A DNA stretch of 37,741 nt from positions 1 through 37,741 of the forward strand of contig QKCE01000252.1 of assembly GCA_003245785.1 (NCBI GenBank). Reading direction: 5' to 3'. A model generated the notes under the pieces. The model did not search any database and was not told the origin of the DNA. It was given only the letters and a program-made list of their open reading frames with translations. How positions within the stretch are numbered: the stretch's first letter is position 1; each line of letters starts with the position of its first letter. This stretch comes from Spirochaetales bacterium. Lineage in GTDB: Bacteria; Spirochaetota; Spirochaetia; Treponematales; Treponemataceae. The translations under genes and the position numbers were made by a program. Of the stretch, positions 1-37,741 are shown piece by piece.

Positions 1-541
1 CCCCGCGCTGGGCCCGGGCGCTCGCGTGGGTAAGGAGGGCGTAGGCCATGGCGGCGGCGACCAGGATCAGGTTTTCCGGCCGCGCGAAGGACGCGACGCT
101 GAACTCGGGCCCGACGATCTGGAGCACGCCGCCGGCGAGCCCGAGCACGAGCCCCGCGAAGGCGACCGGCGCGAGCCGGGATTTCGCGAATAGCGCGGCG
201 ATGAGAAAGCTGAAAAGGGGATTGAGGGTGGGCACGAGGACGCCGCCGTAACCGCCGGGACCGTGCTTCATGGCGGTGAGAAACAGCACGTTATATACCG
301 CGAGGGCCGCCGCGGAAAGGAAGGTCCAGAGCCGCGCGCCCCGGGGAAGGGAAAGGGGTTCCCGGCGCAGGAGCAGCACGGGGACGAAGGACGCGGCGTT
401 GAGAACGAACCGCCAGAAGGCGGTCAGCTCGGCGGGGTACCCCGCGGCCCATTTCGCGACCGTCCAGGAGCCGCCCCAGCTTACCATGGCGAGGGCCATA
501 AGCGCGTAAAAGAGCGGGTTACGCCCGGCGTTTTCTTTCAT
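1..541 (-). CDS. EamA/DMT-family transporter, partial (runs off the left edge)
   Basis: Reverse-strand translation from ATG at 541: MKENAGRNPLFYALMALAMVSWGGSWTVAKWAAGYPAELTAFWRFVLNAASFVPVLLL...; hydrophobic segments and the SWGGSW / WRF motifs typical of EamA. Open to base 1, so absent from the ORF track. Confidence 0.85.
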   Translation of the reverse strand, partial: MKENAGRNPLFYALMALAMVSWGGSWTVAKWAAGYPAELTAFWRFVLNAASFVPVLLLRREPLSLPRGARLWTFLSAAALAVYNVLFLTAMKHGPGGYGGVLVPTLNPLFSFLIAALFAKSRLAPVAFAGLVLGLAGGVLQIVGPEFSVASFARPENLILVAAAMAYALLTHASARAQRG

Positions 542-561
542 GGGGCGATCATAGCACGGGC

Positions 562-1146
562 TCAAGGCGCCAGGAAGCCCTTCTCCACCGCGTCGTCGGT
601 CAGGCCCCTCACGAAGTCCCAAATTTCCGGCGCGCCCTCGGCGATATGGGCGTTCGCGGTAAGGATCATGCGCCGGGTGACGCCGTGGGTTTCCCAGGTC
701 GAGCCCTCGTTCAGGTAATTCTGGTAAATAGGCTCCAGCCGGTCGAACACCGCGGCGTACTTCGCCTCGGGGGTTTCCCGGGCCTCGAACTCCTCCCAGA
801 GCCCGCGGAAGAGATCCCGGTGTTCCGGGTCGAGCATGCCGAAGATCCGCTCCGCCGCCTTGCGTTCCCGCTCCTCGGCGAGCCCCCGCTCGGGCGAATA
901 GAGGAAGGTGTCTCCCGCGTCCACCTCGACCACGTCGTGGAGGAGCAGCATGAGGAGCACCCGCTCGAGGTTCACCGGGAAGGGCGAGAATTCGCGGAAA
1001 AGCGCGGCCATTACGCTGATGGTCCAGGAATGCTCCGCGTCGTTCTCGAACCGGGAACGGTCGAATAGCCGCGACTTCCGGAAAATGGACTTTATCTTGT
1101 CGATCTCCACGATGAAGTCGAGATATTGGGCAATTTTCGGGTTCAT
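562..1146 (-). CDS. HD-domain hydrolase (YfbR/HD_3-like)
   Basis: MNPKIAQYLDFIVEIDKIKSIFRKSRLFDRSRFENDAEHSWTISVMAALF...LLLHDVVEVDAGDTF: the H...HD motif pattern (AEHSW, LHDVVE). ATG overlaps the stop of the upstream gene (ATGA). The track ORF to 1512 is over-extended. Confidence 0.85.
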   Translation of the reverse strand: MNPKIAQYLDFIVEIDKIKSIFRKSRLFDRSRFENDAEHSWTISVMAALFREFSPFPVNLERVLLMLLLHDVVEVDAGDTFLYSPERGLAEERERKAAERIFGMLDPEHRDLFRGLWEEFEARETPEAKYAAVFDRLEPIYQNYLNEGSTWETHGVTRRMILTANAHIAEGAPEIWDFVRGLTDDAVEKGFLAP

Positions 1147-1775
1147 TGGGGATCTCCTTCCCGGAGGGCGTCCGCGAGGCTTTCGAGGGCCAGGGCGCGG
1201 GCTTCGGCGAGCCAGGCCATCCGCTCGTCGGGCGTGCTTTTCGACACGATCCGGAACATCTTCCTGCGGGCTTTCTCTATGCCGCAAAAGCCGAACACGC
1301 AGCGGATCCATTCCCATTCGAGGGGGTCCCGGAAATAGCCGTTTTCCCTCTCCTCGTCGGTGTTCGAGGTATTCAGGACAAGGGCCGCCTTGCCCCCGAA
1401 CATGCCACGGGAGGGAAGGTCGGGGTTCGAGGGGTCGAAGTCGTAGGCCAGGGGCGGGCGGAATACCCTGTCCACGTAGCCCTTGAGCATCGCCGGTGGC
1501 TGGCCCCACCAATTCGGGTGGACGAAGGCGAGAAGGTCGGACTCGCCGGCTTCCCTCATGTACCGGAGGACCAGCGGGTCTTCCGCCGGCTTCTTGCCGA
1601 GCTCTTCGACGGTCAGGACCGGGTCGAAGCCCTCGGCGTACAGGTCATGGGCGTGCACGACGGCCCCGGCCTCCCGGAGCGACTCGGTCACCGCGGCGTA
1701 AATCGCGTGGTTCAGGCTCTCCTTCCAGGGATGCGCGAGAATCACGCTCGCCGTGGGCGCGCGGCCTTTCGCCAT
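1143..1775 (-). CDS. NAD(P)H dehydrogenase (quinone) / flavodoxin-like fold protein
   Basis: SVILAHPWKESLNHAIYAAVTESLREAGAVVHAHDLYAEGFDPVL...FVHPNWWGQPPAMLKGYVDRVF: NQO/KefF-type family signature. Start taken at MAKGRAP (1775), just after the PhzF stop; MPTV at 1802 is the alternative. Confidence 0.88.
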   Translation of the reverse strand: MAKGRAPTASVILAHPWKESLNHAIYAAVTESLREAGAVVHAHDLYAEGFDPVLTVEELGKKPAEDPLVLRYMREAGESDLLAFVHPNWWGQPPAMLKGYVDRVFRPPLAYDFDPSNPDLPSRGMFGGKAALVLNTSNTDEERENGYFRDPLEWEWIRCVFGFCGIEKARRKMFRIVSKSTPDERMAWLAEARALALESLADALREGDPQ

Positions 1776-1779
1776 GGCC

Positions 1780-2646
1780 TTAGCGGAGGTTACCGTCGGC
1801 AACGGCGAACACGCGGCCGCCGATCTCGATGTTGTAGGACACCCCGTCGTAATTCGAGCGAAGGTAGAGGACGGACTTCCGCCCGATCTCGAAGCCCTGC
1901 TCCACGCTTATGTCCACCGAGTCTTCCCCGAAATAGCGATGGTTCACGAGATAGGCCGCGAGGCAGCCGTTGGCGCTTCCCGTGGCCGGGTCCTCGAAGG
2001 TGCCGAGCACGTCGTCGAACATGCGGCAGTTCAGGGAATTCTCGGACTCGTAGGTCTCGGGGCAAAAGAGAAAGAGGGGCTTCCGGTCGCGGGTGCTGAA
2101 ATGGCGCCGGAATTCCTGGATGTCGTTGGAGGCGTCCTTCATCGCCCGGAGGGTCTTGATGGGGACGATGATGAAGTCGAGGCCGGTCGACACGTTCTGT
2201 ATGGGAAAGCGCTTGTCGATATCCGAGGCGTCGAGGCTGATCATGGGCGCGATGAGCGCGCGCTCGTGCTCCTCCCCGAAGATGGGCTCCATCTGCTTCA
2301 TCCATACCAGGCCGTCGGAATCGAACCGGACGGGAACCTGCCCCGCCTCGAGCTCCAGGATTACCTCCTCGGTCCCGCCTCCCAGGATTTCCTCGCGGAT
2401 CACGTAGGCGGTGCCGAGGGAAGGATGCCCCGCGAAGGGAATCTCCCCAGCGGGGGTGAAGATATACACGCGGAAACGGTTCCCCTCGGACTCGTAAAGC
2501 GCGATGAAGGTCGTCTCGGAGAAATGGAACTCCGTGGCGATGCGCTGCATCTCGTCCTTTTCCATGGGCTCGCGTAAAAGCACCACCGCGAGCTGGTTGC
2601 CCGAATAGCGCTCCCGACCGAACACGTCTACGATATGAAACTTCAC
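1780..2646 (-). CDS. PhzF family phenazine biosynthesis-like / isomerase protein
   Basis: MKFHIVDVFGRERYSGNQLAVVLL...FSETTFI...IFTPAGEIPFAGHPSLGTAYVI...EDPATGSANGCLAAYL: hallmark PhzF motifs. GTG start with a GGAGGAGG Shine-Dalgarno. Confidence 0.93.
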   Translation of the reverse strand: MKFHIVDVFGRERYSGNQLAVVLLREPMEKDEMQRIATEFHFSETTFIALYESEGNRFRVYIFTPAGEIPFAGHPSLGTAYVIREEILGGGTEEVILELEAGQVPVRFDSDGLVWMKQMEPIFGEEHERALIAPMISLDASDIDKRFPIQNVSTGLDFIIVPIKTLRAMKDASNDIQEFRRHFSTRDRKPLFLFCPETYESENSLNCRMFDDVLGTFEDPATGSANGCLAAYLVNHRYFGEDSVDISVEQGFEIGRKSVLYLRSNYDGVSYNIEIGGRVFAVADGNLR

Positions 2647-2694
2647 GAATCCTCCTCCGACCCGGCGAACCGGGACGCGCCGCCCGCGGCGCGG

Positions 2695-3189
2695 TTATTT
2701 CCTGATCGCCAAGCCCGCGTACCGGGGCTGCGAGGCGATATATTCCTCGATTTCCTTAATCTCCGCAAGGGTCAGCATCTGTACCTTCCAGGATTGCCAC
2801 GACCTCCCGTCGCTTCCCTTGGTCAGGTCCATGACGAATTTCCCCGGGAAGATGGTGACCGTATTCGGTTCCAGGGAGAATGCGTTCCCGTAGTTCCATG
2901 ACTTCGAGACCTGCCCGGACTGGATGTAAATCGATTGGATCGACTTTACGGTATACAGGCCGGGCGCCATCATGTTGTACTGCTGGAATTTCTTGAGCGG
3001 ATCGACCTTAAGCTCGAAACCCTCGCCTTTCATCTTGTACTTCACGAAGAGGTCGCTCTTCGAGACCGATTCGCGGTCGATCATCATCACGAGCAGCGAA
3101 TTGTCTGGATTCACCGACTGGGTGGACGCGCAGGACGAAAGGGCGACGACCGCCGCCGCCAATGCCGCCAAAACGGAAATTCTTCTCAT
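2695..3189 (-). CDS. Putative lipoprotein of unknown function
   Basis: MRRISVLAALAAAVVALSSCASTQS: signal peptide with lipobox (LSSC); SD AAGGAAGG upstream of ATG; no family recognised in the mature part. Confidence 0.7.
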   Translation of the reverse strand: MRRISVLAALAAAVVALSSCASTQSVNPDNSLLVMMIDRESVSKSDLFVKYKMKGEGFELKVDPLKKFQQYNMMAPGLYTVKSIQSIYIQSGQVSKSWNYGNAFSLEPNTVTIFPGKFVMDLTKGSDGRSWQSWKVQMLTLAEIKEIEEYIASQPRYAGLAIRK

Positions 3190-3277
3190 TTGAAACCTTC
3201 CTTATTTTTTAATCGCGGGTCTTACGGATCCGCGTATTTTGCGATAAGAGGGGCGCTTCCGACCGCGGGCGACCGCC

Positions 3278-3829
3278 TCAGTATTCGGCGGCGTCCATAT
3301 CGAGAAGGGGAGCCAGTTCGGCCTGACGCGCCGCGACGAGCTTGAGGTCGGCGGGATGCACCGCGGATTTCATGGCATCCACGTTCTTCTTCACCCCGTC
3401 GATATACGTGGCCATCTGCGCGTTGTCGGCGTATTGGGCGGTATAGAGGTCGAGGGCGGATTGCATGGACACGATTCCGATGCAGTAGGATATTACGACG
3501 AATTTCACGAAGCCCCGGTCCCCGAGGCCGTTCTTTTTCATGACGGCCGCGACTTCCGCGGGGGGATTCAGCGAGCGGAGTTTCATGAAGGACGAGGCGA
3601 GGTCGGTATTCCCGTCGGCGCCCTCGAAGGCGTCGGGGAAATACCCGTCGTACTTGTCGCCCAGGGCGTCCAACCCTTCCTGAATGGCGTCGAAATTGGC
3701 GATGTAGGCGGATACGTCGGCGGCGGAGAGCACCTTTTCGGGCGCGGTCTGGGCGAAAAGCGGCGCCGACGCGAACAGGGCGAGGGTAACGACCGCGAAC
3801 GCGATAACCGAACGGGAGGATGTTTTCAT
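3278..3829 (-). CDS. Secreted hypothetical protein
   Basis: MKTSSRSVIAFAVVTLALFASAPLFAQTAPEKVLSAADV: Sec signal peptide with AxA-like cleavage site; SD AAGGAG; no family recognised. Confidence 0.7.
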   Translation of the reverse strand: MKTSSRSVIAFAVVTLALFASAPLFAQTAPEKVLSAADVSAYIANFDAIQEGLDALGDKYDGYFPDAFEGADGNTDLASSFMKLRSLNPPAEVAAVMKKNGLGDRGFVKFVVISYCIGIVSMQSALDLYTAQYADNAQMATYIDGVKKNVDAMKSAVHPADLKLVAARQAELAPLLDMDAAEY

Positions 3830-3891
3830 CGAAGGCTCCTTGTGACCGGGAAGGCGGAACGCCGGATAGGCAATCCGCCGCCCCCGGGAAC

Positions 3892-6342
3892 CTATTCTAC
3901 CACAACTTTATCGAGTTTCCAAATGTCCCGGACGTACTCCTCGATCGTTCGGTCGGAGCTGAATTTCCCCGAGCGGGCCACGTTCAGGAAGGCCATTTTC
4001 GCCCAGCGTTCCCGGTCGCGATACGCTTCCTCGAGTCGCTCGTGGGCCTCGGCGTAGGCGTCGAAATCCGCCAGGACGTAGTACACGTCGGGACGCTGGC
4101 CGTCGATTCCGTAGACGAGGGAATCGTAAAGCTCCCGGAAAAGGCCGTCGGTCTGGGCGCCGAAGGTCCCGTCCACCAGCTGGTGCAGGACCGCCGCGAG
4201 CTTCGGGTTTTTCGCCAGGTATTCCTGGGGGTTGTAATGGTGACCCGACTCGACCTTCTGGATCTCGTCGGCGGTCAGCCCGAAGATGAAGGCGTTCTCC
4301 GCCCCGGCTTCCTCCACGATCTCGATGTTCGCCCCGTCGAGGGTCCCGATCGTCACGGCGCCGTTGATCATGAATTTCATGTTGCCCGTGCCTGAGGCTT
4401 CCTTGCCGGCGGTGGAGATCTGCTCGGAAACGTCCGAAGCGGGAAAAAGCTTTTCCGCCAGGGACACGCGGTAATTCTCCACGAACACCACCCGGAGCTT
4501 CCCCCGTACCCGGTGGTCGTTGTTTACCAGGTCGGCGACGGAGTTTATCAGCTTGATCACGCTTTTCGCGCGGCGATAGCCCGAGGCGGCCTTGGCCCCG
4601 AAGATGAAGGTTCGCGCGACGGGCTCGTAGGACGGGTCTTCCACGACGCGCTGGTAGAGGTACATCACGTGGAGCACGTTTAGCAGCTGGCGCTTGTACT
4701 CGTGGAGGCGCTTGATCTGCACGTCGAAGATCGAGTCCGGGTCGATGAACACGTTCTGGGTTTCCTTGAGGTACCGGGCGAGCTCGACCTTGTTCGCCCG
4801 CTTGATCGCCATGAATTCCCCGAGGACCGCCCCGTCGTCGGCGAATTTCTCGAGCTTTTTGAGCAGGGACAGGTCCTTCTCCCAACCGTGGCCGATCTTC
4901 CGGGTAATGAACGCCGAGAGCGCGGGGTTCGCGTTCGCGAGCCACCGCCGCTGGGTGACGCCGTTGGTCTTGTTGTTGAATTTCGAGGGATACAACTCGA
5001 ACCAGTCCCGAAGCTCCGATTTCTTGAGGATATCCGTATGCAGGGCGGCGACGCCGTTCACCGAGAACGCCGCGTGGATCGCGAGCCAGGCCATGTGGAT
5101 CTTACCCTCGGAGATGATCGCCATGCGGTTCTGCTTTTGCCAGTCCTCGGGGAATTTCTCCCGAAGCTCGGCGAGGAAGCGGCGGTTGATCTCCTCGACG
5201 ATCTGGTATACCCGGGGCAGAAGCCCCTGGAAGATCTCGATGGGCCACTTCTCGAGGGCCTCGGCCAGGATCGTGTGGTTGGTGTAGGCGAAGGTATTGG
5301 TTACCACGGCCCAGGCGGCGTCCCAGCCGAGCTGGCGCTCGTCGATCAGGAGGCGCATGAGCTCGGGGATCGCGACCACGGGATGGGTGTCGTTCAGCTG
5401 GATCACGTTGAACTCGGCGAAGCGCGACAGGTCGTTGCCGTGGTCGCGGTGGTATTTCGCCAGGAGGTCCTGGAGGCTCGCCGAGGAGAAGAAGTATTGC
5501 TGCTTGAGCCGGAGCGCCTTGCCCGAGGGACCCGAGTCGTTCGGGTAAAGGACCCGCGAAATGTTCTCGGCGCTGTTCTGCCGCTCGACCGCCCGGTTGT
5601 AATGCATGTCGTTGAAGAGCCGGAGGTCGAAGCCGTCCTCGCTCGAGGCCGCCCAGAGGCGGAGGCGGTTCACGGTCCTGGTATCGAAGCCGACGATGGG
5701 CACGTCGTAGGGGGTCGCGGTGACCTCCTCGCCGCCCTCGATCCGGAAGGCCACGTGCCCGTTTGCCTGGGTCTCCGCCACGGGGGTTCCCCCGAAGGTC
5801 ACCTTGACGGCGAGGTCCGAGCGTTTTACCTCCCAGGGGTCGCGGTGCTTGAGCCAGTTGTCCGGGTATTCCACCTGGAACCCGTTCTCGATCCGCTGCT
5901 CGAACATGCCGTACTGGTACCGGATGCCGTAGCCGTGGCCCGGGTAGTCGAGGGTCGCGAGGGAGTCGAGGAAACAGGCTGCGAGGCGGCCCAGGCCGCC
6001 GTTCCCCAGGCCCGCGTCCGGTTCTTCCTCCTCGATCGAGGAATAGTCGAAATCGAGCTCCTCGAGCACCTCCCTCACGGATTCCATGATCCCGAAGTTG
6101 ATCAGGTTGTTGCTGAGCGCGCGGCCCATCAGGAACTCCGCCGAGAGGTAGTACATCTGGCGGCCGGGATTTTCCTCGTACTTTTTGCGGGTGGCCATCC
6201 AGTTGGTTTGGATATATTCCATTACCGACGCCGACACGGCGTCGTAGATATCGTGCTTGTTCGCCTCGTCCAGATGCTTTCCGTAATTCCTCTTGAGCCT
6301 GGTCCGGATCGAGGTCTTAAAACTTTCTTTATCGAATTTCAT
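3892..6342 (-). CDS. glgP: Glycogen/starch/alpha-glucan phosphorylase
   Basis: 816 aa; YYLSAEFLMGRALSNNL, DAGLGNGGLGRLAACFLDSLATL, IQLNDTHP, EASGTGNMKFMINGAVTIGTLDGANIEI (PLP region). SD AGGAG upstream of ATG. Confidence 0.97.
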   Translation of the reverse strand: MKFDKESFKTSIRTRLKRNYGKHLDEANKHDIYDAVSASVMEYIQTNWMATRKKYEENPGRQMYYLSAEFLMGRALSNNLINFGIMESVREVLEELDFDYSSIEEEEPDAGLGNGGLGRLAACFLDSLATLDYPGHGYGIRYQYGMFEQRIENGFQVEYPDNWLKHRDPWEVKRSDLAVKVTFGGTPVAETQANGHVAFRIEGGEEVTATPYDVPIVGFDTRTVNRLRLWAASSEDGFDLRLFNDMHYNRAVERQNSAENISRVLYPNDSGPSGKALRLKQQYFFSSASLQDLLAKYHRDHGNDLSRFAEFNVIQLNDTHPVVAIPELMRLLIDERQLGWDAAWAVVTNTFAYTNHTILAEALEKWPIEIFQGLLPRVYQIVEEINRRFLAELREKFPEDWQKQNRMAIISEGKIHMAWLAIHAAFSVNGVAALHTDILKKSELRDWFELYPSKFNNKTNGVTQRRWLANANPALSAFITRKIGHGWEKDLSLLKKLEKFADDGAVLGEFMAIKRANKVELARYLKETQNVFIDPDSIFDVQIKRLHEYKRQLLNVLHVMYLYQRVVEDPSYEPVARTFIFGAKAASGYRRAKSVIKLINSVADLVNNDHRVRGKLRVVFVENYRVSLAEKLFPASDVSEQISTAGKEASGTGNMKFMINGAVTIGTLDGANIEIVEEAGAENAFIFGLTADEIQKVESGHHYNPQEYLAKNPKLAAVLHQLVDGTFGAQTDGLFRELYDSLVYGIDGQRPDVYYVLADFDAYAEAHERLEEAYRDRERWAKMAFLNVARSGKFSSDRTIEEYVRDIWKLDKVVVE
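3894..3922 (-). promoter_or_regulatory. Extended -10 promoter for the secreted hypothetical protein, overlapping the glgP 3' end
   Basis: Minus strand TTGGAA (3922-3917)-N17-TAGAAT (3899-3894) preceded by TGG. Confidence 0.45.
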
Positions 6343-6402
6343 GACGGTACTCCTGTTAACGCTTCGCCAACCCCTGCGTTGGGCCTTTCATTCGGTAGTA
6401 AG

Positions 6403-6414
6403 TAAACCGGTTTA
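6403..6414. promoter_or_regulatory. Palindromic operator candidate (TAAACCGGTTTA), LacI-family-like, upstream of glgP
   Basis: Perfect 12-bp palindrome in the glgX-glgP gap, immediately downstream of a minus-strand TATAAT (6427-6422). Confidence 0.5.
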
Positions 6415-6423
6415 ACAAAAATA

Positions 6424-8571
6424 TTATACTATCCGGGAGATGAGCACAACACCGCTTCGCCCGAGAATTCGATATTTTGCGTCGTTTTGAAGCTTTTCTT
6501 CGGCCCCTTCGGGCAAAATATCGGCGGGCGAGGGCTTGGCCGTATCGATCGCGCGATACCATTTCCTTCCCGGGGGCGGGGGGCAAAGGGTCACCGTGAG
6601 GTCCGACACGGAGGAGTTGAACATCACGCAAAAGTCGTTTTCGTCGCAATCCTGGGCGACGGTCGCCCGGGTACCGAGGAGGCGATAGGCGATGAACCGG
6701 TTCATCTTCCCCCAATCCGCGGGCTTTCCGTCGGCGCCGAACCATTCCACGTCGGGCATGATATGGGACGAATAATGGGCCCCCGTGAGGAATTCCGGGC
6801 GCAGGAAGGCGGGGTGCCGCCTGCGAAAGGCGATCATTTCCCGGACGAAACGGAGCACGCCGCCGTGCGTCCCGAGAAGGTCCCAGTCGAACCAGGAGAT
6901 CGGGTTGTCCTGGCAATAGGCGTTGTTGTTCCCCCCCTGGGTTCGCCGGACCTCGTCGCCCATGAGGATCATCGGCGTGCCGAGGGACACGAGGGTCGAA
7001 AGGAAGAAGTTTTTCACCTGCCGGTCCCTGACCCTCTCGATGGAGGCGTTGGGGCTCGGCCCTTCCATGCCGTAGTTATAGCTCACGTTGTGGTCGCTGC
7101 CGTCGCGGTTGTTCTCGCCGTTCGCGTCGTTATGCTTGCCGTTGTAGGACACGAGGTCGTTCATCGTGAAGCCGTCGTGGCTGGTGACGAAGTTGATCGA
7201 ATGGAAGGGCTTTCGCCCGTCCCGGAGGTAGAGGTCCGAGGAACCCGTAAGTCGGGTCGCCATGTGCGGGACCAGCCCGTCGTCCCCCCGCCAGAACGCC
7301 CGAAGGTCGTCGCGGAAGCGGTCGTTCCATTCCGCCCATCGGCCTCCCGGGAACCATCCAACCTGGTACGCGCCTCCCGCGTCCCAGGCCTCGGCGATAA
7401 TCTTCGTGTTCCGAAGCACCGGGTCCTCGGCGATGCGCTCGATCATCGGGGGGTTCTCCAGCATCTTGCCGCGCTGGTCCCGCCCGAGCACCGAGCCGAG
7501 ATCGAAGCGGAACCCGTCCACGTGCATCTCGGTTACCCAGTAGCGGAGGCAGTCCAGGATCAGGGTGCGCACCACCGGGTGGTTGCAGTTCACCGTGTTG
7601 CCGCAGCCCGAGTAGTTCCGGTAGTAGCGGGGATTGTCCTCGAGCATGTAGTACACGGAATTGTCGAAGCCCCGGAAGCTCATGGTGACGCCCCGCTCGT
7701 TGCCCTCGGCGGTATGGTTGAACACGATATCCAGGATGAGCTCGATCCCGGCGGCATGGAGGGCCTTCACCATCTCCTTGAACTCGCGAACCGGGCCGTC
7801 CCCGTCCCGAACCGACGAGAAGGACGATTTCGGCGCGAAGAAGGCGATGGTGCTGTAGCCCCAATAATTCTTCAGCCGCTCGCCGGTCTCGGGATTCGTC
7901 CGGGCGTTCTCCCACTCGTCGAACTCGTGCACCGGCAAAAGCTCGAGGCTCGTGATGCCCAGGGACTTGAGGTAGGGTATGGCCTCGATCACGCCCCGGA
8001 AGGTACCCGGATGCGCGACGCCGGAGGAGGGGTGGACCGTGAAGCCCCGGACGTGGGCCTCGTAAATGACGCTTTTACGGAGCGCGTAGTTGAGGGGCCG
8101 GTCGTCCCCCCAATCGAAATCGTCGTCATCGACCACCACGCATTTCGGGAAACGCTCCGCGGACTGGCGGGTGGTGTAGGCCAGGTCCGGGTCGTAATGG
8201 TGACGGGAGGGATGGGCCTCGAGCCCGAGGAAAATCGACGCGGGGGTGAGGGCCTTCGCGTAGGGATCGACGAGATACTTGTGCACGTTGAAGCGCATGC
8301 CCTCGCAGGGCCGGAAGGGGCCCTCCACGCGGTACAGGTACAGGGCGCCCGCCTCGAGGCCCTCGACGAAGACGTGCCACACGTCCCCGGTCCTGTTAAG
8401 CCCCGGGTCCAGGGCGTACGAGCGGCAAGGTTCCGCGTCGTCGGGCTCGCGAAAAATCTCGAGGATAACCGCCGTCCCGTGGCGGGAGAAACAGCTGAAG
8501 TTGACCCCTCCTACCATGACCGTCGCGCCGGACGGGAATGGCTTCCCGGGCAAGAATCTCAATTTTTCCAT
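6424..8571 (-). CDS. glgX: Glycogen debranching enzyme (isoamylase-type)
   Basis: 715 aa; GH13 motifs DIVFNHTAEG, VDGFRFDLGSVLGRD, IIAEAWDAGG, NFVTSHDGFTMNDLVSYN; adjacent to glgP. Confidence 0.95.
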   Translation of the reverse strand: MEKLRFLPGKPFPSGATVMVGGVNFSCFSRHGTAVILEIFREPDDAEPCRSYALDPGLNRTGDVWHVFVEGLEAGALYLYRVEGPFRPCEGMRFNVHKYLVDPYAKALTPASIFLGLEAHPSRHHYDPDLAYTTRQSAERFPKCVVVDDDDFDWGDDRPLNYALRKSVIYEAHVRGFTVHPSSGVAHPGTFRGVIEAIPYLKSLGITSLELLPVHEFDEWENARTNPETGERLKNYWGYSTIAFFAPKSSFSSVRDGDGPVREFKEMVKALHAAGIELILDIVFNHTAEGNERGVTMSFRGFDNSVYYMLEDNPRYYRNYSGCGNTVNCNHPVVRTLILDCLRYWVTEMHVDGFRFDLGSVLGRDQRGKMLENPPMIERIAEDPVLRNTKIIAEAWDAGGAYQVGWFPGGRWAEWNDRFRDDLRAFWRGDDGLVPHMATRLTGSSDLYLRDGRKPFHSINFVTSHDGFTMNDLVSYNGKHNDANGENNRDGSDHNVSYNYGMEGPSPNASIERVRDRQVKNFFLSTLVSLGTPMILMGDEVRRTQGGNNNAYCQDNPISWFDWDLLGTHGGVLRFVREMIAFRRRHPAFLRPEFLTGAHYSSHIMPDVEWFGADGKPADWGKMNRFIAYRLLGTRATVAQDCDENDFCVMFNSSVSDLTVTLCPPPPGRKWYRAIDTAKPSPADILPEGAEEKLQNDAKYRILGRSGVVLISRIV

Positions 8572-8609
8572 CTACAACGGAAATTATAGTTCGCTCCCCG
8601 GTTTTATGC

Positions 8610-8615
8610 TAGAAT
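8610..8615 (+). promoter_or_regulatory. Extended -10 (TGC-TAGAAT) for the pseudoreceiver/HATPase/cNMP gene
   Basis: ATGCTAGAAT 17 nt before the ATG at 8633, with SD GGAG in between. Confidence 0.5.
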
Positions 8616-8632
8616 GAACTTTCGGAGACGAT

Positions 8633-9961
8633 ATGAAAAGCATTCCCGTGGTCAGCAGGACAAAAAGCACCGTACAGGCGTTCCAAAAGGCGTGCGAGGC
8701 CTCTTCAGGGGCATTCGTGCCCGTAATTCTCGAGGGACACGAGGAGAGCCTTTCCTACTTCAATTACGAATTGCCCGAGGTAAAGATAATCGACTTCGGG
8801 GATTCTGGAATCGACGTCGAGTCCCTCATCGCCTCCATCAACGAGGATCCCTGGCTCCTTTTCGGCGGGATCATCGCGATAGTCAACGACAGCGCGAGCA
8901 AGGCCGCCCTCGAAAAGAAGCGGGACCCGAACGTCGTGCTCGTGCTTACCCGCAAGGATTTCGAGTCCCACGCGGGAAGGGTCCTCAGGTTCCTTTCCCG
9001 TAACGTCCAGTTCCTCTTCAACCGCGGCATGCAGCAGCAGATGAATACCGCCGAAACCGGGTCCTTCGTGAGCGACAACGACCCGACGGACATCCTGTTT
9101 TACTGCAACCTGATCACCTCCTACCTCTACAACACGAACCGCGTGAACGAAGAGGGCCGGAGCGCCGTGCAGGGCGCGCTGATGGAGCTGCTCCTCAACG
9201 CCCTCGAGCACGGAAACTGCAAGATTACCTACGACGAGAAGACCGCCTGGCTTTCCAGGGGAAAGAACATGCTCGACCTCATCGCCATCAAGTCGAGCCT
9301 TCCCGAGGTCGAGCGCAAAAAGGTGTACATCTCCTACGACATCAGCAACGAGAGGACCAGGGTTTCCGTGAGGGACGACGGCGACGGCTTCGACTGGAAG
9401 GAGCGGGTAACCGGGGAGCTGAAGCCCGGGCTCCACGGCATGGGGATCAACATGGCCACGTCCTTCGTGTCCAAGCTCACCTACAACGACAAGGGGAACG
9501 AGGCGTCCTTCGAGATCCCGAATCTCAGGAACGTCACGAACACGATCCCGGCAATCATGAAGGAACAGAAGGTCCTCGAGTTCACGGACAAGCAGCTCGT
9601 GTGCCGGGAAAACGAACCCACTAACGACCTCTTCTACATCCGGTCCGGTAAATTCGCGGTCTACGTGCAGCGCAAGCTGGTGACCGTGCTGACACCGAAC
9701 GATATCTTCATCGGGGAAATGTCCTTCCTCCTGAACGACCGGCGCTCCGCCACGATCATCGCGATCGGCCCCGGTACCCTGGTGAAGATACCGAAGATGG
9801 AGTTCATCTCCCTCATCCGGAGCCATCCGCACTACGGCGTGTTCCTCTCTCGGCTCCTCGCCCAGCGCCTCGCGCGGCAATCCAACGAGACCGTCGAAAT
9901 CCGCAACGAGTTCGTCAGGGTTAAGGAAGAGCTCGAGAATATCCGGGCCCCGGGGACTTGA
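8633..9961 (+). CDS. Multidomain signalling protein: N-terminal pseudoreceiver-like region, RsbW/SpoIIAB-like HATPase, C-terminal cyclic-nucleotide-binding domain
   Basis: LLLNALEHGN (N box), VRDDGDGFDW (G1), LHGMGINMATSFV (G2), then LFYIRSGKFAVYVQRKLVTVLTPNDIFIGEMSFLLNDRRSATI (cNMP-binding fold with GE...R.AT cassette). SD GGAG. Confidence 0.85.
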   Translation: MKSIPVVSRTKSTVQAFQKACEASSGAFVPVILEGHEESLSYFNYELPEVKIIDFGDSGIDVESLIASINEDPWLLFGGIIAIVNDSASKAALEKKRDPNVVLVLTRKDFESHAGRVLRFLSRNVQFLFNRGMQQQMNTAETGSFVSDNDPTDILFYCNLITSYLYNTNRVNEEGRSAVQGALMELLLNALEHGNCKITYDEKTAWLSRGKNMLDLIAIKSSLPEVERKKVYISYDISNERTRVSVRDDGDGFDWKERVTGELKPGLHGMGINMATSFVSKLTYNDKGNEASFEIPNLRNVTNTIPAIMKEQKVLEFTDKQLVCRENEPTNDLFYIRSGKFAVYVQRKLVTVLTPNDIFIGEMSFLLNDRRSATIIAIGPGTLVKIPKMEFISLIRSHPHYGVFLSRLLAQRLARQSNETVEIRNEFVRVKEELENIRAPGT

Positions 9962-9965
9962 GCCC

Positions 9966-12776
9966 ATGGGAAATCCCGTCGAGTCGGTCATCCGCGAATT
10001 CGGGGGCGACCCGAAATCGGTATTCGTATTTCCCTCCGACGTGGCCGCGACCCTGTGGCGCGAGGAAGCCCTCGACATTTTGGGCGTCGGCTCGATCGAG
10101 GCGCGGCGTTTCATCGCGTGGGACCGTTTCAAGGCCGAGGCGATCCGGGCCACCGCGGGGAACCGCCGCCCGGTCGCCGCGCCGATCCGGGGACTGTACG
10201 CCCGGGACCTCGCCCGCCGGAACGCCGAATCCGCCGAGCCCCTCTTCTCTTCCCTGATCCCGGCCGCCTATGCCGCCGAGGGAACGACCTTCGCGCCCTG
10301 GATCGCGAAGCTTCTCCCCCAGCTCGCGCTCTGGGAGGATAAAAGGACCCGCGCCCGGGACATGCCGCTCTTTCCCGTTCCGGAGGACCGGGAAGACCAG
10401 GACCTCGCCATATTGAAGGCGGACTACTCGGCCTTTCTCGCCCGTCACGGGCTCTTCGAGCCTTCCTGGGAAAAGCCCCCGCTTCGGGAAACCGGATTCT
10501 TCTATATTATCCTTTTCTTCGAGGCCATAGAGGACTGGGCCGAATTTGCCCCGGCGCTGAAGGGCGCCCCTTTCGTGAAGACCGTCTCGTCCCTCGCCCT
10601 CGCCGCCCCGGCGCCGGCGGTAACGGTGTACGAAAACTCCCGGGAGGAGATTCGCGCCTGCGCCCTCGCGATCGGCGAGCTTCTGGATAAGGGGGCCCCG
10701 GCGGACCGCATCGCGGTCAGCGTGCCCGATCTCGAGTCCGTCGCGCCCTACCTCACCCGGGAATTCGGCCTCCGCGGCATACCCTTCGAGTACCGGGCGG
10801 GTCAGCCCCTCGGTTCCCGCTCCGCGGGCAGGATATTCCGGCTCCTCGCCTCCTGCGTGGGGGAGGACTTTTCCTTCGCGAGCGTGAAGGCCCTGCTTCT
10901 CGACCGGGTCGTTCCCTGGGCAAATCCGGAACTCGCCGAACGGCTCGTCGCCTTCGGCCTCGCGAACCGGTGCGTCACCTCCTGGACGGACGACGGGAGG
11001 CGCATGGATCCCTGGGAAGAGGCGTTCCGGAACCCCGTCCGGTTTTCCGGGCCCGACGAGGGCCTCCGCGCATGGTATCGCGCCCTCAGGAAATCCCTCA
11101 CCTCCCTCGCCTCGTCGAACGCCTTCTCGGAAATCCGGAACCGGTGGTTCGCCTTCCGCGCCGCGTTTTTCGAAATGGGGCTCCTCGATCCCGCCGACGA
11201 CGCGGTGCTTTCCCGTTGCGTCGAGACCCTAAACGAGCTCGCGTCCCTCGAGACCGAGTACGCCGACGTGCTCGGGAGCGGGGCATGGAATTTCTTTCTC
11301 GATACCCTGGACCAAGCCACCTACGTGCCCCAGCGCGCGGCCGGGGGCGTGAACGTATTCCCCTGGCGGGTCGCCGCGGGCACGCCCTTCCCCTGGCACT
11401 TCGCCCTCGACGCGAGCCAGGACCGCGCCACGGTTTTCTACAGGCAGCTGCCCTTCCTCCGGGAAGACAAGCGGGAAGCCCTTCGGTCCCTGGAGGACGA
11501 CGCGACCCCGGCCTTCATCTCGATTTACTCCTCCTGTCCCCGGGCATCCGGCCTTGCCGCGGCGCCGGGGGCCATGCGGTTTTCCGTTGCCCTCCGGTCG
11601 TTCAAGGGCTACACCACGGCGCATAATGCCCTGGAGCCCCTATCGCCCGCGGAAGGCCCGAACGGGTCGACGGACCCTCTCCGCGACGAGCTCGACTTCG
11701 CCGCCGGGACGGGAGAGCCGGACCGGCTCTATCCCGCGCAGCTCGAGGGGCAGGGCGCCGCCGAAGCCCGGGAACGGGGAGGAAGCCTCCCCCGGTTTTC
11801 CTTCCTTCGGGCCCCCTACCCGCGGTCCATGCCCGCCCTCGCGGCGCGGGTCGCCGCCCGGCAATTCGCCGACGACGCGGTACGGGTAAGCCAAACGGAC
11901 CTCGCGACCCACTCGGTATGCCCCGCCCGCTGGTTTCTCCGCAAGATACTCGGGATCGAGCCCCCGACGCCGGACGCGGAACTCATGGACGACCGCAGGC
12001 TCGGCATCGTGTACCACGAGGTTTTCAAGCGGGTCTACGAACGTATCAGGGACGAGGACGGGGCGTTCCGTTCCGCGCGGCTCGGGGACTACGAGGCATG
12101 GGCGGCGGAATACGCCGCCGGGGCCGCGGCGAACAGCGACGAGTTCAAGGGTCCCCTCGCGGCTCCCGTGCTCGCGACCCTTACCGACCGAATCGCGAAG
12201 GGAGTGTCCGCCATGCTCGCCGAGGACGCGGCCCACCTCGACGGTTTCATTCCGGAATTCCTGGAGGAAGACATTTCCTTCACCGTCGACGGCATCCGCT
12301 ATAACGGGAAGATCGACCGGATTTCCCGGCGGCCCGCCGACGGAAAGCTGGTGATCGTGGACTACAAGACGGGAAAGACGCCCTCCCTCGAGGCCTACAA
12401 GACCGACATGCCCTCCCGGCCCGGAATTATCGAAGACTTCCAGATGCCCTGCTACGTATTCCTCGCCGAAACCTCTCCCTCCAGCCCGTATCGCGGTGCC
12501 CGGGTCGAATGCGCCTGGTTCGCCAGCGTCCGGGAGGAAAAATTTTCCACCGTGGTGGACGACGGGGAGCCGGGAGGCCCGAAACCCAAGAGGGGAACCT
12601 TTACCCGCGACGAATTCGACGGAACGATAGCGGCGTTCGCCGGGGTGGCGGAAACCTTCGCCCGTTCCGTGAGGGATCTCGACTTCAGGCGCCCCGAGGG
12701 GCTTTCCCGGGCGGAATGCGCCCGATGCGATTACCTCCGGGTGTGCCGGTGGAACTATACGGTGGAAGGCGCATGA
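9966..12776 (+). CDS. AddB-like PD-(D/E)XK nuclease subunit with probable Fe-S cluster
   Basis: 936 aa; ...SVCPARWFLRKIL..., LGIVYHEVFKRVYERI, YNGKIDRI...LVIVDYKTGKTPSLEAY...FQMPCYVFLA, CARCDYLRVCRW (one Cys plus CX2CX5C as in AddB). Overlaps the AddA-like gene by ATGA. Confidence 0.85.
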   Translation: MGNPVESVIREFGGDPKSVFVFPSDVAATLWREEALDILGVGSIEARRFIAWDRFKAEAIRATAGNRRPVAAPIRGLYARDLARRNAESAEPLFSSLIPAAYAAEGTTFAPWIAKLLPQLALWEDKRTRARDMPLFPVPEDREDQDLAILKADYSAFLARHGLFEPSWEKPPLRETGFFYIILFFEAIEDWAEFAPALKGAPFVKTVSSLALAAPAPAVTVYENSREEIRACALAIGELLDKGAPADRIAVSVPDLESVAPYLTREFGLRGIPFEYRAGQPLGSRSAGRIFRLLASCVGEDFSFASVKALLLDRVVPWANPELAERLVAFGLANRCVTSWTDDGRRMDPWEEAFRNPVRFSGPDEGLRAWYRALRKSLTSLASSNAFSEIRNRWFAFRAAFFEMGLLDPADDAVLSRCVETLNELASLETEYADVLGSGAWNFFLDTLDQATYVPQRAAGGVNVFPWRVAAGTPFPWHFALDASQDRATVFYRQLPFLREDKREALRSLEDDATPAFISIYSSCPRASGLAAAPGAMRFSVALRSFKGYTTAHNALEPLSPAEGPNGSTDPLRDELDFAAGTGEPDRLYPAQLEGQGAAEARERGGSLPRFSFLRAPYPRSMPALAARVAARQFADDAVRVSQTDLATHSVCPARWFLRKILGIEPPTPDAELMDDRRLGIVYHEVFKRVYERIRDEDGAFRSARLGDYEAWAAEYAAGAAANSDEFKGPLAAPVLATLTDRIAKGVSAMLAEDAAHLDGFIPEFLEEDISFTVDGIRYNGKIDRISRRPADGKLVIVDYKTGKTPSLEAYKTDMPSRPGIIEDFQMPCYVFLAETSPSSPYRGARVECAWFASVREEKFSTVVDDGEPGGPKPKRGTFTRDEFDGTIAAFAGVAETFARSVRDLDFRRPEGLSRAECARCDYLRVCRWNYTVEGA

Positions 12777-15700
12777 AAACCCTCAAGGAACTTCTTGGAG
12801 AACTCGACCCCGGCCAATACGCCGCGGCCACGGTGGACCGGAACGCGGTCATCGCCGCCGGCGCGGGATCCGGCAAGACTCGGGTCCTCGCCGCGCGCTA
12901 CGTATACCTCGCGGTGGAGAAGGAAATCCCCGTGGACGAGATCGTCGCGCTCACCTTCACGCGGAAGGCCGCGGCGGAAATGTATTCCCGGATCTACGCG
13001 ACCCTACGCGACCTGGACCATCCCAGGGCCCGGGAGGCCATAGCCGATTTCCACAAGGCCCGCATCGAGACGATCGACTCCTTCTGCAATTCCGTCGTCC
13101 GCGCCGCCTGCCGCCGTTACGGCGTGTCCCCGGATTTCGCGATCGACGACGACCGCGCCCGAGACCTCGCCGACTCCCTCGCCCTCCCCTTTTTCCTGGA
13201 ACGGCGCGCGTCCCCGGCGATTCGCCAGCTCATGAGGCGGTATTCCTTCGCCGAACTCCCCTCGAGGCTCCTCGCCGAGACCGCGGCGAGGCACGTTCCC
13301 CTCTCCGGCCCCTCCGACTTCTCCGCCGCCTTCTCCCGCCAGAAGGATGCCGTGGCGCGCCGTTTCGGGGAGGTTCTCGACGGTATCTTTTCCCTCCTCG
13401 CCTCCATGGGCACCCTCTCGGGGGGCTCCGGCAAGGCTTGGACTTCCGTCACGGAACTTCTCGCCGGGGATTTCGACCGGCCGGAGACGGGCGACGTACC
13501 CGCCCTTTCGGCGTTTGGCTCGAAAATCGCCGCTATCGTCGGGGCCAACAAGTGGGGGGCCACTAAAAACGACGCCTGCCTCGCCATGAAGGAATACCAG
13601 GGAGAACTCAAGACGCTCCTCGAGGAATACCGGTCCCTCGTCAATTTCGCGGCGAACGAGCCGGTGATACGGGAAACCCTCGAGCTCGTTTCGGATTTCG
13701 CCGCCCTCTACGGCAGGAAAAAGAGGGAGGCGGGAACCCTCACCTTCGCGGACTCATCCCGCATGGCGGTGGACGCCCTCGCGGAGGACGGCGAGCTCCG
13801 CGCGGCCTACTCCTCGGGAATCAAGGCGATCATGATCGACGAATTCCAGGACGATAACGAGCTCCAGAGGGACCTTCTCTTCCTCCTGGCCGCCCCCCCA
13901 TCCTGGAAGCCCCGGACCCCGGGCGCGATCCCGGGGGCGGGCGAAATTCTCGGCGACCGCCTTTTTTTCGTCGGCGACGAAAAGCAGTCGATTTACCGCT
14001 TCCGGGGCGCGGACGTTTCGGTATTCCGGACCCTCGAGCGGGACCTCTCCGGCGATGGGCTTCCCGTCCTCGGCACGAACTACCGGAGCGAGACGCCGCT
14101 CATCGAGGCCTTCAACGCGATATTTCCCGGGGTATTCCTGAACCCGGCGCTGATGGCAGAGGGGGATTTTCCCCTTTTCGAGGCGGCCTTCTCGCCCATC
14201 GGCGCGTCCCGGGTCACGCCGGGACTCGACCCGGGAATAACGGTGGTGCTCCTTCCCGAGTCGAATTTCTCCGAGAACGATCCCGGCGAGCTGACGCCCG
14301 CGGAAAGCGAGGCCGCCGAGGTGGCCGCCCGAATCCGGGCCCTCCGGGACGGGGGCTTTCTGGTTCGGGGAGAGAAAGACGGCGAAACGAGACCCCTCGA
14401 GTACGACGACGTGGCGATCCTCTTCCGGACCACCGGGCGGCAACACCTTTTCGAGAAGCATCTCCGGGCCCGGGGCATTCCCTGCCAAACCGAGTCCCTC
14501 ACGGGGCTCTTCGCCGACGCCCCGATAAACGACCTGTATGCCCTCCTCCGGCTCGCCGTCTATCCCCGGGACCTCGCGGCCTACGCCATGTTCCTCCGTT
14601 CGCCCCTCGCGAACCTCGACGACGAAACCGTGACCCTCGCCCTTCTCGCCGCGGCACAGCCCGCCGGTACGCCCGGGATACCCGGGACCGCCGGGTCGGT
14701 CGAAGGCGGGGTCATGGGCACGGGAACATCGGGTGGGGACCTCTTTCCCGCCTCGGTCGGGGAACTCCTCGGCGGAGACGAGAAAAGGCGATTTCTCGCC
14801 GCGAAGGAACTCTGGGACGGCACCCGTCGGCTCGCCGACAAGATACCCGCGGCCGAACTCGTCACCTCGATCTGGTACCGCGCGGGGTACCGTTACTCCG
14901 TGGTGCGCGACCCCTCGCTCCACCGCTTCGCCGAGCTCTACGATTATTTCTTCGAGCTCGCGCGCCAGGCGGACGCCAGGGGCGAAACCCTCGCGGCCTT
15001 TCTCGACCGGGTTTTCGCCCTCATGCAAAGCGGGGAGCGGGTCGACGACCTCGATATCCCCGTGGAAAAGACCGGCGGCGTGCGCCTCATGACCGTCCAC
15101 AAGAGCAAGGGGCTCGAGTTTCCCGTGGTCTTCGCGGTGAACGCCGACGGGACCGGCCGGAACGACGCCAACGCCGACCCCGTGTACGCTTCGGAGGAAT
15201 TCGGGCTGACCGTGAATACCGGCGCGTCCGAGGAAGCCCCGGAGGCGGGCAGCAACTGGTTCTGGAATCGCGTGCGCGAGGAAGAACGGCAAAAGGCCGA
15301 CGCGGAACTTCGGCGCCTCCTCTACGTGGCAATGACCAGGGCCGAGGTTCGGCTCTACGTTACCGCCTGCCTGAAGGTAGACTCCGAACCGGTCGACGCG
15401 CCCCGAACGGCGGGAGAGCTCGCGAACCTGCTTTCGCGAATGCTCGACAGGAAAGAAGAAAACGCCCGGGGAAAGCCGGTCCGGCGCCGAAGCTTTCTCG
15501 AGCTCCTCGCGCCCCCGCTCGCCGGACTCCTCTCGGGGGGTGAAATACCGCGCCTCACCATCGAGGAAGCGCTTCCCCGCAGACACGGCGACGCGGCCGG
15601 GGGAGACGACGCGACTATGCCCGCGTCGGATTTCCACGCCCGTTTCCGGGACCTTGCCCGGCGCGTCCCCGCGGTCTCCCACCCCGCCCCCCCGCGAAGG

Positions 15701-16267
15701 AGGCTTTCCGTCACCGGCTTCGCCTCGGAAGCCGCGCGAGCGCGTGAAGCCCCGTCGGAAACCTCGGCGGAACGCGCCGCCGTCGAGGCCGCCGCGCCCG
15801 CCCCCGGCGACGATCCCCTCGGCCGCCTTCTCGACAGGCTCGGCCTTACCCCGGCCGAATTCGGCACCTTCGCGCACCGGGAAATAGAGGCCCGCATGAC
15901 CGGGCTCCCGGCCTTCATGCCCGCGGAAATACGGGGCGAGGCGGCGGCCTTCGCGGAACGGTTCCTTTCCTCGGAGACGGGAACACTCGCCCTCGCGGCG
16001 ACGCGGCGCGAAAACGAGTATGCCTTCGTCACGAAATGGGAAACCGACGGGGAGACGCTGCTCCTCTCCGGCCAAATGGACCTCGCCTTCGAGAGCTCCG
16101 GCAAGCTGTACGTAATCGACTTCAAGACGGACCGGGTCGAAAACCCCGAGGAACACCGCCTTCAGCTCGCGGTATACCGCAAGGCCGCCCGGGAACTCTT
16201 CGGTCTCCCGGTGGAAACCCGTTTGTTCTACCTGCGCACCGGGCGGTGCGTAACGGTGGAAGAATAG
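12773..16267 (+). CDS. AddA-like UvrD/RecB-family helicase-nuclease
   Basis: AGAGSGKTRVLAARY (Walker A), FTRKAAAEM, IDEFQDDNELQRDLL, VGDEKQSIYRFRGADVSVF, TNYRSE, TVHKSKGLEFPVVF, LLYVAMTRA; C-terminal PD-(D/E)XK: LSGQMDLAFES...VIDFKTDRV...LQLAVYRKA. Start at ATG 12773; the track ORF from 12509 is over-extended. Confidence 0.92.
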   Translation: MKTLKELLGELDPGQYAAATVDRNAVIAAGAGSGKTRVLAARYVYLAVEKEIPVDEIVALTFTRKAAAEMYSRIYATLRDLDHPRAREAIADFHKARIETIDSFCNSVVRAACRRYGVSPDFAIDDDRARDLADSLALPFFLERRASPAIRQLMRRYSFAELPSRLLAETAARHVPLSGPSDFSAAFSRQKDAVARRFGEVLDGIFSLLASMGTLSGGSGKAWTSVTELLAGDFDRPETGDVPALSAFGSKIAAIVGANKWGATKNDACLAMKEYQGELKTLLEEYRSLVNFAANEPVIRETLELVSDFAALYGRKKREAGTLTFADSSRMAVDALAEDGELRAAYSSGIKAIMIDEFQDDNELQRDLLFLLAAPPSWKPRTPGAIPGAGEILGDRLFFVGDEKQSIYRFRGADVSVFRTLERDLSGDGLPVLGTNYRSETPLIEAFNAIFPGVFLNPALMAEGDFPLFEAAFSPIGASRVTPGLDPGITVVLLPESNFSENDPGELTPAESEAAEVAARIRALRDGGFLVRGEKDGETRPLEYDDVAILFRTTGRQHLFEKHLRARGIPCQTESLTGLFADAPINDLYALLRLAVYPRDLAAYAMFLRSPLANLDDETVTLALLAAAQPAGTPGIPGTAGSVEGGVMGTGTSGGDLFPASVGELLGGDEKRRFLAAKELWDGTRRLADKIPAAELVTSIWYRAGYRYSVVRDPSLHRFAELYDYFFELARQADARGETLAAFLDRVFALMQSGERVDDLDIPVEKTGGVRLMTVHKSKGLEFPVVFAVNADGTGRNDANADPVYASEEFGLTVNTGASEEAPEAGSNWFWNRVREEERQKADAELRRLLYVAMTRAEVRLYVTACLKVDSEPVDAPRTAGELANLLSRMLDRKEENARGKPVRRRSFLELLAPPLAGLLSGGEIPRLTIEEALPRRHGDAAGGDDATMPASDFHARFRDLARRVPAVSHPAPPRRRLSVTGFASEAARAREAPSETSAERAAVEAAAPAPGDDPLGRLLDRLGLTPAEFGTFAHREIEARMTGLPAFMPAEIRGEAAAFAERFLSSETGTLALAATRRENEYAFVTKWETDGETLLLSGQMDLAFESSGKLYVIDFKTDRVENPEEHRLQLAVYRKAARELFGLPVETRLFYLRTGRCVTVEE

Positions 16268-16348
16268 CCGCCCCCGCCGATCGGCTCAAGTATTCCCCCG
16301 TAATGCCGATAAACAATCAGGCGTGTCCCACGATCCGCTTTTTTTCTT

Positions 16349-16376
16349 TTGAAATTCCGCGGAAGAGTGCTACACT
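16349..16376 (+). promoter_or_regulatory. Sigma-70-like promoter for the ADA-like gene
   Basis: TTGAAA (16349-16354)-N16-TACACT (16371-16376) with an upstream TG (extended -10). Confidence 0.55.
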
Positions 16377-16416
16377 TTTTATATTAACCATTATTGCGCG
16401 ATAAAAAGGAACGGGA

Positions 16417-17319
16417 ATGAGGGACATCGAGTATTACAAATCGCGGCCGAAAATTGACGCGCATAATCATTTGAATCTCGGCATGCGGTATTCCTCGTTT
16501 CTCGCCTGGTCCGGCAAGAAGATACCGAACTTTCCCCGAATGATGGATGGCCTCGACGAAATGCACGACGTGATCGGGAAATATACCCGTCCCCGTTGCC
16601 GCACCAGGGAGGACGTCGAAAGACTCATCGAGATGTCGATCCTGGACGCGATCGCCGACGGCGTGACGGTCCTCGAGGGCTCTATCGATATCGGATTCAT
16701 GGTCCATTTCCAGGGCGACGTCGAGTCCTTCTTGCGTATGACCTCCGATTTGGCGCGAAAATACGCGGACAAACTCGACATGCGTCCCGAACTGGGGCTC
16801 GGCAAAACGTTCGACAAGGATAAGATTACCAAATGGGCCCCGGAGCTGATGCGCAGCGGCGTGTTCACCAGCATCGACCTGTACGGCCCCGAGATCGAGG
16901 ACGGAATCGAGGAATTCAAGCATATCTTCGAGCTGGCCGAACGGCTCGACATCAAGAAGAGGGCCCACGTCGGGGAGTTTTCGGATGCCCGGTCGGTGCG
17001 TCGGTTCGTGGAATTCTTCGACCTCCACGAGGTACAGCACGGCATCGGCGCCGTGGGGGACGACTCCGTCCTCCGCTTCCTCGCCGACAGGAAGGTCCGT
17101 TGCAACGTGTGCCCCCAAAGCAATTACATGTTGGGGGCGGTAAAGGCCCTCGAGGAACATCCGATCAAGCGCATGCTCGACGCGGGCGTGCCGGTCACCG
17201 TGGGAACCGACGATCTCCTGTTCTTCGACCGGACCGTGAGCGAACAGATTTTCGACCTCGTGTCCCTCGGCGTCATTACCGAAGCCGACTCGGACAAGCT
17301 CCTCGCCGAGGGTATCTGA
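16417..17319 (+). CDS. Adenosine deaminase-like amidohydrolase (short)
   Basis: KIDAHNHLNLGM (HxH), KKRAHVGEFSDARS, VQHGIGAV, NVCPQSN, VTVGTDDLLFF: ADA-superfamily motif order. 300 aa. SD AGGAACGGGA. Confidence 0.78.
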   Translation: MRDIEYYKSRPKIDAHNHLNLGMRYSSFLAWSGKKIPNFPRMMDGLDEMHDVIGKYTRPRCRTREDVERLIEMSILDAIADGVTVLEGSIDIGFMVHFQGDVESFLRMTSDLARKYADKLDMRPELGLGKTFDKDKITKWAPELMRSGVFTSIDLYGPEIEDGIEEFKHIFELAERLDIKKRAHVGEFSDARSVRRFVEFFDLHEVQHGIGAVGDDSVLRFLADRKVRCNVCPQSNYMLGAVKALEEHPIKRMLDAGVPVTVGTDDLLFFDRTVSEQIFDLVSLGVITEADSDKLLAEGI

Positions 17320-17438
17320 TACCCGGCGAACTAATTCCCCGCCCGCTCAAACTTTTTTGATTTCCTTCATCCGATAAGCCGCGCGAACCCCGACTTTCAG
17401 CGTACATCGGCCGCGCCATCCAGCGCCGCCCGCTTTGC

Positions 17439-19370
17439 CTACCGCAAATGGACCATCAGGAGCATCACGTCGGAATTGCGCAAGCCCGAGATGCGCGAGG
17501 CCTGGCCGAGGGTCGCCGGCAGCACTGCCTTGAGCTTCGCTTTCGATTCCGAGGAAAGGCCGGGAATCGCGTCGTAATCGAAGGTCGCGGGGATCGGCGT
17601 ATCGTCCATCTTCCGCAGGCGGTCCACCCGCCGGTCCTGGGCGTCGATATAATGCTCGTAGCGTATGTCGAGTTCCGCGGCCGTCCGTATTTCCGGCGGA
17701 AAGGTCGAGAAGGCCGGGTCAAGGGCGATCACGTCCTCAAGGGGGACGTGGGGGTCGCGAAGGGCTTCCGCGCAGGTCTTACCCGCGTGCTTCTCGAGGG
17801 ACGGCCGCTCCCGCGAATCCGACGCGCGCACGCGCCGCTCGGAAAGGAGCGCGGTAAGTCCCGAGCGAAGGGCGAGCTTTCTCTCGAGCCGCTCCATCGC
17901 CCCGTCTCGCCGAAGCCCGATTTCCATGGCCCTGAGGGTAAGCCGCTCGTCGGCGGTGTCGTGCCGCAACCTGAGCCGGTATTCGGCCCGGGCGGTGAAC
18001 ATGCGATAGGGTTCTTTGGTGCCGAGGGTGACGAGGTCGTCGATGAGCACGCCGATATACGCGTCCGCCCTGCCGAGGATGAAGGGTTCGTAACCGGCGG
18101 GAACCTCGCCGGGTCCCGGCCGCGCCGAAGCAGCGGCCCGGGCGAAGAGGGCGGCGTTTATGCCCGCGATGAGCCCCTGCCCGCCCGCTTCCTCGTAGCC
18201 CGAGGTGCCGTTGATCTGTCCCGCGGTGAAAAGCCCCCGGATCCGCTTGGTTTCGAGGGCGGCGGTGAGTTGCATAGGGTCCAGGTAATCGTATTCGACG
18301 GCGTAGGAAGGCCGGGTCACGACCGCGTTTTCGAGACCGGGAATCGTCCGCATGAAGGCGTCCTGCACGTCCTCGGGAAGGGAGGATGAAAGCCCGTTGA
18401 TGTACACTTCCTCGGTATCGAGGCCTTCGGGCTCCAGGAAGAGCTGGTGCCGCTCCCGCTCGGCGAAGCGGACGACCTTGTCCTCGATCGAGGGACAATA
18501 GCGGGGTCCGACTCCCTGAATACGCCCTGAATACAGGGGGGAGCGGTGGATATTGGCGTCGATAATCCTGTGGGTTTCCCCGTTCGTCCAGGTGAGCCAG
18601 CAAGGTACCGAAGGACGCTCCACCCGGTCGGCGGAGAACGAGAAGGGGCGCATTTCCGGGTCGCCTTCCTGCCGCTCGAGTACGGAATAGTCGACGGAGT
18701 TCGCGAGGATGCGCGGGGGCGTGCCGGTCTTGAGCCGTCCCACCGTAAAGCCGCCGGCGCGGAGCGAGCCGCCCAGGCCACGGGCCGACTGCTCGCCGAG
18801 GCGCCCTTCGGGAGCTTCGTATTCGCCGATGAAAATTTTGCCCTCGAGGAAGGTGCCCGTCGTGAGCACCACCGCGGAGGCGGAAATTTCCCTGCCCCTG
18901 GCGGTCACTATCGCCCGGATCGAGCCCGAGGGGGCGGTCCCGGCGGAAAGCCGCCGCGGCGCCCCGCCCGGCGCTTCGACGACGAAATCGACGACGGTAT
19001 CCTGAAAGAGGTGAAGGCCCCTTTCGAGTTCCAGGGCGTGCTTCGCGAGGGTTTGATAGCGGTATTTGTCGGCCTGGACCCGGGGAGCCTGCACGGCGGG
19101 TCCCCGGCTCCGGTTGAGAAGTCGGTATTGGATCATCGTGGTGTCGGCGAGACGCCCCATTTCGCCGCCCAAGGCGTCGATTTCCCGCACGATGTTCCCC
19201 TTCGAGATGCCCCCGATGGAGGGATTGCAGGAAAGTTTCCCGATGGCGTCGAGGGATTGGGTGACGAGGAGGGTCTCAAGCCCCATCCGGGCGGACGCGA
19301 GCGCGGCCTCGATGCCGGCATGCCCGCCGCCGATTACTATTACGTCGTATGCGGTATAACGAAAGCCCAT
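17439..19370 (-). CDS. mnmG: tRNA uridine-5-carboxymethylaminomethyl modification enzyme MnmG (GidA)
   Basis: [30 protein letters not shown]..., [59 protein letters not shown]. Start corrected to 19370 (track ORF to 20045 is over-extended). Confidence 0.96.
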
Positions 19371-19405
19371 AGCGGCCCAGTATAGCCCCGGTGTCGCGAC
19401 CGCGT

Positions 19406-20059
19406 CTACGTGGCCATGCGGACAGCGAGGGGAGGCATCCGTATGATTCGGTCCGCCAGGACCTCCGCCTCGGTCGGATCGTGGGTCACGTAAATCGCCG
19501 AATACCCGAGTTCCCGTTGGCGGGAGCGCAATTCGTCCCGGAGCCTTCCGCGAAGCTCGACGTCGAGGGCCGAGAGGGGCTCGTCGAATAGCACGAGGTC
19601 GGGATTCACCGCGAGGGTCCGCGCGAGGGCGACCCGCTGTTTTTCCCCGCCGGAAAGGCCCTCGATTCGCCTTTTGGCGAACCCCGAGAGCGAGAAGCGC
19701 TCGAGCCATTCCCCCGCGGCCATGCGGCTCTCCCGCGTGCCCATCCCGGCGGCCTTGAGTCCGTAGCCGATATTGTCCTCCACCGAAAGGTGGGGGAAGA
19801 GCGCGTGATCCTGGAACACCATGCCTATCCTCCGCTTCGCCGGGGGGAGCCGGGTCAGGTCGCGGCCCGCGAGAACGACGCTTCCCGCGTCCGGGGTTTC
19901 GAGCCCGGCGATCATGCGGAGCGTCGTGGACTTTCCGCATCCCGAGGGACCGAGCAGGGCCAGGGCCTCGCCGCGGGCGAGGTCGAAGGAAATCGCGACC
20001 GCCGCCGTCGCCCATCTTTTTTCGAGATCCCGGACCTCGAGCCACGCATTACCGTTCAT
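19406..20059 (-). CDS. thiQ: ABC transporter ATP-binding protein, thiamine(-phosphate) uptake
   Basis: [52 protein letters not shown]; operon with riboswitch-controlled thiB and thiP. Confidence 0.85.
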
Positions 20060-21704
20060 TGGTACCGCCGTCTTGCAAGAAAAACGCGATTCCCGCGACG
20101 CAGGAAAGGGTCACCGCGCAGGCGCAGGCCTCGGAAAACCGGTAGGAGCCCGCCAGGCGGAAAAGGAGAAGCGCGAGGTTTTCGTAACCCGGCACCGAAA
20201 GGACCAAGGGAAGGGTCGCGTCGCCCGCGCTGATGGCGAAGACGAGGGCGGCCCCCGAAAGGGCCCCGCGGGCCGAAAGGGGCAAGAGGACCCGGTAAAA
20301 CCGGTCGATGGGACCCGAGGAAAGGAGCAGTGAGGCCTCGTGGATCCCCGCGGGCACCCGCTCGAGGGCGCTTTGTATTTGAGCCCAGGCGAAGGGCCAG
20401 GCGAGGGAAGCTTGGGCGACGACGAGGGCAACCCACCGCCCCCTGGGGGAGAGGAGTGTCCACCCGAAACCGAGCATCACGGGGGAAACCGCGAGGGGAA
20501 GGAGAGGGGCGAAGCGGGACGCCGCGCCACGGAGTCCCCGGGGAGACGCGCCCCCGCCGTAGGCCGCGAAGGTAAAAGCAAGGGATGCCGCCGTCGCCAG
20601 GGCCGCGGCGGCGAGCCCGGTGGATACCGTGGCGCCCAGGGCCGGGAAGAAATTCCGCCTGCCCAGAAAAGACCGCCACGTCCCGAGGCCCGCCGCGAGG
20701 GACGCGCCGTATTGGGCCCCCGAGGCGCTCACCGCGAGGGACCGGGCCGGTATCGACAGGAGCGGGCCGATGAAGAATACGAAAATGCCCCCGAGGAGCG
20801 CCGCGGCGAATGCCGTCTCGCCCGCGCCCCGAATGCGCCTCCTGGGCCTCGGGACGTCGCGGGAGGAGGTTCCCCCGCCGAGTTTCCCCTGGAGCCGCGC
20901 GTACAGCGCGATGATCGCGACCGCGGCGATCGTCTCGATCGCCGCTATCAGGGACGCAGTGCGGAAATCGAGAAGGTTTCTCGCCGACTGGTAAAGTTCC
21001 ACCTCCAGGGTGGTTCCCCCCACCCCGCCGAAAAGCAGCACGATCATGAAGCTGAAAAAGCAGTACAGGAACACGAGGGTCGCACCGGAGAGCGCGGGCC
21101 TGGCGAGCCGGGGAAGGGTAACGGTGAGGAACGCCCGGACGGGCCCGGCGCCGAGGAGCGCGGCGGCCTCTTCCTGGTCCGCGGGAAGGCGCTCCCATAC
21201 CCGGGAGACCGTCCGCATCACCACCGGGAAGTTATACAGGCCGTGGGCGAAGACCACGCCGGTCATGGAATAGAGGAAGGTTACGGGAGGCTCGTTGAGT
21301 CCGAAAGCCTTCGTCAGGAACAGGTTGAGCCAGCCCTGCCGGCCGTAATACAGCACGAAGGCGAGGGCGATTATCATGGGCGGCACGCTCAAGGGCACCG
21401 CGGAGAGGGCTAAAAGGAATTTGCGGCCGGGGAAATCGCGACGCGCGACGAAAAAGGCGGCGGGAACGCCCACCGCGAGGGCGCACAGGGTCGAAAGGGA
21501 GGCTTCCGCCAGGGTAAACCGGAGCGCGGACAGCAGCCTCGCCGTCCGGAGCGCCGGGTCGCCCTCACCCGCCGAGGTAACCCCGAAGAGGGCGACCAGC
21601 GCGGGCACGAGGAACCCCGCGGCGACCGCGAGCAGGGACGCGAGGCCGATCACTGCCCCCGCGTATCCCTTGCCCGATGCAAGCCGGCCGCGGATGCTTG
21701 TCAT
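20049..21704 (-). CDS. thiP: ABC transporter permease (two fused permease modules), thiamine uptake
   Basis: 551 aa with two binding-protein-dependent permease modules (e.g. AAALLGAGPVRAFLTVTLPRLARPALSGATLVF; EASLLLSSGPIDRFYRVLLPLSARGALSGAALVFAIS). ATGA overlap with thiB. Confidence 0.85.
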   Translation of the reverse strand: MTSIRGRLASGKGYAGAVIGLASLLAVAAGFLVPALVALFGVTSAGEGDPALRTARLLSALRFTLAEASLSTLCALAVGVPAAFFVARRDFPGRKFLLALSAVPLSVPPMIIALAFVLYYGRQGWLNLFLTKAFGLNEPPVTFLYSMTGVVFAHGLYNFPVVMRTVSRVWERLPADQEEAAALLGAGPVRAFLTVTLPRLARPALSGATLVFLYCFFSFMIVLLFGGVGGTTLEVELYQSARNLLDFRTASLIAAIETIAAVAIIALYARLQGKLGGGTSSRDVPRPRRRIRGAGETAFAAALLGGIFVFFIGPLLSIPARSLAVSASGAQYGASLAAGLGTWRSFLGRRNFFPALGATVSTGLAAAALATAASLAFTFAAYGGGASPRGLRGAASRFAPLLPLAVSPVMLGFGWTLLSPRGRWVALVVAQASLAWPFAWAQIQSALERVPAGIHEASLLLSSGPIDRFYRVLLPLSARGALSGAALVFAISAGDATLPLVLSVPGYENLALLLFRLAGSYRFSEACACAVTLSCVAGIAFFLQDGGTNER

Positions 21705-22723
21705 TTTGAGAGGATGGTAACCGCTTTATCGATTGCCGCGGTTACGTCGGCGGATGCGACCGTCAGGGTCTTGGGCGCCATGGGGGCCGCCTTGAAGCTC
21801 GCGGGCAGGGTCACCGAAGGCGACACCGGGTACATGAACTGGGTCAGGGGCAGGACTTCCTGCGCCCCGTCGGTGAGCATGAAATCGATGAACGCCTTGG
21901 CCCCTTCGGGATTCTTCGCCCCCTTCGCGAGGCCGAGCCCCTCGATCTGCGCGACGTGGCCCTCGGGGAAGATCAGCGCCTCGTAACGCTCGGTATTCTC
22001 GAATTCCACGTGGTACGCGGGGCTCGTCGTGTAGCTGATGACCAGCGGAGCCTCGCCGGAGGTGAACAGCGAGTATCCCGCGTCCCAGCCGGGCGCCACG
22101 GTCAGCACGTTGCCCTTGAGCCGCGTCCAGAAATCGGGCCAGTCCTTGCCGAAGGCCGCCATCGCCCAGGCGAGAAAGCCCGTGCCCGGGGTACTCGTGC
22201 GCGGGTCCATCAGGATGATCTTTCCGGCGAAACGGGGAGACGCGAGGTCCGCGAGGCTCGAGGGGGGCTCGATCCCCGAAGCGGTATCGAAAATCATCGC
22301 GAATTGACCCCAGTCATAGGGGGTCAGGAGCCAGTCGTCGGCGAGGCGCAGGCCCGCGGGGACGACGTCCGCACCGGCGGGCTTATAGGAGGCGAGCACG
22401 CCGGCCTTCCGGGCCGCGTCGATCAGGTTGTTGTCGAGGCCCACGAGCACGTCAGCCCGAACGTCCTTCTTCTCGAGTACCGCCCGGGAAAGGACCTGTC
22501 CCGCGTCGCCGCAGGAAACGAGGTTCACGGCGATCCCGGTTTTCCCGGTAAAGCGCTTGGCGAGTTCCGGACCGGGACCCCATTCGGCCGTGAAGGAATC
22601 GTAGGCATAGACGGTAATTTCGTTCGAAGCGGTCGCCGCCTCGGAAGAACCTTTCGCGGCGAGCTGTCCCGCCGCGACCATCAGGGAAGAAAGTAAAAAG
22701 AAGGTGAAAATTCTGGTTTTCAT
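21701..22723 (-). CDS. thiB: Thiamine ABC transporter substrate-binding protein
   Basis: MKTRIFTFFLLSSLMVAAGQLAAKGSSEAATASNEITVYAYDSFTAEWGPGPELAKRFTGKTGIAVNLVSCGDAGQVLSRAVLEK: ThiB-type; directly preceded by a TPP riboswitch. Start corrected to 22723. Confidence 0.9.
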   Translation of the reverse strand: MKTRIFTFFLLSSLMVAAGQLAAKGSSEAATASNEITVYAYDSFTAEWGPGPELAKRFTGKTGIAVNLVSCGDAGQVLSRAVLEKKDVRADVLVGLDNNLIDAARKAGVLASYKPAGADVVPAGLRLADDWLLTPYDWGQFAMIFDTASGIEPPSSLADLASPRFAGKIILMDPRTSTPGTGFLAWAMAAFGKDWPDFWTRLKGNVLTVAPGWDAGYSLFTSGEAPLVISYTTSPAYHVEFENTERYEALIFPEGHVAQIEGLGLAKGAKNPEGAKAFIDFMLTDGAQEVLPLTQFMYPVSPSVTLPASFKAAPMAPKTLTVASADVTAAIDKAVTILSK

Positions 22724-22726
22724 CGC

Positions 22727-22845
22727 TCCCTCCGCCGGTATTACCCGGATACAGGTTGGCCGGCCCCAGGGGCCGACGCGTAAGGGTATGATCTCAGCCT
22801 TAAGTCGAAGGGGCGGAACGCCGATTCGACCAGGCACCCCTGGCA
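22727..22845 (-). ncRNA. TPP riboswitch (THI element)
   Basis: Minus-strand: AGGGGTGCC...AAGGCTGAGATCATACCC...CAACCTGTATCCGGGTAATACCGGCGGAGGGA, matching the conserved GGGGUGC / CUGAGA / ACCC / ACCUG / GGNUAAUNCC / AGGGA blocks; immediately upstream of thiB. Confidence 0.95.
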
Positions 22846-22851
22846 AGGGCC

Positions 22852-22880
22852 ATAGTATCGAAGGCCGGGAAAAATTGCAA
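22852..22880 (-). promoter_or_regulatory. Sigma-70-like promoter for the TPP-riboswitch/thiBPQ transcript
   Basis: Minus strand TTGCAA (22880-22875)-N17-TACTAT (22857-22852); predicted start about 22845, the first base of the aptamer. Confidence 0.55.
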
Positions 22881-22897
22881 GTTAACCCGTTCGCTGT

Positions 22898-22903
22898 TAT
22901 ACT
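22898..22903 (+). promoter_or_regulatory. Sigma-70-like -10 (TATACT) for the PfkB gene; -35 TTGCAA at 22875-22880, 17-bp spacer
   Basis: TTGCAA-N17-TATACT, followed by 6 nt and ATG at 22910. Confidence 0.6.
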
Positions 22904-22909
22904 CGGCCC

Positions 22910-23866
22910 ATGGGCACCAATACCGCCAAAAAAACCGTCCGCCGCGTGCTTTGCGTGGGTTCAGCGTCGGTCGACATAAAGGCATTCAGTTTTCAGGAAG
23001 ACGTGCAAAACGCGTACCGCGAGGGCACGATCGACCTCGTGGCCGGGGGAGTGGCCCGGGGCATGGCGCGAAACCTCCGCCAGCTCGGCTTCGAGGTCTC
23101 CATCGCCTCGGTGATCGGCCAGGACATCTTCGGCGAATTCCTGCGAAAGGACCTCTCTACCGCGGGTGTGAATACCGGGCTTTTGCGGGTAAGCAAAACC
23201 TCGTCGACCGCCCTCTTCTCGGTCATGGCCGCGAAGGGCGGCGGCTCGTCCTGCGTGTACGCCAACGGCGTCCTTCAGGAGATAACCGTGGACCGGGAGT
23301 TCACGGACTTCATGGACCGGGAAAAAATCGATACCCTGGTCATCGACTCGAACGTGTCCCACGCGGTGCTCGAGCGCCTCTATTCCCTGAAGGCCGCCGA
23401 AGGCCCCAGGCCGCTATTCGTGTTCCAGAACGCCACCTCGCCGGATATCGCGAAGAAATCCCTCGCTTGGGCGCCCCTGGTCGATCTTTTCGCGGCGAAC
23501 GAATTCGAGGCGGCGGCGATAATCGGCGAGACCGCCACGCCCGACGAGGCCTTCGCCGACCGGTTCCGGGCCCTGGGCTACAAAAACTTCATCATTACCT
23601 TCGGGGAACGGGGCGTCCTCGTCGCCCTCGGGCCAAAAACCTGGATAGAGCCGGCCTACAAGCCCTCGGTCGTGGTCGACACGATCGGCGCCGGCGACGC
23701 CTTCGCCGCCGGCTTTCTCTATGGGTACCTCGGCGAGCAGAACGAGAAAACCTGCATCCGGTTCGGCCTCGCCTCCGCCCGCGAGACCATCGCCACCCGC
23801 GATACGGTATGCAGTTTCCTCACGGCGGAATACCTCGATGGCTTTCACCTCAACGACCAGGCATAG
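22910..23866 (+). CDS. PfkB-family carbohydrate/nucleoside kinase
   Basis: RVLCVGSASVDIKAFSF...VAGGVARGMARNLRQLGFEVSIASVIGQDIFGEFL...VVVDTIGAGDAFAAGFLYGYL: both PfkB signatures. Confidence 0.92.
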   Translation: MGTNTAKKTVRRVLCVGSASVDIKAFSFQEDVQNAYREGTIDLVAGGVARGMARNLRQLGFEVSIASVIGQDIFGEFLRKDLSTAGVNTGLLRVSKTSSTALFSVMAAKGGGSSCVYANGVLQEITVDREFTDFMDREKIDTLVIDSNVSHAVLERLYSLKAAEGPRPLFVFQNATSPDIAKKSLAWAPLVDLFAANEFEAAAIIGETATPDEAFADRFRALGYKNFIITFGERGVLVALGPKTWIEPAYKPSVVVDTIGAGDAFAAGFLYGYLGEQNEKTCIRFGLASARETIATRDTVCSFLTAEYLDGFHLNDQA

Positions 23867-23900
23867 GGAGGCGGATATGCCCGCAAAAGGAGGAATCTTC

Positions 23901-24659
23901 ATGGCTGGATTGCTTTCATGGGCCGCGGTAGCCCTCGCGGCAGCCCAAACGGCGCCCGGTACGCCGGCCGGAACGCCCCCCGACGGGGAACGTCTCCGCC
24001 GTGCGGAAGGCTTCGCGGAATCCCTCGAATGGACCGGCCAAGATTCCCTGCGCTTCGCCTTCGGCGGGGTAACGGTCGTTGTCGATCCCCTCGTCGGGCC
24101 CTCGGGAAGCGACCGGGCGGACTTCATCCTCATCACCCACCCGCATCAGGACCACCTTTCGCCGGCTTCAGTGGAAGCCTGGTCCGGAGCAGAAACGGCC
24201 GTTATCGCGCCGGTCTCGGTAGTTCCCGAGATCCGTAAATTCCATGAGGGACCGATCGAGGGGCTCAAGCCGGGGGATACCTTCAAGCTCGGCGACGCGA
24301 CGCTGGAGGCGGTCCCGGCCTACAACGCGAAGAAACAGAACTTCCACCCCAAGGCGAACGGCTGGCTGGGTTACGTGCTGGACGACGGGAAGCTTCGGGT
24401 CTATATCGCCGGCGATACGGAACGCATCCCGGAAATGAGGGAAATCCGGGCCGACTCGATTCTCCTGCCCCTCGGCCAGGTATATACGATGAACGACGTC
24501 GCCGAGGCCGTCGCCTGCGTCGCGGACGTCCACGCCGTACTCGCGATCCCGGTGCATTGGGGCCAGTACGAGGGCTCCGCGGAGGACGTCAGGCGGTTCG
24601 GCGAACTTCTCGGGAGCAAGGCGCGACTTTTCGTACCGAACAGAAAGAAAACCTTTTAG
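23901..24659 (+). CDS. Secreted MBL-fold metallo-hydrolase (UlaG-like)
   Basis: MAGLLSWAAVALAAAQTAPG signal-peptide-like N-terminus; ADFILITHPHQDHLSPASVE; start chosen at 23901 because of the strong SD AAGGAGGAA (MPAKGG at 23877 is the alternative). Confidence 0.85.
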   Translation: MAGLLSWAAVALAAAQTAPGTPAGTPPDGERLRRAEGFAESLEWTGQDSLRFAFGGVTVVVDPLVGPSGSDRADFILITHPHQDHLSPASVEAWSGAETAVIAPVSVVPEIRKFHEGPIEGLKPGDTFKLGDATLEAVPAYNAKKQNFHPKANGWLGYVLDDGKLRVYIAGDTERIPEMREIRADSILLPLGQVYTMNDVAEAVACVADVHAVLAIPVHWGQYEGSAEDVRRFGELLGSKARLFVPNRKKTF

Positions 24660-25687
24660 GGAAACCACTCTCCCCGGTCCAAATCGGGCCTGATGCCGGG
24701 CCTCGTCAGGGCGAAGTCGTAACGAGTCGGGTCCCCGGGACAAAATTCCCGAAATCGCGCCGTGACCGCGAGGGCGGTCGCGAGATTGGGCGGGGCGCTT
24801 TCCGGCGCGAAGCCAAGCCGGCGCGCAACCCAGGACATGTGGGTATCCATCGGCTGCACGAGCCGCGACGCAAGCGAGGGGTCCCAGCCGCCGGGATCGA
24901 CGGCGTCCTGACGCACGAGCCAGCGAAGCATCAAAAAAGGCCGCTTGCACGCCGAGCCCCCGGTAGGCGAGGGCAGGAGGTTTTTCGCGTAGGGAAACGT
25001 ATCCCGCGGCAAGCCTTTGGCCAAGGCCGCCCGTTCCCGGACCTCACGGACGAAAAGATCCAGGGCGGGGGCGAGCGTGCCGGCGGCGAAGGGTAGCGGC
25101 TCCCCACTGCCCGGTCCCGACCCCGCGAAATCCGAAAACGCCGCGCCCAGGCTCCCCCATTCATCGATAATTCCCCGCGCCCCGAAAAGAAGCGCCGCCA
25201 CGTCGTCTCCCGAAAAGAACCGGTACCGAAACCCGGCAAACGCCGCGGCGATATCCCCGGTGCCCGAAGAATCCAGGAAATCCCGGGGCGTGCCGCCCAT
25301 CCGGGCCAAGGCGTCGCGCGCGGCGCCGACGATGAGCCCCGCCCGACCCACCGCGAGGGAGGACGCGACGAGGGCGGCGATTTCCCTGTCGCGGATATCC
25401 GGGCAATCCCGGGCGACCTCGAGGGGGTCCGGGCTGATGTACTCGGGGCGATTGAAGCGCCCGTAGGTCATTTCCAAAAACGCGGCGAGCGCGGCGGGGT
25501 CCTGTTCGTGCACGGCGATAAATATACCCGCGACCGCCTTCGGGGTATAGCCTTCCGCGACCCCTTGCGTACGGTGAATATTTGGATGGCGGAAGCGCCG
25601 AAGAACGCCTTGTCGTGAGCCCTTGAGAATGCCGATTTCGCCATCGACCCCGAACGACCCGGTTTCGCCCGCCAAAACTTCGAACAT
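24656..25687 (-). CDS. TIGR02757-like protein of unknown function
   Basis: YGRFNRPEYISPDPLEVARDCPDIRDREIAALVASSLAVGRAGLI...PSPTGGSACKRPFLMLRWLVRQD...DPGGWDPSLASRLVQPMDTHMSWVARRLG. True start uncertain: conserved region begins about 55-60 residues in; an in-frame GTG near 25512 is possible. Confidence 0.72.
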   Translation of the reverse strand: MFEVLAGETGSFGVDGEIGILKGSRQGVLRRFRHPNIHRTQGVAEGYTPKAVAGIFIAVHEQDPAALAAFLEMTYGRFNRPEYISPDPLEVARDCPDIRDREIAALVASSLAVGRAGLIVGAARDALARMGGTPRDFLDSSGTGDIAAAFAGFRYRFFSGDDVAALLFGARGIIDEWGSLGAAFSDFAGSGPGSGEPLPFAAGTLAPALDLFVREVRERAALAKGLPRDTFPYAKNLLPSPTGGSACKRPFLMLRWLVRQDAVDPGGWDPSLASRLVQPMDTHMSWVARRLGFAPESAPPNLATALAVTARFREFCPGDPTRYDFALTRPGIRPDLDRGEWFP

Positions 25688-25692
25688 CCGGC

Positions 25693-25720
25693 TTGTATCG
25701 CGTCGTTCGGTAACTATAAT
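25693..25720 (+). promoter_or_regulatory. Sigma-70-like promoter upstream of the chemoreceptor gene
   Basis: TTGTAT (25693-25698)-N16-TATAAT (25715-25720). Confidence 0.5.
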
Positions 25721-25754
25721 TAAGTATTGAACTTTTTTTCGCCAAGGATTTCCC

Positions 25755-27839
25755 ATGAAACTCACCGATTCGTTGCTTTTCAAGTTGTTGCCCGCCATGG
25801 GCATACCGACGGTCATCCTCTCGGTCGGCATCGGCTTTTTCGCCTATACGGGCTCTTCGAAACTGCTCGTGGACCAGGTAGAGCGGCTCCTCTCGTCTGA
25901 CTCGGCGAAATTGGCCGAGAACTACGAGAATTGGGTGCTGATGCAATTTGCCCAGCTCGAATCCCTGGCCGCCATGACCGAGATAGACTATTCAGACGAT
26001 ATGTACGCCCGTCTGGCCGACGAGTCCGCGCGTTTGGGATACAATTCCATATCGCCGGCGGATCCGTCGGGGATATTGCACCTTGCGGGGGGAAAAACCG
26101 CGGATCTCTCCCAACGGCCCTACCTCCGTTCCGTACTCTCCACCGGCAAGCCGGCTATTTCCGATCCCGTCTTCAGCGCCGTGGCCGGGGAGGAACACCT
26201 CCTCACCGTCCTGTTCGCCGTCCCCGTCTTCGAGGAAGGAAAACTCGCGAAGGTCCTCATCGGCCAACGGAAGGCCGAATTCCTCAATTCGAACATCTCG
26301 AGCGTCGATTACGGCCCGGGATCCGAAAACTACATGATCAACGGCGCCGGTGTCGTCATTGCCGACACGAACGCCGAAACCGCCAAGGCCAGGGCAAATC
26401 TCCTCGAGACGGCCCGGGAGAGCGGGGAACACGGCGCCCGCGTGACGGTCCTGGAGGAAATGATCGCCGGCCAAAGCGGGGTGAAAAGCTACGAAACGGG
26501 CGCGGGAACCCGATACGTGGGATACGCCCCCGTGAGGGGAATGTCCTGGAGCGTCGCGATCGACGTTCCGGAAGCCACGATTACCGCGCCGCTGGTCAAG
26601 CTTCGCCTTTCCATCGTCATCGTTTCCCTCGGCGCGATCCTGTTTGGCTTGGGCTACTCGCTCGTCGCCGGCCTATCCTTCGTTCGCCCCATCAAATCCC
26701 TCGCGGCCGGTTTCCGCGAGGTCGCGGAAGGCGACGCGGACCTCACGCGACGGCTGCCGTCCAAGGGCAAGGACGAGATTTCCGAGACCGTCTCGAGCTT
26801 CAACGCCTTCGTCGCGAGCCTCCAGGGCATCATACAGTCCCTACGCGCTACCCAGGGGTCCCTGGGAAACATCGGGGAAAACCTTTCCGTCAATTCCGTC
26901 GAATCCGCCAGCGCCATCGGCGAGATAATGGCGAATATCGGGAGCGTACGGAAGCATGCCGATATCCAGCACTCCCAGGCAGGCGAGATGCGGGAGGCGA
27001 TGGGCGATATCTCCGAGGGCATTCACGAACTCGACCGCCTGATCGAAACCCAGGTATCGGGCAGCACGGAAATGGCCGCGTCGATAGAGCAGATGGTCGG
27101 CAACATAGACTCGGTCGCCACTTCGACCGAAAGGATGACGCAGGCCTTCCGATCCCTCGCCGCGGCGGTCAGCGACGGGAAGGCAAAGCAGGTCTCTGCC
27201 GAGGAAAACGCCCTGGGCATCTCCCGGAAATCCGAGCTGCTCAACGACGCAAACCTCGCCATTACCGGCATCGCGGCCCAAACCAACCTATTGGCCATGA
27301 ACGCGGCGATCGAGGCGGCCCACGCGGGTAACGCGGGAAGGGGGTTCAGCGTCGTCGCCGACGAGATCCGCAAGCTATCCGAGCAGGCAAGCGCCCAATC
27401 GAAGGCGATCAACGTCCAGATCAAGGAAATACAGAAGGGTATCGGCACGGTCGTCAGCGCGACGAAGGATTCCACCCAGGTATTCGCCGCCGTCTCGAAC
27501 GGCATCGAGACGACGGGAGACCTCGTGACGGAAATCGAGGGGGCAATGTCCGAACAGCGGAGCGGATCCCGGCAAATCCTCGAGGCCCTCAGGGACCTGA
27601 ACGAGGTAAGCGAATCCGTCAAGGCGAAGGCAGGCGACATGACCGCCTCCTCCGAGCGGGTACGCCTTTCCGTGGACGAGCTCAACGAAACGGCTACCAT
27701 GATCTTCAACAGCATGGACGAAATGACCGCCGGGGCGACCCAGATAAACGTATCGGCTCAGCGCGTGTCGGACCTCTCCCGGGAAACGAACGAGAGCATC
27801 CAGACGATGGCTCGCCAGACCGACAAGTTCAAGGTGTGA
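25755..27839 (+). CDS. Methyl-accepting chemotaxis protein (Cache-type sensor, HAMP, MCP signalling domain)
   Basis: N-terminal TM, extracellular Cache-like region, second TM ([26 protein letters not shown]), HAMP, and hairpin tip [41 protein letters not shown]. Confidence 0.96.
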
Positions 27840-27865
27840 GCGAGCGGGAACCGATCGTGAAACAA

Positions 27866-27900
27866 AAAAGGCCCGGGGGATAACCCTCGGGCCTTTCGTT
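27866..27900. terminator. Rho-independent terminator between convergent genes (bidirectional; best U-tract on the minus strand)
   Basis: Minus strand AAAGGCCCGAGGG-TTATC-CCCCGGGCCTTTTTTG; plus strand AAAAAAGGCCCGGGGGATAACCCTCGGGCCTTTCGTTTT. Confidence 0.88.
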
Positions 27901-27977
27901 TTCAACATGGTTTCCGGCGTTTACCGCGCGTATTCCACGAAGAAATCGCCGTGCGATTTCTTCAAGGATATGCTCGA

Positions 27978-29486
27978 TTAGCGAGCATATTCCACGATTC
28001 TGGTCTCCCGGATCAGGGTTACGCGGATGCGTCCCGGATACCGGAGGTCGTTCTCGATCTTCTTAGCGATCTCGCGGCCGAGTTCCTTGACTTCCGCGTC
28101 CGCGATCTTCTCGTTGTTCACGAGCACGCGGAGTTCGCGACCGGCCTGGATGGCATATGCCTTCTCGACTCCCTGGAAGCTTTCCGCGATGCTCTCGAGG
28201 TTCTCGAGGCGCTTCACGTAGTTGTCCAGGGTCTCGCGCCGCGCGCCGGGACGGGCCGCGGAGATCGCGTCGGCGATCTGCACGAGCACGGACTCGATGC
28301 AGGAAGGCTCCACGTCGCCGTGGTGGCTCCCGATCGCGTTGATGACCCGGGGGTCCTCGTTCATCTTCCGCGCCATGTCGATGCCGACCTCGGCGTGGTT
28401 CTGGTCCGAATCGTTCTCGGCGCCCTTTCCGATATCGTGGAGGAGCGCGCCGCGCTTCGCGATTTCCCGGTTGGCCCCGACTTCGGCGGCGAGCATTCCG
28501 GCGATCATGGCCACTTCCTTCGAGTGGTACAGCACGTTCTGGCCGTAGCTCGTGCGGAAGTAAAGGCGACCGAGGGCGCGCACGCCTTCCTGGCTCATGT
28601 TGTGAATGCCCAGGTCGAAGAGGACCTTCTCCCCTTCCTCGTAGATTTTCTGGGAAATCTCGCGGGTAACCTTCTGAACGATTTCCTCGATCCGGGCGGG
28701 ATGAATGCGCCCGTCCAGGATGAGCCGTTCGAGGGAAACCTTCGCGATCTCCTTGCGAACCGGGTCGAAGCACGAAATCACGACGGCCTCGGGGGTATCG
28801 TCGATGATCACGTCCACGCCGGTCAGGGTTTCGAGGGTGCGGATATTCCGGCCCTCGCGCCCGATAATGCGGCCTTTCATCTCGTCGCTCGGGAGGCTCA
28901 CCGTCGCGACGGTAATGTCGCTGGTGGTTTCCGTGGCGATCCGCTGGATCGTCGTGACGAGGATGTCGCGGGCCTTCTTGTCGGAGGTGACCTGGGCTTC
29001 CTGTTCGATCTTGTTCAGGAGGGCCTGCGCGTCATGCCGGGCCTCGTTTTCGAGGTCCTTGATGATCAGGCCTTTGGCTTCGTCCGCGGTAAGTCCGGAA
29101 ATTCGTTCCAATTCCAGGCGGTAGCGCTCTTCCTCGCCGAGTAGAAATTTCTCCCGGTCGGAAATAGCCTTATCCTTTTCGACGAATTGCTGCTCGGTTT
29201 TGTCCATCGACTCGCCGCGCTTGTCGAGGGCTTCCTCTTTCTGCGTCAATCGCCGTTCGTAACGCTGGAGCTCTCCCCTGCGTTCCCGATTTTCCCGCTC
29301 CTGCTGGTTTCTTTCTCGAATTAGCTGTTCTTTTGCTTCTAGAAGAATTTCCTTCTTTTGAGCTTCTGCTTCTTTTATAGCATCCTGTTTTACACGTTCC
29401 GCTCTCTGTTCAGATGCAGATAGTTGAAATCTGGCGTACAGCCAGCGAATAGTCCATCCAAGAAATAAACCGGCAGCAGGCTCCAT
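27978..29486 (-). CDS. rny: Ribonuclease Y
   Basis: Coiled-coil N-terminus, KH region (VSLPSDEMKGRIIGREGRNIRTLETLTGVDVIIDDTPEAVVISCFDPVRKEIA), HD domain (HSKEVAMIAGMLAAEVGANREIAKRGALLHDIGKG), C-terminus IRVTLIRETRIVEYAR. Start taken at ATG 29486 (GTG 29501 is the alternative). Confidence 0.96.
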   Translation of the reverse strand: MEPAAGLFLGWTIRWLYARFQLSASEQRAERVKQDAIKEAEAQKKEILLEAKEQLIRERNQQERENRERRGELQRYERRLTQKEEALDKRGESMDKTEQQFVEKDKAISDREKFLLGEEERYRLELERISGLTADEAKGLIIKDLENEARHDAQALLNKIEQEAQVTSDKKARDILVTTIQRIATETTSDITVATVSLPSDEMKGRIIGREGRNIRTLETLTGVDVIIDDTPEAVVISCFDPVRKEIAKVSLERLILDGRIHPARIEEIVQKVTREISQKIYEEGEKVLFDLGIHNMSQEGVRALGRLYFRTSYGQNVLYHSKEVAMIAGMLAAEVGANREIAKRGALLHDIGKGAENDSDQNHAEVGIDMARKMNEDPRVINAIGSHHGDVEPSCIESVLVQIADAISAARPGARRETLDNYVKRLENLESIAESFQGVEKAYAIQAGRELRVLVNNEKIADAEVKELGREIAKKIENDLRYPGRIRVTLIRETRIVEYAR

Positions 29487-29609
29487 TTTAGTTACTGTCA
29501 CCTTCTACTTTATCGGTAAACGGGGGGGATGTCAAGAAAAACCTTTCACCGCAAGGACCTAGGAAGGGTAAGTCCGCTACCCCGCCCAGGGAAATCCGCG
29601 GGCGCGGGA

Positions 29610-30338
29610 TTACATCCGGAACTGTTCCCCGAGGTAAACCTGCCGGGCGATTTCCGATTCGAGGATGAAGTCCTTCGAGCCTTCTTCCACGATCTCGCCC
29701 TTGTTGATGACGCAGGCCCGGTCGGTAATTTCCAGCGTATCCCGCACGTTGTGGTCCGTTATGAGGATGCCGATGCCCTGGGTCGCGAGATGCCGGATTA
29801 TGACCTTGATGTCGTGTACGGCGATGGGATCGATCCCGGCGAAAGGCTCGTCGAGAAGCAGGAACCGGGGCTCGATCGCGAGGGAGCGGGCGATTTCCGT
29901 GCGGCGCCGCTCCCCGCCCGACAGCGTATAGGCGGGCTGTGTACGATTGGCGACGATTCCGAATTCGTCGAGAAGGGCGTCGAGGCGACGGAAGCGTTCT
30001 GTTTTCGTCAAATCCTTCCGGGTTTCGAGAATGGCCAGGATGTTCTGCTCCACCGTGAGCTTGCGGAAAACCGAGGCTTCCTGCGGCAGGTAAGAGAGGC
30101 CAGCCCGGGCGCGTTTATACATCGGGAGCCGGGTCACGCAGAGGTCGTTCATCCAGATATCGCCGGAATTCGGGTGAAGGAAGCCGACCACCATGTAAAA
30201 GGTAGTCGTCTTTCCGGCGCCGTTGGGGCCGAGAAGCCCGAGAACTTCGCCGGAACGCATCGAGAAGGTCACGTCCCGGACCGCGTGCTTTTTCCTGAAG
30301 AATTTGTTGAGTCCCTCGACCCTAAGCGTCTCGTTCAC
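29610..30338 (-). CDS. lptB: LPS export system ATP-binding protein LptB-like
   Basis: LGLLGPNGAGKTTTFYMVVGFLHPNSGDIWM...LSYLPQEASVFRKLTVEQNILAILE...LSGGERRRTEIARSLAIEPRFLLLDEPFAGIDPIAVHDI; follows lptC-lptA. GTG start overlapping the lptA stop. Confidence 0.92.
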   Translation of the reverse strand: MNETLRVEGLNKFFRKKHAVRDVTFSMRSGEVLGLLGPNGAGKTTTFYMVVGFLHPNSGDIWMNDLCVTRLPMYKRARAGLSYLPQEASVFRKLTVEQNILAILETRKDLTKTERFRRLDALLDEFGIVANRTQPAYTLSGGERRRTEIARSLAIEPRFLLLDEPFAGIDPIAVHDIKVIIRHLATQGIGILITDHNVRDTLEITDRACVINKGEIVEEGSKDFILESEIARQVYLGEQFRM

Positions 30339-31081
30339 GGGGTTGCCTCTCCTTCGGGCGGTTGCGCGGACGGCGGGGAGTCCGCCGGCGGCGCCTGTCC
30401 TTGGGTCGAGGCGGGGGGCGTTTGGCCTTCGCCCGCCCGGGCGTCCGGCGCCGCATCCTTCTTGGATTCCTTCAGGGTGCCGCTGACGGCGCCGTCGAGG
30501 GTAATTCGCTCCGTTTCAAGGTCGACGGAAATCCGGTTGGCCCGGAACTCGTCGGCATCCCGGATCACGACCGGTTCCCCGGAGAGGTCCAGGGTCGACA
30601 CGGACCGGCGATACAGCGCGAACCCGGAGGCGCAGCGTATCTTTCGCCTGGTCAGTTTCACGGCGACCTGAAGGATCGCGACCTCGGTTTCGCGGTTATA
30701 GGAGATGAGGGAGGCCTCGGCGGCAACCTCGTTTTTCGCGTCGTCCAGTTTCGCGGTCCCTCGGAGCGTGGCGATCTGGGTGTCCCGGTCGTAATCGACC
30801 TCGTCGCAGGTGAAGGAAAAGCCCTTTTCCGTGTCTTCCCCGGTAACCCCGCCGGTGGCGCGCACGTACCGGAAATCCTTGCCCGAAAGCTCGATTCGCC
30901 CGCCGCGTATCGAGAGGCTCCCCACCCGGACCGAGGCGTTACCCTCGAGAACCGTCGTTTCCCTGGCCTTGCCTGAGGAGCCGCTCATGGAGTCCGCGGA
31001 AAAGGCTATGGCGTCGTCCCCGGCGCCGAAAAGGGGCGACAGGGCCGCCGCGAGGAGTAACGCCCGCAACGCGCGCCTCAT
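30335..31081 (-). CDS. lptA: LptA/OstA-like periplasmic protein with Pro/Ala-rich C-terminal tail
   Basis: MRRALRALLLAAALSPLFGAGDDAIAFSADSMSGSSGKARETTVLEGNASVRVGSLSIRGGRIELSGKDFRYVRATGGVTG: signal peptide plus OstA-type repeats; ATGA overlap with lptC. Start corrected to 31081. Confidence 0.8.
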   Translation of the reverse strand: MRRALRALLLAAALSPLFGAGDDAIAFSADSMSGSSGKARETTVLEGNASVRVGSLSIRGGRIELSGKDFRYVRATGGVTGEDTEKGFSFTCDEVDYDRDTQIATLRGTAKLDDAKNEVAAEASLISYNRETEVAILQVAVKLTRRKIRCASGFALYRRSVSTLDLSGEPVVIRDADEFRANRISVDLETERITLDGAVSGTLKESKKDAAPDARAGEGQTPPASTQGQAPPADSPPSAQPPEGEATP

Positions 31082-31647
31082 TCTTCCCCCTCGCCCTGCC
31101 GGACCATCGCCCCGGAAACCGCCGAGGCGAACCGATAGTCCCTTCCGAGGGTATCCGCGAAAAAGCCGGTCCCCTCGACGCTGGACCCGTCGTCCTTCTC
31201 TATGCGGACGACGCCGTCCGCCGTGCCGCGCAGCCGCGAGGTTTTCTTCTCCCACCGGATGTCCGGGGCTTCCAGGGATATGCCGTCCGGCACGTAGCGG
31301 AACCGGGTATCGTCCCCGAGGGTATACACCTTGTTCGCGTCGTCCACCAGCATGGTCCCGGCGGAACCCTCCGCCTCGAGAATGCCGGATCCGTCCGACG
31401 CGTATTGCCGAAAGGCAATCCTCTCGCCCGCCCATACCTGATCCTCGTCGTACATCTCCAGGATTCCCGCGTCTATGACGACGGAAAGGGAACCGTCTTC
31501 GTAGCGGGCCGCGCGGGCGTTTTCGATAACGAGCCCGGGCACGGCGGGGCCGCCGGCGACGTCGGTTCCGTAATTGAAGGAACAGGAGGAAAGGAACGCT
31601 AAGATAGCGGCCGCCGCGAGGGGCGGGAGGGCCTTGGGTCCGGGCAT
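31078..31647 (-). CDS. lptC: LptC-like lipoprotein
   Basis: MPGPKALPPLAAAAILAFLSSCSFNYG lipoprotein signal; IRWEKKTSRLRGTADGVVRIEKDDGSSVEGTGFFADTLGRDYRFASAVSGAMV typical of LptC C-terminus; synteny with lptA-lptB. Confidence 0.82.
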   Translation of the reverse strand: MPGPKALPPLAAAAILAFLSSCSFNYGTDVAGGPAVPGLVIENARAARYEDGSLSVVIDAGILEMYDEDQVWAGERIAFRQYASDGSGILEAEGSAGTMLVDDANKVYTLGDDTRFRYVPDGISLEAPDIRWEKKTSRLRGTADGVVRIEKDDGSSVEGTGFFADTLGRDYRFASAVSGAMVRQGEGEE

Positions 31648-31653
31648 GGAACC

Positions 31654-31682
31654 ACTATATCCGGTTCCCGGCAGTTCGTCAA
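31654..31682 (-). promoter_or_regulatory. Sigma-70-like promoter for lptC
   Basis: Minus strand TTGACG (31682-31677)-N17-TATAGT (31659-31654), 6 nt upstream of the lptC ATG. Confidence 0.68.
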
Positions 31683-31695
31683 AATCCCCGACTCA

Positions 31696-31724
31696 TTGAC
31701 AGTGCAAACAAGAGGTCTTAGACT
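31696..31724 (+). promoter_or_regulatory. Sigma-70-like promoter candidate for cheR-cheB
   Basis: TTGACA (31696-31701)-N17-TAGACT (31719-31724); -35 perfect, -10 four of six. Confidence 0.5.
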
Positions 31725-31765
31725 TCTTTATAACGGTCTCTCACGACAAGCGGACAGGAGTTTCT

Positions 31766-32581
31766 ATGGCAGATTTTCTCAGCGATGCCGAATTCGACCA
31801 GTATCGCAAATTGATATACGACGAAAGCGGCATCACCTTTTCCGCGACAAACCGGGCCATTCTCGAGAGCCGCCTCAAGGAACGCCTCCGCGACAAGAAG
31901 ATGGAGCACCTGAGCGAATACTACGCCCTTCTCATAAAGGACAAGGAAGAGCTCAAGCTGATGCTCGACTCGGTAACCACCAACCTTACGCGCTTTTTCC
32001 GCAACCAGCCCCATTTCGACGCCCTCATCAATTACGTAATCCCCGAGGTGCTGAAAATCAAGAAGGAACGGGGCGACACCAAGCTCCGCGTCTGGAGCGC
32101 CGGCTGCTCGACGGGGGAAGAACCCTACACCCTCGCCATGATATTCCGCGACAAGCTCCCGCCCTCCGTCGGCGTCGAGATCCTCGCGTCGGACATTTCG
32201 CTCAAGAGCCTGATGGTCGGCAAGGCGGGGTTCTACCCCGAAAGCCGGATCGCGGGGATTCCCGATGGCTACCTCTCCCGGTTCTTCGACCGCTCGAACA
32301 ACGGATACCAGGTGAAGGACGAGATCATGAAGATGATCAGGTTCGACTATCATAACCTGAAAAACGACTCGGGTGCCCGCGGCATCGACATACTGTTTTG
32401 CCGCAACGTTCTCATATATTTCGACGAACCCGCCCAGAAAGGCGTAATCGACCGCTTTTGGGACTCGATGGCCCCGAAATCCTATCTGTTTATCGGCCAC
32501 TCGGAATCGCTTTTCGGGATGAAGACCAAGTTTGAGTTCCTGAAGACCGACTGGGCTTGCCTCTATCAAAAAAACACCTGA
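31766..32581 (+). CDS. cheR: Chemotaxis protein methyltransferase CheR
   Basis: TNLTRFFRNQPHFDAL, LRVWSAGCSTGEEPYTLAMIF, DILFCRNVLIYFD, SYLFIGHSESL; SD CAGGAG. Confidence 0.96.
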   Translation: MADFLSDAEFDQYRKLIYDESGITFSATNRAILESRLKERLRDKKMEHLSEYYALLIKDKEELKLMLDSVTTNLTRFFRNQPHFDALINYVIPEVLKIKKERGDTKLRVWSAGCSTGEEPYTLAMIFRDKLPPSVGVEILASDISLKSLMVGKAGFYPESRIAGIPDGYLSRFFDRSNNGYQVKDEIMKMIRFDYHNLKNDSGARGIDILFCRNVLIYFDEPAQKGVIDRFWDSMAPKSYLFIGHSESLFGMKTKFEFLKTDWACLYQKNT

Positions 32582-32593
32582 GGAAACAGCCGC

Positions 32594-33820
32594 ATGGATC
32601 CTGTATCTGTACTAATCGTTGACGATTCCGCGTTGATGCGGAGCCTGATCGGAAAAATCGTCGAATCCTCCCCGAGCCTGCGCGTCGCCGACAAGGCGAT
32701 GAACGGTCGTTTCGCGCTCCAAAAGCTCGTCAGGGCGAATCCCGACGTAATCGTATTGGACATCGAAATGCCCGAGATGAACGGCGTGGAGTTCCTGAGG
32801 GAACGCAAGCGGCTCGGGATCGACATTCCCGTGGTCATTCTCTCGAGCATCGCGAAAAACGGGGCGAAGGTGACCATGGAGTGCCTTGAGCTGGGGGCCA
32901 GCGATTTCGTCACCAAACCCTCGGGGGCCGAGTCCGCGGACCTCCATACCGTCGCGAGCCAGCTCGTCGAGCTCCTGGAAGGATACGGCAGCCAGTATCA
33001 GTTCAAGAAAATAGGCGGGACCGCGCGAAAGCTCCCGGTGGACAGGCTACGCGAGTACGACGTGGGAAGGCTGGAGCCGGACCACGCGACAGATAATCAG
33101 CACGCGAGCCTGCCGCCGGAAACCCTGGCGACCCTCTCGACCCGACCGGCCGTCGCGCGGGTCAGGCCGACCGAAGCGCCGAGGCGCCCGGAAGGCCGGC
33201 AGGAGCGCGCGGCGCCCCCGACCCAGACGAGGTCCCCCGGCAATATCGAGATCATCGCGATAGGCATCTCCACCGGCGGGCCCAACGCGTTACGGGAGGT
33301 CTTCGCGAAACTTGACCCGAACCTCCCCCAGCCCATCGTGGTGGTCCAGCACATGCCCGCGGGATTCACCGAGGAATTCGCGAACAGCCTGAACCGGATT
33401 TGCCCGCTGGAGGTGAAGGAGGCGAAGGAAGGCGACCTGGTAAAGCCCGGCCGCGTGCTGATCGCCCCGGGAGACAAGCATATCGAGGTGGAAAAGCGCT
33501 CCCTCGCGACAATCGCCCACCTGACCGACGCGCCGCCGGAAAACGGGCATCGGCCCTCGGCCGACGTGTTGTTCGAATCGGTCCGGAAGGAATACCAGAA
33601 CCACGCGCTGGGAATAATAATGACCGGGATGGGGCGAGACGGCGCCGCGAAGATTACGGCGCTTTTCAAGGAAGGGTCCCGAACCCTCGGCCAGGACGAG
33701 GCGAGCAGCATCGTCTACGGCATGCCGCGGGTCGCGTGGGAATACGGCGGCGTAATGGAGCAGGTGTCACTCTCCAGGATGGCGGAAACGATCAACCGGT
33801 ACGGCAGGGACTACGCCTGA
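32594..33820 (+). CDS. cheB: Protein-glutamate methylesterase CheB
   Basis: Receiver domain VLIVDDSALMR...VIVLDIEMPEMNGVEFL; C-terminal methylesterase IAIGISTGGPNALREVFAKL, VVVQHMPAGFTEEFA, GIIMTGMGRDGA. Confidence 0.97.
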   Translation: MDPVSVLIVDDSALMRSLIGKIVESSPSLRVADKAMNGRFALQKLVRANPDVIVLDIEMPEMNGVEFLRERKRLGIDIPVVILSSIAKNGAKVTMECLELGASDFVTKPSGAESADLHTVASQLVELLEGYGSQYQFKKIGGTARKLPVDRLREYDVGRLEPDHATDNQHASLPPETLATLSTRPAVARVRPTEAPRRPEGRQERAAPPTQTRSPGNIEIIAIGISTGGPNALREVFAKLDPNLPQPIVVVQHMPAGFTEEFANSLNRICPLEVKEAKEGDLVKPGRVLIAPGDKHIEVEKRSLATIAHLTDAPPENGHRPSADVLFESVRKEYQNHALGIIMTGMGRDGAAKITALFKEGSRTLGQDEASSIVYGMPRVAWEYGGVMEQVSLSRMAETINRYGRDYA

Positions 33821-33847
33821 GGCGCGATCCCCGCGGGACCGGAAGGA

Positions 33848-34246
33848 TTATAATACTTCGGTAATCTCCGGCATGTCCGATTCGGTTCGCTTGCCCGCGA
33901 AATACGTAACCAGGCTGCCGATGAGCAGTGCCCCGAGGGACGCGCCGACCTGGCCGCCCTCCCCGACTCCCGGCACAAACGAGGGCATCAGGATGAATAC
34001 GCCGGCGGCGAGCGCCACGGGAATGCCGATCGCGATGATCCCCTGACCTATCTGGTTGCGCATCGGCGACTTGATGCATACCGTGTCCCCGACCTTGATA
34101 TCGTGCCGGCGCCGGTTCACTACCGTGAAAATATGGCCGTTATCCTTGCATTCGCTGTTCGAGCAGCCGATGCACGCCTCGATGTCGACCGGGATCACCG
34201 TAACCGACTGCGCGCCAATCTCCACGATTCTCGCCTTTTCCTGCAT
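33848..34246 (-). CDS. rseC: SoxR-reducing system RseC family protein
   Basis: MQEKARIVEIGAQSVTVIPVDIEACIGCSNSECKDNGHIFTVVNRRRHDIKVGDTVCI: Cys cluster, then two TM helices; SD AGGGGG. Confidence 0.85.
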   Translation of the reverse strand: MQEKARIVEIGAQSVTVIPVDIEACIGCSNSECKDNGHIFTVVNRRRHDIKVGDTVCIKSPMRNQIGQGIIAIGIPVALAAGVFILMPSFVPGVGEGGQVGASLGALLIGSLVTYFAGKRTESDMPEITEVL

Positions 34247-34297
34247 ACATACCCCCTTGAAGCTGCGGTGGCCCGAGGCCCGGAAAAACCCGGCCGG

Positions 34298-35110
34298 TCA
34301 GCGGTTTTCCGCTTCCGGCGGCGTTCCGCATTCCCTGTAAACCCTTCGTATCGACCGGGTATTCCCCTTGTCGTCAAGATCTATCAAAACCCCCTGAAGG
34401 GCTGGCCGCGCCCAGGCGTCCCGGGACCAATCGGGTATCCGCGTAAGGTATTCGCGGATTTTCGGTTCCGGGTCGCATCCGCCGACCGAATCCAGGCTGC
34501 CAGTACGTCCGGCGTCGGTTATGACCCCGGTGCCCTGGGGCAACACGGTCTCGTCCGAGGTGGCGACGCGCCCGTGGGAGCCGATCACCGCGGAAACCTT
34601 CCCGTCGGCCAGGAAAAAAAAGGCCTGCTTCTCCGCCGTGGCCCCGGCGTGAAAATCGACGATCACGTAAGGCGTCTCCTGGCGCAACCGTTCCGCGAGT
34701 CCCGGCAGGAGGGTAAAGGGGTTGTCCCCGTGCACGCGGTTGAATCCCACGCGCCCGATCATGGAAACGACCGCAACCCGGGTCTTTCCCGCGTTGAAGT
34801 ACCGCCATCCCCTGCCGGGGCTCTCGGGCGGATAATTCGCGGGCCGGAGCACGAAGGGCAGGGTCTCGAGGGATTCCACGAGATCCTTCTTGAAGAAGGA
34901 AGAATCCCCGCCGGTCATCGCGTCCACGCCGAGCTTCCGGAGATACCCGGCATGCTGCCGGCCCAGGCCATGGGAGGCCGTGGCGCCGTCGGCGTTCGCG
35001 ATCGTGAGATCGGGCTTTTCCGCGGCCTTGAGGGCCGGGAGGGCCGACTTCACGCACCAGATCCCCGCCTTTCCTACTATCTCGCTAATATATAATATAC
35101 GAATTCCCAA
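34298..35110 (-). CDS. YmdB/TIGR00282-family metallophosphoesterase homologue with altered active-site motifs
   Basis: MGIRILYISEIVGKAGIW...LPFVLRPANYPPESPGRGW...YVIVDFHAGATAEKQAFFFLADGKVSAVIGSHGRV...LPQGTGVITDAGRTGSLDSVGGCDPE: clearly YmdB-like along the whole length. TTG start. Confidence 0.85.
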   Translation of the reverse strand: MGIRILYISEIVGKAGIWCVKSALPALKAAEKPDLTIANADGATASHGLGRQHAGYLRKLGVDAMTGGDSSFFKKDLVESLETLPFVLRPANYPPESPGRGWRYFNAGKTRVAVVSMIGRVGFNRVHGDNPFTLLPGLAERLRQETPYVIVDFHAGATAEKQAFFFLADGKVSAVIGSHGRVATSDETVLPQGTGVITDAGRTGSLDSVGGCDPEPKIREYLTRIPDWSRDAWARPALQGVLIDLDDKGNTRSIRRVYRECGTPPEAENR

Positions 35111-35122
35111 ACCGGATTTCCC

Positions 35123-35644
35123 CTATTCGACACCCCGCGCGGCAAGAATTTCCGCGCATTTTCGCCGATCGTCCTCGCGGCCGAGCGCCTCGTAAGTATC
35201 CCGGAGATTATACAGGGCATCGTCGAAATCTGGAATAAGCGTGACGGCTTTTTCGAAACAACTGCACGCCTCGGCGTAAGCCTCCTTCGAGAACATCAGC
35301 ACGCCGAAATTGTTCCAGACGCGGCCGTTCGAGGGATCGAGCTCCAGGGCCTTCTCGTAGGCCTCGCGCGATATGTCGTCTTCGCCGCGCTCGTGCAGCA
35401 CGACGGCAAGGGTATCCAGCACGTCCACGTCGAGGGGGGAGGATTCAAGGGCGTTCGAAAGGGCGCCTTTCGCCTCTTCCAGCCTACCGAGGGCGCGATA
35501 GCTCAAGGCGAGATTGAACCAGAGGGTTGCGTTCGACGGATCCATCAAGAGACCCTTCCGCAGGCACGCGATAGCCTCGAAATGGTCGCCTTCGGCGGCG
35601 AGTTGCACCGCGCTGTCGTTAAGGGTCTGGGGCGTTTCTTCCAT
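35123..35644 (-). CDS. Tetratricopeptide repeat protein
   Basis: AIACLRKGLLMDPSNATLWFNLALSYRALGRLEEAKGALSNALESSPLDVDVLDTLAVVLHERGEDDISREAYEKALELDPSNGRVWNNFGVLMF: at least four TPR units. Start corrected to ATG 35644. Confidence 0.88.
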   Translation of the reverse strand: MEETPQTLNDSAVQLAAEGDHFEAIACLRKGLLMDPSNATLWFNLALSYRALGRLEEAKGALSNALESSPLDVDVLDTLAVVLHERGEDDISREAYEKALELDPSNGRVWNNFGVLMFSKEAYAEACSCFEKAVTLIPDFDDALYNLRDTYEALGREDDRRKCAEILAARGVE

Positions 35645-35664
35645 GGAAAATACCTTTCGGCGCG

Positions 35665-36324
35665 CTAAATGGCGGTCCCGTCGGGTAGGTCCGCGCCGGA
35701 GGGATCGTTTTTCCGAAACAGTTCGGGGTGGCGGGTTCGGGTATCGCTTCTCGCGGGTTCGGCATGGTTCACTAGTTCGTTCAGCTGGTCGCGAAGCTCC
35801 GCGGCCCGCTCGTAATCTTCCCGTTCTACCGCCGCTTTCAGCTCGTTCTGGAGGTAGAGCACCACCGGCTGATCGGTATTGGGCGAGGCCAAAAGCTCGG
35901 CGTTCCCGGATACCGAGGACGCGGGAACCCCGTTGCGGGTAAGAACGCCGTCTTCCACGAATATGGGGCATTCGATACGGGCGGACAGGCAAAGTATGTC
36001 CGAGGGCCGCGACTCGAGGGCGATTTCGCGCCCGTGTTGCACGAGCACCATGCGGCAGAGGTAGGTCCCGCTCCGGATCCCGTATATCTCCACCCGATCG
36101 AGCCGTCCCTGCAGGGATTCGATGGTCGCGAGGAGAAGCTCGTGTACCATCGGCCTCGGGGCGAGAATATGGGTCAATTCCACGAGAATCAGCTGGATAT
36201 CGGATTCCGACACGAATACGGGCAACACCAGGTCCGATTGCTCGGGCCGGATGAAGACCGCGTTGCCGGGGTCGGCTTGGGCGATGGTCCAGATGTGCGA
36301 TGGCAGGAATCGTGCCGTTCTCAT
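35665..36324 (-). CDS. Bifunctional nuclease (BFN/DUF151) domain protein with C-terminal UVR motif
   Basis: PVFVSESDIQLILVELTHILAPRPMVHELLLATIESLQGRLDRVEIYGIRSGTYLCRMVLVQHGREIALESRPSDILCLSARIECPIFVEDGVL (BFN); LKAAVEREDYERAAELRDQLNEL (UvrB/UvrC motif). Confidence 0.87.
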   Translation of the reverse strand: MRTARFLPSHIWTIAQADPGNAVFIRPEQSDLVLPVFVSESDIQLILVELTHILAPRPMVHELLLATIESLQGRLDRVEIYGIRSGTYLCRMVLVQHGREIALESRPSDILCLSARIECPIFVEDGVLTRNGVPASSVSGNAELLASPNTDQPVVLYLQNELKAAVEREDYERAAELRDQLNELVNHAEPARSDTRTRHPELFRKNDPSGADLPDGTAI

Positions 36325-36397
36325 ACTTAAAGCGTACTACACGGCACGCGCGAAAACAAGAACGCCCGAGCGGATTTTTTCCCGGCGAAACGCGGAA

Positions 36398-37438
36398 TCA
36401 TAAGCCCCGCAGCATCGACGCGAAAAGGTCCGCGATAAGCGCCGCGGCGGGTGAGTCGGGCCAGGCTTCCGAGAAATACGAGGTGGACTTCTCGATGAGC
36501 CCGATTCCGTGGGCGCTTGCCGCCTCGATCGCCCCGGACGACTCCAGAAGGGCGATCCCCTCCTCCACCGCCGGGTCGGCTATTCCGCCCTTTTTCGCGG
36601 CCTCGAAAATCGACGAGAGCTTCGTCAAATCGCCCGGTTTCCGCTCGAGGTGCAGGATGACCGGGAGGCTCTTTTTGCCTTCCACGATATCGTCCCCGCG
36701 TTTCTTGCCGGGATTCCCCGTGGTCAGGTTCCGCACGTCGTCCACGATCTGGAAACCGACCCCGATCCGGGCGGCGATATCGCCGAAGTCCGAAACGGCT
36801 TCCCCCTCCGCGCCGCCGGCCAGCATCCCCACTTCCCCGGCGAGCCGGGACAGCGTACCGGTTTTCATGGCGACCATGGCCTCGTATTCCGCCCGGGCGG
36901 GAACGAGGGCCGGGGCGCGGTGCCAATGGATGTCCATGGCCTGCCCGAGGTGAAGCCTCCGCAGCTCCCGGGAAACCGTGCGGTACAATACCAGCTTGAG
37001 GGAGTCCGACGAGGGATAAGAGTCGATTATCGCCATCGACTGGAAATAGAGCCAGCTCGCGGCGTTTATCGCGGTGTCCTCGCCCCAGAGGAGATGGATC
37101 GCGGGCTTTCCGCGCCGTTCGTCGGCGCCGTCCTCTATGTCGTCGTGAATGAGGCTCGCGGTATGGGGAAACTCGACGAGGGGAGTGAGGGAATAGGCCC
37201 TGTCTCCCCCGCCCGCGAGCTCGCAGGCAAGCACCATGAGTAGGGGACGCCACCGCTTCCCCCCGCGCGACATGAGGTCCAGGCACGGCTCGAGAAGGGG
37301 GGAAACGTGCGCGGGCCTCACCGAATCCGGGACGGAGGCGAAGCTCTCGGAGATCCAGGCCGGATCGACCGGATGGGGAAGTCGGGAGTTCAAAACGGCC
37401 TCTATCTTTTCAAGTCGGCGGGTATATTCTATATTCAT
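36398..37438 (-). CDS. Polyprenyl synthetase family protein (trans-prenyltransferase)
   Basis: RGGKRWRPLLMVLACELAGG, VEFPHTASLIHDDIEDGADERRGKPAIHLLWG (first Asp-rich motif), FQIVDDVRNLTTG (second Asp-rich motif), GKKRGDDIVEGKKSLPVI. Start ATG 37438 preferred over TTG 37462. Confidence 0.93.
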   Translation of the reverse strand: MNIEYTRRLEKIEAVLNSRLPHPVDPAWISESFASVPDSVRPAHVSPLLEPCLDLMSRGGKRWRPLLMVLACELAGGGDRAYSLTPLVEFPHTASLIHDDIEDGADERRGKPAIHLLWGEDTAINAASWLYFQSMAIIDSYPSSDSLKLVLYRTVSRELRRLHLGQAMDIHWHRAPALVPARAEYEAMVAMKTGTLSRLAGEVGMLAGGAEGEAVSDFGDIAARIGVGFQIVDDVRNLTTGNPGKKRGDDIVEGKKSLPVILHLERKPGDLTKLSSIFEAAKKGGIADPAVEEGIALLESSGAIEAASAHGIGLIEKSTSYFSEAWPDSPAAALIADLFASMLRGL

Positions 37439-37472
37439 GAAAGTATTGTAAACGAATTTCAAGGGGAATGCA

Positions 37473-37741
37473 TGCCGTCGAACAGCTACGAAAAACCGGA
37501 TTTCTGGTCCAAAAAGGCCTTTTCCGAGGGCTATCCCGCGCGCTCGGTGTACAAACTGAAGGAGATGGACGAAAAGTTTTCGCTCCTCAGGAAGAACACC
37601 CGCGTGATGGACCTAGGGGCCGCCCCGGGCAGCTGGACGACCTATCTTCTTCGCAAGCTTGACGGGGGCGGCCACGTGACCGCCATAGACCTCTCCCCCC
37701 TCGCGAAGGACGTGAAAGGCGAAAATCTCTCGTTCTTCCAG
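37473..37741 (+). CDS. rlmE: 23S rRNA (uridine-2'-O-)-methyltransferase RlmE/FtsJ, partial (runs off the right edge)
   Basis: MPSNSYEKPDFWSKKAFSEGYPARSVYKLKEMDEKFSLLRKNTRVMDLGAAPGSWTTYLLRKLDGGGHVTAIDLSPL: FtsJ SAM motif; SD AAGGGG. Absent from the ORF track because it has no stop in the window. Confidence 0.92.

Follow-up and report, generated by a model that had tools for sequence, protein, structure and literature searches.

Within the window (the whole stretch of DNA that was analysed, 37,741 nucleotides in length, from a Treponema-like spirochaete MAG), we consider it somewhat probable that two back-to-back promoters of the sigma-70 type, one for thiBPQ on the minus strand and one for a PfkB-family gene on the plus strand, use a single -35 hexamer, TTGCAA. 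The hexamers, their spacers and the conservation pattern could be read in the sequences themselves. The arrangement appears closer to a neat form of the usual overlapping promoters than to an established switch.

Putative promoter elements between thiB and the PfkB-family gene

The self-complementary hexamer TTGCAA was read directly at 22875-22880, in a stretch (22852-22903) composed of ATAGTA-TCGAAGGCCGGGAAAAA-TTGCAA-GTTAACCCGTTCGCTGT-TATACT. On the plus strand, it is followed by 17 bp, TATACT (22898-22903), CGGCCC and then the ATG of the PfkB-family gene at 22910; on the minus strand, it is followed by 17 bp, TACTAT (22857-22852), and then the TPP riboswitch and thiBPQ. The initial annotation had described these elements, and its sequence claim was right to the base. 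The features considered were as follows.

19406-20059, minus strand: thiQ, ATPase (ABC_tran; named thiQ from the operon position)
20049-21704, minus strand: thiP, permease (BPD_transp_1; the top NCBIfam match was ThiP, under cut-off)
21701-22723, minus strand: thiB, thiamine ABC transporter substrate-binding protein (TIGR01254, 282 bits; TIGR01276, 236 bits, under its cut-off)
22710-22852, minus strand: TPP riboswitch (THI element) ahead of thiB (RF00059, 32.2 bits, E 1.2e-4 on 401 bases)
22852-22857, minus strand: putative -10 TACTAT of the thiB promoter (spacer 17; TAnnnT at spacer 17-18 in 11 same-genus riboswitch genomes)
22875-22880, no strand assigned: self-complementary TTGCAA, the putative shared -35 (read directly; invariant in G000, the genome of the window, and in G002, G004 and G009)
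22898-22903, plus strand: putative -10 TATACT of the pfkB promoter (spacer 17; extended -10 TG in the G000 species only; TATACT or TATAAT at spacer 17-18 in G002, G004 and G009)
22910-23866, plus strand: pfkB-family kinase gene (PF00294, 157.5 bits; ATG at the predicted start site)

When a substrate-specific identity for the PfkB kinase was sought in NCBIfam, no equivalog was found at its cut-off. A metallo-beta-lactamase-fold gene (23900-24659, plus strand) lies between pfkB and a DUF2400 gene, and is missing there in G002 and G004.

The plus promoter (TTGCAA-17-TATACT) scored 9/12, carries the extended -10 TG, and was the sole site obtained from a consensus scan of 22000-24000; the minus promoter (TTGCAA-17-TACTAT) scored 8/12, just under the cut-off of the scan, which missed it for this reason. 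As a -35 element, TTGCAA matched in only 4/6 positions on either strand. TTG is the best-conserved part of the -35 element; the consensus, TTGACA, is non-palindromic and cannot give TTG both ways. TTGCAA would offer TTG on both strands. Each strand has a -35 and a -10 separated by 16-18 bp, as in overlapping back-to-back sigma-70 promoters (17/17 in G000; 17 or 18 in G002, G004 and G009), and the core elements overlap in the same hexamer.

The shared layout is real, and a chance arrangement at 22852-22903 is not likely. When 85 bp around the locus were dinucleotide-shuffled 20,000 times, a plus promoter was obtained in 9% of the shuffles, a minus promoter in 12% and both in 1.4%; the two -35s were within 1 bp of each other in 0.04%, and exactly the same -35 was used in 0.005% (about 5 per 100,000; 5e-5). 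The fixed arrangement, TTGCAA with TAnnnT at 17 bp on either side, was found twice in the entire G000 genome and at most once in each other same-genus genome.

TTGCA also resembles the -12 motif of sigma-54 promoters, and it was considered as such an element. That reading requires GG ten bases upstream of GC; the plus strand has CC there (22865-22866), and the minus strand has AC where its GG would be. With no GG at -24, the sigma-54 reading was dropped and deserves hardly any credence.

Sharing and non-sharing species

Homologues of thiB were searched in 61 genomes and were widespread. In all of the same-genus genomes carrying the riboswitch (11 of 12), TTGNNN-17/18-TAnnnT precedes the riboswitch core by 9-13 nt, with or without pfkB, and several other family members have it in a comparable position; a predicted thiB promoter independent of pfkB is well supported. 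In G003, TTGCAA is present at thiB and no pfkB was found; the hexamer therefore does not require a second user. Note that the G003 site reads TTGCAA-17-TACCAT and that the leader there is very short and devoid of the CTGAGA core, an apparent loss of the riboswitch.

The genes thiB and pfkB were divergent neighbours in six species, all of one genus, and none of the pfkB relatives outside the genus was beside thiB. Four of the six (G000, G002, G004 and G009) have TTGCAA with both spacers of 17 or 18 bp. In G008, the thiB -35 is TTGCCT, and pfkB, the -10 of which is farther from the thiB -35 than in the sharers, separately has ATGACA-17-TATACT; in G006, the thiB -35 is TTGCCA, and the pfkB TATAAT is about 45 bp from that hexamer. 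Since G006 and G008 keep the divergent pair without the symmetry, the shared layout is lineage-specific. The initial annotation had proposed one -35 serving both directions and an alignment across relatives as its check. Two divergent promoters of the sigma-70 type with the palindromic -35 and spacers of 17 or 18 bp were indeed kept in four species despite strong divergence. General conservation of the symmetry did not hold: the outcome named beforehand as speaking against the proposal, the gene pair kept without TTGCAA, was found in 2 of the 6 species.

The four species that form the conservation set for sharing include three close ones, G000, G002 and G004. The four-fold silent-site identity of pfkB was only 43-49% among these three and 37-40% against G009. 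Even so, in the three, AAAATTGCAAGTT was identical at 13/13 positions, and the remaining plus spacer had diverged. The phylogenetic tree of PfkB was compatible with the shared form having arisen once, although the support (73/82) is not firm.

A simpler explanation is that only the thiB promoter needs TTGCAA, which would be one of the permitted TTGNNN hexamers, the pfkB promoter being of the extended -10 type or weak and its -35 position coinciding by chance. The thiB -35 is TTGNNN throughout the genus, G003 carries TTGCAA without pfkB, and TGTTATACT is an extended -10 in G000, so that the plus promoter may need its -35 little. However, the extended -10 is missing from G002, G004 and G009, all of which retain TTGCAA at 17-18 bp. 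The thiB -35 ends in CAA in 4/4 sharers versus 1/16 non-sharers (Fisher p = 0.001; 0.02 with the three close species counted once), but as TTGCAA was what identified the sharers, this comparison is in part circular. Moreover, G008, with its pfkB -10 further off, combines the separate -35 ATGACA with a non-palindromic thiB -35. We regard the coincidence as unlikely, albeit the most serious of the alternatives. The pattern in the four sharers matches the expectation for a shared -35 under selection.

TTGCAA might also be the centre of an operator, AAnTTGCAAnTT, bound by a dimeric regulator acting on both genes. This extended match is identical in G000, G002 and G004, but its 12-mer, AAATTGCAAGTT, occurs once per genome in these three closest genomes, at the thiB-pfkB locus only, and no regulon was seen; in G009, the symmetry is limited to ATTGCAAT, and the rest of the conservation tracks the promoter elements. 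The operator and regulon reading was dropped as quite improbable.

The thiB leader and likely consequences of a putative shared -35

The riboswitch score of 32.2 bits is below the Rfam gathering score for RF00059 (54.3 bits). The model was aligned in full length (1-105) to the thiB leader, the aptamer core (CUGAGA, ACCUG and UAAU.CCGGCGGAGGGA) is present ahead of the thiamine genes, and CTGAGA was seen in 11/12 same-genus leaders. The TPP riboswitch itself is real despite the sub-threshold score. Relatives in the genus and family scored 34.9-45.1 bits, likewise below 54.3; therefore, the riboswitches of this clade are not absent but missed by the cut-off. Annotation at 54.3 bits will overlook the TPP riboswitches of this spirochaete family.

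The Shine-Dalgarno sequence of thiB (GGAGGG, 22728-22733) is inside the last (3') strand of the aptamer, and no terminator-like sites were found within 22000-24000. Because of these two points, riboswitch control of thiB is likely to be translational. Control by thiamine would then come later than initiation, at translation, through the riboswitch over the Shine-Dalgarno sequence, and TPP should not switch pfkB because it would act after initiation. A coupling of thiamine uptake to the kinase through regulation, as had been suggested from the shared hexamer, is not supported: the riboswitch is inside the thiB leader, no terminator was found, and the adjacency of thiB and pfkB is confined to six species of one genus. 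A direct link was dropped, as pfkB relatives beyond the genus are not beside thiB.

The pfkB mRNA of the window would be leaderless because its ATG is at the predicted start site (22910). The gene seems leaderless in G000, G002, G004 and G006 (ATG 6-7 nt past the -10); in G008 and G009, it is preceded by a short leader that may contain a Shine-Dalgarno sequence.

The start sites are predicted near 22844 (minus strand) and 22910 (plus strand), with about 66 bp between them. The hexamer needed by one polymerase would be covered by sigma region 4 of the other; from this geometry we infer that binding would be exclusive, with a single polymerase bound at any time. The effect of this exclusion would depend on promoter strength. 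If both promoters are weak, both genes would still be expressed with little interference; weak interference is what we expect, since the putative promoters scored 8-9/12. Firing of the two genes in alternation as a regulatory device, as had been imagined, is not supported; at E. coli promoters with a shared -10, competition between polymerases was negligible at basal activity (PMC12825309). That the full-length palindromic -35 has been selected as a mutual-exclusion device, each initiation at thiBPQ blocking one at pfkB, seems rather improbable. If true, it would be a -35-centred counterpart to the known -10-centred bidirectional promoters. If active, the locus would be a compact natural test of two polymerases competing for one -35, as against the well-studied shared -10, and its relatives would provide a ready comparison of shared (G000, G002, G004 and G009) and separate (G006 and G008) forms.

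Known systems and other divergent regions

Our literature search for a shared -35, in which older precedents may be missed, returned nothing closer than the Acinetobacter ddrR-umuDAb region, which is the nearest precedent found. The mapped -35s of these two divergent genes are both on one inverted repeat, and mutations of the repeat were offered as the reason that both genes lost expression (PMC7273328). The mapped -35s there, like the putative ones here, fall on a single symmetric sequence between divergent genes; there, however, the repeat is the site of the UmuDAb repressor and the -35s differ (TTGACG and TTGAAT), whereas here one hexamer would be both.

Two other systems are analogous but differently built. 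In bidirectional promoters (Warman et al. 2021, cited in PMC10268837; PMC12825309), a pseudo-symmetric -10 is shared, polymerase binds one way at a time, and 7-25 bp, often 18, separate the start sites; PMC12825309 leaves separate divergent promoters out of its class. At such E. coli promoters, basal activity is too low for competition, which was seen only once one direction was raised (PMC12825309). One symmetric core element is read both ways there as it would be here, but here it is the -35, and the predicted starts are about 66 bp apart rather than 7-25 bp; the two -10s are distinct, with 40 bp between them, and the locus lacks the shared symmetric -10 of Warman et al. In pLS20, the divergent promoters Pc and Pr likewise occupy the same DNA, and each is proposed to have its -10 where the other has its -35, under the control of a regulator and DNA looping (PMC4207663). 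The elements would be swapped between the two promoters there, instead of one -35 being common to both.

A census was performed with 195 divergent regions from G008, G014, G004 and the window, obtained with a simple gene caller. Overlap of the -35s at offset -1 (TTGNCAA) was found in 11 regions versus 1.5 in shuffles (5 versus 0.28 at higher stringency), and 3 of the 11 also overlapped at offset 0 (0.6 in shuffles). Offset -1 exceeds single neighbouring offsets, yet relative to shuffles it is not clearly more enriched than other back-to-back offsets. In a symmetry-independent test, opposite -10s numbered 4.75 per position at the sharing distance versus 3.54 elsewhere, a weak excess only. A genome-wide class of shared -35 promoters was dropped on these grounds, and the absence of a clear excess of such pairs in the census also favours the coincidental origin considered above. 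Sharing seems to arise now and then as a by-product of a quasi-symmetric -35, with no evident design rule. With such a -35 (TTGNCAA or TTGCAA), a divergent promoter can arise through one new -10. Two more divergent pairs, with near-consensus promoters overlapping at TTGACAA (TTGACA / TTGTCA), were observed on contig C1 of G008, near 404170 and 891750.
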